Below are positions 1 to 64,000 of a DNA stretch of 64,000 bases, piece by piece (the stretch's first letter is position 1; each line of letters starts with the position of its first letter). The notes under the pieces were generated by a model. The model searched no databases and was not told where the DNA came from. It was given only the letters and a program-made list of their open reading frames with translations. Position numbers and translations under genes: made by a program. The stretch covers positions 1 through 64,000 of the forward strand of contig CACLDR010000001.1 in assembly GCA_902605755.1 (NCBI GenBank), given 5' to 3'. The stretch is from an uncultured Marinoscillum sp. Its GTDB lineage: Bacteria > Bacteroidota > Bacteroidia > Cytophagales > Cyclobacteriaceae.

Positions 1-267
1 GCTTTCTACAAGTTTGTGGCAAGTAATATGACTTATCCTGCCCAAGCTAGAAGAATGGGAATAGAAGGTAGAGTTTTTGTTCAATTTGTTGTAGACAAGG
101 ACGGTTCAGTAACAGAGGTTAAGGCAGTTAAAGGTATAGGAGCAGGGTGTGATAGAGAGGCCGAAAGAGTGTTGAATTCCTCTCCGAAATGGACACCTGG
201 GAAGCAACGCGGAAGAAGTGTTAAAGTTAGAATGGTTTTGCCAATCATATTTAAATTAAATAATTAA
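1..267 (+). CDS. TonB C-terminal domain protein, 3' part (starts before the window)
   Basis: Open in frame from base 1 (AFYKFVASNMTYPAQARRMGIEGRVFVQFVVDKDGSV...WTPGKQRGRSVKVRMVLPIIFKL), typical TonB C-terminal motif; the listed GTG start at 16 is probably internal. Confidence 0.85.
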   Translation, partial: AFYKFVASNMTYPAQARRMGIEGRVFVQFVVDKDGSVTEVKAVKGIGAGCDREAERVLNSSPKWTPGKQRGRSVKVRMVLPIIFKLNN

Positions 268-540
268 AAAAATACTATTTGGAAAAACTCCTATATTATT
301 GGTTTATAAGGGTTTAACTCTTAATATAGTGGCCTGGATAATGGTAACGAAGTGAAAGAAGATCTGACTAATATGCTTTTTTTGACGTCAATAATGGAAT
401 TGTAATGAGGATTTGGGCTCGAGATAAAGGAGTAATATTTGCTGTTAAAAGGGCAATGGCTCAAAAGAAGCCTTAAAAATTACCTTCCCTTGTCAGGTAA
501 AATATGAGTTGATCGATGGACTTTAATGAGAATGGGCTGG

Positions 541-2091
541 CTATTCGAAGGTATTGCCCAGATTAATATGGTTCACTTTGGCTGTTTCGTTAGCTTTTTT
601 AACCAGAGCTCCTGATGCAATCAATTTATGGGCGATGTTAATGTCCTCTGAAAAAATATGATCCTCTTCCGTGTGATTAATTTGTTTTCTTATTAAGTAA
701 TGACATTGCTCCAATATCAAACCTGATTTTAAAGGTTTATGATAGTCAAAAGCTTGTGCGGCACATATGAGCTCTACTGCCAGGATGAGTTCTAAATTAT
801 CAATGATAGTATTGAACTTCCGCCCACTTATAGATCCCATACTCACATGATCCTCTTGTCCCAGTGAGGTGGGAATACTGTCTACACTGGAGGGCCAACA
901 CAGTCCTTTATTTTCACTTGCCAATGCAGCTGAGGTATATTGTGGAATCATAAACCCAGAATTGATTCCTGTATTTTTCATCAATAGACGGGGTAATCCA
1001 TTTGTTTTTCCTTCTAATAAAAGGTATGTTCTTCGGTCCGAAATATTTCCTATTTCAGCAGCAGCCAAACTAGTATAATCTAAGGGTATAGCGAGTAATT
1101 GGCCATGAAAATTACCTCCGCTGATTGAAGTTTGGCCATCTATTATAATAGGATTATCCGTAACAGAATTTAATTCGGTGGTTACCAAATCATTTAGGTG
1201 GGTCCAAGCATTTCTTGAAGCTCCGTGTACCTGAGGGATACACCTTAAAGAATAGGGATCTTGTACGCGGTCACAATATTCATGGGAGGCGACCATTTTA
1301 GAACCGCCAAGTAAAGTGTTGATTCTAGAAGCGACAAGCTGAGATCCTTCGAAAGGTCTCAGTTTATGTAATTCTTTCTTGAACGGGGAGATAGAACCTA
1401 GCAGACCCTCTAAGGACATAGCACCAACAATATCGGCAGCTTCAAGGCAATTATAAAAACGGCTAAGACCTAGGACGGCATAAGAAAGGATGAACTGGGT
1501 ACCATTGATCAATGCCAAACCCTCTTTTGCTCCAAGGGTTAATGGATTTAAATGATGAAGGGTATGCATTTTAGCGGAGGAAATGGTTGTTCCATTTACT
1601 TTTACCTTTCCCAATCCTATGATAGGGAGGAATAGATGTGCTAAAGGAGCTAAATCTCCGGAAGCGCCGACTGATCCTTGGGCAGGTACTTCAGGTATGA
1701 TCTCGTGATGAATAAAGAATACGATATGTTCAAGAACTTCTAAAGAAATACCTGAATAGCCCATACTCAGCGCATGCACTTTTGTGATGAGCATTAATTT
1801 TACAATAAGGTCAGGCACAACAGGACCGACTCCCACACTGTGGCTCTTTAAAATATTTTCTTGAAGTAATTTGATTTTTTCTTTTGAAATTCTAGTGTCA
1901 CAAAGAGGGCCAAATCCGGTATTTATACCATAAACAGTGCGTTCGCTATTGGCAATGCCCAGTGTATATTTTCTACTTTTCTGAACATTAATTTTAGCAC
2001 GTTTTCCAATTTCACAATTGATTTTGTTTTTTGCGATTTGCAGAGCCAAATCAGGCGTAAGTTGACCTTCTCCAAAAAAAAATGTTTTCAT
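541..2091 (-). CDS. hutH: Histidine ammonia-lyase (MIO-containing aromatic ammonia-lyase family)
   Basis: GSVGASGDLAPLAHL with the Ala-Ser-Gly MIO triad; full length 516 aa. Confidence 0.9.
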   Translation of the reverse strand: MKTFFFGEGQLTPDLALQIAKNKINCEIGKRAKINVQKSRKYTLGIANSERTVYGINTGFGPLCDTRISKEKIKLLQENILKSHSVGVGPVVPDLIVKLMLITKVHALSMGYSGISLEVLEHIVFFIHHEIIPEVPAQGSVGASGDLAPLAHLFLPIIGLGKVKVNGTTISSAKMHTLHHLNPLTLGAKEGLALINGTQFILSYAVLGLSRFYNCLEAADIVGAMSLEGLLGSISPFKKELHKLRPFEGSQLVASRINTLLGGSKMVASHEYCDRVQDPYSLRCIPQVHGASRNAWTHLNDLVTTELNSVTDNPIIIDGQTSISGGNFHGQLLAIPLDYTSLAAAEIGNISDRRTYLLLEGKTNGLPRLLMKNTGINSGFMIPQYTSAALASENKGLCWPSSVDSIPTSLGQEDHVSMGSISGRKFNTIIDNLELILAVELICAAQAFDYHKPLKSGLILEQCHYLIRKQINHTEEDHIFSEDINIAHKLIASGALVKKANETAKVNHINLGNTFE

Positions 2092-2107
2092 ATATTAGAT
2101 TTTAGTA

Positions 2108-4885
2108 TCATCTCCAGGCGATTGATTTCGATTTTTGAAGTTGCTTTGCATAATAATAGCTTTTTGTAAAGGTATTCATTTCTTGGGTAGAAAGGAGTTC
2201 CATGAGACGCATATAGCCACTATCAGCATATTCTGGCAGGCCCATTTTTATAGAGGTAAAACAGTAAGCTTTCAATAGAGGAACGGAATAAGGATTAATT
2301 TCAATTGACTCGACCAGCAGATTGTAAATAGAATTTAAGTCAGTATTTGTGTCATTTACTTTATTGATTATTTCTAGTTCATTAAAAGAATTCTCATTTA
2401 TGTCGAGCTCTTTGGCGTGAGGTACCAGATTTTTCATGTATAAATATTTTGAGGTATCTGAAATTAAGGGTAAGAGATCTTCATGGGGTTCTTTTATTTT
2501 ATCTATCTGGCCTGCCGAGTATAATTGTTGCCTATATTTTTCCCGTATTACTTGCAAATCATGTGTATCGAATGAAGTTAAAAGAGAAGCATTATCCCAT
2601 TCAAGAGTCTCAGGTCGGTAATAGAAAAAGGCAAAACTTTCATCATTCTGACCTTTAATGATCGTATTAATGCGTTTACTCAGGGGGAATTTAGCGCTAT
2701 CTTTTTCCATCAAGGAATTTAGCGATGATTTGGCTAGCGACCAGTTTTGACTTTCTAGAGCTGCAATTAAAAGGTAGTAATCTCCCTTTAGGTTACCATA
2801 CAATTTTGATTTTGTAAATAATTCTAAAGCTAGTTTTGGTGCATAATTTTGTAATGCCATTTTACCCATCATTTCTAAAATGATTATTTTTTCTGAATTG
2901 TTTGAAAGGGTTAATAACATATCAAACTTCCTAAATGCTCGATTAATATATCCTGTTCGGTATAACCCTAAGGCTTGAGATTCTAAAATCGCACGGTTCC
3001 AATGACCCGATTCCATTTTTTGCAACAGGGTGTCGGAAATCATATGTAATGCGGTTTGATCACCCATTAAATTGGCATTTATCAAAAGTGAGAGAGAGTG
3101 TAGATTCACAGGAGTGAATAGAAGAGGGTCGAGTTTGGGATCAAAAGCTAGACCGGCTTTCAGTTGCCCACCTAGCATATTGGTTTTAACTGAGATGGGG
3201 GCAAGGTCAAAAGTTGTTCGATCCCATTCATAAAGATTCATAAATGATTTATTTACATCAATGGCATGATTCCATTTGTCTGTAGGTCCAGCGTCATTAA
3301 TTATTTTTTTTGCGGATTTAAGGTTACCATTATTATAATACTGAATGGCCAAGTTATTACGGATTTCTGCAGAATTTGGAAAGTCGGCGAGTCCCTCATT
3401 AAGTAATCTAAGAGAGCGATCAGGTTCTCCATTCTTTAAATATGCTTGTGCCAAATTGAGGTACGCAAAAGGGGTTTCATTTTTCTTGGTAGCCCGATAA
3501 TAGTGATAAACATATTCTTCAAAACTATTTTTTTGGGCATAATATTTCGCCAAGTTATAATTGGAATAATGATTGTCCCAGTCGAAGATATTTCCTTGCT
3601 TGTAATAAGTAACGGCTAATGGTGAATCACCAGCTTTTTGATGGAAATTACCCATATAATTATATTCTGCAGCAACTAGTTTTTGATACGGGCCTTTGTT
3701 GGCAATTAGAAAAAATGCCAATACCACGATTAGTCCTCCTAATTTTGAAGAGATATATGGAAAATTTCGATCTATATATACAATTTTATATACTTGTATA
3801 CCTCTGACTAAAGGATCAATAAAGTTAAAAATTAGGTAAAGGATAAACATAAATCCGAATGCGAGATGGGCATATAAAATTAGGTAACTCATACCATCGT
3901 AGGTAGGATCATTACCGTGGGATAAACCTAAATTCAAATAGCTTAATGCGATGCAGCCGAGTAAAAAGAAAAGCCAAGTTATATCAAATTCTTGTTGTAA
4001 TATTTTGTTTAAAATCTTCTGTTTGTAAGGGATGGTTACTATACCAATAATGGCCGAAAAAATTAAGAGATAAAGAGGATTAATGATATCAAAATTAAAA
4101 TGCAAAAGTCCTGCTTTCGTGGCCCAAAAAAGACCTAATCCTCCAAGATATAGGATACTGAAGATGATCAAATGTTTTAGATTATTAGCCGATCCTCTGG
4201 TTTGAGTGAGAATAAATAACAGTGCGAAAAGAATTTCTTCTGCAATAAAACATACAAAAATAAATGTGATTGTAGCGATACCAAGATGTGAGCCAGCGAT
4301 GAATCCTTCTATAAATTGGGGATTTTCATTTACGCAAAGGCCAAGAAAGCTTACTGTGATTAAGACAAGAGCAAACCATTTTTTTAGAAAGGACGGCTTT
4401 GGGTTAAATGCATGGAAATAATAGGTAGGCCCGAGACAAATAATAATCCAAATTAGGGTTATCCATTTATTACCTAAACGGGACTCAAAAACTCCTAAAG
4501 AATCGAGATCTATGTAATTGATAAATAAGAGGGTCATTGCTGCAAAAACAATGAATCCAAATCTTTTTAGGTAGGTGCTAAAAGCCAAAAGCCCACAAAA
4601 AAAAATCCATATGAGTAGGTTCAGTATACAAATGATTACTGTGGGAGCTTCAATATTGCCACCTTGAAAAAATTCATTGATAAAATAGGCTTTAGAAGGG
4701 ATATTAAAGTTAAATAATCCTTTATCAAAAGTGAGGTAATTAAAAGCTTCTTTTTTAAGAATACTTGTAACTTCCCAGTTGAGGTAAAGGTCAGCACCGA
4801 TAAAATTGAAAACAATTAGTGTTGCAATTAGGCTGACGTAGATGCCTAGCAGTATTTTAGATAGGCCATTGAGTTGGGGGATCAT
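2108..4885 (-). CDS. Large membrane protein with N-terminal TM helices and C-terminal TPR repeats
   Basis: Multiple hydrophobic helices in about 400 N-terminal aa, then TPR-like segments (AYLNLAQAYLKNGEPDRSLRLLNEGLADFPNSAEIRNNLAIQYYNNGNLKSAKKII). Confidence 0.7.
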   Translation of the reverse strand: MIPQLNGLSKILLGIYVSLIATLIVFNFIGADLYLNWEVTSILKKEAFNYLTFDKGLFNFNIPSKAYFINEFFQGGNIEAPTVIICILNLLIWIFFCGLLAFSTYLKRFGFIVFAAMTLLFINYIDLDSLGVFESRLGNKWITLIWIIICLGPTYYFHAFNPKPSFLKKWFALVLITVSFLGLCVNENPQFIEGFIAGSHLGIATITFIFVCFIAEEILFALLFILTQTRGSANNLKHLIIFSILYLGGLGLFWATKAGLLHFNFDIINPLYLLIFSAIIGIVTIPYKQKILNKILQQEFDITWLFFLLGCIALSYLNLGLSHGNDPTYDGMSYLILYAHLAFGFMFILYLIFNFIDPLVRGIQVYKIVYIDRNFPYISSKLGGLIVVLAFFLIANKGPYQKLVAAEYNYMGNFHQKAGDSPLAVTYYKQGNIFDWDNHYSNYNLAKYYAQKNSFEEYVYHYYRATKKNETPFAYLNLAQAYLKNGEPDRSLRLLNEGLADFPNSAEIRNNLAIQYYNNGNLKSAKKIINDAGPTDKWNHAIDVNKSFMNLYEWDRTTFDLAPISVKTNMLGGQLKAGLAFDPKLDPLLFTPVNLHSLSLLINANLMGDQTALHMISDTLLQKMESGHWNRAILESQALGLYRTGYINRAFRKFDMLLTLSNNSEKIIILEMMGKMALQNYAPKLALELFTKSKLYGNLKGDYYLLIAALESQNWSLAKSSLNSLMEKDSAKFPLSKRINTIIKGQNDESFAFFYYRPETLEWDNASLLTSFDTHDLQVIREKYRQQLYSAGQIDKIKEPHEDLLPLISDTSKYLYMKNLVPHAKELDINENSFNELEIINKVNDTNTDLNSIYNLLVESIEINPYSVPLLKAYCFTSIKMGLPEYADSGYMRLMELLSTQEMNTFTKSYYYAKQLQKSKSIAWR

Positions 4886-4895
4886 TATGGTATTA

Positions 4896-5195
4896 TTAGT
4901 CTAAAACTTTGGGGACTTTGAAAAATCCATCTTGATGGTCGGGGGCGTTTTTTAGTAAAGACTTGTGAGTTAGTTCGTTTTTGGGTACATCAGATCTGAA
5001 AACATTTGATTCAAAAGACATGTGAGTGAGAGGGTCAATGCCGCTGGTGTCGAGTTCTTCTAATTTCTTTACCCAAGAGATAATATGTTTCATATCTGCT
5101 ATGAGCGCATCTTCATTATCTGGATTCACCTCTATTTTAGCTAAATGGGCGAGCTTTTGAATGGTTTCTTTGTCAATATTCATATTTAAATTCAA
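4896..5195 (-). CDS. gatC: Asp-tRNA(Asn)/Glu-tRNA(Gln) amidotransferase subunit GatC
   Basis: IDKETIQKLAHLAKIEVNPDNEDALIADMKHIISWVKKLEELDTSGIDPLTHM; 99 aa. Confidence 0.9.
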   Translation of the reverse strand: MNLNMNIDKETIQKLAHLAKIEVNPDNEDALIADMKHIISWVKKLEELDTSGIDPLTHMSFESNVFRSDVPKNELTHKSLLKNAPDHQDGFFKVPKVLD

Positions 5196-5197
5196 AT

Positions 5198-5965
5198 TTA
5201 AATAAAATCTTGATTTGAATTTAAATCGGATTGGATTATATCAAAAACTTTCTTTTTTAATAGGTGAATTTCTGCTTCTTCTCGGGTGGCTGGTAGGATT
5301 GGAGAATGGAGTACGATCCGCATTTTGCCTGGGAGAATATTAAACTCGGGCTCATCTGGTTGAATTTTGTGATTGTCATGGAATACAACTGGAATTATGG
5401 GAATTTGCTTTTCAATTGCAAGTTTGAACGCACCATCTTGAAAAGGAGTCATTTGAGGAGGATTTCTTGTTTTAATGCCCCCTTCAGGGAAAAAACTAAG
5501 TCCATAACCCATTTCAAGGGCTTTCCTAGCTTGAAGAATGCTTCGACCTCTACTCTTTGCGTTAGAACGGTTAACAGGGATATGAATTTTTCTAAACATA
5601 TAGCCAAAAAGGGGAACTGAGGCTATAGAACTTTTCCCAATAAATTTGGTATAAATTGGAATCCGAGCGATTGCTGGAATATCTAAATATGAAAAATGAT
5701 TGGCACATAATATATACTGCCGGTTTTTGATTAAATCAAACCGTATATCAAACTTCACTTTTAAAAAAATGAGTGGGAAATAGATCCGTGCCCAGATATA
5801 ATCCAAGCGCAGAGCTAGGTTGTGCCATTTTTCATTTTGTGCGCTTAAAAGAAATAAAGGTAAAAAAAATAAAAATGTGAGTATGAATAAAATGGCTGCA
5901 TAAAGGGTAAAGAGTCTGGCGAGGATTTTTTTCATAATGATTAGAATAATAGATAACCAACTCAA
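5198..5965 (-). CDS. 1-acyl-sn-glycerol-3-phosphate acyltransferase family protein
   Basis: ANHFSYLDIPA (NHxxxxD) and FFPEGGIKTR acyltransferase motifs. Confidence 0.85.
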   Translation of the reverse strand: MSWLSIILIIMKKILARLFTLYAAILFILTFLFFLPLFLLSAQNEKWHNLALRLDYIWARIYFPLIFLKVKFDIRFDLIKNRQYILCANHFSYLDIPAIARIPIYTKFIGKSSIASVPLFGYMFRKIHIPVNRSNAKSRGRSILQARKALEMGYGLSFFPEGGIKTRNPPQMTPFQDGAFKLAIEKQIPIIPVVFHDNHKIQPDEPEFNILPGKMRIVLHSPILPATREEAEIHLLKKKVFDIIQSDLNSNQDFI

Positions 5966-6214
5966 ATATATATTTCCTGAAATAACTTAAGGTTTATTTG
6001 GATCAAGAATTCATTGACAAAACCTTGCAATAAAGACAACTGGTCATACATTGAGGCTGATGTAAGTGTTGAATATTAAAAAACATATTTAGCCATTTTT
6101 AAATACCTTAGTTATCTTTCGAGGTTTGAATGGCTACTGCTCTATCAAATTAATATAAATTTTAAATCCGCTATCTTTGATTTTTAGTAGTAAAATGACA
6201 TTTTTCAAATTTCT

Positions 6215-7147
6215 TTGAGATCATTAAATACGAAGATTTTGGATTTAATTAAAATCAATCATATCAGCAAGGCATTCGACGGGCATCAGGCACTTTCTAA
6301 TATTAGTCTTACCATTCCCGATAAAAGTATTTTTGGATTGTTGGGTCCTAATGGTGCGGGCAAAACGACATTGATACGTATCATCACTAAAATCATCCAG
6401 CAGGATCAAGGGAAGGTATTCTTAAATGAGCAAGAGATTACCTATGACCTAGTGAGGAGGATAGGTTATTTACCAGAAGAAAGAGGGCTTTACAAGAAGA
6501 TGAAGGTAGGTGAGCAACTCATTTACCTCTCTCAATTGAAAGGCCTATCAAGGGATGTGGCTAAGAAAAGAATTAATAATTGGCTTGAAAAGCTTGATCT
6601 GAAGTCATGGTGGAATAAGAATATAGAGGATTTGTCCAAGGGGATGGCTCAAAAGGTACAGTTCATCGCGACAGTAGTGCATGAGCCATCCTTATTGATA
6701 TTAGATGAGCCTTTTTCAGGTTTTGATCCTGTAAATGCAGATTTGATTAAAAATGAAATATTGGAGTTGAGAGATAAAGGAGCGACCATTATATTTTCTA
6801 CGCATCGAATGGAATCAGTTGAAGAGCTTTGTGAAAATATTGCACTGATCAACCAGTCTAAAAAAATATTAGATGGATCCGTTAAGCAAATCAAAGAGGA
6901 GAATAAGCAAGGACAGTATATTATTGATTATGCTGGAAGTTTGTCAACTAGAGAATCTTTTGATGTTTTGAGTATAATCGATCTCGAGGGAGATTTAAAG
7001 AGAGCAAACATTAAATTTAAACAGGTATCAAAGCCGAATGATTTAATAGCACAGCTCACTAGCTCAGTACAATTATTTGCTTTTTCGGAGAAGATACCGA
7101 CCATCAATGAAATTTTCATTGCAAAAGTTTCCCTAAGTCATGAGTAA
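6215..7147 (+). CDS. ABC transporter ATP-binding protein (NatA/ABC-2 type)
   Basis: Walker A GPNGAGKTTL, signature LSKGMAQK, Walker B LLILDEPFSG. The true start may be downstream of the listed ATG. Confidence 0.9.
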   Translation: MRSLNTKILDLIKINHISKAFDGHQALSNISLTIPDKSIFGLLGPNGAGKTTLIRIITKIIQQDQGKVFLNEQEITYDLVRRIGYLPEERGLYKKMKVGEQLIYLSQLKGLSRDVAKKRINNWLEKLDLKSWWNKNIEDLSKGMAQKVQFIATVVHEPSLLILDEPFSGFDPVNADLIKNEILELRDKGATIIFSTHRMESVEELCENIALINQSKKILDGSVKQIKEENKQGQYIIDYAGSLSTRESFDVLSIIDLEGDLKRANIKFKQVSKPNDLIAQLTSSVQLFAFSEKIPTINEIFIAKVSLSHE

Positions 7148-8426
7148 AATTAGTCTGATAATTGCTCGTGAATATTTGACAAGAGTTCAGAAGAAATCTT
7201 TTATTATCGCTACTTTATTAGGGCCCATTTTAATGGGGGCCATTATGTTTTTGCCTACTTATTTCGCATTAAATACCAAAGGCAATCAGTCTTTTCAGGT
7301 AATCGATGAGAGCGGTTTGATGGAAGGTGTATTCGTTTCAGATAAAGAAATAAATTTTGAATATATTTCAATTGATATCCAAGAAGCCAAAAGTGATTTT
7401 TTAAAAACTGACATAGATGGATTGATTTACATACCTGATTTTGAGCTTAGTGACCCTAAAGGATTTACACTTTATGGAGCTTCTAATCAGAGTATGTCAA
7501 TCCTTATGTCTATCGAAAAAACCCTAGAGTTACGTATCGAATCTTTGCGGCTATTGGCTTCTGGTTTGGATCAGGAGGTGATTGATTCATTTGATGCAAA
7601 TATTAATTTAAATACCATTAATTTAAATAATACGGGTGAAGAAAAAGAGAGTAGTTCAGGAGCAGCAACCATTATAGGTTACCTTGCTTCTTTTATGATT
7701 TATATGTTTGTTTTTTTTTATGGTGCTATGTGTATGCGTGGGGTAATAGAGGAAAAGAGTAGCCGAATCGTAGAGATTGTATTGTCTTCGGTCAAGCCTT
7801 TTGAGCTCATGATGGGTAAAGTGATCGGGATTGCCATGGTTGGATTGACCCAGTTTGTGCTTTGGGTCGTATTAACTGTTGGTATCTCTACGTTGATTTC
7901 AGTATTTATGAGTCCTGTTACGCTAGAGATGGGAATAGCAAATACTGAGATATCTTCGAAATCCGATATGATTTCAACAACTTTTAATGCTTTGAAAGGA
8001 ATCAATATGACTTTGATATTATCTGCTTTTTTATTCTACTTCATTGGAGGATATTTATTGTATGGAGCACTATTTGCTGCAATAGGTTCAGCCTCCGAAA
8101 GTGACGCTGATGCTCAGCAATTTATGTTTCCTGTGACTGCACCATTGATTGTTTCCATTATTAGTTTGAGCTTGGTTTTGCAAGATCCCCACGGATCTGT
8201 ATCTTTTTGGATGTCTATCCTTCCCTTTACCTCACCCGTGATCATGATGATGCGGATTCCTTTCGGAGTAGCAATTTGGGAATTGATTTTGTCTATATTT
8301 ATGTTGATTTTGGGTTTTCTTTTTACTCTTTGGACCGCAGGCCGTATATATCGAGTTGGCATTTTGATGCATGGGGCCAAGGTGAACTGGAAAATTTTAG
8401 TCAAATGGTTTATGACCAAAGATTAG
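7140..8426 (+). CDS. ABC-2 type permease (NatB-like)
   Basis: Overlaps the preceding ATPase by 8 bp; N-terminal TM, large extracytoplasmic domain, C-terminal TM cluster with EEKSSRIVEIVLSSVKPFELMMGKVIG. Confidence 0.85.
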   Translation: MSKISLIIAREYLTRVQKKSFIIATLLGPILMGAIMFLPTYFALNTKGNQSFQVIDESGLMEGVFVSDKEINFEYISIDIQEAKSDFLKTDIDGLIYIPDFELSDPKGFTLYGASNQSMSILMSIEKTLELRIESLRLLASGLDQEVIDSFDANINLNTINLNNTGEEKESSSGAATIIGYLASFMIYMFVFFYGAMCMRGVIEEKSSRIVEIVLSSVKPFELMMGKVIGIAMVGLTQFVLWVVLTVGISTLISVFMSPVTLEMGIANTEISSKSDMISTTFNALKGINMTLILSAFLFYFIGGYLLYGALFAAIGSASESDADAQQFMFPVTAPLIVSIISLSLVLQDPHGSVSFWMSILPFTSPVIMMMRIPFGVAIWELILSIFMLILGFLFTLWTAGRIYRVGILMHGAKVNWKILVKWFMTKD

Positions 8427-8622
8427 AGGCGATCAGATCTATTTGCAACTGTAAATTGCTGCTAATATGCGAGGGCCTAAATGAAGCTTATCAGCTGTAA
8501 TCTATCTCATGATAATTAAGTTACTCTAAAAGTTATATTAGTGAAAATATCACCAAAATTGATGGCTTATTTCTATATTAATAAGGTCCTTTTTTTAGTA
8601 TTTTAGAACTCAAAAATATGGG

Positions 8623-9843
8623 ATGAGTAGATTTAAAATAGTAAACACTATAGATCAATATGCCACTGGATCTATGCAGAAATGGATGGTTCTTCTTCTT
8701 TCCCTGGGGATAGGCACTGGGTCTGTATTATATACTAACCAACTGGTCAAAGAAATAAAGAAAAGGGAGTATTGGCAGGTGAATTTATATGCCAACGCAC
8801 TTGAGTTTATTGCCAATGAGCATGAAACTAATCAAAATGCTCTCTTTGCTTTGGAAGAAATTGTCCAAGCTAATACGACCATCCCGGTTATCTTGACCAA
8901 TGAGAATGGAAGTCCTGCTTTTTATAAAAACTTACCCCGGGCAGACTTAATAAAAGATCCAGAGGAACGAGAATATTATTTGATTCAAAAAATTAGCGAA
9001 ATGGGTCTAGATAGAGAGCCCATCGTTGTGAATTTAGTCGATGCTCAAGGTAATCTGTACGGGCAAACCCTTATTTACTATGAGGAGTCGAGCCTTTTGG
9101 TAAAGTTACGCTTTTATCCTTATGTACAGTTAGCAATTATTTTTGTGTTCGTATTTATTGTATTTACTTTTTTTAATTATTCAAGATTGTCAGAGCAGAA
9201 TCAGATTTGGGTGGGTATGGCCAAGGAAACTGCCCATCAATTGGGGACTCCAACATCTTCTTTGATGGCTTGGAGGGACTACTTTAAGGGAAAATATGTA
9301 AAAGATCCCTATATAAAAGAGATAGACAAGGATATCAAAAGACTCGAAACTATAACGCAGCGTTTTAGTAGCATTGGGAGTGCTCCTAGGATGGAAACTC
9401 TTAATATTTGTGAACAAATTAAATTATCTGTCGATTACCTTGAAAGAAGGATTAGTAGAAAGGTAACGATCGACTTTAAGGCTCAAGAGTCTGAGCATAT
9501 TTATTTGAATATGAATCCTGCACTTTTCTCTTGGGCTCTTGAAAATTTAATTAAGAATGCCGTAGATGCTATGATGGGAGTTGGCTGTATTAAAATTTCA
9601 CTATTCCGTGTGGTAGTTGACAAATTAATAATTGAAATTGAAGATCAGGGCATTGGAATTATGCCTAATAAAATAAATGAAGTTTTTAAGCCAGGATTCA
9701 CTACTAAAAACAGAGGATGGGGTCTTGGATTGACTTTGACCAAACGGATTATAGAAGATTACCATGGTGGGGAAATTTTCATTAAAAAGACTGCATTAAA
9801 TAAAGGTACTGCGTTTCAAATTATTTTAAATGCAAACATCTAA
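8623..9843 (+). CDS. Sensor histidine kinase
   Basis: H-box region GMAKETAHQLGTPTSSLMAW, N-box ENLIKNAVDAM, G-box GWGLGLTLTKRIIEDYHGG. Confidence 0.85.
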   Translation: MSRFKIVNTIDQYATGSMQKWMVLLLSLGIGTGSVLYTNQLVKEIKKREYWQVNLYANALEFIANEHETNQNALFALEEIVQANTTIPVILTNENGSPAFYKNLPRADLIKDPEEREYYLIQKISEMGLDREPIVVNLVDAQGNLYGQTLIYYEESSLLVKLRFYPYVQLAIIFVFVFIVFTFFNYSRLSEQNQIWVGMAKETAHQLGTPTSSLMAWRDYFKGKYVKDPYIKEIDKDIKRLETITQRFSSIGSAPRMETLNICEQIKLSVDYLERRISRKVTIDFKAQESEHIYLNMNPALFSWALENLIKNAVDAMMGVGCIKISLFRVVVDKLIIEIEDQGIGIMPNKINEVFKPGFTTKNRGWGLGLTLTKRIIEDYHGGEIFIKKTALNKGTAFQIILNANI

Positions 9844-9856
9844 TTACTACAAATTA

Positions 9857-10858
9857 TGATTGAAATCAGTGAGACTTTCGCAAAATAGTTTATCTCTCAT
9901 TATCATGCGTCAGAATGTAGAGTGGCATCTGCACCTGTAGCAATGGTGGTAATACAGCTCATGAATTTACTCAAATTTTACTCGTTTGGATCATAACCCC
10001 GCAAGGGGAATTTGTTTTTCAATATGAGGTAAATATCGAGCTCAGCCCTGCAAGAAAGCTGTTATTAGATTATTTTGGTAGGGCTATCAATTTCCATGAG
10101 ATGACTGTTGGAATAATGCGGGTACTCGCTGCTTCAGAAAAAATATTAGCGAGGGGGAGGTGTATATGTCGGCTTTAGACCATATTAAATATGATCAAAA
10201 AACTTGTCAAGCTGTGGGTGTATTCAAAATAGATCGGAAGCAACCTTTTATAAGGTCTCAATTGATAGATGATTATTTAGCCCTGACTCTGACCAAGGGG
10301 ATTGATATTAAAGATTTCAATAAAGGGGCTTTGATTATTTAAATTCAGATCAAAATGAAATGATTTTAAAACTGTTTCAAAATCATCCAGCAATCAAATA
10401 TTGGATGTATCAGTTTTCTATGATCAAACCTATTACAAATGAGTTTTATTAGACCAAAATACAATTAACTTATGTAAAGATTTTGCCTTGGCGGGCTTGC
10501 CTTATGTGGACAAAGTGGATCAAGTTAATATTATGAACAAGACAGTAGCCTATTTTAGCTAAAAAAAGTCAAATGACTAATTTGAATTTGAAGAAGAGTT
10601 ATTGGCCTTACAGGGGTGAAAGTAGTCTTCCTCAGCTACAAGGGGACTTTGAGGAAAAGTATCAGATTGCGGTAATGAGTAAACAATTTGAATGTCAAAA
10701 CTTCCTTAAAAGTAGCTAAAAAAAATATTAAATCAGTAATATAATTCGACCTTAATTTTCATGTTTATGTCCATGACCAGTGGCAGGAGATTGTAAGAGG
10801 ATATGATAAGGTTTGAGGGGAAAATTATAAATTATATTATGGTCAAGAGAGCTTAATA
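9857..10858 (+). pseudogene. Degenerate nucleoid-associated protein (NdpA/YejK-like family) gene
   Basis: Frame-shifting read-through gives AVGVFKIDRKQ...KGIDIKDFNKGALII, LCKDFALAGLPYVDKVDQVNIMNKTVAYF, DFEEKYQIAV, and near the end FDLNFHVYVHDQWQEIVRGYDKV*GENYKLYYGQES*, resembling Bacteroidota NdpA-like proteins (recalled pattern ...LDKNFHIYVHGNRELIERGYD...YYKLYF). Multiple stops and frameshifts. The match is clearest from about 10160 onward. Confidence 0.7.
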
Positions 10859-11828
10859 AGTGTTGACAAGTAAATTAAAATTTCCCCAAACATCCTTTAG
10901 GTGTTTTTTTTCGCCCTGATTCCATTAGATAAGCTAAGCTCTAACTTTTGCTTATTATAATAATCTGCCCATTAAAACTTAGATTTTCAGCAAAAGAAGT
11001 ATTTTCTTAAATTCAAAATCATGATGTCCCCGATAAGTTCAAAGTTATTAGTTTTGACATTGACTCCTTTAGTAAGAGGGTAATATGATTTTTAGTTCAA
11101 GATATGGATTATACATTAACACAAGACCCTTCTTTTGAAATTTTCCCGTTTCGCGCTAAGACACCCATTCCTAAAAGATTGTTAAGGAACCAAAATTAAT
11201 TAAATTGATTTCGTTTGACGATTGAGAAGATCAATTGGGCATCTGAAAACCAAAACACGATTTTAATAAAAATATCGATATTTCCCTAGCTGCGTATTTG
11301 GTAAGCCGATTCAGGCCTCTATCAAAGAGGATTTGAAAATAGAGGTTCAGTCCCTGAAAATATTGACCCTAAAACTCATACATTTACGCCTTTTGGATCC
11401 ATTTATAATGATTTTAATTGCCTTCAGCATCCAATATTATGAGTAAGTTTTGAATTCAAACTCATCAGATCGATTCATCATAGCCATCAAAGAAAAGATT
11501 TTTTGTTTTCATGACAAGGGGTATTCGAGTACCTAAAAGCCATTGTGTAATTTGCTTAAGAAACTCACTTTTTAGACGATTTTACCTTGAATTTGTTTAA
11601 AAGGGTTTATTCGAGTTTTTAATACTCTATTGAGCATTATTAGTGGGCGTCACTAAAAACTATTCTTGGCTAAATTAAAAAGTTAGTTCCATAATTTAAA
11701 TTTTAAATCTTCCTGCCAAACAAATATCTGGTGAATAATCAAATTTGAAAAGGGTTACAAAACTTAATTCTAGCTCGACTTAAAGGTTAAATTTATTTTT
11801 TTACGGATAATAAGTTTATTAAATCAAC

Positions 11829-11860
11829 TTTGTCATCTATTAAATTTTAGCCTAATATTG
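11829..11860 (+). promoter_or_regulatory. Candidate Bacteroidota sigma-A promoter upstream of atpD
   Basis: TTTG (11829-11832), 20 bp, TAATATTG (11853-11860); one mismatch to TAnnTTTG. Confidence 0.4.
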
Positions 11861-11892
11861 CAGGCGAATAATTTCATATTTATTTCATCTAA

Positions 11893-13395
<1,503 letters not shown>

Positions 13396-13398
13396 GAT

Positions 13399-13656
13399 AT
13401 GTTTATTGAAATCATAACTCCGGATAAAAAGATATTTGAAGGAGAGGTCATAAGTGCAATATTTCCAGGTACTGATGGATCTTTTCAGGTTTTAAACAAT
13501 CACGCATCTTTAATTTCAACGTTGGGTAAGGGTAACGTTAATTTTGTTAAAACGCTCAGTAATAAAGCAGAAAAGGTAGAATTAGAAGTTGATGGTGGAG
13601 TCGTTGAGATATTAAATAATAAGGTAACAGTTTTAGCCGAAAAAATCATAGAATAG
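13399..13656 (+). CDS. atpC: F0F1 ATP synthase subunit epsilon (short form)
   Basis: MFIEIITPDKKIFEGEVISAIFPGTDGSFQVLNNHASLISTLGKG, immediately after atpD. Confidence 0.93.
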   Translation: MFIEIITPDKKIFEGEVISAIFPGTDGSFQVLNNHASLISTLGKGNVNFVKTLSNKAEKVELEVDGGVVEILNNKVTVLAEKIIE

Positions 13657-13691
13657 GAATTTTGAGAGTTTATTTTTTTCATTCCAACTAT

Positions 13692-15551
13692 TTATTTCGA
13701 AAGAAAATCGTTGGAAATAAATTGGTAAACAGCTCTACCATAATCGGATAAACTATCGGAGGGATGTTGGTGTGTATAGGCATCAATTTCGCTATTGTAG
13801 ACTTGTGATATTGAATCTGACACGATCCCAAATCCATCTCCATAGCTATAATAAGCTCTCGATTGATAATTTGTGGATAGTATATTTCTGCCATACACAT
13901 ATTCAGGAGGATTGATGTTCAATTGGGTCAGTAAAGTTGGTGCTAAGTCCAATTGGCAGCTGACACTTGAGATTACCGTGTCAGTGAGAGCGAGTGCTCC
14001 TCCTAGCCATAATAAGGGGATATGAAAGCTTTCTTTTTGACCATTGGCTGTATTATTAATTTGGGTAGTTCCATGATCAGCCGTGATCACAACCAATGTT
14101 GAATCCCACCAAGTAGTCTTTTTTGCTTGTTCAATAAATTTTCCCAGACAAGCGTCGGTGTAGTGCATAGCACTTTTAAAGCTGTTTTCATTATTGTCGG
14201 AGCCAAACATTGGTTCGATAGGTATATCAAAAGGTTCATGACTACTCAATGTAAATAAGGTGTAGAAAAACGGCGTCATTTCTTTATTTAAATCATTAAA
14301 TAAAGTATCGAAGACGATATCATCATGAATGCCCCATTTGGTATTGTTACTTGAAAAATCAAAGTCTAACTTACTTACAATTTTATCTACTCCTCCTTGA
14401 TTGAAATAAGCTCTAAAGTTGGCAAAATCAATTTCACCGCCATAGTAAAATGCAGTATGATAACCCTGTGCTTTGATGGATTTTATCAGATGGGGTAACT
14501 TTTCACTTTTAAATGGATTCTCGATAATGGCATCATAAGGTAATCCAGGATAGCTGCTAAATAGGCTACCGATCCCTCTGTTTGATCGATGTCCTGAAGC
14601 ATAAAATTGTGAGAACAAAATACCCTCCTTACTAAGTTTATTAAGATGTGGGGTGATAGATTTAGCTCCTCCCAATACTTCTATTCCTTTTGCTGTAAAA
14701 CTTTCGAGAACAATGAGTAAAATGTTAGGACGTGTTGTGTTGAGTATTGATAGATAGGGCGTTCCCTTCGTTTGGGCACCGTTGATTTCATTAAAAAGGC
14801 TCGAAGCAATATGCTCAGGTATGAGACCGTTATACCTATCTATTTTTGAGGCTTTTTTAATAGAGTAAAAAAAATTCCACGGTGCATTGACTGCTACATG
14901 ATTTACAGCCATTTTGTTCTTGTCAAAATAAACGGCACCTACATTAATTGGTATACCCAATCTGAGAGGGAAAATACTGAAACCACCTCTAATAGGGACA
15001 AGAGATAATACGATCAGGGTAAAAAAAAGTAAGGGTTTTTGCCAAGAGTAGTTCTTTTTTAAATCAAATGAAAATTGACCAACCAACCATTTTGTTACTT
15101 TAAAATGTGAATAAATTAAAAATAAACTTAGAAACGTAGGGAACATCAAAGTTTTGAAAGTAATCGAATTAGTTATTTGTTTGGGATCATTAAGGTACCT
15201 TAAATGCATGGCATCAAACTTTTCTCCCCAATAAGAATAAACTTGCATGTCTACAATTTCGATAATAGAAACTGCTGAGAGTATCAGGGAGATGGATCCA
15301 ATAAGCATGTTTGAAGATATCCTTGAACCAATTATAGGAGATGCAGCTAGTATAAGAGAAGGGATTAACATCATATAGCCTGAAAAAGAAAGATCCAGCT
15401 TCAATCCATATAAATAACTTTGCAATAATGTGCCGATAGAGACATCGGTTAGTGCCGATATATTGTAAAAAATAAATATCGTTCGGTAAAAAATAAAATA
15501 GAGTATATATATACCCCAAAGAGAAAAATATTTAAACAAGTCATTTTTCAT
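13692..15551 (-). CDS. LTA synthase family / sulfatase-domain membrane protein
   Basis: N-terminal TM helices, then sulfatase-fold motifs NILLIVLESFTAKG, HRSNRGIGSLFSSYPGLP, VVITADHGT. Confidence 0.85.
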   Translation of the reverse strand: MKNDLFKYFSLWGIYILYFIFYRTIFIFYNISALTDVSIGTLLQSYLYGLKLDLSFSGYMMLIPSLILAASPIIGSRISSNMLIGSISLILSAVSIIEIVDMQVYSYWGEKFDAMHLRYLNDPKQITNSITFKTLMFPTFLSLFLIYSHFKVTKWLVGQFSFDLKKNYSWQKPLLFFTLIVLSLVPIRGGFSIFPLRLGIPINVGAVYFDKNKMAVNHVAVNAPWNFFYSIKKASKIDRYNGLIPEHIASSLFNEINGAQTKGTPYLSILNTTRPNILLIVLESFTAKGIEVLGGAKSITPHLNKLSKEGILFSQFYASGHRSNRGIGSLFSSYPGLPYDAIIENPFKSEKLPHLIKSIKAQGYHTAFYYGGEIDFANFRAYFNQGGVDKIVSKLDFDFSSNNTKWGIHDDIVFDTLFNDLNKEMTPFFYTLFTLSSHEPFDIPIEPMFGSDNNENSFKSAMHYTDACLGKFIEQAKKTTWWDSTLVVITADHGTTQINNTANGQKESFHIPLLWLGGALALTDTVISSVSCQLDLAPTLLTQLNINPPEYVYGRNILSTNYQSRAYYSYGDGFGIVSDSISQVYNSEIDAYTHQHPSDSLSDYGRAVYQFISNDFLSK

Positions 15552-15665
15552 TTTACAAAAAAGATATAAGTAAATTGAGATCAGTCATTTTTAGGCCCTA
15601 TAATAGTTCTGTTAAAATATTATTCATATATTTTACGAATAGTTAGCCTTGATACTGAAGCGAAG

Positions 15666-15989
15666 TCATTTATTTTTTATTTCTTTGCCTTTCTTTTTTT
15701 TGCGTCTGAATCGATCAATCATTTTTTTTTCATAATTCCAAAAAAAATCAAATTGGCCTAATAGAGAGCCATATAAAAGCAAAATAATATTGTATATGGG
15801 CAGGATGCAAATGAAATAGATAATAGTAAATATTGTACTCTTTTCTCCATCTACTGTAAAATAATCAACGATTGGTTTTTTGATTATTAGGACTGTGGAT
15901 CCAGTGAGAGCGAAAGCAATTAAAATCAAGACAAATTGACCAGAATTCTTTACTTTCCATTTTTCTTTTAGCCTATTTATCCAGTTCAT
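15666..15989 (-). CDS. Small membrane protein with two TM segments (possibly DUF6787-like)
   Basis: Conserved-looking pattern of hydrophobic segments; FLLYGSLLGQFDFFWNYEKKMIDR-like C-terminus; overlaps the rluA-family gene start. Confidence 0.5.
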   Translation of the reverse strand: MNWINRLKEKWKVKNSGQFVLILIAFALTGSTVLIIKKPIVDYFTVDGEKSTIFTIIYFICILPIYNIILLLYGSLLGQFDFFWNYEKKMIDRFRRKKKKGKEIKNK

Positions 15990-16668
15990 TGATTACACTT
16001 AGATGATGTTTCCAGTAAACTCCCTGGGGTGTCGCACAAAAGGAGATTTTTTCTTTAATTATTGGGTGTTCGAGTTCAATTTTGAAGGCGTGCAGGCAAA
16101 TACTTTTATCAGTATTGGGCATGGTATAACCATATTTTAAATCTCCTTGGATTGGGCAAAGTATTTTTGCTAATTGGACCCGAATTTGATGCGGACGTCC
16201 TGTTTCTGGTTTTATTGATAACAAAGAATGCTCACCTTCACATACCAAAGTTTGGTATGTTAATATTGATTTTTTACCACTGCCCTTATTCCGATTAAAA
16301 GCTTTTGTAACATTCTTTGTTTTATCTTTCACTAGCCAGTGGATTAAGGATCCATTTAGTTCTTGGGGTTTTGACTTTACAACTGCTACATAAGTTTTTT
16401 GAATAAGTTGATCTCTGAAAAGGGCAGTTAGTCGGGTCAAAGCCTTGGAAGTTCTAGCAAAAATGACCAATCCGCTTACCGGTCGATCCAAGCGATGAGC
16501 TGGATTGAGAAACACGTTACCTGGTTTTTTGTATTTTTTTTTAATATAGTCTTTGCTCCAATCAATTAAGGTAGGATCACCCGTTTTATCACCTTGCACT
16601 AACCAGTTAACGGGTTTATTGACTACCAACAAATGGTTGTCCTCATATATTGTTGTGGGATAGATCAA
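15973..16668 (-). CDS. RluA-family pseudouridine synthase
   Basis: PAHRLDRPVSGLVIFARTSKAL and GRPHQIRVQLA motifs. Confidence 0.9.
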   Translation of the reverse strand: MIYPTTIYEDNHLLVVNKPVNWLVQGDKTGDPTLIDWSKDYIKKKYKKPGNVFLNPAHRLDRPVSGLVIFARTSKALTRLTALFRDQLIQKTYVAVVKSKPQELNGSLIHWLVKDKTKNVTKAFNRNKGSGKKSILTYQTLVCEGEHSLLSIKPETGRPHQIRVQLAKILCPIQGDLKYGYTMPNTDKSICLHAFKIELEHPIIKEKISFCATPQGVYWKHHLSVINELDK

Positions 16669-16674
16669 TTGAAT

Positions 16675-18273
16675 TTAAAATTCACTAATTGAATGAAATT
16701 GTATGTTTGAAAAATTATCTTCTACCATTTGAAGCCACGATTTAGATTCAGCCATGAAGACAAGTTTATCATCTTTATCTCTGGCAATATGTCGATATTT
16801 ATCCTTTATAAAAGCATCTAAATTATTTTTGTCCTTAGCATTGATCCAACAAGCTTTATAAATGTTGACGGGGGAAAAATTTACCTTGGCATTATACTCA
16901 TTCAGTAATCTATATTGGAGTACTTCAAATTGAAGCGCGCCAACAGTGCCAACTACTTTTTTAGCACCCATTTCGTAGGTAAAAAGTTGGGCCACACCTT
17001 CATCCATGAGCTGCTTCAATCCCTTTTCAAGTTGTTTGGATTTCATTGCATCTAGATTGATAACTTCCTTAAATAATTCGGGTGAGAAACTTGGTATCCC
17101 TTTAAACAGAGATTTTTCACCCTCATTGAGAGTATCTCCTATTTTAAGATTTCCCGTGTCGTATAAGCCAACGATGTCTCCGGGGAAGGCTTCATTTATT
17201 GTTTCTTTTTGTTGTGCCATAAAAGCTGTAGCATTTGAAAATCGATATCTTTTATCATTTCTTACATGATAATAGTTATTCCCCCGTTTAAATTTTCCTG
17301 AACAGATTCTTATAAAAGCAATTCTATTTCGATGACGAGGATCCATATTAGCATGAATCTTAAATATAAATCCTGAGAATTTAGGATCTATTGGTGGAAT
17401 GATACGGCTCTCTGTATCTCTTGGTTTCGGGTTCGGAGCTATTTCCGTAAAGCAATCCAGTAATTCCCTTATCCCAAAATTTGAGACAGCACTTCCAAAA
17501 AAAACTGGAGCTAAATCTCCGGAAAGGTAAGCCTTTTCATCAAAAGGATCATAAACGCCATTTATTAATTCAATGTCCTCTCTCAGTTGAGATAATGCAG
17601 AAATGGGTAGATGTACTTCTAATTCAGGGTCATTAACATTCTTAATACTTACTAAATCATCGACTCGCTTATTTTTACTAGGTTCGAAAAGATTGATATT
17701 TTTTTCATAAAGATTGTAGACTCCTCTGAGAGATTTCCCCATACCAATAGGCCATGTCAAGGGTTGCACGTTTATTTTGAGCTCCTCCTCGATCTCGTCA
17801 ATTAATTCAAATGGATCACGCCCTTCTCTATCCAGTTTATTTATAAAGCAAAGGACGGGAGTCTTCCGCATGCGACAAACTTCCATTAGTTTTATTGTCT
17901 GTTTTTCTACTCCCTTAACGCAGTCTATAACCATGATAACGCTGTCTACAGCTGTCAAAGTACGGTAAGTGTCCTCTGCGAAATCTTGGTGTCCAGGTGT
18001 ATCTAAAATATTTATTTTTAGGTTTTTGTATTCAAACCCCATTACCGAAGTCGCTACAGAAATTCCCCTTTGCCTTTCTATAGCCATCCAATCGGAGCGC
18101 GTGGCCATATCTATTTTATTTGACTTGACAGCTCCTGCTGTTTGTATGGCTCCACCAAAAAGCAGGAGCTTTTCAGTTAAAGTAGTTTTACCCGCATCAG
18201 GGTGTGCGATAATACCAAAAGTTTTTCTCTTTTTTATTTCTTCGGCTAGAGGCATTCGTTTTAAGTGAATCAC
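16675..18273 (-). CDS. prfC: Peptide chain release factor 3
   Basis: GIIAHPDAGKTTLTEKLL, RQRGISVATSVMGF, DTPGHQDFAEDTYRTL. Confidence 0.95.
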   Translation of the reverse strand: MIHLKRMPLAEEIKKRKTFGIIAHPDAGKTTLTEKLLLFGGAIQTAGAVKSNKIDMATRSDWMAIERQRGISVATSVMGFEYKNLKINILDTPGHQDFAEDTYRTLTAVDSVIMVIDCVKGVEKQTIKLMEVCRMRKTPVLCFINKLDREGRDPFELIDEIEEELKINVQPLTWPIGMGKSLRGVYNLYEKNINLFEPSKNKRVDDLVSIKNVNDPELEVHLPISALSQLREDIELINGVYDPFDEKAYLSGDLAPVFFGSAVSNFGIRELLDCFTEIAPNPKPRDTESRIIPPIDPKFSGFIFKIHANMDPRHRNRIAFIRICSGKFKRGNNYYHVRNDKRYRFSNATAFMAQQKETINEAFPGDIVGLYDTGNLKIGDTLNEGEKSLFKGIPSFSPELFKEVINLDAMKSKQLEKGLKQLMDEGVAQLFTYEMGAKKVVGTVGALQFEVLQYRLLNEYNAKVNFSPVNIYKACWINAKDKNNLDAFIKDKYRHIARDKDDKLVFMAESKSWLQMVEDNFSNIQFHSISEF

Positions 18274-18418
18274 AAAGTAATTACATTTAACTGAATTTTT
18301 TGCGATTAATTAGTGATCTGTTTGCAAGTTGTTGATTAAGGTGGCATGACATTAAGAGTAAATTATAATAAAAGTGAAGAATTCTTGTCCTTATCATATT
18401 TTGGATTGAGAAGAATCG

Positions 18419-18460
18419 CTGACATTGTGTCAGTAAAAAACTTTTGGCACAAGCATTGTT
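18419..18460 (+). promoter_or_regulatory. dnaK upstream element: palindrome plus sigma-54-like -24/-12
   Basis: CTGACA-TTG-TGTCAG (18419-18433, perfect inverted repeat) followed by TTGGCAC (18444-18450), AAGCA, TTGTT (18456-18460); dnaK ATG at 18500. Confidence 0.6.
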
Positions 18461-18499
18461 GATAATTAATAAATTAAAATTAATACAAACAAAACGGAA

Positions 18500-20425
18500 A
18501 TGGGTAAAATCATAGGCATAGACTTGGGCACAACAAATTCTTGTGTGGCCGTGATGGAAGGAAACGAACCGGTCGTCATCCAAAATAGCGAAGGAAGAAG
18601 AACGACACCATCAATCTTAGCATTCCTCGATGGAGGTAATGGAGAACGTAAAGTAGGAGATCCTGCCAAAAGACAGGCAATTACTAATCCTGAACACACC
18701 ATTAGCTCTGTTAAAAGATTTATGGGAAAACGGTTTTCTGATGTTAAAAAAGAAATGAAACATATTTCATACAATCTTGAGGCAGGAACCAATGACGTGG
18801 TTAGGGTGAAAATAGGTGATCGAAATTACACTCCACAAGAATTATCAGCGATGATTCTTCAAAAAATGAAATCAACTGCAGAGGACTTTTTGGGGACAGA
18901 GGTGACCGAAGCAGTGGTTACCGTTCCCGCTTATTTTAACGATGCTGAGCGTCAAGCGACAAAAGAAGCTGGTCAAATTGCAGGATTGGAAGTCAAGAGA
19001 ATCATTAATGAGCCCACAGCCGCTGCGCTCGCTTATGGCTTAGATAAAAAGAATGCCGACATGAAGATAGCGGTTTACGATTTAGGAGGTGGAACTTTTG
19101 ATATTTCCATATTAGAATTGGGGGATGGTGTTTTCGAGGTAAAATCTACCAATGGAGATGTTCATTTAGGAGGAGATGATTTTGATGCTATGATAATTGA
19201 CTGGTTGGCAGAGGAATTTATCAAAGATGAAAATATAGACCTCAGAAAAGATCCGATGGCACTACAGCGTCTCAAAGAAGCTGCTGAAAAAGCAAAAATA
19301 GAATTGTCCAGCTCAAGCAGCACAGAGATTAATTTACCCTACATTATGCCTGTTGATGGGATTCCCAAACATTTAGTAAGATCTTTGTCGAGAGCAGTCT
19401 TTGAGCAATTAGCCGATAATTTGGTTCGCAGGTCTATGAGTCCTGTAAAAAAGGCTTTGAGCGATGCTAATTTGTCGACCAGCGACATAGATGAAGTTAT
19501 TTTAGTTGGGGGGTCTACCAGAATACCTAAAATTCAGGATGAAGTAGAGAAATTTTTTGGTAAAAAACCTTCAAAAGGCGTCAATCCAGATGAAGTAGTA
19601 GCTATAGGAGCAGCTATTCAAGGAGGAGTATTAACAGGAGAAGTGAAGGATGTGTTATTACTCGATGTTACTCCACTTTCTTTAGGAATAGCGACGATGG
19701 GTGATGTGATGACTAAGTTGATAGAAGCAAATACGACCATCCCAAGCAAAAAATCAGAAGTATTTTCCACAGCGGCCGACAGCCAGCCTTCTGTTGAGAT
19801 TCATGTGTTGCAAGGAGAGCGTCCGATGGCCAAAGATAATCGAACAATTGGTAAGTTTCATTTGGATGGTATCCCTCCAGCACCTCGCGGAGTTCCCCAA
19901 ATAGAAGTGACTTTTGACATTGATGCCAACGGGATCTTGAATGTATCGGCAAAAGATAAGGGAACGGGTAAAGAGCAAAAAATTAGAATTGAAGCTTCTT
20001 CAGGACTTAGTGAGGAAGAAATAGAGAAAATGAAGCAAGAGGCACAGGCTAATGCTGAAACTGATAAAATTGAGAAGGAAAAAATTGAGAAACTAAATGC
20101 TGCTGACTCATTGATTTTCCAAACAGAAAAACAATTGAAGGATTACGGAGATAAGATTTCTGAAGGAAATAAAAAGCCCATTAGTGAAGCTTTGACTAAA
20201 CTAAAAGAAGCTCATGCAAGTGGAGATTTGGCTGCTATAGATACAGCGACAGAAGCTCTTAGCAAAGTTTGGGAAAGTGCTTCTCAGGAAATTTATGCGG
20301 CCCAAGCGAATTCTGAAGCTGCCAGTGCTGGATCTGGACAGGGGCAAGAGACGTCCGAGAAGGAGGGTAAGACTGACCAAGATGTCAGTGATGTTGAATT
20401 TGAAGAAGTAGATGACAAAAAGTAG
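18500..20425 (+). CDS. dnaK: Molecular chaperone DnaK
   Basis: [37 protein letters not shown]-terminal [12 protein letters not shown]. Confidence 0.98.
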
Positions 20426-20612
20426 AATTAGAGAAGATGCTAATATGATTCGAGTGTGAAAGAATTGTCAAGGTATCTTTAATTTGTTTTATCAGATGGG
20501 TAAATTAAATTCAATTGGAAAGTACTCAGTTTAATTATTCCTGAATTTAAAGTATGAGATTATAATTTTTTTTATATTTGCCATTTTATAAGAGAACTCA
20601 GGTAAAAAAATT

Positions 20613-20966
20613 ATGAGTGACTTAATGAATTTTATAGAAAAGCAGAACAGTCGTAAAAAAGAGTATAACACTCTTTTTAGTCCCGGAGACACTATCAATG
20701 TACATTACAAAATTAAAGAGGGGAGTAAGGAAAGGATTCAGCAGTTCCAAGGGGTTGTGTTACAAATTAAGAACCGTAACAGCATTGGGGAAACATTTAC
20801 GGTTAGGAAAATTTCAAATGGTATTGCAGTTGAAAGAATTTTTCCAACAGAATCACCTAATATTGATAAAATAGAGATTGTGAGAAGTGGTAATGTGAGA
20901 AGAGCAAAACTTTATTATTTAAGAGATTTAAAAGGTAAAGCTGCTAGGATCAAAGATAAAATTTAA
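20613..20966 (+). CDS. rplS: 50S ribosomal protein L19
   Basis: [47 protein letters not shown]...[21 protein letters not shown]. Confidence 0.97.
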
Positions 20967-20985
20967 TTTCCCTGAACTAATTTAC

Positions 20986-21017
20986 AAAAAAGTCGACTTC
21001 TAAGTTGACTTTTTTTA
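20986..21017 (+). terminator. Intrinsic terminator after rplS
   Basis: AAAAAAGTCGACTT CT AAGTTGACTTTTTT: near-perfect hairpin (one G-T pair) ending in a T run. Confidence 0.75.
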
Positions 21018-21029
21018 TTTCTGGAAAAT

Positions 21030-21800
21030 ATGAGAATTTCATTTGCAAAATTTCAAGGCACTGGTAATGATTTTGTGCTTGTCGATAATCGTACAGAATT
21101 TTTTCCAAAGGGGAGCTTAGATTTAATACGTCAATTGACAAAAACTAAGTTCGGTATAGGAGCGGATGGACTTATTTTAGTTGAAAATCACTCAAGTCTT
21201 GATTTTGAAATGGTTTATTTTAATTCTGATGCTAGCCAAAGCTTGTGTGGCAATGGTAGTATATGCGCAGTTCAGTTCGCAAGAGACTTGGGAATTATAC
21301 ATAATCAAACTACATTTAAAACTCATGACGGCGTACATGATGCATTTTTTAAAGGGGGACTGGTATACTTAAGTTTACATCCCCTCAATGAGATTTCATC
21401 GGGGGAGAATTATTTTTTTATTAATAACGGGTCTCCTCATTACGTTAAATTTGTTTCTAGTGTTGAAAAAATAGATGTAAACGGTGAGGGTGCTCAGGTA
21501 AGAAATTCAAAAGAATTTGCTCCCGAAGGGACCAATGTTAATTTTGTGGAAATAGATAATGAATTATTGAAAGTTAGGACTTTTGAAAGGGGTGTGGAGA
21601 CTGAAACGCTTTCTTGCGGGACTGGTGCAACAGCATCAGCTATAGTAGCAGCTTACGCCTTCGAGATGGAGAGTCCGATAACCATAGAATCACGAGGAGG
21701 ACAACTATTTGTCAGCTTTGTTAAAGTAGGGAAAAGCTTTAGTGAGATTTATTTAGCCAGTCGAGCAACAAAAGTTTTTGAGGGGAGTATTGATATTTAA
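21030..21800 (+). CDS. dapF: Diaminopimelate epimerase
   Basis: FAKFQGTGNDFVLVDNR, SLCGNGSICAVQFA and ETLSCGTGATASA (catalytic Cys motifs). Confidence 0.95.
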   Translation: MRISFAKFQGTGNDFVLVDNRTEFFPKGSLDLIRQLTKTKFGIGADGLILVENHSSLDFEMVYFNSDASQSLCGNGSICAVQFARDLGIIHNQTTFKTHDGVHDAFFKGGLVYLSLHPLNEISSGENYFFINNGSPHYVKFVSSVEKIDVNGEGAQVRNSKEFAPEGTNVNFVEIDNELLKVRTFERGVETETLSCGTGATASAIVAAYAFEMESPITIESRGGQLFVSFVKVGKSFSEIYLASRATKVFEGSIDI

Positions 21801-21863
21801 TTTACTAATGAGATTATCTAAGAATATTAACTTAAAACTGATTTTGCAATTATTATAAAGAAT

Positions 21864-24800
21864 ATGTTTGACTGGATTACAAAAGGTTTTGGCAAGGTTT
21901 TTGGCACTAAGGCGGATCGTGATTTAAAGTTGTTAATGCCTCATTTAGACCTCATAAATATCGAATTTTTGAAACTAGAGAAAATTTCTGATGACGAATT
22001 GAGGGCTCGAACAAAAGAATTAAAAACCTTAATTAAAGACCGCTTACAAATGATTGATGATGAGCTCGAGGGCTTGCACGAAAAAGTAAATAAAAATCTA
22101 GATTTAGATCTCAGTCAAAAGGATGATATTTTTAAAAAGATTGATGTCCTAGAATTAGAGAGAAATGAGCAATTAGAGCTTATTCTAGATGACATTCTTC
22201 CACAGGCTTTTGCTGTGGTAAAGGAAACGGCAAGAAGATTTTCTGAGAGAGGACAACTTACTGTCGTGAAATCTGATTTTGATGCTCAAATTTCCAAGGT
22301 TAAGAGCAATGTCGAGATTAAAGGAGACCAGGCGGTTTGGCATAATAAATGGCTTGCTGCCGGTACTGATATTCAATGGAATATGATTCACTATGATGTC
22401 CAATTGGTTGGAGGAGTTGTACTTCATCAAGGAAAAATTTCTGAGATGGCAACAGGTGAAGGTAAAACTTTAGTGGCAACGTTACCTGCCTTTCTCAATG
22501 CGCTAGCTGGTCGTGGGGTACACATAGTAACTGTTAATGACTATTTGGCCAAAAGGGATTCCGAATGGAATGCCCCTTTATTTGAATTTCATGGATTAAC
22601 GGTAGATTGTATAGATAAATACCCTCCTAATTCCGTAGAACGTCGGGTGGCTTATCGAAAAGATATCATATATGGAACCAACAATGAGTTTGGGTTTGAT
22701 TATTTAAGGGATAATATGTCAAGATCAACTGAAGAATTGGTTCAAGGCAAACATCATTTTGCAATGGTTGATGAAGTTGATTCAGTTCTCATAGACGATG
22801 CACGAACTCCTCTAATTATCTCCGGACCTATAGCTAAGGGGGATGAGCATGAATTTTACGAATTGAAGCCAAGGTTGCAAAAGCTTGTTGATGCCCAACG
22901 GAAATTGACATCAGATTATCTGAATGAGGCGAAGAAATTTATTAGGGGGAATAATGATAAAGAAGGAGGTTTACCATTATTTAGATCTTTTAGAGGATTA
23001 CCTAAATATAAGCCTTTAATAAAATTTTTGAGTGAGCCTGGCATACGTCAAGTCTTACAGAAAACGGAAAATATTTATTTGCAGGATAATCAAAAGATGA
23101 TGCCTGAGGCAGACGAAACTTTATTTTTCACTATTGATGAAAAGCAAAATTCAATAAATTTAACCGAGAAGGGGATCGATCTCATCACCAAAGACGGGGA
23201 AGATGCAACTTTTTTCATTCTGCCTGATATAGCCATAGAGATCAATAAGTTGGAGCAGGACACGACAATAGATGAAAACGAGAAATTGAAAGCAAAGGAT
23301 ACCATTATTCAAGACTATAATATTAAGTCTCAACGGATTCATTCGGTCAATCAACTTTTAAGGGCTTATTGTCTCTATGAGAAAGATACAGAATACATCG
23401 TTGTAGATTCAAAAGTGAAAATTGTCGACGAGCAGACAGGTCGAGTAATGGAAGGGCGAAGGTACGCCGATGGATTGCATCAAGCCATAGAGGCCAAGGA
23501 AAATGTCAAGGTAGAAGATGCTACTCAGACCTATGCAACTATTACTTTGCAAAATTATTTTAGAATGTATCACAAGCTTGCTGGAATGACGGGTACCGCT
23601 GAGACGGAAGCTGGAGAATTTTGGGATATTTATAAACTGGATGTGGTCGTTTGTCCTACCAACAGACCTATTGTCCGTAAGGACATGGAGGATAAGGTTT
23701 ATAAAACTATTCGTGAAAAGTTTAATGCAGTCGTTGAGGAAGTAACCGAGTTGACTGCTTTAGGAAGACCCGTATTGGTAGGTACCACATCAGTGGAAAT
23801 ATCCGAGTTGCTCAGTAGGATGTTAAAGTTGAAAAATATCAATCATCAAGTATTGAATGCAAAGCAACACGCTAAGGAAGCAGATGTTGTCGGAGAGGCA
23901 GGAAAACCGGGGACGGTAACCATCGCTACTAATATGGCGGGTAGAGGTACAGATATAAAGCTGAGTCAAGAGTCAAAGGCAGCAGGAGGATTGGCAATTA
24001 TTGGAACGGAGCGTCATGAATCTAGACGTGTTGATCGTCAGTTACGGGGGCGTTCAGGAAGACAGGGAGATGTGGGATCTTCACAATTTTTTGTATCACT
24101 TGAAGATAATTTGATGCGTCTTTTTGGTTCAGATCGTATGGCTAGAATTATGGATAGGTTGGGCCTCAAAGAAGGTGAGGTAATTCAGCACAGTATGATT
24201 ACCAAGTCCATCGAACGAGCGCAAAAGAAAGTTGAGGAGAATAATTTTGCGACTAGAAAAAGACTACTTGAATACGACGACGTTATGAATTCACAAAGAG
24301 AGGTTATCTATAAACGTCGAAAAAATGCGTTGTACGGTGAAAGATTGCAATTCGACATCATGAACATGCTTTATGATCTTTGCGAAGACATGGCTCAAAT
24401 TAATAAGGAAGTAAATAACCCAGACGAACTTAGACTTCAAACGATCAGTAATTTGGGAATAGATTTTCAAATAAGTTTCGAAGAATTACAGAAAATATCA
24501 GATTCTGGATTGGCAGAAAAGCTATATTATGAAGCACATGCATCCTACATATCTAAAAATCGAGCAATTGTTAACAAAATCCTTCCTTTGCTCAAGCAGT
24601 TGTTGAAAAACAGAGGGGCCGTGGTTCAAAATGTTATGGTTCCTTTTACAGATGGTATCAAACAAATAGGTGTGAATGTCAACTTACAAGAATCAGTGAA
24701 TTCAAGTGGTTTAATGGTAATTTCCGAGATGGAAAAAATCATTACGGTTGCCATTATTGATCAACTTTGGAAAGAACATTTAAGAGATATGGATGACTTA

Positions 24801-25211
24801 AAACAATCTGTACAAAATGCAGTTTATGAGCAAAAAGATCCACTTCTTATATATAAATTCGAGGGCTTTGAAATGTTTAAACTTTTTATTGGTAAAGTCA
24901 ATCAAGAAACAATGTCTTTATTGGTAAAATCAGAAATTCCAATTCAAAATGAGCATGAGGTCAAGGAGGCTAATCGATCTAAATCGTCCCAGAAATACCA
25001 AGAATCAAAAGCAGAGACTAAATCAGCTTTGTCCTATCAAGAATCTAATGGGAAGCAAGTCGCGAAGACGGCACCGATAAAAACCCAGAAAATAGCAAGT
25101 AGAAATACAAGAGTGTCTGTAAAGTATACTGATGGAATGGTTAAAAAGAACATTAAGTATAAATTGGTAGAAGATGATTTGAAATTAAATAAATGCATTC
25201 TTATAGACTGA
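21864..25211 (+). CDS. secA: Preprotein translocase subunit SecA
   Basis: MATGEGKTLVATLPAFLNALAGRGVHIVTVNDYLAKRD, DEVDSVLIDDARTPLIISG, NMAGRGTDIKL. Confidence 0.98.
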   Translation: MFDWITKGFGKVFGTKADRDLKLLMPHLDLINIEFLKLEKISDDELRARTKELKTLIKDRLQMIDDELEGLHEKVNKNLDLDLSQKDDIFKKIDVLELERNEQLELILDDILPQAFAVVKETARRFSERGQLTVVKSDFDAQISKVKSNVEIKGDQAVWHNKWLAAGTDIQWNMIHYDVQLVGGVVLHQGKISEMATGEGKTLVATLPAFLNALAGRGVHIVTVNDYLAKRDSEWNAPLFEFHGLTVDCIDKYPPNSVERRVAYRKDIIYGTNNEFGFDYLRDNMSRSTEELVQGKHHFAMVDEVDSVLIDDARTPLIISGPIAKGDEHEFYELKPRLQKLVDAQRKLTSDYLNEAKKFIRGNNDKEGGLPLFRSFRGLPKYKPLIKFLSEPGIRQVLQKTENIYLQDNQKMMPEADETLFFTIDEKQNSINLTEKGIDLITKDGEDATFFILPDIAIEINKLEQDTTIDENEKLKAKDTIIQDYNIKSQRIHSVNQLLRAYCLYEKDTEYIVVDSKVKIVDEQTGRVMEGRRYADGLHQAIEAKENVKVEDATQTYATITLQNYFRMYHKLAGMTGTAETEAGEFWDIYKLDVVVCPTNRPIVRKDMEDKVYKTIREKFNAVVEEVTELTALGRPVLVGTTSVEISELLSRMLKLKNINHQVLNAKQHAKEADVVGEAGKPGTVTIATNMAGRGTDIKLSQESKAAGGLAIIGTERHESRRVDRQLRGRSGRQGDVGSSQFFVSLEDNLMRLFGSDRMARIMDRLGLKEGEVIQHSMITKSIERAQKKVEENNFATRKRLLEYDDVMNSQREVIYKRRKNALYGERLQFDIMNMLYDLCEDMAQINKEVNNPDELRLQTISNLGIDFQISFEELQKISDSGLAEKLYYEAHASYISKNRAIVNKILPLLKQLLKNRGAVVQNVMVPFTDGIKQIGVNVNLQESVNSSGLMVISEMEKIITVAIIDQLWKEHLRDMDDLKQSVQNAVYEQKDPLLIYKFEGFEMFKLFIGKVNQETMSLLVKSEIPIQNEHEVKEANRSKSSQKYQESKAETKSALSYQESNGKQVAKTAPIKTQKIASRNTRVSVKYTDGMVKKNIKYKLVEDDLKLNKCILID

Positions 25212-25687
25212 TCTTTTTTTTCCCAATGCTTGTAATGGCTTGCAAAACGAGTAACCCGGTCATCAGGCCTTATAAAGAAGACTTATCTGTGTATAGAAAG
25301 GAGTTGCCCAAAGTAAAAGATGTAGCATTTGCGCCAAAAATTTTGAAAGAGCCTGTCAGATTATACGGGCATATAACCAAAGAAATCGATAGTATAAGTA
25401 ATTTAATTGTTTTTCAAAATAAAAAACTCAATGTAAGAGATGGATTTGTTATCCAAGTTTACTCCAATATTAATCGAGATGAAGCCCTTAATATTCATAA
25501 TTATTGCCAAGATGTTTTCCCAAAGATGCCAATTAGTTTGACCTACAATCAACCTAATTATAGAATAAAAATCGGGGCATTTTATGAAAAATTAGCTGCA
25601 ACGAGGTTTTTAAACGATATTAAAAAGACTTTTCCTAAATCCATAGTAATAGCTGAAAAAATCCCAATTAAAGTAATTGATGAATAA
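25193..25687 (+). CDS. Predicted lipoprotein with SPOR-like C-terminus
   Basis: Lipobox-like LVMACKT; C-terminus GFVIQVYSNINRDEALN...YRIKIGAFYEKLAATRFLNDIKKTFPKSIVI resembles a SPOR domain. Overlaps the secA 3' end. Confidence 0.6.
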   Translation: MHSYRLIFFFPMLVMACKTSNPVIRPYKEDLSVYRKELPKVKDVAFAPKILKEPVRLYGHITKEIDSISNLIVFQNKKLNVRDGFVIQVYSNINRDEALNIHNYCQDVFPKMPISLTYNQPNYRIKIGAFYEKLAATRFLNDIKKTFPKSIVIAEKIPIKVIDE

Positions 25688-26870
25688 TCTAGTTAACAGT
25701 ATTAAAACAATGTCTGAGTCTTTTTTTGATGAGATTAAGACATATCGAAGACATTTACACCAGCATCCTGAATTATCTTTCAAGGAGTATCATACAGCAG
25801 ACTTTATTGAGAATAAATTACGTGAGATGGGGATTGTAAATATTCAAAGAATTGTTAAAACAGGAGTTACCTTTTTGCTTGAGGGATCGAGCGAAGGGAA
25901 AAATATAGCTTTGAGGGCAGATATAGATGCACTTCCTATTTTAGAAAAAAGTCAAGTGGATTACAGGTCTAAATATGATGGTATTATGCATGCCTGTGGA
26001 CATGATGTCCATACCTCATGTTTGCTTGGCGTGGCAAAAATTCTAAACCAATTAAAATCTGAGTTTAAGGGGAGTGTGAAATTCATTTTTCAACCTGGTG
26101 AGGAGAAAGCACCTGGAGGTGCGTCATTATTAATTAAAGAGGGAATTTTACAGCACCCTATTCCTAAAACCATTTTGGGACAGCATGTCATGCCTTTTAT
26201 TGAAGTAGGGAAAGTAGGTTTTCGTCCTGGTAAGTATATGGCAAGTTCTGATGAGATTTACCTAACAATCGAGGGAAAAGGAGGTCATGCGGCAATGCCT
26301 GAAAAATTCGTGGATCCAGTCATTATCACTAGTCATATTTTGATCGCGTTACAGCAGATAATTAGCCGAAAGGCTAGTCCAAAGATGCCCTCTGTACTTT
26401 CTTTTGGTGATATATCGAGCAAGGGCTCCACAAATGTAATACCAGATTTTGTCAATGTTTCAGGAACTTTTCGAACTTTTGATGAAATATGGAGGGCAAA
26501 GGCCTTGGTATTGATTACTAAAATGGCAGAGGGCATTGCTGCATCCATGGGAGCAAAATGTAAAGTGAGAATAGAGAAGGGCTATCCATATTTATTCAAT
26601 GATCCTGCCTATACTGAAAGAAATATATCAGCGGCTCAAGAATATCTAGGGATAGAAAATGTTGTAAATTTAGATTTATGGATGGCGTCAGAGGATTTTT
26701 CTTTTTATTCCCAAAATGTTGAGGGTTGCTTTTATAGATTAGGGACACGAAATGAGACCAAATCTATCGTCTCTGGTGTACATACCCCTGATTTTAATAT
26801 TGACGAGGACGCTATAAAGATTGGTATGGGTTTAATGAGCTGGTTAACAATTCAAGAGCTTAATCATTAA
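25677..26870 (+). CDS. M20 family amidohydrolase/peptidase
   Basis: RRHLHQHPELSFKEYHTADFI, LRADIDALPI, MHACGHDVHT, FQPGEEKAPGGASLLIKEG. Confidence 0.93.
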   Translation: MMNNLVNSIKTMSESFFDEIKTYRRHLHQHPELSFKEYHTADFIENKLREMGIVNIQRIVKTGVTFLLEGSSEGKNIALRADIDALPILEKSQVDYRSKYDGIMHACGHDVHTSCLLGVAKILNQLKSEFKGSVKFIFQPGEEKAPGGASLLIKEGILQHPIPKTILGQHVMPFIEVGKVGFRPGKYMASSDEIYLTIEGKGGHAAMPEKFVDPVIITSHILIALQQIISRKASPKMPSVLSFGDISSKGSTNVIPDFVNVSGTFRTFDEIWRAKALVLITKMAEGIAASMGAKCKVRIEKGYPYLFNDPAYTERNISAAQEYLGIENVVNLDLWMASEDFSFYSQNVEGCFYRLGTRNETKSIVSGVHTPDFNIDEDAIKIGMGLMSWLTIQELNH

Positions 26871-26936
26871 TATGCATGATATGAACTATTTTAGTATAAA
26901 TAAAGAATAAAGGTCAAGAAAAATAGTTAGTTTAAA

Positions 26937-27278
26937 GTGTTGAGAGTGAATTCCTTGATAGATAAAATAATTTCACTTATAAAGATTAAAGCCGATCAGT
27001 TAAAACTTGAGTTGATTTTCAAATTTTCTACGTTCTTATCTCTTTCTATTTATATTTTTACTGTGGTAATCTTGTCTCTACTAATGCTGATTTTTTTATC
27101 GCTGGGTGTAGCAGCTGTTATTAACGAGTTTTTAATGAGTGCTTATTGGGGATACTTCATTGCGAGTGGATTTTTTCTATTTTTGATTATCCTGTTTTTA
27201 TGGATATTTAGATTTAGGAAAATCCAAAATTGGTTGGAACAAGTAATCATTGAATCTAGCTATCAAAAAAAATCATGA
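26937..27278 (+). CDS. Small membrane protein (phage-holin/DUF1469-like topology)
   Basis: 113 aa, two TM segments, amphipathic N-terminus; paired with the next ORF by a short overlap. Confidence 0.5.
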   Translation: MLRVNSLIDKIISLIKIKADQLKLELIFKFSTFLSLSIYIFTVVILSLLMLIFLSLGVAAVINEFLMSAYWGYFIASGFFLFLIILFLWIFRFRKIQNWLEQVIIESSYQKKS

Positions 27279-27616
27279 GCAAACACTCTATTAAATATGA
27301 GCATTTGAAAGCTCAATTGAATTCAAATGAAGATCTTATACGTTCAGAATTGAATAAGGTTTCGAAGAAATTTGAAAATGAATGGTACTCGATATTATTA
27401 GGCATTAGTCTAGGATCAGTCTTAATAGGATTAGGGTATTATTGGTTCAGCCCCCCAGAGAAATCTACCAGGAAAGTCAAGAATAAAAAAAATAAGGCTC
27501 ATAGGAGACGTTATTTAAGGAAAGGAGTGTACAAATTTGTACTTAATCAAATGCCACAAGTTTTTGAAAAAATATTTAAGGAAATAGAAGGAGTTAAGAA
27601 AATTAGTGATGATTAA
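27275..27616 (+). CDS. Hypothetical protein with one TM segment
   Basis: ATGA overlap with the preceding ORF; WYSILLGISLGSVLIGLGYYWF TM followed by a basic stretch; ends in a terminator hairpin. Confidence 0.55.
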   Translation: MSKHSIKYEHLKAQLNSNEDLIRSELNKVSKKFENEWYSILLGISLGSVLIGLGYYWFSPPEKSTRKVKNKKNKAHRRRYLRKGVYKFVLNQMPQVFEKIFKEIEGVKKISDD

Positions 27617-27638
27617 TCAGGTAATCATCACTAATTTT
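27599..27638 (+). terminator. Strong hairpin overlapping a stop codon
   Basis: AAAATTAGTGATGATTA (27599-27615), 6-nt loop, TAATCATCACTAATTTT (27622-27638): 17 perfect pairs, T-rich 3' side. Confidence 0.8.
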
Positions 27639-28492
27639 CTTTTGTATGTCTAATGGAATTCCCAAACGTGTCGACCGCCAAAAGTTATTGCTTGAGTGGT
27701 AATTCCTAAGACCGCCATTTAAGGGTTTAATGTAAACGTAAACTCAAACTTTTATAGCCTATTCTCATTTTTTAAAGGATAATCACATTATGAATTATTA
27801 AGGAAGTCTTAAGGGACTAACAATGCTATTTTATTTTTTTCTTATCAAATTTTTTTTATCCATTTTTCTAAAATAAATGTATTAATCCTTTGTATTTTTT
27901 TAAAGAATTAATTTAAATAATAAATGATAAATGATAAATAGTTGGCTAATTACTCATTGGGAATCCAATTTTTAGTGCTATTTGTAAGAAATAATTACCA
28001 TTAATGTTTTAGCTCTTTTTATAGGGCAGAATTTGAAATAACTTCAAATTAGAAAAGTGAAAAGTTCGAAGGGCCTTGACTTTAGCTTAGGGGACCAATT
28101 ATTCCTATTTTTGCATTTCATTTTTTAAAGTTCTCAGCTTTGCAATAAACTAAAGAATAGCATATTGACATGGATATCCTCAATGAAGTCTCTATTTTAC
28201 ATATTTTCTTTAAGGCCAAAACAGAGGTATTGGTACCTAGTTTACTACTGTTGCATTTGAGATATACCATTATCTTTGGATAAGCGAACTGGCCTAATTT
28301 TACTAGAGTAGTTGGAAAAATTTGTTGATTACCTCTTTAAATTACGCCAAGCAGTAGTTCATTTTAAGCAAAATTTTGGCTGCTGCTTGTACACTTTGGT
28401 GTTTTCGTTGAATTAAATTTAAATCATGCGCTTAAAATAAATTTTGTTATTCAGCATGCGTAATTAAATCAAACGGAAATGATTAAAATAGT

Positions 28493-29188
28493 TCAATCAC
28501 GACTTCCACCAAGATAAACCATTACCCAATAAAATAAGGTAGCCAATGAGCTCAGTGCTGCAATTAAATATGTCTGTGCAGCAGTATTCAAGGCATCTTT
28601 TGCTATCTCGTGTTCCGATTGGTTAACAATATTTCGGCCTTTGATCCAGGCTAGTGCTCTTTTGCTTGCATCATATTCGACAGGAAGGGTTAAAAATGCA
28701 AATAAGGTGAAAATGGTATAACATGCTATAATAATCAGAATGCTAGATTCCATAGAAAACACATTATTCATAAACATGCTCCCAAAAAACATGGAAAGAA
28801 AGATAAAGTTAATTACCTTGGCACTTACGTTTTGAATGGGAACTAAAGCAGATCTCAAGTTGAGATATTTGTAGCCTGCTAGGTGTTGTATGACATGACC
28901 ACATTCATGTGCTGCCACAGCCGCCGCCACAGCAGATCGTCCATGAAATACATCAACACTCAAGTTAACTGTTTTTTGATCAGGGTTATAGTGGTCTGTT
29001 AGTTGTCCCTCTACAGATATAATCTTAACGTCTGATATGCCGTTGTCTCTTAGCATTAATTGGGCAATTTCGTTTCCAGATAAATTACTTGATAAACAAA
29101 TTTGACTGTATTTTTTAAATTTATTTTTAAGTCTTCTACTAATTATCAAACTAGCAATCATGAAACCAATAATTATTATAAATAGCAT
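28493..29188 (-). CDS. Zinc metallopeptidase (YugP-like, membrane)
   Basis: AVAAAVAAHECGHVIQH (HExxH) with TM helices and the conserved LPVEYDASKRALAW. Confidence 0.85.
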   Translation of the reverse strand: MLFIIIIGFMIASLIISRRLKNKFKKYSQICLSSNLSGNEIAQLMLRDNGISDVKIISVEGQLTDHYNPDQKTVNLSVDVFHGRSAVAAAVAAHECGHVIQHLAGYKYLNLRSALVPIQNVSAKVINFIFLSMFFGSMFMNNVFSMESSILIIIACYTIFTLFAFLTLPVEYDASKRALAWIKGRNIVNQSEHEIAKDALNTAAQTYLIAALSSLATLFYWVMVYLGGSRD

Positions 29189-29191
29189 ATC

Positions 29192-29683
29192 TTAAGTTTT
29201 AAGTTGATCAATTAATTTAGTAGTAGAATATCCTTCTATGAATTCAATGATTTCGACGGTTCCTCCTGTAGTTAAAACACTATCAGCGCCTACAATATTT
29301 TCTTTGGTGTAATCCCCACCTTTTACTAAAATATCTGGTAGTAAACTCTCAATGAGTATCAATGGGGTATCCTCATCAAACTCAATGACTATATCAACGA
29401 ATTCAAGTGCGGCTAACATTTTTGATCTTGTAATTACTGAATTGATGGGTCTTTGATTCCCTTTTAATTTTTTTACTGAGTTATCAGAATTCAACCCAAC
29501 AATTAACTTGTCTCCTTTAAGTTTAGCTTTCTCCAAATAATCGATATGGCCTAAATGCAGTATGTCAAAACAACCATTGGTGAAGACCACGCATTGTCTC
29601 TTATTTTTCCATGCCTTGACAGCATTTTTTGCCTCGGTTAGATTCATGATTTTATTTGAGGTCATTGCTATTGTTTTTTTCAA
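29192..29683 (-). CDS. rfaE2: D-glycero-beta-D-manno-heptose 1-phosphate adenylyltransferase
   Basis: [39 protein letters not shown] nucleotidyltransferase motif. Confidence 0.88.
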
Positions 29684-30638
29684 TACTTAAAGTTATAATT
29701 AAAGAGGCACCACCAAAAATAATTATAGATAAAATTTGAGAGCTATGTAGCAATGTTGCTAGAAAAAGGCCTGTAGAATTTTCGATACCATACAAAACTA
29801 ACATCATCGTAATCATGGCATGATAAGTGCCAATACCTCCTTGCACTGGTAGAGTTAAAGCAATACCTCCACTCACTAAAAGCATGAATCCCGTAATCAG
29901 GGAGAGGTTTGAGGTTTCCTCTAATGTGAAAAACATCATGTAGGACATAAAAAAATAGGTCAGCCACATCACTGAGGTAGCTATTAGAAAAAGATATTTA
30001 CTCTGAACGGATGTGATTGTCAAGAAACCTTTGAGTACTTCCAAGAATGTTTTTTTGATACGCTCGGATAAGGGTACATTATACCTTAAAATCAGGAGTG
30101 CAATAACAGTAAAAGTGGTTGAAAACGTAAGCGTGGCATAGAGGATACCATGTAGGGGTATATGGAAATTACTCAAAATGTTATTAAAATAAGTAACAAA
30201 CAAATCAAATTCTAAGAATAAGCCAATGGTTAGAAAAAAGAGCAAAAATAAGCTATCGAAAATACGTTCACTCAACACTGTTCCAATACTGATACTAACA
30301 GGTATTTGGTTGGTTTTTTTTAAAACCATACAGCGTATCAATTCTCCCAATCTCGGAAAGACGAGGTTGGCCAGGTAACCTACATATACTGCCAAAGTTA
30401 ATCTAAATGTACTGACTTTTTGATCTGCGGCCTTAAGTAAAATTTGCCATCGATATGCCCTTGCTAAATAGGCTAATAAGGACAATATCATGGATCCAAT
30501 GACCCATCCATAACGTGTCTGATCTAACTTAAATAGGAAATCATCTATTTGAATATTTTTAAATTCATTGAAAAGTAATGATAATCCTAATAAAAGTGGA
30601 AGAAAGAGTTTTAAAAAAGAGATTAGTTTTCTCATCAA
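29652..30638 (-). CDS. Lysylphosphatidylglycerol synthase TM-region (UPF0104) family protein
   Basis: Polytopic protein; [42 protein letters not shown] motif. Confidence 0.85.
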
Positions 30639-30755
30639 ATAAATTTATTTTCGTCAAAATAGAGTAAGATGGGACATTACTTTTATTTTTCTGTAACTAT
30701 TAATAGGATATTACCCATCTGATATTTGAAAATGGCGCAAGTCATATTCTAAATA

Positions 30756-31640
30756 CTATTCCTTTAAAAATATGTTATCGATTAATCTTACACCCTCAAC
30801 ATATGCCGCAACGCAAAGTGTTATTCTCCCTTTTACTTGTAAAGATTTTATCGGCTTGAATGTATTAGAATTTAATATTTCACAATATTCAATGGATAAC
30901 CCTTTTTGTTTGTTGTAAAAATTTTTGAGTTTTAGTACTAAAATTTGTGCGGATTGAAGACTTTCAAAATTATTTTTTGCCCAAACCAATCCTTTATAAA
31001 TTTGAGAGGCAATAGTCAGGCCAGTTGGGGATAGATGTACATTTCTAGATGATAAAGCTAGACCATTTTCCTCTCTCACAGTAGGTACTCCTATTAGCTT
31101 TATGGGGTATGAAAATTCTTTGATAAGATTTTTTATTAAAACGTATTGCTGTAAATCTTTCAGACCAAAAAAGGCAAAATTGGGTTTTATGAGATTGAAG
31201 AGTTTCATGACTATTATTCCAACTCCTTCAAAATGGCCTAATCTTAATGCTCCCTCGAGATTTTTTGAGATACTGCCGAAATCAATTTTTACGGAAGGTT
31301 TTTTAGGATAAATTAGTTTGGCATCTGGACTAAACAGGAGATCTACTTCTGCATTTTTGAGTTTATTATAATCCTTTTTGGGGTTGGAAGGATAATTTAA
31401 AAAATCATCAGTTTGATTAAACTGTAAAGGATTTATAAAAATACTCACGATGACGTACTCGGTATGCGTGCGAGCTTGTTTGATTAATTCCATATGCCCA
31501 TCGTGCAAAGCACCCATTGTGGGAACTAGCCCTATTTTCATTCCTTTTTTAGAAGCTTTTGACAATTCCTCTTCAAGAGATGTTAATTCATTTGTGTGGT
31601 ACATAAAAGGAGTTAAAAAATCTATTATGGTTTTTGACAA
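30756..31640 (-). CDS. panC: Pantothenate synthetase
   Basis: GLVPTMGALHDGHMELIKQA, SIFINPLQF, LALSSRNVHLS. Initiation is probably at the internal ATG MYHTNELTSLEEELS. Confidence 0.95.
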   Translation of the reverse strand: MSKTIIDFLTPFMYHTNELTSLEEELSKASKKGMKIGLVPTMGALHDGHMELIKQARTHTEYVIVSIFINPLQFNQTDDFLNYPSNPKKDYNKLKNAEVDLLFSPDAKLIYPKKPSVKIDFGSISKNLEGALRLGHFEGVGIIVMKLFNLIKPNFAFFGLKDLQQYVLIKNLIKEFSYPIKLIGVPTVREENGLALSSRNVHLSPTGLTIASQIYKGLVWAKNNFESLQSAQILVLKLKNFYNKQKGLSIEYCEILNSNTFKPIKSLQVKGRITLCVAAYVEGVRLIDNIFLKE

Positions 31641-31716
31641 AGAATTAATTAATAATGACGTAAAAATATCCTAATTTTACACTCTTTTAGGTAAAATAGT
31701 ATAAAATATATTTGTT

Positions 31717-32529
31717 ATGTCAAATTTTAAAATCTTATATGTTGCAAGTGAAATTAATCCTTTCCTTAAGACATCTGAGGTAGCCGATTTCGTTAGGAGC
31801 TTGCCACAAGCAATGTTAGAAAAAGGGATGGAAATTAGAATTCTTGTTCCTAGGTTTGGTTTGATAAATGAAAGGAAAAATAGATTGCATGAAGTGGTTC
31901 GACTTTCTGGAATAAATATCTCTATTGGAGATGAAGAAAAACCTTTGGTGATTAAGGTCGCTTCGATACCAAATGCTAAATTACAAGTTTATTTTATAGA
32001 TAATGAAGATTATTTTCACAGAAAGGCGGTTTTTTATGATAAGGAAGATAATTTTTACAAGGATAACGATGAGCGCGCAATATTTTTCTGTAAAGGTGTT
32101 TTAGAGACAGTGAAAAAGTTAGGATGGGCTCCTGATGTAATTCATTGCAATGATTGGATGACGAGTTTGATTCCTTTGTATGTTAAGACCACCTATAAAA
32201 ATGATCCAACTTTTCAAAATGCAAAAACGGTATTTACTGTGCATGATACTAAATTTAATCATGTGTTTGGAGATGACTTACTCGAAAAAGTTAAAATGAT
32301 AGATATAGAGGACGGCATGTTAGATCTTTTGAAAACTGCAAATTTTGAAGGTTTCATCAAGATAGGTATGCAATATGCTGATGCCACAAGTAATGCAGAC
32401 GGGCAAGCATCTGCGAGTTTTAAAGCACTGATTAAATCCCTCTCAGATGGGAATGATATCAGTGACATTAAGCAAGATGAAAATTTCGAGGAATCTTATT
32501 ATAAATTGTACAATGAGCTTATTGGATAG
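31717..32529 (+). CDS. Glycogen/starch synthase catalytic-domain protein (short, Bacteroidota type)
   Basis: ILYVASEINPFLKTSEVADFVRSLPQAMLEKGMEIRILVPRFG, PDVIHCNDWMTSLIPLYVKTTY; GT5 N-terminal domain. Confidence 0.88.
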   Translation: MSNFKILYVASEINPFLKTSEVADFVRSLPQAMLEKGMEIRILVPRFGLINERKNRLHEVVRLSGINISIGDEEKPLVIKVASIPNAKLQVYFIDNEDYFHRKAVFYDKEDNFYKDNDERAIFFCKGVLETVKKLGWAPDVIHCNDWMTSLIPLYVKTTYKNDPTFQNAKTVFTVHDTKFNHVFGDDLLEKVKMIDIEDGMLDLLKTANFEGFIKIGMQYADATSNADGQASASFKALIKSLSDGNDISDIKQDENFEESYYKLYNELIG

Positions 32530-33829
32530 GAGGAACTCCGTAATTATGGGATTACTCTTATTGCTTATTTTTTCCTGCGAACAAGATGAAAAAACCATTA
32601 ATATCAATTTGAAAGGTATTACCAATACGAGTTATGCCGAATTTACCATACCTACGAGTGAAATTTTTATTGATAGTTTAAGGACAGATGATTCCGATTT
32701 TATTTTAGTTGGTGATTATGAAGATCCACTTTTGGGGTTATTGTCAGCTGAGGCGTATTTTGAAATTCAATATGATTCAGGTGCAGTTATAGGCGATACG
32801 TTATCTTTAGATTCAGTTGTTTTAAAGTTGAAAATCCAGGACCAGCTTATGGAAAATAATGTGGCATTTTTTAATATGGACCTTCTTGTATTGCGTGATT
32901 CCCTTTTTTCGCAAGCCGTCTATCTAGCCACAAAAAAATTAATGGTAGATAAAGCTATACAAAATGTAGCAAAAACTGTTCTTAAATCTGATAGTATGTT
33001 GACTTTCTCGGGAATGGATTTGGGATATTATTTATATGCACAATTAAAGGGTTTAGAGGAGAGTGATCAATACGGATTTCGCAGCGAGTTTGCATTTTTG
33101 CCAGCAGCTGAAAATGAGGCCCTGCTGTCCTTTAACTTGGCTTCTAAGGATACCAAAATCCTTGTCTATTCAAAAGATCCAAGAGACTCTTTGTTTGTCA
33201 CTCAACTCAGATTTAATGGTATTCATTTTACTCAGCTGGAAAGGGACAAATCTAATACTGATCTGGCAGGAGTTTCAAATCTTGACAGTTTACAATTGGC
33301 TGATGATTACAGTATAATTAACCCTTTACAAGGCTTGTTTACGATGCTAGATTTTTCTGAGGTAATGCTTTTTTTGAATCAACTAGACAATTTTATTCTC
33401 AATAGTGTGGAGTTAGAAGTTGGCTTGACTGCGGCATCGATAGATCCAATATCAGATGTTAATTTTTACACTTTTAATGCGCATGGCGGTATAGATGGGA
33501 ATGTATTTGCATCCCTCAACCTTGTTACTCAAGGTAATTTAGATTACGTTTCAACTTTCAATCAGGCTGCCAATGATTTCATACTCAGTGAAGAGAGCTT
33601 TATTGCCGGAGCAGGTGCTTTATCACCTCTTGTTTCCAAAATATCCGAATTAAATTATAACCCTATAATTACTTTGGCATTAGAGGATCAATATATTAGA
33701 AAGACTTTTTATGGAGAGGATCCTCTTGAAAAATTGGTTATGATTTCGGACGATAGATTAACTCTCAATCAATCATTTGTCAAAAGAGGATCAGTTATGG
33801 TTAAAATTTATTATACTCAATCAGAGTAA
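32513..33829 (+). CDS. DUF4270-family predicted lipoprotein
   Basis: Listed ORF starts at 32447 inside the upstream gene; a likelier start is ATG 32513 (MSLLDRRNSVIMGLLLLLIFSCEQDEK, lipobox FSC). Domain pattern and position next to the glycogen synthase gene fit DUF4270. Confidence 0.65.
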   Translation: MSLLDRRNSVIMGLLLLLIFSCEQDEKTININLKGITNTSYAEFTIPTSEIFIDSLRTDDSDFILVGDYEDPLLGLLSAEAYFEIQYDSGAVIGDTLSLDSVVLKLKIQDQLMENNVAFFNMDLLVLRDSLFSQAVYLATKKLMVDKAIQNVAKTVLKSDSMLTFSGMDLGYYLYAQLKGLEESDQYGFRSEFAFLPAAENEALLSFNLASKDTKILVYSKDPRDSLFVTQLRFNGIHFTQLERDKSNTDLAGVSNLDSLQLADDYSIINPLQGLFTMLDFSEVMLFLNQLDNFILNSVELEVGLTAASIDPISDVNFYTFNAHGGIDGNVFASLNLVTQGNLDYVSTFNQAANDFILSEESFIAGAGALSPLVSKISELNYNPIITLALEDQYIRKTFYGEDPLEKLVMISDDRLTLNQSFVKRGSVMVKIYYTQSE

Positions 33830-33833
33830 TTCA

Positions 33834-34200
33834 AAGTGTGGAATTATAATCTTATCATAGGCAAAAATATACCTTCCGAGTGCTAATCAAAGGCTTAAGG
33901 AACTCCATACAGAGTATATGAAAGTTTCGGTATTATATTGATTGATAAGGAAATGAAGTTGTCTAAAAAATAAGTTAAAGCTAAAGACTTGGTAAAGGAT
34001 TTTGGGGCTAATTAGTTAAATGCAGCTATTAGTATTGGTACACACGCTACCTACACATGGAATACCGAATGATGTAAATTTCCACCTTTTTTTTTCAGAA
34101 AACGGTAAAATATTCATAAGTTTTCAGTTTCAATTATTAACACCAAAACTTGAAAATCAAAGTAAATGACTGACAAAAGTATTTATTCAATAGTTTTTTT
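33834..34200 (+). pseudogene. glmS: Remnant of glmS (glutamine-fructose-6-phosphate aminotransferase), N-terminal half
   Basis: ATG changed to AAG then TGTGGAATT (CGI); across frames: GKN...LIKGLRN / YRVYESFGIILIDKEMKLSKK*VKAKDLVKDFGAN*LNAAISIGTH / THGIPNDVNFHLFFSENGKI / (T)DK-VFIQ. Matches the GlmS pattern MCGI.YIG...LIKGLKRLEYRGYDS.G..LI...SIGHTRWATHG.PND.N.HPHFS.NGKI. Confidence 0.85.
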
Positions 34201-34905
34201 AGTTTGAAAAAATAGTGTAATCTCATTGGTTGGAGAAATCTCTAAATTCTAAACAGGAAGTTTAAGAACTCCAAGAGATTCGGTATTTATCAACCCTATT
34301 GTTCTTTCGATTTATAAAAAGGGTACGGGTAAGAGAAAGTTAATATAAAAGATATCTTAAGTTTTCTAAACCGATAGTTTACCAATTTTCAACTTATTAC
34401 TCGAATTCTTACATATATCCGGTAAGAAAACACATGAATTTTTTAATAGAAAAATAGTTTTCATATTCATTATTATTTTTGCAACAACTTTTATAGTTAA
34501 AAATTATTTTCCTCATTAAATCAATTAGAATCTTATTTATTCATTTGGTTTTATACTTAATAAGGGTTTGATATTTTGAGAGATTTTCAAACCAGAGAAT
34601 ATATGTTTAGTTAATGGAACGGAATTATCAAACCTTTGAGTAGTTATGTTGGGCAGTTTAAAACTGATTTTATAAGATTGAATCAACACAATAGAATTTA
34701 ATTCGATAGTATTTCTTCTTATTTTAAACTTAATCTGATTCTAAATTTTGTAGCCGAATAAGTGATTCTTTTGTAGACAATAGTTCAGCAGATACGTTAA
34801 CGTTTTACTTCTCGATAAAATTTCTAATTCATTTGAACCTTAGCTAATTTGGGATCGTTATATTTGGGTTCCAAAAAAATGATTAATAATTCAAATAAAT
34901 TATTT

Positions 34906-35283
34906 ATGGAAATAATCTACTCAAAAAATGCACCAGATCCCATTGGGCCATACAGTCAGGCTGTATTGGTGAACGGCTTACTTTACATTTCGGGCCAAAT
35001 TGCCATTAATCCTAAAACGCAAGAATTAATGACAGGGAGTATTGAGTCAGAAACTACCCAGGTTATGGAAAATATTGGTTCGATATTAAAGGAGGCTTCG
35101 ACTGATTTTTCCAGAGTTATAAAATCTAGTATTTTCATCAAGAATATGAATGATTTTACTAGGATTAATCAAATTTACGGTAAATATTTCAATAAAAATT
35201 CTCCTGCCCGTGAAACTATTGAAGTATCAAAACTGCCAAAAAATTGTAATATAGAGATCTCATGCGTTGCTTCAGTACATTAA
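34906..35283 (+). CDS. ridA: RidA family (reactive imine deaminase)
   Basis: MEIIYSKNAPDPIGPYSQAVLVNGLLYISGQIAINP; ORF track start 34849 is upstream of the likely start at 34906. Confidence 0.93.
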   Translation: MEIIYSKNAPDPIGPYSQAVLVNGLLYISGQIAINPKTQELMTGSIESETTQVMENIGSILKEASTDFSRVIKSSIFIKNMNDFTRINQIYGKYFNKNSPARETIEVSKLPKNCNIEISCVASVH

Positions 35284-35304
35284 ATGGTATAAAATAAGTA
35301 CTAT

Positions 35305-36852
35305 ATGAGTCAAGTAAGGGTAAGATTTGCACCTAGTCCAACAGGGGGATTGCATATTGGAGGTGTGCGAACAGCAATTTTTAACCATCTATATGCAAAA
35401 AAAATGGGTGGTAAATTTATTTTAAGAATAGAAGATACTGATCAAGCACGATTTGTAGCTGAGGCAGAGGCTTATATTAAAGAAACGCTCTCATGGTGCA
35501 ATATAAATCCTGAGGAAGGTCCGGATATTGGGGGTGATTACGGCCCGTACAGACAATCCGAAAGAAAAAGTATTTATCAGAGTTATACACAGCAGTTGAT
35601 TGACGAGGGGAAGGCATATTATGCTTTTGATACTCGCCATGAAATTGATCAAATGCGTGAAAAGTTAAAAAATGCTGGAGTATTAAATCTTAATTACAAT
35701 TCTGCTTCACGCAAGACCATGACCAATTCATTGACTTTATCAAAAAATGAAGTTAATGAAAAATTAGAAGCAGGGATACCTTACGTGGTACGGTTTAAAA
35801 TGCCAGATAAAAGAGAGATCAGATTCTATGATTTGGTGAGAGGATGGGTATTGGTTCACTCCTCGACATTAGACGATAAGGTGATTTTAAAATCTGATGG
35901 ACTCGCTACATATCACTTGGCAAATGTCGTAGATGACTATCTCATGAAAATTACACATGTCATTCGTGGAGAGGAGTGGCTTCCATCAGCTCCGCTGCAT
36001 GTACTTTTATATGAAGCTTTTAATTGGGGATCAGATATGCCAGATTATGTACATTTGCCATTAATTCTGAAACCAGATGGTAATGGGAAGCTGAGTAAGA
36101 GATCAGCAGATAAGGGAGGGTTTCCTATATTCCCACTTAATTGGACCGACCCCTGCTCAGGAGAAATTTATGAAGGGTTTAGAGAAATGGGATTTTCCTC
36201 AAATGCGGTTGTCAATTTTTTGTCCTTGTTAGGCTGGAATCCGGGAGGAGATCAAGAGATTTTTGATTTAAAAGGACTCATTAAAAATTTTTCTATCGAA
36301 CGCATAGGGAAGTCAGGTACAAAGTTTGATTTTGAAAAAGCGAAATGGTTTAATCAGCATTATTTAAAAACTATGAAGTTCGAAAGTTTGGCCCAGGTGG
36401 TAATAAAAGATTTACGTGATGAATATAGTATTGAGTGTTCTCCTCAACTAGGTAAACAGATTGTAGAATTATTTGTTCAAAGGGTAACCTTTTCGAGAGA
36501 ATTTGCCAGTGCATCTCAGTTTATTTTTCATCAACCGCAATTATATGATCAAAAAGTGATTCATAAAAAGTGGAATGAGAAAAGCAAAAATGCACTGAAT
36601 GTTTACGCCAATAAATTGGATGTCTTTTCTGATATAAATGGAGATGAGGCCCGGGAATTATTTCAAAGAACTATGGTCTCGATCCAAATTAATCCAAGTA
36701 AGGTTCTTCAATTGTTAAGAGTATCTATTATGGGGGAAGGATCTGGACCAGATTTAATGAAAATTATCGAAATTTTGGGACCTTTTGAAATATCAAAACG
36801 GATTCGAAATGCCATGGAGCAATTTGATTACATCAAAGCAGGTTTATTATGA
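35305..36852 (+). CDS. gltX: Glutamate-tRNA ligase
   Basis: VRFAPSPTGGLHIGGVRTAIFN (HIGH) and GKLSKR (KMSKS-like). Confidence 0.96.
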   Translation: MSQVRVRFAPSPTGGLHIGGVRTAIFNHLYAKKMGGKFILRIEDTDQARFVAEAEAYIKETLSWCNINPEEGPDIGGDYGPYRQSERKSIYQSYTQQLIDEGKAYYAFDTRHEIDQMREKLKNAGVLNLNYNSASRKTMTNSLTLSKNEVNEKLEAGIPYVVRFKMPDKREIRFYDLVRGWVLVHSSTLDDKVILKSDGLATYHLANVVDDYLMKITHVIRGEEWLPSAPLHVLLYEAFNWGSDMPDYVHLPLILKPDGNGKLSKRSADKGGFPIFPLNWTDPCSGEIYEGFREMGFSSNAVVNFLSLLGWNPGGDQEIFDLKGLIKNFSIERIGKSGTKFDFEKAKWFNQHYLKTMKFESLAQVVIKDLRDEYSIECSPQLGKQIVELFVQRVTFSREFASASQFIFHQPQLYDQKVIHKKWNEKSKNALNVYANKLDVFSDINGDEARELFQRTMVSIQINPSKVLQLLRVSIMGEGSGPDLMKIIEILGPFEISKRIRNAMEQFDYIKAGLL

Positions 36853-37049
36853 AGAAAAAGCGAAAATTAAAGAAGCATCAGCAACCTCAAGTTCATGAAA
36901 AATTAAAGGGGTTTGAGTTGAAGATTGATAAATTAGGGAATATTAAGTCTAGTTTAAATATTGATAAAATTAATCAGTTTCTAAATGAGAATGTCAAGGA
37001 TAAGAAGCTGACTGATCAAAATATTTCCGATAAAAAATTAAAGAAATAA
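36849..37049 (+). CDS. Small Lys-rich hypothetical protein
   Basis: ATGA overlap with the gltX stop codon; 66 aa, basic, no recognised domain. Confidence 0.5.
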   Translation: MKKKRKLKKHQQPQVHEKLKGFELKIDKLGNIKSSLNIDKINQFLNENVKDKKLTDQNISDKKLKK

Positions 37050-37116
37050 TCTTAATTTGATAATATAAATCTTTAAGTAGGAATTTTGTTTTCATGATAA
37101 TAATGAGTCAGGCTCA

Positions 37117-38329
37117 ATGATACAAATAGGAATTATAAGGGAAGAAAAGTCACCAGTGGACCATCGCGTTCCTATAACACCTGAACAGGCTGCTCAGATT
37201 GATACAGATTTCCCAGGTGCAAAGATAAAAGTTCAGAGTAGTAACACTCGTTGTTATCCTGATGACGATTATCTAAAGCGGGGCATTGAGATTGTCCCTT
37301 CTGTCATAGATTGTGATATTTTAATGGGTGTTAAAGAAGTGCCTATTTCTTCGTTAATTGTTGATAAAACCTATTTATTTTTTTCTCATACGATCAAAAA
37401 ACAAGCATATAATCGAAATTTGTTACGTGCTGTTTTAGAAAAAAATATTCGTCTAATTGATTATGAGGCATTGATAAATGCGCAGGGCCATCGGGTTGTA
37501 GCGTTTGGAAGATGGGCGGGAATCGTAGGGGCTTACAATGCTATATGGACTTTTGGAGAGAGGTATATGTTGTTCTCTATAAAACGTGTTCATGATTGTT
37601 TTGATTTTGAAGATTTAAAGACTGAATTTTCAAAAGTGAAGTTACCTTCTATTAAAATTGTTATAACAGGGGGGGGGGCGAGTATCAAAAGGTGCCATGG
37701 AAGTTTTATTGGCGATGAATATCAAAATGGTGTCTCCTGCCGCTTTCATAGAGTGTGTATTTGATTTTCCAGTATTTTGCCAGCTTAACTCCAGAGATTA
37801 TTGCAAACATAAGTCTGGGGAATCATTTGTCAGATCTTCTTTTTATGCTTCACCTGAAAATTATGAAGGTGATTTTTTAAAATATGCAAAAGTGGCCGAT
37901 ATATTGATTGCAGGGGCCTATTGGGATCCTAAGGCCCCGGTTTTATTTGAGAGGGCAGACATTTTAAAAAACAACTTTAAAATCAGAATAATTGCAGATA
38001 TTACCTGTGATATTAAAGGTTCTATTCCCTCTACATTACGCTCATCGACAATTGATGAACCAATTTATGATTACAACCCAAGCGAAGATGTGGCAGAATT
38101 ACCCTTAACTGATGAGGGTAATATAACGGTCATGGCCATAGATAATTTACCGTGTGAACTTGCAAGAGATGCTTCTGAAAGTTTTGGCAAGGAACTTATT
38201 TCCAATGTACTACCCTACTTACTAAGTAACGATACATTTGGTATAATTGGGAGGGCTACAGTTGCAGAGAAGGGTCGGCTATCAGATAAATATAGTTATT
38301 TAAAAGATTATGTCGAGGGTAATAAATAA
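37117..38329 (+). pseudogene. Alanine dehydrogenase/AlaDH-PNT-like NAD(P)-dependent dehydrogenase, split by a frameshift in a G10 tract
   Basis: N-terminal half IGIIREEKSPVDHRVPITPEQAAQI and C-terminal half AFIECVFDFPVFCQLN...ADILIAGAYWDPKAPVLF...ADITCDIKGSIPSTLR lie in two frames. G10 at 37669-37678; removing one G gives continuous VITGGGRVSKGAMEVLLAMNIKMVSPAAFIE. Confidence 0.8.
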
Positions 38330-38352
38330 GCCTTTTATTATTAAGACCAAAA

Positions 38353-39972
38353 CTAGCCGTTCATAGAAACCAGAAATTCATCGTTGTTACGAGTCCCTTT
38401 CATGCGACTCAACAAGAATTCCATTGCCTCGGGACTGGTCATATCATTCATAAATTTACGTAAAATCCAAACACGACTCAGTTCTTCCTTATCCATCAAA
38501 AGATCTTCTCTTCTGGTTCCAGAACCAGGAACGTCAATGGCAGGATAAACCCGCTTATTGGATAGCTTTCTATCCAAAACGAGTTCCATATTGCCCGTTC
38601 CCTTGAATTCTTCAAAAATAACTTCATCCATTTTAGATCCAGTATCAATTAACGCAGTAGCTATAATGGTTAATGAACCTCCATTTTCAACATTCCGAGC
38701 GGCTCCAAAAAATCTTTTTGGTTTGTGTAAAGCATTGGCATCAACCCCACCTGATAGAATCTTTCCAGAAGAAGGAACAACGGTGTTATAGGCTCGGGCC
38801 AACCGTGTTAAGGAGTCAAGCAAAATCACGACATCATGCCCGCACTCTACCATTCTTTTTGCTTTTTCTAATACCATTGAGGCCACTTTAACGTGTCGCT
38901 CAGCTTGTTCATCAAAAGTAGAAGCGATAACTTCTGCCTTTACAGAGCGAGCCATATCGGTCACTTCCTCTGGTCGCTCATCAATAAGCAGTATGATTAG
39001 AAAGCATTCTGGATGATTTTCAGCGATCGCATTTGCTACATTTTTGAGTAACACTGTCTTTCCTGTTTTTGGTTGAGCGACAATCATCCCTCGTTGACCT
39101 TTTCCTATAGGGGCAAATAGATCGAGGATTCTGGTTGAATAATTATCAGATTTTGTGCTTAGATTAAGCTTTTGTTGTGGGAATAGTGGAGTCAAATACT
39201 CAAAAGCAACACGATCGCGAATTTCCTCAGTCGTCTTACCATTGACTGAGGACACTTTTAAAAGTGCGAAATATTTTTCACCGTCCTTAGGAGGTCTAAT
39301 TTCGCCTTCGACTGTATCTCCTGTTTTTAGGCCAAAAAGTTTAATTTGTGAAGGAGAAACATAGATATCATCTGGAGAGGCTAAATAATTATAATCACTA
39401 GATCTTAAAAAGCCATATCCATCTTGAAGGATTTCAAGAACACCTTCGTTTTCGATAATGCCCTCAAAATTTTTAATATTTTTAAGATATTCTTCTTTTT
39501 TAGCGCGGGCTTCATCTCTAGCCGTATCTCGTTCATTTTTATCCCTTTTTTCGGGGATTTTTTCATTTTTTTCTTGATTTAAAGGCTTTTTATCTCTCGT
39601 TTTTACTTTTCCCGCTCGGACATTGGTCGTAGAAATTTGATTTTCTTTTTTGTCACTGCTTTTCAAATTCAGATCGAGTGATGCCAAAAGTTTTGATGTG
39701 CTATCCTTTTTTTCTGGGAGGCTAGAGGGCTCTTTTGGATTATTTGTTTTATTACTATTGAGATTTGTCGGTTGCTTTTTAGAAGTCGGTTTAATTTCTT
39801 TTTTAATGTTGGTCTGGCGTATCTCGCTATCAGGAAGGGTAGCTTGGATATCTAAAATTTTGTAAATAAGATCTTGTTTCGACTCTTTTTTGGCATTTTT
39901 CAGGCCAAGTCCTTCGGCGATTTCTACTAACTCAGAAAGTAACCGAACGGTTAATTCATCTAATGTGTGCAT
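38353..39972 (-). CDS. rho: Transcription termination factor Rho
   Basis: [51 protein letters not shown]; low-complexity Lys-rich insertion after the N-terminal domain. Confidence 0.97.
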
Positions 39973-40195
39973 AAAAAGTAATCAGTGGATATAAATAACT
40001 CGATGTATTAAGGTTTGATCTGTCCTAGAATAGTTTGCGGTCAGATTTTTTTGGTTAGAGTTGCAATTATATAAGAAGCTGGGAATATATACAAATATTA
40101 AGGTTTTTTTATGGATGTACAAGATTGAGTTTGTTTATTTTCGTTTAATTGGCAAATAAGGTTTTCTTTGTAGTTTATTTGAGCAAATCAAGGAA

Positions 40196-41473
40196 ATGCT
40201 AGTAGTACGCGAGATCAAAGAAAATTTTCAAGAATTTGTTGTAGGCCTTAAAAAAAGAGGATTTTTGGGGGTTGAGCAGCGTTTAAAGGAGATTATTGAA
40301 TTAGATAATCAACGTAAGGAGGTGCTAAAATCACTGGATGAGACATTAAAATGTTCCAATCAACTGTCCAAGAAAATAGGTACTTTGATAAAGGCTGGGA
40401 ATAGAGAAGAGGCTAAAAAAATAAAATCAGAAACATCCGAAATTAAAGGTTTTGGCAAGAATTTATCTAATAAATTGCAAGGTATCGAGAAAGTATTGAG
40501 AGATAAATTATATGAATTACCGAATATTCCAAACGTAAAGGTAGTTGCTGGTCAAAGCGAGGAAGATAATGAATTACTTTTTCAAAAAGGGGAATTGCCC
40601 CAATTAGAGGAATATAATCAACCGCATTGGGAGTTGATTAAGGATTATGATTTGGTTGATTTTAAGTTAGGAAATAAAATTACAGGAGCAGGTTTTCCTT
40701 TTTATAAGGCACAAGGTGCTCGATTGGTCAGGGGACTGATTAATTATTTCTTAGACAAAGGGATTGCCGCAGATTATCAAGAGGTTCAACCACCCATCTT
40801 GGTCAACGAGAGCTCAGGTTTAGCCACGGGTCAATTGCCTGATAAAGAGGGGCAAATGTACCATTTATCAGATTCTAATCTATACTTGATTCCGACGGCA
40901 GAAGTACCACTTACAAATATTTATAGAGATACGCTGTTAGCTGAAAATGATTTTCCTATTAAAATTATAGGTTATACACCTTGTTTGAGGAGAGAGGCTG
41001 GATCTTGGGGTGCTGATGTTCGGGGTCTCAATAGGCTTCATCAGTTTGATAAAGTAGAAGTAGTTCAGGTCTCAACATCAGAAAGCTCTTATGACGTTCT
41101 AGAAGAAATGAAACAATATGTAGAAGATATCATAGATTCATTAGAGTTACCTTATCGCATGTTAAGGCTTTGTGGTAAGGATTTAGGGTTCACGGCCGCG
41201 ATTACTTATGATTTTGAAGTTTACTCTGGAGGCCAGAAAAAATGGTTAGAAGTAAGTTCGGTTTCAAATTTTGAGAATTATCAGTCAAATCGTCTGAAGC
41301 TGAGATACAAAACTCAAAAGGGAGATAAGAAACTTGCACATACATTAAATGGAAGTGCATTGGCTGTACCGCGTATTTTAGCAGCCATACTTGAAAATAA
41401 TCAAGATAGTAAAGGTATTAAAATGCCTTCGGTATTACATCCTTATTTAGGGTTTGATTTTATTGAAAAATAA
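40196..41473 (+). CDS. serS: Serine-tRNA ligase
   Basis: N-terminal coiled coil; LIPTAEVPLTNIYRD, CLRREAGSWGADVRGLNRLHQFDKVE, LNGSALAVPRILAAILENNQ. Confidence 0.96.
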   Translation: MLVVREIKENFQEFVVGLKKRGFLGVEQRLKEIIELDNQRKEVLKSLDETLKCSNQLSKKIGTLIKAGNREEAKKIKSETSEIKGFGKNLSNKLQGIEKVLRDKLYELPNIPNVKVVAGQSEEDNELLFQKGELPQLEEYNQPHWELIKDYDLVDFKLGNKITGAGFPFYKAQGARLVRGLINYFLDKGIAADYQEVQPPILVNESSGLATGQLPDKEGQMYHLSDSNLYLIPTAEVPLTNIYRDTLLAENDFPIKIIGYTPCLRREAGSWGADVRGLNRLHQFDKVEVVQVSTSESSYDVLEEMKQYVEDIIDSLELPYRMLRLCGKDLGFTAAITYDFEVYSGGQKKWLEVSSVSNFENYQSNRLKLRYKTQKGDKKLAHTLNGSALAVPRILAAILENNQDSKGIKMPSVLHPYLGFDFIEK

Positions 41474-41606
41474 ATTAGATTATGTTTTAACACTCTTTAT
41501 TTGAGGGGGTTTTAATTTAAGTGAAGATTAGCGAATCAGGGGTTGAATTTGATTTTTGAAGACCTATTTGATTTTAATTTGAAGAGATTTTTTTAATTTT
41601 AACCCT

Positions 41607-42056
41607 ATGATTTCGATCAGGAAAGGGCTGAAAAAAGATTTAGTTCAAGTTTTAGACCTCATCAAAGAACTGGCTATTTACGAAAAAGCACAGCATAAAG
41701 TTGAAAATAGTGTCGCTCAAATGGAAGTGGACGGCTTTGGTGAATCAGCTATTTTTGATTTTTATGTTGCAGTCAATGAAGATTTTATTGTCGGAACAGC
41801 TATTTATTATACGCGGTATTCCACCTGGAAAGGAAGGCAGCTGTATTTGGAGGACCTTGTGGTAAAAGAGTCTTTGAGAAGACAAGGGATTGGCAAAATG
41901 CTATTTGATGAAGTCCTAAAAACAGCAAAAGCTACACAATGTACAGGAATGATGTGGCAGGTTCTCGATTGGAACGAGGGTGCAATTAATTTTTATAAGA
42001 AATACTACCCCACTAACTTTGGAAATGAATGGATTAATTGTAATATAGATTTTTAA
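41607..42056 (+). CDS. GNAT family N-acetyltransferase
   Basis: LYLEDLVVKESLRRQGIGKMLFDEVLKTAK (Q/RxxGxG/A motif). Confidence 0.9.
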   Translation: MISIRKGLKKDLVQVLDLIKELAIYEKAQHKVENSVAQMEVDGFGESAIFDFYVAVNEDFIVGTAIYYTRYSTWKGRQLYLEDLVVKESLRRQGIGKMLFDEVLKTAKATQCTGMMWQVLDWNEGAINFYKKYYPTNFGNEWINCNIDF

Positions 42057-43143
42057 ACCTCCTCCAAAAGTGTCACGAATAACAATACCTTTTGACCAAA
42101 CTTAGCTATCAGCTTGTTTTTTAGTAATGCCCTTTATTGGCCGAATATCGTCGAACATCAGTGATATTCATAGTGGTAAATTGAACTGCATAAGTAGTTC
42201 CCGATGTATCAGGATTTTCATTAATTAGTTTCAATATGCGATGATCACTTAAAGTATTGGGTTTTAAGAATTTCTACTATATGTACTTTTTTCACCCACT
42301 CAAGCCATTCAGCTTCGATTAGAGTTTCTAATTTAATGTTATATTATAAATGAGCATATAATTTTAATGACTTAGTGAGATACCAAAGTTATTTAAAGTT
42401 TCAATGTCGGTATCATAAATAAAGTAGAATGTGGATTTAATTTTAAAGTATCTGCCTTTGTTATTTATCATAGACAGGTACCATGGCATATTGGGGTTAT
42501 AAAAATGATGACAAGTATATTTTCTTCAATTAAACTATTTATCAATATCACTCTTTAATTGGATCGGAATTTTTCAATTCATGCAAATAAGGATGAAAAT
42601 CATAATCAATTGGAAATTGTGAGCATATCCTACTTTTAAAACTATTTAATATCAAGTAGAGGGGGATTAAAAGTATTACGCGAAAAGTAAGGCATTCTGG
42701 AAATAAATCCGAAATGACACCAATAGAGTAAAACTTATGTGTCAAAGTTGGAATAATAAATGTTAGTCTTAATTTCTTGATTTGCTTAGGTAATTATAAA
42801 AAGGGAAGGATTATTTATCCTCATAAAGAAGTGGTAAAAGGATATTTATAATGATCTTTAGACAAAAGTCATCAAGGTTCAAAAGGGCAATAATTCTTGG
42901 AATAGTGCGCAAAAATTTTCTGAGGATGAATTCATCAGATTATATGAGTTATCAATTTGAAATGAGGAATGAGGATAATTTGAAAGGTAGGACGCAACAA
43001 GAAGTTGCTCCTCAATCTGTTCAAAGAGTCAGGTTTTTTGTTTGGTCAACCAAAAAAAGCTGTCGAAAATATTTTAAATTATTTATTTAAATACAATTAC
43101 GATTTTAATTTAATGTCATTTCTCCTGACCAAAAATAGAACCT

Positions 43144-43401
43144 TTAATTCGAAGATTCGACATGGACATAAGATCTCTTTTGTCTTCCTTTTTTAAACTC
43201 TACTATTCCGTCAGTAAGTGCAAACAATGTATGATCTTTGCCCATTCCGACGTTGTTTCCAGGATGATGCTTGGTTCCGCGTTGACGGATGATAATATTT
43301 CCGGCAATAGCTTGTTGTCCACCAAATATTTTTACACCTAATCGTTTGCTTTCAGATTCTCTGCCGTTGTTCGAACTGCCTGCTCCTTTTTTATGTGCCA
43401 T
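43144..43401 (-). CDS. rpmA: 50S ribosomal protein L27
   Basis: [61 protein letters not shown]. Confidence 0.98.
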
Positions 43402-43410
43402 TTTTGATAA

Positions 43411-43719
43411 TTATTTTATATCTTCTATCAGTATTTTTGTAAATTGTTGCCGATGCCCATTTTTTGTACGATAGCCCTTGCGTCTCTTCTTTTTGAAAAC
43501 GATAACTTTTTCTCCTTTGACATGCTCTAGTACTTCTCCGGATACTTTAGCATTTTTTATAGATGGTGTACCTACTTTCACTTTTCCATTATTTTCGATG
43601 AGAAGTACTTGAGAAAACTTTAAAGAAGTTCCAACTTCAGCATCAATCAAAGGGGCATATATAAATTTATTTTTTTCTACTTTAAATTGCTTTCCAGCAA
43701 TTTCGACTATCGCGTACAT
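43411..43719 (-). CDS. rplU: 50S ribosomal protein L21
   Basis: MYAIVEIAGKQFKVEKNKFIYAPL...VIVFKKKRRKGYRTKNGHRQQFTKILI. Confidence 0.98.
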   Translation of the reverse strand: MYAIVEIAGKQFKVEKNKFIYAPLIDAEVGTSLKFSQVLLIENNGKVKVGTPSIKNAKVSGEVLEHVKGEKVIVFKKKRRKGYRTKNGHRQQFTKILIEDIK

Positions 43720-43803
43720 TTTTATCAGTTTAAAAAAGAGTGCAAATATAGGATTTTAGATTTAAAACCCAAAAGGTTTGCCCTTACAATAATTCATATT
43801 AGT

Positions 43804-44062
43804 TGTGGATAATTTTTTTTTATTTTTTTTTATTTTTTTTAACATCATTGAGGGCTGAAATAGATGCAAGTTTTTTTATTTTAATTACCGTTAAACTGTT
43901 TTAAATCAATGGGATATGTACTTATCCACAGTATTTATTACCTTTTACACTCTGTTGAAATGGATTTGTTTTTTAGGTATGATTTGGACAGATTTGTATA
44001 CGGAGTTAGATAAAGTAAATCACCACAATACTTTTGTTTACACAACTGACTTTGTATACACA
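43804..44062. promoter_or_regulatory. Cluster of DnaA-box-like 9-mers with a T-rich phased tract, upstream of nrdBA
   Basis: TGTGGATAA (43804-43812, perfect box, minus), T9A T9A T8 tract (43813-43840), TTATCCACA (43922-43930, perfect, plus), plus near matches TTTTACACT (43943-43951), GTTTACACA (44036-44044), GTATACACA (44054-44062). Confidence 0.6.
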
Positions 44063-44196
44063 AATTTTAAATAGTCCGTAATTTTAACACCATCACTCTG
44101 TAACTTAATATTTGAGTGTAGAGGATAATATTGCCGTCGTAATAAATTTAACACAATCAATGAGTAATACTAATCAATGAGAAACACTAGAAGAAA

Positions 44197-45192
44197 ATGA
44201 GTAACCTAGAAGAAGTAGAATTAAAAAATGAACCAATTTTAAAAGAGAACAGCAATAGATTTGTTCTTTTCCCGATTGAGAATGACGATATTTGGAGTTA
44301 TTATAAAAAAGCAGAAGCAAGTTTTTGGACAGCCGAAGAGATAGACCTGGGGCAAGACTTAAAAGATTGGGCTACTCTGACGAGAGATGAACGACATTTT
44401 ATCAAGCATGTTTTGGCTTTTTTTGCAGCAAGCGACGGCATTGTTAATGAAAACTTAGCGGAAAATTTTGTTTCAGAGGTACAATATACTGAAGCAAAAT
44501 TCTTTTATGGGTTTCAGATTGCCATTGAGAATATTCATTCTGAAACTTATTCACTACTGATAGACACGTACGTAAAAGATGTTAAAGAAAAGGATGGACT
44601 CTTCAACGCATTAGAAACTATGGACTGTGTAAAGAAAAAGGGAGATTGGGCACTGAGATGGATTGATAAGGGTAATTTTGCGGAAAGATTAGTTGCTTTT
44701 GCAGCCGTCGAAGGTATCTTTTTTTCAGGAAGCTTTTGCTCTATATTTTGGTTGAAAAAAAGGGGTTTGATGCCGGGTTTAACTTTTTCAAATGAATTAA
44801 TCTCTAGAGATGAGGGGTTACATTGTGATTTTGCTTGTTTGCTATACAACAACCATCTAAATAATAAACTTAGTGAAGAAGCCATTCAAACCATCATTTC
44901 GGATGCTGTAACAATTGAAAAAGAATTTGTAACAGATGCGTTGCCAGTTAGATTAATCGGAATGAATGCTGAATTGATGTGTCAATATATAGAATTTGTT
45001 GCAGACCGGCTTTTAATGGAATTGAATTGTTCCAAAATATACCATTCAACGAATCCATTTGATTTCATGGAGATGATTTCTCTTCAAGGGAAGACGAATT
45101 TTTTTGAAAAAAGAGTCGGAGAATATCAAAAAGCAGGGGTTTTGAATTCTGAAAATGACAATGATAAATTCAGTCTTGACCATGACTTTTAA
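44197..45192 (+). CDS. nrdB: Ribonucleoside-diphosphate reductase subunit beta (class Ia)
   Basis: [55 protein letters not shown]. Confidence 0.96.
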
Positions 45193-45219
45193 TAGAAATA
45201 TGATATTAGGAAATTAATC

Positions 45220-47595
45220 ATGCTAGTACTAAAGAGAGACGGCCGGAGAGAATCAGTTAAGTTTGATAAGATTACTGCGAGAATTGAGAAGCTATGCACA
45301 GGACTCAACAGAGATTTTGTAGAGCCAGTTAAGATTGCCCAAAAAGTTATAGATGGCCTTTATGATGGAGTAAGTACTGTTCAATTAGACGACTTAGCAG
45401 CTGAAATTGCAGCATCTATGACTACGCGGCACCCAGACTTTGCCAAACTAGCTGCGAGAATTGCAATATCTAATTTACACAAAGTAACTTCAGGATCTTT
45501 CTCTAATACGATGAAACATATGTATACATATGTGGATGAGAAAACAGGAGAAAATGCACCTTTACTCTCTTCAATGACTTACGGGGTAATAAAAAGAAAT
45601 GCAAAAAAATTAGACGAGGTAATAGATTATGAACGTGATTTTAACTATGACTTTTTTGGATATAAAACCCTAGAAAGGGCTTATTTAATGCGGTTGAACG
45701 GTAAAATTGTAGAACGTCCTCAACACATGCTGATGCGGGTATCTTTAGGTATTCATGGAGAAGATATACAAGCAGCCATAGAAACTTACGATTTAATGTC
45801 AGAGAAGTGGTTTACACACGCTACGCCTACTTTATTCAACGCTGGAACTCCAAAGCCACAGCTTTCCTCATGTTTTTTGTTAACGATGCAGGATGATAGC
45901 ATAGATGGAATATATGATACGTTGAAGCAATGTGCAAAAATATCACAATCTGCCGGAGGTATCGGCTTGAGTATTCATAATGTGAGAGCAACTGGGGCAT
46001 ACATCAAAGGAACTAACGGAACTTCGAATGGTATTATTCCTATGCTCAGGAATTTTGATATGACCGCAAGGTATGTCGATCAAGGAGGAGGTAAAAGAAA
46101 AGGAAGTTTTGCTATTTATTTGGAACCATGGCATGCAGATATTTTTGAATTTCTTCAATTGAAGAAAAATCATGGGAAAGAGGAGTTGAGGGCAAGAGAT
46201 CTGTTTTATGCGATTTGGATTTCAGACCTATTTATGCGTAGAGTTGAAGAGAATGGAGATTGGTCACTTTTCAGTCCCAATGAGGCGAAAGGTTTAGAAG
46301 TTAATTACGGCGAGGGATTTGAGAAATTGTATAAGAAATATGAGCAAGAGGGAAAAGCACGAAGGGTAGTAAAGGCTCAGGATCTTTGGTTTGAGATCTT
46401 AGAGTCTCAAATTGAAACCGGTACCCCTTATGTTTTGTATAAGGATCACGCAAACAGGAAGTCTAATCAAAAGAATTTAGGTATTATCAAGTCCAGTAAT
46501 CTCTGTACTGAGATTATCGAATATACATCAAAAGATGAAGTTGCCGTTTGTAATCTGGCCTCTATTTCTCTTTCTAAGTTTGTAAAAGAAGATAAAACTT
46601 TTGATCATGAGAAACTTTATCAAATCACCAAAGTAGCGACCAAAAATCTCAATAAAGTAATAGACGTTAATTATTATCCAGTAAAGGAAGCAAAGACTTC
46701 AAATATGAGGCACCGGCCGATAGGTTTGGGAGTGCAAGGTTTGGCAGATGCATTCGTGATGATGCGACTTCCTTTTGAATCTGAACAAGCACAGCGCATC
46801 AATAGAGAGATTTTCGAAACCATCTATTTTGCCTCCATGGAAGCCTCCATGGAGCTTGCGCAGGTCGAAGGATCATATCAAACATACAAAGGGTCACCGG
46901 TTTCCAAAGGAATATTCCAATTTGATATGTGGGGAGTTACGCCCAACTCGGGTCGATGGGATTGGTATGATCTGAAGCAAAGAGTAAAAAAGTATGGAGT
47001 CAGAAACTCCTTGTTAGTAGCGCCTATGCCTACGGCCTCTACTTCACAAATACTTGGGAATAATGAATGTTTTGAACCCTTTACTTCTAATATGTATGTC
47101 CGTAGGGTGTTGTCTGGTGAGTTTATTGTAGCCAATAAGTATCTTATGCATGACTTGATTGGTTTAGGACTCTGGGATGATAATATGATGAACAAAATTA
47201 AAGCTGAAAATGGCTCCATACAAAATATAGCAGAGATTCCAGATGATATCAAGAAGCTATATAAGACTGTTTGGGAGATTTCTCAGAAAACTATCATTGA
47301 CATGTCTGCTGACCGAGGGGCTTACATTTGTCAAAGTCAAAGTTTGAATATCCATTTGATGAACGCTAACTTCGGAAAAATGACATCTATGCATTTTTAC
47401 GCTTGGAAAAAAGGGTTAAAAACAGGAATGTACTATTTGCGAACGAAAGCGGCTACTGATGCCATTAAATTTACTGTAACTAAAGAAGAAAATACTCAAC
47501 CCAAAGTAATGTCAATCAAAAAGACTGACCAAAATCAGCAAGCCATACAATGCTCGTTAGATGATCCAGAGGGATGCGAAATGTGCGGAAGTTAA
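45220..47595 (+). CDS. nrdA: Ribonucleoside-diphosphate reductase subunit alpha (class Ia)
   Basis: N-terminal ATP-cone, [21 protein letters not shown]-terminal [14 protein letters not shown]. Confidence 0.97.
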
Positions 47596-47648
47596 TTTCA
47601 ATAAATTACAACAACGCGGAATTGCTCATTTATAGCTTTTCCATTTCT

Positions 47649-49553
47649 TTATCGACCTTTAGCGAATCCCTTTTGAAGATCATCAACGATTTCTGGGTTC
47701 AGTAGTGTAGAAGTATCACCCAAATTTTCAGTATCTCCACTTGCAATTTTTCGCAATATTCTTCTCATAATTTTTCCAGAACGAGTTTTGGGTAATCCTT
47801 TGACAAATTGAATTTTATCAGGTCTGGCTATTGCACCAATTGTTTTCGTTACTAGATTTCTTATTTCCCCGATTAATTTATCGTTTTGGATGATTCCATC
47901 ATAGGTCATTACATATGCATGTAAGGCATTTCCTTTGATATCATGAGGAAACCCAACTACTGCGCTTTCAACGATGTCCTCATGTTCATTAATTGCATTT
48001 TCTATAGGAGCTGTGCCAAGGTTATGTCCAGAAACAATTATTACGTCATCTACTCTTCCCGTGATCCTATAATTTCCTTTTGAGTCTCTCAGGGCACCAT
48101 CTCCTGGAAAATAATAACCAGGGTAGGCAGAGAAGTAGACATTTTTGTAGCGTTTATTATCACCATAGATAGTTCTAGCCAAGGAAGGCCATGGTTGTTT
48201 TATTGCTAAAATCCCTTCAGCTTTGATTTCAGTAATCTCTATTCCATCGCCATTCAATAAAACGGGTTGAATTCCGGGTAAGGGAAGGGTCGCAAATGTG
48301 GGTTTATCCTTGGTTATACCTGCTAAAGAGGAGATCATTATTCCACCTGTTTCTGTTTGCCACCAAGTATCAACTATTGGACATTTATTTTTACCAATAT
48401 TAATATTATACCAGTGCCATGCTTCTTCATTAATGGGCTCCCCAACCGTACCTAATATTTTTAGACAGCTCAGATCATGGCTAGTAACAAAAGACAATGG
48501 GTGTTTTGCTAATGCTCTAATTGCTGTTGGAGCAGTATAAAATTGCGTAACTTTATGTTTCTCACAGATTTCCCAAAATCTGCCGAAGTCCGGGTAGCTG
48601 GGTATACCTTCAAACATAACTGTAGTGGCTCCTGTTGTCAATGGACCATAAACAATGAAACTATGACCTGTGATCCATCCAATATCTGCCGTACACCAAT
48701 AAATATCGTTGGGTCTATACTGAAATACATTTAAAAAAGAATAAGTACTATAAACCATGTAACCACCACATGTGTGGACCATTCCTTTGGGCTTTCCGGT
48801 AGAGCCAGAAGTATATAAAATGAAAAGTATATCTTCAGAATCCATCACCTCTGCAGGACAGGAGTCATCCACTTTTGCTAATTCTTCATGCCACCATAAA
48901 TCTCTACCTTTTATCCATTCAACGGTTTGCCTGGTTCTTTTAAAAATAATTGATTTTTTAATGGAAGGGCAAGTCTTTAAGGCATTGTCAGCAATATCCT
49001 TCAATGGTATTATCTTGTCTCCTCTTAATCCTCCATCAGAAGTCAACAAGACCTTACATTTAGAATCGTTTATTCTTGCTGCCAATGCTCTTGAAGAAAA
49101 TCCCGCAAAAACTATAGAATGAATAGCACCAATTCGTGCACATGCGAGTGCAGCTATGGGAAGTTCAATAATCATAGGCATGTAAATACAAACACGATCT
49201 CCTTTAACCACACCATTGTTTTTTAAAACATTGGCAAAGGCACAAACTTTGCTGTATAGCTGTCTGTAGGTAATGTGCTTTGCTTTAACCTTGGGATCAT
49301 TGGGCTCCCAAATAATGGCAGTTTGATTTCCTTTTGTAGCTAAATGGCGATCCAAACAATTTTCTGTAATGTTTAATTTACCTCCTACAAACCATTTTGT
49401 CTCAGGAACACTCCAGTCGTAACTTAATGTTTGGTCCCATTTTTTCTTCCAGTAAAAATCTTTGGCAATTTCATCCCAAAATTTTGAAGGATTTTCAATA
49501 CTTTTCTGATATGCTTTATGATAATCTTCGATAGATTTTATTTGTAATGCCAT
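47649..49553 (-). CDS. acs: Acetate-CoA ligase
   Basis: LYTSGSTGKPKGMVHTCGGYMVY, DTWWQTETGGIMIS, GLPKTRSGKIMRRILRKIA. Confidence 0.97.
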   Translation of the reverse strand: MALQIKSIEDYHKAYQKSIENPSKFWDEIAKDFYWKKKWDQTLSYDWSVPETKWFVGGKLNITENCLDRHLATKGNQTAIIWEPNDPKVKAKHITYRQLYSKVCAFANVLKNNGVVKGDRVCIYMPMIIELPIAALACARIGAIHSIVFAGFSSRALAARINDSKCKVLLTSDGGLRGDKIIPLKDIADNALKTCPSIKKSIIFKRTRQTVEWIKGRDLWWHEELAKVDDSCPAEVMDSEDILFILYTSGSTGKPKGMVHTCGGYMVYSTYSFLNVFQYRPNDIYWCTADIGWITGHSFIVYGPLTTGATTVMFEGIPSYPDFGRFWEICEKHKVTQFYTAPTAIRALAKHPLSFVTSHDLSCLKILGTVGEPINEEAWHWYNINIGKNKCPIVDTWWQTETGGIMISSLAGITKDKPTFATLPLPGIQPVLLNGDGIEITEIKAEGILAIKQPWPSLARTIYGDNKRYKNVYFSAYPGYYFPGDGALRDSKGNYRITGRVDDVIIVSGHNLGTAPIENAINEHEDIVESAVVGFPHDIKGNALHAYVMTYDGIIQNDKLIGEIRNLVTKTIGAIARPDKIQFVKGLPKTRSGKIMRRILRKIASGDTENLGDTSTLLNPEIVDDLQKGFAKGR

Positions 49554-49561
49554 AGTATTTC

Positions 49562-51250
49562 TTAATGGTTATGAGCTGCTCCTGCACCACTCGGTATTCT
49601 GATATTTTCGACAATTTTTTGAACCTCTTTTGGTGGATCAGGAGTAAACTTTGAGACGATGATTGAAACTATGAAATTCGCTATCATGGCAACGCTTCCA
49701 AATCCTTCAGGGGATACACCAAGCCACCAACACTCTTGGTTACCTCCAAGCCACCAACCAAACTTGAATTTGGTTATGTAAAAGAGCATTAATAGAATTC
49801 CGACAATCATTCCAGAAATAGCTCCTTGTTTGTTCATTTTTTTATAAAAAATTCCAAGAATTATCGCAGGAAAGAATGAAGCTGCCGCCAATCCAAAAGC
49901 TAGAGCGACTACAGCTGCGACAAAACCTGGTGGGTTGACTCCAAAGTAACCCGCGACACAAACAGCTACGACGGCAGCAACTCTTGCTGAAATCAATTCT
50001 CCCTTTTCCGAGATCTTTGGATTGATCATCCTCTTAATTAAATCATGGGCAACAGAGGAAGAGATAACTAATAATAACCCGGCTGCTGTAGACAAAGCGG
50101 CAGCCAAACCCCCAGCTGCTACTAGGGCAATTACCCAATTAGGAAGATTAGCTATTTCTGGATTCGCCAAAACCATAATGTCACGATTTACTTCAAGTTC
50201 ATTTAATTCTCTGCTCGCTACGTATTGAATCACTTGGTCTTGATTTTTATCAGTAAAAGTAATTAAGCCAGTGGCTTCCCATTTTTTAAACCAATCAGGC
50301 ATGTCAACGTACTTTTTATTGCTGACCGTTTCTATCAAATTCGCTCTTGAAAATACGGAGATAGCTGGAGCGGTTGTATATAATATTGCTATAAAGAGCA
50401 ATGCCCATCCCGCTGATTTACGGGCATCAGCCACTTTTTTTACCGTGAAAAATCGTACAATTACATGGGGTAATCCTGCGGTACCGACCATTAATGCTGC
50501 AGTTATGCAGAAAACATCTAGCATAGATTTATTCCCTTTAGTGTAAGCTGAAAAGCCTAAATCTTTGTGTAGATCGTCTAGTTTATCTAATAAATAAATA
50601 CCATTTTCATCTGTACTCCCGAAACCTAATTGTGGAATGAAATGACCTGTCATCTGTATAGAAATAAAAATGGCAGGCACCATAAATGCAAAAATTAAGA
50701 CACAATATTGTGCTACTTGAGTGTAGGTAATTCCTTTCATTCCACCTAAAACGGCATAGAATAATACGATTACCATTCCTATTATCACACCAGTTAAAAT
50801 ATCTACTTCCAAAAACCGTGAAAAAACAATACCAACGCCTTGCATTTGTCCGGCTACATAGGTGAAAGAGACTAATAATGCACAAAAAACAGCAACGCTT
50901 CTTGCGGTATTGGAATAATATCTATCCCCTATAAAATCAGGTACCGTAAATTTCCCAAATTTTCTTAAATAAGGTGCCAACAACAACGCCAATAACACAT
51001 AACCGCCTGTCCAACCCATTAAATAAACAGAACCATCATATCCCTCAAAAGAAATAATTCCTGCCATTGAAATGAATGAAGCTGCAGACATCCAATCAGC
51101 AGCAGTTGCCAATCCATTTGCTAAAGGTGATACACCACTTCCTGCTACGTAAAAATCCTTCGTGGATCCTACCTTTGACCAAATTGCAATTCCGATATAT
51201 AATGAAAAGGTAATTCCTACTATAATCCAGGTCCAGATTTGAATGGTCAT
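49562..51250 (-). CDS. Sodium:solute symporter (acetate/cation symporter-like)
   Basis: Polytopic SSS-family protein: KDFYVAGSGVSPLANGLATAADWMSAASFISMAG; lies next to acs and a DUF4212 protein. Confidence 0.9.
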   Translation of the reverse strand: MTIQIWTWIIVGITFSLYIGIAIWSKVGSTKDFYVAGSGVSPLANGLATAADWMSAASFISMAGIISFEGYDGSVYLMGWTGGYVLLALLLAPYLRKFGKFTVPDFIGDRYYSNTARSVAVFCALLVSFTYVAGQMQGVGIVFSRFLEVDILTGVIIGMVIVLFYAVLGGMKGITYTQVAQYCVLIFAFMVPAIFISIQMTGHFIPQLGFGSTDENGIYLLDKLDDLHKDLGFSAYTKGNKSMLDVFCITAALMVGTAGLPHVIVRFFTVKKVADARKSAGWALLFIAILYTTAPAISVFSRANLIETVSNKKYVDMPDWFKKWEATGLITFTDKNQDQVIQYVASRELNELEVNRDIMVLANPEIANLPNWVIALVAAGGLAAALSTAAGLLLVISSSVAHDLIKRMINPKISEKGELISARVAAVVAVCVAGYFGVNPPGFVAAVVALAFGLAAASFFPAIILGIFYKKMNKQGAISGMIVGILLMLFYITKFKFGWWLGGNQECWWLGVSPEGFGSVAMIANFIVSIIVSKFTPDPPKEVQKIVENIRIPSGAGAAHNH

Positions 51251-51261
51251 TTTGTATTTAT

Positions 51262-51513
51262 TTAAAAATTATCATCTTCATGAAATCCGAATTTTTGATC
51301 TAATTTATTCATGAGTCTGATGTAGACAATAATTAATATAACAAAAGTATAAATGGCTCCTTGTTGCGCAAACCAAAATCCAAGTTTAAAGCCAGCTATT
51401 TTTACTTCATTTAATTGGGTTACAAAAATGATGCCCGCCCCAAAGGAGACAAGAAACCAGATTGTCAATAAAAAAACCAAATATTTGAGATTATGTTTCC
51501 AGTATTCTTTCAT
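51262..51513 (-). CDS. DUF4212 small subunit of sodium/substrate symporter
   Basis: 83 aa, two TM: YWKHNLKYLVFLLTIWFLVSFGAGIIFVTQLNEVKIAGFKLGFWFAQQGAIYTFV. Confidence 0.88.
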   Translation of the reverse strand: MKEYWKHNLKYLVFLLTIWFLVSFGAGIIFVTQLNEVKIAGFKLGFWFAQQGAIYTFVILIIVYIRLMNKLDQKFGFHEDDNF

Positions 51514-51785
51514 CTATTTTAAATAAGTTGCTAATATATTGAGTTGAAATCTAAAAAGAAGTAAAAACCTAATTTTCTATTTATTTCAAGATAATGATAA
51601 TAAAAAGAGGATCACTTTTTAAGGATTGCATTTTGTGTTAATCAAATAAAAAAAATTGATAAGGGATATATTCAAGATTGATCTTTTCATATAATTCTTA
51701 ACCTTATAGATGATTTAGATTAGGACTATCTTTTAGAATGTGGCCGTAAAGAGATCGATTTAAGTAGATTTAATGTAATCCTAAT

Positions 51786-52499
51786 TTAAAAATACAATTC
51801 TGTTAAAATAGCCGATAAGGTAGCAATAATGCTGATGGCAATTTTATTCATTCTGAATCGGTGTCCTGGGCTAGACTCCACAAAAATAGTAGTCGAAATA
51901 TGTAAAAAAGCACCGCTTACAAAAGCAAACAAAAGATTTAATTCTTCCTCAGATAAAGTTAAATAGCTATTAGCTAAGGCACCGATCGGTGAAGCCAGAC
52001 TAAATATAGTTAATACCGTCCATTGCAACCGGGAAAACTTTGATTTCTCCTTAAAGATTACCATGAGGGCAAAGGCTGCTGGGGCTTTATGTAGAATGAT
52101 ACCAAATAACAAGGTATAAGAACTGTTTTGTTCATGTAATGGGGAATCATGAGTAAGTAAAGCACCTTCCATTAAAGAATGAACGATTAGACCAATAAGC
52201 ACATAATATTTTGATCTAATCGATTTTTGTTCATGAATATGACCATGTTCCACACCTGAGGTAAAATACTCTAGAAATTGTTGGAAGAAAAAGCCTAGCA
52301 ATATGACCAAGCCAATTTTGGTAGGATTCGAGGATAACGCAAAGAGCTCAGGGAATATATGTATGACAGTGATAGAAAATAAATAGGATCCTCCAAAAAT
52401 TAACGGCATGAAAATATTGTCAGGCTTGTACTTAAATGGAATTGTTGCCCAGCCTCCGATAAAAGTTCCTATGATTAACAAGATGATTGTGAGTATCAC
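51786..52499 (-). CDS. ZIP-family metal transporter
   Basis: Polytopic; HSLMEGALL and HKAPAAFALMVI metal-site motifs. Confidence 0.85.
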   Translation of the reverse strand: MILTIILLIIGTFIGGWATIPFKYKPDNIFMPLIFGGSYLFSITVIHIFPELFALSSNPTKIGLVILLGFFFQQFLEYFTSGVEHGHIHEQKSIRSKYYVLIGLIVHSLMEGALLTHDSPLHEQNSSYTLLFGIILHKAPAAFALMVIFKEKSKFSRLQWTVLTIFSLASPIGALANSYLTLSEEELNLLFAFVSGAFLHISTTIFVESSPGHRFRMNKIAISIIATLSAILTELYF

Positions 52500-52508
52500 A
52501 GAGTTTTT

Positions 52509-53546
52509 TTATTTCGTTAAAATTGTAGCTGATTTAATCCCATCGCTTATGATATATTCAGGACCTGCCTCACCCTGATATACTAGCAACGCATCTAGGT
52601 GGGTATCTGCTTTGAGAATTGCCATCGATGTTTCAATATCTAGCACCATAAAGGCTGTCGCGTATGCATCAGCTAGCATGCAATTGGATGCAAAAACAGA
52701 TGCGCTTAGGATGTTTTTTTTACCTATATTCCCCGATCTGGGATCAATGATATGAGTATATATTTTATCACCTACACGATAAAAATTCCTGTAATTGCCC
52801 GAGGTAGCGACAGATCGATTCTCTAGACTGATTACTGCAAAGGGGGGTTGGTGATCTTCAGATTCAATTAATGGGTCTTGAATCCCAATTTTCCAAGCTT
52901 CACCTCTGTCATTGGTTCCAAAAGCTCTCACTTCTCCTCCAATTTCTATCATTGCATGTTTAATATTTTTGGATTTTAAATAATCAGCGATAACATCCAC
53001 AGCATATCCCTTAGCTACGGCACTTAAATCAAGATAAGCTCCCTTGGGTAGGGTAATAAATGAAGAATTAAAATTAATTTTTGAGAAACCTACGAATTGA
53101 AGTAAAGAATCAATAAGGTATTGATCCAATATTTTTGAGGTTTTATTTGGACCAAAACCATAGGCATTTACAAGTGGACCTATGGTGGGGTCAAAAGCCC
53201 CTTTGGTAGCCGAATGGACTTCTTTACAGGTCATAAGGACGGGATAAAAAAAAGGATTTTCGAAGACTAAGCTACCGGATTGATTTAATCTTGAAATTTC
53301 AGATTCAGGAATATAGGTAGATAATGATTGATTGAATTTTTTTAGAACAGAATCTATTTGGGTTTTATAATTGATGAGCTCATAAGTTTTATATTTTACA
53401 TTATAGGTAATGGCACCCATGGTTGATCCTGATATTTCATTCATCAATAAGTCATCATTTTCATTTTTTATGAGCTTTATAAGTAGTATGATTGCTGCAA
53501 AGAATAAGAGCAGTCTCTGAGTTTGTTTGCGTTTGTCAATATTCAA
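52509..53546 (-). CDS. apbE: FAD:protein FMN transferase
   Basis: FDPTIGPLVNAYGFG, YLDLSAVAKGYAVDVIADYL, MIEIGGEVRAFG, THIIDPRSG. Confidence 0.92.
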   Translation of the reverse strand: MNIDKRKQTQRLLLFFAAIILLIKLIKNENDDLLMNEISGSTMGAITYNVKYKTYELINYKTQIDSVLKKFNQSLSTYIPESEISRLNQSGSLVFENPFFYPVLMTCKEVHSATKGAFDPTIGPLVNAYGFGPNKTSKILDQYLIDSLLQFVGFSKINFNSSFITLPKGAYLDLSAVAKGYAVDVIADYLKSKNIKHAMIEIGGEVRAFGTNDRGEAWKIGIQDPLIESEDHQPPFAVISLENRSVATSGNYRNFYRVGDKIYTHIIDPRSGNIGKKNILSASVFASNCMLADAYATAFMVLDIETSMAILKADTHLDALLVYQGEAGPEYIISDGIKSATILTK

Positions 53547-53621
53547 TTTGATTTTTTTTACAATATTAGTAAGACCTGATTAAAATGTTCAATCGTTATA
53601 TTTGTTTTCTATTGGTTAAAT

Positions 53622-54647
53622 ATGAGAGAAGATTATTTAAAATCAGATGATAAGGAATTTTCATCTGTTGACAAAGAAATAGAAAAAGCTTTAAGGCCCC
53701 TAAGTTTTGATGACTTTGCTGGTCAGGAAAAGATAGTTGATAATTTAAAAATATTTGTTCAAGCAGCCAGTCAACGATCGGAACCTCTCGATCATGTGTT
53801 GCTTCATGGACCCCCGGGGCTAGGTAAAACAACACTTTCTCATATTATTGCCAATGAGTTAGGTTCAAATATTAAAATAATAAGCGGTCCAGTACTGGAT
53901 AAGCCAGGTGAATTGGCAGGTCTTTTAACAAATCTCGAGGAGCGAGATGTATTGTTTATTGACGAGATTCATCGATTAAATCCGATAGTTGAAGAATATC
54001 TATATTCTGCTATGGAGGATTATAATATTGATTTGATGTTGGATTCTGGTCCTAATGCGAGAACTGTACAAATTGGATTAAATCCGTTTACACTTATTGG
54101 TGCGACGACCCGCTCGGGATTATTGACTGCACCCTTGCGATCTCGTTTCGGAATAAATGCGAGACTGGAGCATTATGATGCTAAGCTATTGACCCAGATT
54201 GTCGGAAGGTCTTGTGATATTTTAAATTGTAAATTTCATCCTGATGCTACCTTTGAGATAGCGAGAAGAAGTCGGGGAACCCCAAGAATTGCTAATAATT
54301 TATTAAGACGAACTCGAGATTTTGCACAAATAAAAGGAGACGGATCGATTACACTTACCATTGCTAAGATGGCATTGACCGCATTAAATGTTGATAATCA
54401 TGGATTAGATGAAATGGATAATCGTATTTTATCGACTATTATTGATAAATTTAAGGGGGGGCCTGTGGGTTTGTCAACCATAGCCACGGCTTGTGGTGAG
54501 GAGGCAGAAACCATAGAAGAGGTTTATGAACCTTTTTTAATTATGGAAGGCTTTTTGAAGCGAACGACTCGAGGTCGCCAAGCGACTGAATTAGCTTATA
54601 AGCATTTGGGATTGATACCTCCAACACAAACAAATACGTTATTTTGA
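53622..54647 (+). CDS. ruvB: Holliday junction branch migration helicase RuvB
   Basis: [61 protein letters not shown]. Confidence 0.97.
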
Positions 54648-54723
54648 GGATCCTAAGTTTTCCATTTAATTGGATTATTGTGGAAATTGCTCGAAAGAAG
54701 TTAACAGATAATGTTTTGAGCTT

Positions 54724-55647
54724 ATGAAGTCTCATCGAGACCTTGTTAAGGAGATAGCATTAGATTTGGGTTTCTCCTACTGTGGAATTTCAAAGGCTGA
54801 CTTTTTATCAGACGAAGCCAAGAATCTAGATACCTGGTTAAAAAGAGGTTATCAAGGGAAGATGGATTATTTAGAGCATCACTTTGATAAACGATTAGAT
54901 CCTCGAAAACTTGTGCCGGGCGCTCAATCCGTGATATCTCTCATGTACAATTACGCACCAAAAAAAGATGAAACCGATAATGCACCCTATAAGATTGCTC
55001 GTTACGCCTATGGGAAAGATTACCATTTTGTTATTAAAGATAAATTGGTTGAATTTATGGATCGAATGAAGGTAAGTATTGGAAATATTGAGGGGCGCGT
55101 TTTTGTTGATTCTGCACCTGTTCATGAGCGGGCATGGGCTTCAAAAAGTGGTTTGGGTTGGATTGGTAAAAATACGTTACTAATCAATAAAGATTCGGGG
55201 AGTTACTTTTTCTTGGCAGAGTTAATTTTAGATTTAAAATTGGAGTCTGATGGGCCTATCAAAGATTACTGTGGCACCTGTACCAAATGTATGGACGCTT
55301 GTCCAACAGATGCGATTGCAGAGCCTTATATAGTCGACGGGAGTCGTTGTATTTCTTATTTAACCATTGAATTGAAGGATGAAATTCCTACCGAATTCCG
55401 TAATAAAATGGAAGGATGGACCTTTGGTTGTGACATTTGTCAAGAGGTTTGTCCTTGGAATAGATTTTCACAACCACACAAAGAATCTCAATTCGCCCCC
55501 CAAGGCTGGGAAGAATTATCAAAAACTGAATGGGAGGAAATGACAGCCGCAGTTTTTAGTGATGTTTTTAAAAAATCACCTGTTAACAGAACAAAATTCA
55601 AGGGATTAAAGCGCAATATTTCATTTATAAAGAACACAGATAGATGA
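54724..55647 (+). CDS. queG: Epoxyqueuosine reductase
   Basis: CGTCTKCMDACPTDAI and CDICQEVCPWNRF Fe-S motifs; WIGKNTLLIN. Confidence 0.95.
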   Translation: MKSHRDLVKEIALDLGFSYCGISKADFLSDEAKNLDTWLKRGYQGKMDYLEHHFDKRLDPRKLVPGAQSVISLMYNYAPKKDETDNAPYKIARYAYGKDYHFVIKDKLVEFMDRMKVSIGNIEGRVFVDSAPVHERAWASKSGLGWIGKNTLLINKDSGSYFFLAELILDLKLESDGPIKDYCGTCTKCMDACPTDAIAEPYIVDGSRCISYLTIELKDEIPTEFRNKMEGWTFGCDICQEVCPWNRFSQPHKESQFAPQGWEELSKTEWEEMTAAVFSDVFKKSPVNRTKFKGLKRNISFIKNTDR

Positions 55648-55705
55648 CTTAAATTGTCCTGAGTCTTTTTTTAGGATCAATAACTTTATTGGAATGCCAT
55701 AAGGA

Positions 55706-57007
55706 TCAACCACTACAGTATTCCATGATACCCTCTTTAATTCGGATAAAGATTTCAAGTTGATCTTCTAAATTTTCTTCTAAAAGGGTAATTCTAAAGC
55801 CTAAAAGTGGAGAATGGAAAGCTGAGATAGGAACTACGCAAACTTGCTTAGCAGCCAATAAATAATATATAAAGCGCTGGTCCAAGGGCATTGCCGGATT
55901 TATCCAACTTGTCAGTAGCTGCTTAATTTTTGGATCCCTTATGCTCAGTTGCTGTTCTGGTTTAAGTGCACCTTCTTTAAAGATGATTGTATTATAGAAA
56001 GCTCCGTTGGTAAGGTTGATATTGACGTAAGGGATATTAGAAAAAAAATCATAGAGTTTTTTGCTTCTTTCAGCGATATTTTTATTAGTTTTTTTTAAGA
56101 AAAGGTTATATCGAGGATCAGTCATGATTTTCGGAATCGCCAGTTGTGGCAGTGTTGTTGAACTGACCTCAATCATTTTGGCAGAATCTATAGTTTGACA
56201 AAGCTTATTGAATTCATCATCCTGATCTCGATTGTAGTATTCTGCCCATCCACATCTAGCTCCTGGCCAAGGAACTTCCTTAGAAATCCCTTTAAGCGAT
56301 ATACCAGGCACTTGTTCAATAACTTTTGCCATCGGAGCGGTAAGTGCATCATTATAAATAATATTTTCATATATTTCATCAAAAACCAAGAAAAGGCTGT
56401 ATTTTTTGGCAATGGCTACTATAGCTCTTAAGATTTTTTCAGGGTAGACCATGCCAGTCGGATTATCAGGATTTATAACCAATATACCCACTATATTTGG
56501 ATTGTATTGTACTTTATTACTTAAATCTTCAAGATCTGGATACCATTCATTTTCTGGATCAAGATTATAAGTTATTGGTTGGTGATTGGCATGGGCTGCT
56601 TCTGCGGAGGAATGGGTTGAATAGGCAGGTGAGGGGCCTATCACTCGAGCCGTAGGCAGGAGGTATTGGTAAATTTTCGCAATGGCATCTCCAAGTCCGT
56701 TAAAAAAGGTGATGTCCTCTGCGCTGATTTGAGCACCTTTTAATAGATTAGTTTTATGAGCAAGAAAGGTACGCGTCTCTATAAGTCCTTTGGAATGACT
56801 GTATCCATAAGTAGTGTTATGTTTCGATAGGTTAATAATAATATCTTTGATCCATCCAGGAAATGGTCGATGCTTCTGAATGGGATCACCTATATTTTCC
56901 CAATAAATTCGATGACCAAGTTGTTCTAGCTGCTCCGCCTTTCGTACGATTCCTCGAATTTCGTAGGTGAGTTCATCAGCACCTTCACGAAGTAATTTCT
57001 GCCTCAT
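55706..57007 (-). CDS. PLP-dependent class I/II aminotransferase
   Basis: INPDNPTGMVYPEKIL, VFDEIYENIIYN, SLKGISKEVPWPGARCGW. Confidence 0.88.
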   Translation of the reverse strand: MRQKLLREGADELTYEIRGIVRKAEQLEQLGHRIYWENIGDPIQKHRPFPGWIKDIIINLSKHNTTYGYSHSKGLIETRTFLAHKTNLLKGAQISAEDITFFNGLGDAIAKIYQYLLPTARVIGPSPAYSTHSSAEAAHANHQPITYNLDPENEWYPDLEDLSNKVQYNPNIVGILVINPDNPTGMVYPEKILRAIVAIAKKYSLFLVFDEIYENIIYNDALTAPMAKVIEQVPGISLKGISKEVPWPGARCGWAEYYNRDQDDEFNKLCQTIDSAKMIEVSSTTLPQLAIPKIMTDPRYNLFLKKTNKNIAERSKKLYDFFSNIPYVNINLTNGAFYNTIIFKEGALKPEQQLSIRDPKIKQLLTSWINPAMPLDQRFIYYLLAAKQVCVVPISAFHSPLLGFRITLLEENLEDQLEIFIRIKEGIMEYCSG

Positions 57008-57088
57008 ATTTAAATAAAAATATTAATGTATTAATTTTTTTAATTCATAAAAATAATATCTTTATTATGGCTCTTGCCTAATTTATAA

Positions 57089-58219
57089 TTATTTGAGGTA
57101 TTTGCCCTCTTTTAAGTTGTATCTACAGAATTGTACCTGCAAGGCTCCATTGAACAAAGCAATGTTTTCGCTGGGTTTCAAATGTAATTTTTTGAGTGCT
57201 GGGACATTTGAGCTCAATATCCAAGCATTGAAACCTGAAAAATTTTTTTTGAAGGTATCACCCATTTTTTTGTATAGGTTATCCACCTCGTCTCCAATTC
57301 GTTTACCATAGGGAGGATTAGTGATGATCATGCCTCTTTGAAATTTTGGTATAAAGTTTTCAAAAGCTATATGTTTGATCTGAACATCACGTCCCATCCT
57401 AAGTTTTTTCAAGGTTTTTTTAGCTTGGGCAACTGCATCACCATCTATATCTCCACCAGTGATCATCAAGGGAGTACTTCTGATTTTACTTTGCGCTTCT
57501 GCTTTGATGCGATTCCACATTAGGGGTTGAAAGTTATTCCAATTTTTAAAACCAAATTCGTTTTGATTTATTTGAGGGGGGATATTTAATCCCATAAGCA
57601 CTGCTTCGATAATGATCGTCCCGGTCCCACACATTGGGTCAATCAGAGGTATGCTTTTATTCCAATTTGCGAGTTTTAAAAGACCTGCAGCCATTACTTC
57701 ATTTAGTGGTGCTTGATGTCCGTGTTCCCTGTATCCACGTTGATTGAGGAGTCGACCAGAACTATCTAATGAAATCGTGAATTTGTCTTGATAGGCATGT
57801 AAGTTGAAAAGTATATCCGGTTTATCAGTATTTACAGATGGGCGTAAATCAAACTTTTCTCGGAACTGATCTGCAATAGCATCCTTCATTTTGAGTGCAG
57901 CATATTTTGAGTGTGTAAAATACTCTGAAAAGATAGTGTTGTCGATAGCATAAGTTTGACTAATATCAAGGAATTGAGACCAGTCAAATATTTTAACTTG
58001 ATTGTAAAGTTCTGTTCCATTATGAGCTGTAAATTCATAGACGGGAACTAAAATCCTCAAGGCAGTTCTTAACTTTAAATTTGCCTCATAAAGAAAAGGT
58101 AGCTTCCCCTCACATTCAACAGCACGTTTTCTTTTTTTAATGTTTTGTGCGCCAAGGAGTTCAACTTCCTTCATGAGGATTTCTTCAAGTCCTTGTAGGG
58201 TTTTGATTACTATTTTCAA
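57089..58219 (-). CDS. THUMP-domain class I SAM-dependent RNA methyltransferase (RlmL N-domain-like)
   Basis: LIDPMCGTGTIIIEAVLMGLNIPP and IITNPPYGKRIGDE. Confidence 0.88.
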   Translation of the reverse strand: MKIVIKTLQGLEEILMKEVELLGAQNIKKRKRAVECEGKLPFLYEANLKLRTALRILVPVYEFTAHNGTELYNQVKIFDWSQFLDISQTYAIDNTIFSEYFTHSKYAALKMKDAIADQFREKFDLRPSVNTDKPDILFNLHAYQDKFTISLDSSGRLLNQRGYREHGHQAPLNEVMAAGLLKLANWNKSIPLIDPMCGTGTIIIEAVLMGLNIPPQINQNEFGFKNWNNFQPLMWNRIKAEAQSKIRSTPLMITGGDIDGDAVAQAKKTLKKLRMGRDVQIKHIAFENFIPKFQRGMIITNPPYGKRIGDEVDNLYKKMGDTFKKNFSGFNAWILSSNVPALKKLHLKPSENIALFNGALQVQFCRYNLKEGKYLK

Positions 58220-58330
58220 TGAATTTATATTTGAGTATGTGAAGTTACTTCAATATCTTTTGTTATTTTTTGCTTGGCAGTCACTTATCATTTAACATAC
58301 ATGTAATTAGTCTAATATTTGGGGATGAGA

Positions 58331-59005
58331 TCAATCCAATAAATGGGGCCGTTTATCTTTAGTCCTCTTAATTGCTGCTTCATATCTCCAATCATTGATT
58401 GCAGCGTCATTACCCGATAAGAGAATTTTCGGTACTTCCCATCCTTTGTATACGGCAGGTCGCGTGTAAACAGGTGGGGCTAAAAGGCTATCTTGAAACG
58501 AGTCGGTTAACGCAGAGCTTTCATCATTAAGCACACCTGGGATTAATCGAACTAAACTGTCTGTAACAACCATGGCTGCTAATTCTCCTCCCGATAGAAC
58601 ATAATCACCGATACTGATTTCTTGGGTGATTAAATGGTCACGAACACGCTGATCTATTCCTTTGTAGTGGCCACAGAGTAAAATAATATTTTTATTGAGA
58701 GACAATTTATTGCACATAGATTGGTTTAATCTTTCACCATCAGGTGTCATAAAAATGATCTCATCATAAGGTGTTTTTTTTTTTAAATAACTAATACACC
58801 GGTCAATGGGCTCTATCATCATGACCATTCCTGCTCCTCCTCCGAATGCATAATCATCAATGGATTTTTTTATATTGTCAGAAAAAGGCCTTAAATCATG
58901 AATGCAGATTTCTACCAGTCCTTTTTTTTGAGCTCTTTTCACAATGCTTTGAGTAATTGGCCCATCAAAAATCTCAGGTAGGCAGGTGATGATATCAATT
59001 TTCAT
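58331..59005 (-). CDS. trmD: tRNA (guanine-N1)-methyltransferase
   Basis: [63 protein letters not shown] track start at 59032 is upstream of the likely start. Confidence 0.97.
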
Positions 59006-59525
59006 TATCAAAATAAATTTCCATGAAACCATGAGGGAGTTCGATATGTGCTTCTTTTTTTGTTAGATTAACTCTTTTGAATATGGCCTTCTCAATTGGA
59101 ATTAATAGTTCTTGTCCTCTGTGCAAAACAGCTGCAAGGTATTGAGAAGAGGGTTGATAAATTTGTACTATAGTTCCTAATAATTTTCCTAGGTGGAGTA
59201 CTTTAAAATTGATCAAATCATGGAAAAAATATTCACCTTCACGAAGTTTTGGTAATTGGTTTAAGGGTAGATAGAGTACTTGACCTACCAAATCTTTGGC
59301 CCGATCTATATGATCAACTTCTTCGAAATGGATGAGTGTTTTTGTACTATTCATTAAAATTTTTTTAATAAAAAAAGGAATCAAATTTCCGGATTTTTCC
59401 ACAAATACTGATTCCAGTTTGCTGTAATCATTTGGATGGTCTACATCTAGCTCAATCTTTACCATACCTTTTAAACCGTGCGTTTTGGTAATATGACCTA
59501 ATTGGTAACATTCATCTTTGTACAT
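58995..59525 (-). CDS. rimM: Ribosome maturation factor RimM
   Basis: [22 protein letters not shown]; upstream of trmD. Confidence 0.93.
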
Positions 59526-59531
59526 CAGATA

Positions 59532-60326
59532 TTATTTTGAGGTCTCTTTAAGTGATTCTGCTCCCTCATCATTTTCTTGAGTTTTGTCTTCTTTGACTTC
59601 TTCTACTTTGACTTCCTCTACTTTGACTTCCTCTACTTTGACTTCTTCTGTTTTGACTTCTTCTGCTTTGACATCCTCTGCTTTGGCTTCTTCTACTTTA
59701 ACTTCCTCTGCCTTGACTTCTTCTACTTTGTCATCCTCTGTTTTTTTGGTTTTTTCTTTTTTAACCTCTTTCAGTTTTTCCAGACCTTTGGGTTTCGAAA
59801 TAGCCTCTTCAGCCTCTTCGATAATTACCTTTTCTTCTGTAATTTCAGCAACAAGCGCAGCTTCAGCATCTTGTTTCCTTTTCATTATGGTAGCTGCGCG
59901 AGTCTCATTAACCTTTTTTTCTGCCTCAAATTTTGTTTTTGCCAATCTTTTATTGGCCTCGGCAAGTTTATTTAAAGTTTCTTGATTCTGTTTTTCCTTG
60001 TTTTTGAACCACTCTTCAAATTTTTTGTCTGCGTGCTCCTGTGTAATGGCTCCTTTATTAACACCCACTAGGAGATGTTTTTTAAACATAACTCCTCTCT
60101 CAGATAGAATGGCTCGCGCCGTAGTGGTTGGCTGAGCACCTTTCATGATCCAATCTAATGCTTTTTGTTCGTTGATATTGATGAGTGCAGGGTTTAAATT
60201 GGGGTTATAAGTACCAATTTTTTCAATGAAACGACCATCTCTTGGTGCTCTTGCATCTGCGATGACCACATCAAACATTGCCAATTTTTTTCGTCCTCGA
60301 CGTGCTAACCTTATTTTTACTGACAT
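59532..60326 (-). CDS. rpsP: 30S ribosomal protein S16 with long C-terminal repeat extension
   Basis: [44 protein letters not shown]-terminal [V/A/T]EE[V/A]K pentapeptide repeats. Start refined from 60383 to 60326. Confidence 0.95.
59590..59745 (-). repeat. 15-bp tandem repeat array coding 5-aa units inside rpsP
   Basis: Imperfect units of (plus strand) ACTTTGACTTCTTCT, about 10 copies, coding [15 protein letters not shown]. Confidence 0.85.
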
Positions 60327-60488
60327 ATTAATTATCTTGTTACTGGAACTCGTCCATGTGAAAATTAAAAAAATAGAGCCCAAAGATAAAAGAAAATATA
60401 TATTTTGATGGTGTGAGTTAAAAATTAAAGTTGGCTGAATAAGATTTAGCTTTACGATTATATTTATTTGTGTATTCGCTTATACAAT

Positions 60489-60519
60489 TTTGTATTAATA
60501 AAAACAATCTATATCTTTG
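60489..60519 (+). promoter_or_regulatory. Bacteroidota sigma-A-type promoter for sucA
   Basis: TTTG (60489-60492), 19 bp, TATCTTTG (60512-60519), exact match to TTTG-N19-TAnnTTTG; sucA ATG at 60544. Confidence 0.75.
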
Positions 60520-60543
60520 AAAAGGTTATAATTAGGGTTAATA

Positions 60544-63255
60544 ATGGATGAATATTCTTACATTGGAAATGCAGATGTAGCGCACATCAACGGTTTGTTT
60601 GAATCTTATAAAAAAGATCCCGAAAGTGTTGATCACTCTTGGAGACTATTTTTTCAAGGTTTTGAGTTTTCCGCCGATTATAACACTGATGTAGATCCCA
60701 TTACTAAAGATTCAAAAGAAACAGCAGTCAAAAATTTGATACATGCCTACAGATCAAGAGCCCATTTAAAATCGGATACTAACCCCGTACGGGATAGAAG
60801 AAATCATGACATTAAGTTAGATTTGGATAATTTTGGATTATCACTAAATGATTTAGAAACTTCTTTTCAGGTCGGGAAGGAAATAGGTTTAGGTTCTGCC
60901 AAGTTAAAAGACATTGTTACCCGATTAAAGAAAATTTATTTAGGATCTATAGGTTATGAATATTCTCACTTGAGAGAACCACTTATTTTAGCATGGTTTC
61001 GTTCAAAATGTGAAACCGAAGGTGCCGAAATCAACCCTTCTCAGAACGAGAAAGAGCAGATCTTAGGTAAGTTGAACGAAGCTGTTGTTTTTGAAAATTT
61101 TCTACATACCAAATATATAGGTCAAAAAAGGTTTTCTTTGGAAGGAGGAGAGAATACCATCCCGGCACTAGATAAAATAATAAGGAGGGCAGTCGAATTT
61201 GGTGTTCAGGAGGTAGTTATTGGGATGGCTCATCGAGGAAGATTGAATGTTTTGGCCAATATCATGGGCAAAACCTATGATGAAATTTTTAATGAGTTTG
61301 AGGGCGGGTCTAATCCTGATCTTACGATGGGTGATGGAGATGTAAAATATCACTTAGGTTTTTCAAGCCAGTATGTCTCAGATTCTGGGAATATGGCTTA
61401 TGTCAAACTGGCTCCCAATCCCTCACATCTCGAAGCCGTGGACCCTGTAGTTTTGGGGATAACCAGAGCACAAATAGATGACGAATATGAGGGAGATATG
61501 TCCAAATGTCTTCCAATAATAGTTCATGGGGATGCCGCGGTCGCGGGTCAAGGATTAGTTTATGAGTGTGTTCAAATGTCTAATTTAGATGGTTATCGTA
61601 CTGGAGGAACCATTCATTTTGTCATTAACAATCAAGTAGGGTTCACAACGGATTATGATGATGCTAGGTCAAGTATTTATTGTACGGATTTATCAAAAAT
61701 AATAGATGCGCCAGTACTACATGTAAACGGAGACGACGCTGAAGCCGTAAATTTTGCTGTAAACCTAGCTGTTGAATACAGACAGGAGTTTGGTAAGGAC
61801 ATTTTTATTGATTTGCTGTGTTATAGAAGACATGGTCATAACGAAAGTGACGAACCTAAATTTACCCAGCCTAAACTCTACAACATTATCTCTAAACATC
61901 CGAATCCACGTGAGGTATATATAAAGAAATTAAAAAAAAGGGGTGATGAGGCTGGAGAAATTGCGGAAAAATTAGATAAAGAGTTTAAAAAATTACTTCA
62001 AGATAGGCTGAACTTTGTGAAGCAAAAGCCGTTACCATACAAGCCACAAAAAATTGATGAAGAATGGAAATTTTTAAGAAAGTCAAAACCAGAAGATTTT
62101 CATTCGACTCCAGATACGGCAATTTCCAATGAATTAGTTCAAAAAATAGCTCACGCACTTACGAACTTGCCGAATGGATTCAAGCCTTTAAGGCAAATAG
62201 AAAAGCTTATAAGAGATAGAAAAAATGCTTTTTTTGATAAAAAAGAGTTGGGGTGGGGAGAAGGAGAATTGCTTGCTTATGGATCGCTATTGGCTGAGGG
62301 AAAAATCGTACGTATGTCAGGCCAAGATGTCAAGCGCGGTACTTTTTCACACCGGCATTCTTATGTGGTTGATTCAGAGACCAACGAGTCTTATTGCCAA
62401 TTAAATTATATAGATGAAGGCCAACAAACTTTTAAAATTTTTAATTCTCTTTTATCTGAATTTGCAGTCCTGGGGTTTGAGTATGGCTATGCGATGTCAA
62501 CACCCAATGCATTGGTTATTTGGGAAGCTCAATTTGGAGATTTTGCCAATGGGGCCCAAGTCATGATTGATCAATTTATTTCAAGCGCTGAAACTAAGTG
62601 GCAACGAATGAACGGTCTAGTAATGTTGCTACCTCATGGCTATGAGGGACAAGGTCCTGAGCATTCAAGCGCGAGGATAGAGCGGTTTCTTCAGATGTGT
62701 GCTCAGGACAATATGATTGTCACAAATATCACAAGTTCAGCTAATTTTTTTCATTTAATGCGTCGCCAAGTGGCTTGGGAATTCAGAAAACCATGTGTCG
62801 TTTTTTCACCTAAATCCTTGTTAAGAAGTTCAAAGGTAGCTGCACCAATCAAGGATTTTACTAAAGGTAATTTTAGTGAAGTGTACCCAGATGATTTTGC
62901 GGTCGATAGTAAGGTTAAAAAAGTAATCATGTGTTCTGGGAAAATTTATTTTGATCTTTTAGGTGAACAACAAAAGCAAAAGGCTAAAGAGGTTTCCATT
63001 GTTAGAATAGAGCAATTGTATCCTTTTCCCAAAAAGCAATTGGCTGTTATTTTGAAAAAATATAAAAATCCTAAATTAATCTGGGTACAAGAGGAACCTG
63101 AAAATATGGGGCCTTGGTCTTATATTCTCCGAATAGCAGAAGATTATGAATTTGCACTAGTAGCGAGAAAAGCAGCTTCTTCGCCCGCCACTGGTTTTAA
63201 TAAAATTCATAGAGTAGAACAGGAAGATTTAGTCAATAGAGCATTTAAATTATAA
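60544..63255 (+). CDS. sucA: 2-oxoglutarate dehydrogenase E1 component
   Basis: GMAHRGRLNVLANIMGK, HGDAAVAGQGLVYE, LLCYRRHGHNESDEP, WEAQFGDFANGAQVMIDQFI. Confidence 0.97.
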   Translation: MDEYSYIGNADVAHINGLFESYKKDPESVDHSWRLFFQGFEFSADYNTDVDPITKDSKETAVKNLIHAYRSRAHLKSDTNPVRDRRNHDIKLDLDNFGLSLNDLETSFQVGKEIGLGSAKLKDIVTRLKKIYLGSIGYEYSHLREPLILAWFRSKCETEGAEINPSQNEKEQILGKLNEAVVFENFLHTKYIGQKRFSLEGGENTIPALDKIIRRAVEFGVQEVVIGMAHRGRLNVLANIMGKTYDEIFNEFEGGSNPDLTMGDGDVKYHLGFSSQYVSDSGNMAYVKLAPNPSHLEAVDPVVLGITRAQIDDEYEGDMSKCLPIIVHGDAAVAGQGLVYECVQMSNLDGYRTGGTIHFVINNQVGFTTDYDDARSSIYCTDLSKIIDAPVLHVNGDDAEAVNFAVNLAVEYRQEFGKDIFIDLLCYRRHGHNESDEPKFTQPKLYNIISKHPNPREVYIKKLKKRGDEAGEIAEKLDKEFKKLLQDRLNFVKQKPLPYKPQKIDEEWKFLRKSKPEDFHSTPDTAISNELVQKIAHALTNLPNGFKPLRQIEKLIRDRKNAFFDKKELGWGEGELLAYGSLLAEGKIVRMSGQDVKRGTFSHRHSYVVDSETNESYCQLNYIDEGQQTFKIFNSLLSEFAVLGFEYGYAMSTPNALVIWEAQFGDFANGAQVMIDQFISSAETKWQRMNGLVMLLPHGYEGQGPEHSSARIERFLQMCAQDNMIVTNITSSANFFHLMRRQVAWEFRKPCVVFSPKSLLRSSKVAAPIKDFTKGNFSEVYPDDFAVDSKVKKVIMCSGKIYFDLLGEQQKQKAKEVSIVRIEQLYPFPKKQLAVILKKYKNPKLIWVQEEPENMGPWSYILRIAEDYEFALVARKAASSPATGFNKIHRVEQEDLVNRAFKL

Positions 63256-63259
63256 GCAT

Positions 63260-64000
63260 ATGAGTCTTGAAATGAAAGTTCCATCGGTCGGGGAATCAAT
63301 ATCTGAAGTTATTGTTTCACAGTGGATGAAAAATGAAGGTGATTTTGTAGAAATGGATGAGGTCATCTGTGAACTGGAGTCGGATAAGGCTACCTTTGAG
63401 GTAAGCGCTGAAATTGAAGGTGTTTTGAGGCTTAAGGTGGGTGTGGGTGATACCGTTGAAATCGGAGGTTTGTTGTGCGTTATTGAGCCAAAAGGTGAAA
63501 AAAAGGAAGTTATAGCCCCTGAGTTGAAGTCAGAAAAAGTAGTTGGAGGAGCTGTGAAAATAATTCAAATGCATGTGCCAACGGTAGGTGAATCTATCAA
63601 TGAAGTGACTATATCTAATTGGAACAAATCATCTGGTGACTTAGTAGTTTTGGACGAGGTGATTGCAGAAATTGAATCTGACAAGGCTACATTCGAATTA
63701 ACGGCAGAAGCTACAGGGGAATTAGAAATTTTAGCTTCTGATGGTACAACTCTCCTTATCGGGGATTTAATATGCCAAATTGCCGTTACCGATGAGGTAG
63801 ATTCTAAATCTTTGGTGGATAAAGCTGCTGAACCCGAAGAAATTTCAGTGCCATTGGCTTCCCAAGGCTATGCGGCAAGTCACGCTGCTCCTGCTGCCGC
63901 CAAAATATTGGCTGAAAAAGGGATATTAGCAACCTCTGTTCAAGGATCAGGAGTTGGTGGAAGGATCACTAAAGAAGATGCCTTGAATGCCAAATTACAA
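63260..64000 (+). CDS. sucB: Dihydrolipoyllysine-residue succinyltransferase (E2), two lipoyl domains; truncated by window end
   Basis: Open frame from ATG 63260 to the edge (absent from the ORF track as it has no stop): MSLEMKVPSVGESISEVIVSQW...ELESDKATFEV ... MHVPTVGESINEVTISNW...EIESDKATFEL, then an E3/E1-binding-like domain (AAPAAAKILAEKGI...GSGVGGRITKEDAL). Confidence 0.92.
   Translation, partial: MSLEMKVPSVGESISEVIVSQWMKNEGDFVEMDEVICELESDKATFEVSAEIEGVLRLKVGVGDTVEIGGLLCVIEPKGEKKEVIAPELKSEKVVGGAVKIIQMHVPTVGESINEVTISNWNKSSGDLVVLDEVIAEIESDKATFELTAEATGELEILASDGTTLLIGDLICQIAVTDEVDSKSLVDKAAEPEEISVPLASQGYAASHAAPAAAKILAEKGILATSVQGSGVGGRITKEDALNAKLQ

Follow-up and report, generated by a model that had tools for sequence, protein, structure and literature searches.

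Comparative analysis of an uncultured Marinoscillum sp. indicates that two DnaA boxes upstream of its class I ribonucleotide reductase (RNR) operon, nrdBA, likely bind DnaA and thereby adjust the transcription of nrdBA, with box 2 probably activating and box 1 either cooperating with it or serving the divergent gene rplU. The DNA analyzed, hereafter the window, is a stretch of 64,000 nucleotides from contig 1 (121 kb) of a metagenome-assembled genome that is 68% complete (1.76 Mb, 87 contigs) and closely related to uncultured marine Cyclobacteriaceae/Flammeovirgaceae (Bacteroidota). A preliminary description of this DNA had raised two possibilities for the region, a DnaA-controlled RNR promoter and a replication origin. 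The predicted DnaA control is well supported comparatively by a geometry that is fixed across the genus, the enrichment of boxes at nrdB across families, the changing gene neighbors of these boxes, and boxes at dnaB.

Table 1. Genes, DnaA boxes and predicted promoter elements around the rplU-nrdB intergenic region (window positions)
Feature	Position	Strand	Basis
rpmA (L27), next after rplU	43144-43401	divergent from nrdBA	PF01016
rplU (L21), divergent from nrdB	43411..43719	-	PF00829
Predicted -7 element TATATTTG, rplU promoter	43743..43750	-	sequence; congener alignment
Predicted -33 element TTTG, rplU promoter, 19-bp spacer	43770..43773	-	sequence
DnaA box 1, perfect TTATCCACA	43804..43812	-	pattern match; conserved in congeners
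T9-A-T9-A-T8 tract, directly adjoining box 1	43813..43840	.	sequence
DnaA box 2, perfect TTATCCACA	43922..43930	+	inside 11-bp run ACTTATCCACA, same in 9/9 congeners
Predicted -33 element TTTG, nrdB promoter, 20-bp spacer	43965..43968	+	sequence; consensus PMC7366714
Predicted -7 element CAGATTTG (consensus TAnnTTTG), nrdB promoter	43989..43996	+	ATTTGTA same in 9/9 congeners
nrdB, class I RNR small chain	44197..45192	+	PF00268; PDB search: nearest solved relatives are eukaryotic R2
nrdA, large chain with N-terminal ATP-cone	45220..47595	+	PF02867, PF00317, PF03477

The intergenic region between rplU and nrdB spans 477 bp and is best read as containing the promoters from which nrdBA and rplU-rpmA are transcribed divergently. 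When NrdB was compared with PDB entries, mammalian and yeast R2 proteins matched with E values down to 1e-153, and bacterial small chains with 1e-34 or weaker. This eukaryotic R2 type fits the proposal that marine Bacteroidetes obtained their class I RNR from eukaryotes (PMC3019208). An Rfam search of the window found no RNA element.

Both perfect TTATCCACA boxes, in opposite orientation, are present as first described, and they are the only perfect matches in the 64-kb window. A first-order Markov model predicts 0.008 perfect boxes for the intergenic region, where two were observed, and none of 1000 Markov simulations of the region contained two. The T-tract beside the first box was likewise found. 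However, the three near-match boxes of the preliminary description were not reproduced: the intergenic region holds no one-mismatch box, and its two two-mismatch boxes represent background level (2.2 expected). The direct repeat TTTGTATAC does occur at 43993 and 44051, but it does not appear to add structure to the locus. We consider it incidental, since one copy, the first, overlies the -7 promoter element and most congeners lack the repeat. Lastly, pattern searches of the whole window genome returned 25 perfect boxes and 20 matches to the reversed word, so that the box is not enriched genome-wide. This implies that the location and conservation of the boxes are informative and that their frequency is not.

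Conservation in relatives was examined in the nine congeneric genomes with nrdB, whose nrdB loci were set to one orientation before comparison. All nine retain both boxes. Box 2 is fully invariant, and box 1 is perfect in eight, with a single change (TCATCCACA) in G001. The box starts are separated by 118-120 bp throughout, and a conserved -7 element, ATTTGTA, follows box 2 at 69 bp in 9/9, with an ungapped alignment in between. The box spacing was kept even though the T-tract that separates the boxes is variable and intergenic identity to the most distant congener (G007) is 0.50. The nine-genome alignment contains five identical runs of at least 7 bases and no others: TTGTGGAT in the box 1 core, two T-runs at the ends of the T-tract, ACTTATCCACA at box 2, and ATTTGTA. 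The tract itself keeps its homopolymer character and a length of ~28-30 bp in the congeners, and its exact sequence varies (T run or T-A-T run). DnaA, with its canonical GGRDHSTV signature, is encoded in 9/9 congeners searched. We did not detect dnaA in the 68%-complete assembly of the window genome, where it presumably lies in a gap.

The conserved ATTTGTA forms part of a predicted CAGATTTG/CACATTTG -7 element with TTTG 20 bp upstream, which fits the sigma-ABfr consensus TTTG / TAnnTTTG (PMC7366714). On the other strand, the predicted rplU promoter reads TTTG-N19-TATATTTG, and box 1 stands at a constant distance from this -7 element in the congener alignment. The center of box 2 falls at about -74 from the predicted nrdB start, and that of box 1 at about -68 from the predicted rplU start. 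These positions suggest a near-symmetry in which each box would read toward its nearer predicted promoter. An RNR operon, nrdBA, has DnaA boxes in its promoter region; selection has kept them at set distances from the predicted promoter, and the lineage encodes DnaA.

We propose that DnaA at box 2, centered at about -74 from the nrdB start predicted here, would contact or stabilize RNA polymerase and probably activate nrdBA. Box 1, 118-120 bp off and in opposite orientation, may cooperate with box 2 across the DNA with the aid of the stiff AT tract; alternatively, it may act likewise on rplU, whose predicted start lies ~68 bp downstream of it. Abundant active DnaA, at initiation or when replication stalls, would then alter the dNTP supply correspondingly. 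DnaA binding, activation over repression, and box-box cooperation are inferred from sequence. Because E. coli DnaA both activates and represses nrdAB by its nucleotide state (PMC8203912), the sign of regulation at this nrdBA could differ. As the box positions are evolutionarily fixed, the supply of building blocks is probably tied to replication.

Perfect boxes also mark nrdB beyond the genus. Among 48 non-genus genomes of the order, we found 13 perfect boxes within 500 bp upstream of nrdB, distributed over 9 genomes (19%) from five families. The same 48 genomes yielded 1 perfect box in the adjoining 45 kb, and the reversed word gave 0. When 400 anagrams of the box were searched upstream of nrdB in these genomes, the mean was 0.20 and the maximum 3, versus 13 for the box itself. 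The resulting density upstream of nrdB, 0.54 per kb, is ~18-fold above a congener's non-coding background of 0.03 per kb. In 79 GTDB loci, 20 boxes were counted in 39 kb upstream of nrdB versus 3 in 479 kb elsewhere; this second set shares species with the 48 genomes and is not independent of them. The occurrence of a perfect box in just 9/48 outgroup genomes indicates that the wiring is patchy, and the number, orientation and spacing of boxes differ between families. As read from open reading frames, the upstream neighbor of a boxed nrdB is rplU in many genomes and a ComF-like, CorA-like or other gene in several. This persistence next to neighbors other than rplU suggests that the boxes travel with nrdB.

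Few perfect boxes in non-coding DNA align among G000, G007 and G008, namely the nrdB pair, a pair between nqrF and rpoN, a site at a ClC-channel gene, and a dnaB/dnaQ-like site. Perfect boxes were present upstream of dnaB in 6/7 congeners tested and in 6/19 outgroups (dnaB loci L327-L352). In G008, a dnaQ-like gene belongs to the operon divergent from the dnaB-side box (G008:C16:23557, L243); in G007, the box remains with the dnaQ-like gene and dnaB is located elsewhere. After the ClC-channel gene, a conserved box is followed by AT-rich repeats (TGTGGATAACTATTAACTTATTGATTATTAATTTATTATG; G000:C35:14398-14465, G003:C5:72330-72397, G007:C108:51012-51118). This site has an origin-like look and was considered as a candidate for the true origin, but it lies away from the skew minimum. 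Between nqrF and rpoN, ~31 kb from nrdB, two perfect boxes converge 25-26 bp apart (G003:C5:640056-640090; G000:C1:74578). This pair is kept in five congeners, one of its boxes being degenerate in G000, adjoins no replication gene, and is possibly a titration or regulatory site.

The nrdB pair could itself titrate or reactivate DnaA in the manner of datA/DARS, lying at nrdB by chance and governing free or active DnaA instead of nrdBA. Two divergent boxes at a set spacing could point to a DnaA assembly, and the convergent nqrF-rpoN boxes provide a second conserved pair without a replication gene alongside. We nevertheless regard titration as unlikely, since it leaves unexplained both the nrdB enrichment across families with changing neighbors and the constant 69 bp between box 2 and the -7 element, and the site has just two boxes.

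Lower still is the probability that a transcription factor other than DnaA reads the TTWTCCACA word. Some Saprospiraceae/Lewinella nrdB loci contain tight palindromic pairs, TTWTCCACA N1-3 TGTGGAWAA, which are unusual for DnaA, but this word is that of the DnaA box, and it also marks dnaB. NrdR, for which a search had been suggested, was rejected as the regulator of nrdBA: TIGR00244 was found in 0/30 relatives, and the same search was positive in 9/14 control genomes. Moreover, the NrdR operator core differs from the DnaA box.

It is very improbable that the boxes control rplU-rpmA and not nrdBA. Although box 1 reads toward rplU at a constant distance from its -7 element, the fully invariant box is box 2, and the boxes stay at nrdB where the neighbor is not rplU. 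As for the proposed replication origin, GC skew has no sign change or minimum at nrdB. In 10-kb steps, it is positive along the 121-kb contig except for a flat stretch at 90-120 kb; on an 869-kb contig of the congener G003, cumulative skew climbs steadily through nrdB (608 kb) and has its minimum at ~130-300 kb, the GC skew staying positive for ~300 kb on one side of nrdB and 260 kb on the other. Despite two perfect boxes that adjoin a 28-bp T-rich tract and could evoke an AT-rich unwinding element, a chromosomal origin is scarcely credible and a standard bidirectional origin at this locus is refuted, given the skew, a box number short of an oriC-type cluster (just two, without any intergenic one-mismatch box), and the retention of boxes at nrdB in different gene neighborhoods.

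Taken as sites of DnaA control, the boxes invite comparison with known systems. In our best reading, the nrdBA region would resemble E. coli nrdAB in logic and differ from it in layout. In both, DnaA boxes precede the promoter of a class I RNR operon. E. coli nrdAB has three DnaA boxes, one of them ATP-DnaA-specific (PMC8203912), and it reportedly also needs an AT-rich sequence upstream (Sun et al. 1994, cited in PMC8203912). In contrast, the Marinoscillum locus has two perfect boxes far apart, in opposite orientation and between divergent operons, together with a eukaryote-like RNR, a Bacteroidota-kind promoter, and a lack of detectable NrdR in the relatives searched. In Caulobacter crescentus, nrdAB, dnaQ and dnaB are named in connection with DnaA control, which is proposed for nrdAB, with boxes predicted for dnaQ and dnaB (PMC8203912). 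Similarly, nrd and dnaB carry boxes here and a dnaQ-like gene lies near the dnaB box of G008, whereas the phylum and the RNR differ, and the Caulobacter case includes expression evidence. For Bacillus subtilis, a Firmicute system, control of RNR genes by DnaA was likewise proposed (Goranov et al. 2005, as reported in PMC8203912). The literature that we searched contained no account of DnaA boxes at nrd in Bacteroidota, which by itself is not proof that none exists.

So far, DnaA control of RNR has been demonstrated in E. coli, with proposals for Bacillus and Caulobacter. A conserved counterpart in Bacteroidota, with a eukaryotic-type RNR and no NrdR found, would, if true, suggest that the coupling of initiator and dNTP supply arose repeatedly. 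The exact bases for mutation are now defined and can be used in cultivated relatives with boxes upstream of nrdB, namely Ohtaekwangia koreensis, Lishizhenia tianjinensis and Adhaeribacter aerolatus. More tentatively, we suggest that in much of the order, and perhaps more widely in the seemingly NrdR-less Bacteroidota, DnaA may be a recurrent regulator that couples replication to the supply of dNTPs, through a eukaryote-type RNR thought to be laterally acquired, and of helicase, through dnaB; in this genus, nrdBA would share a divergent module of two boxes with a ribosomal protein operon.
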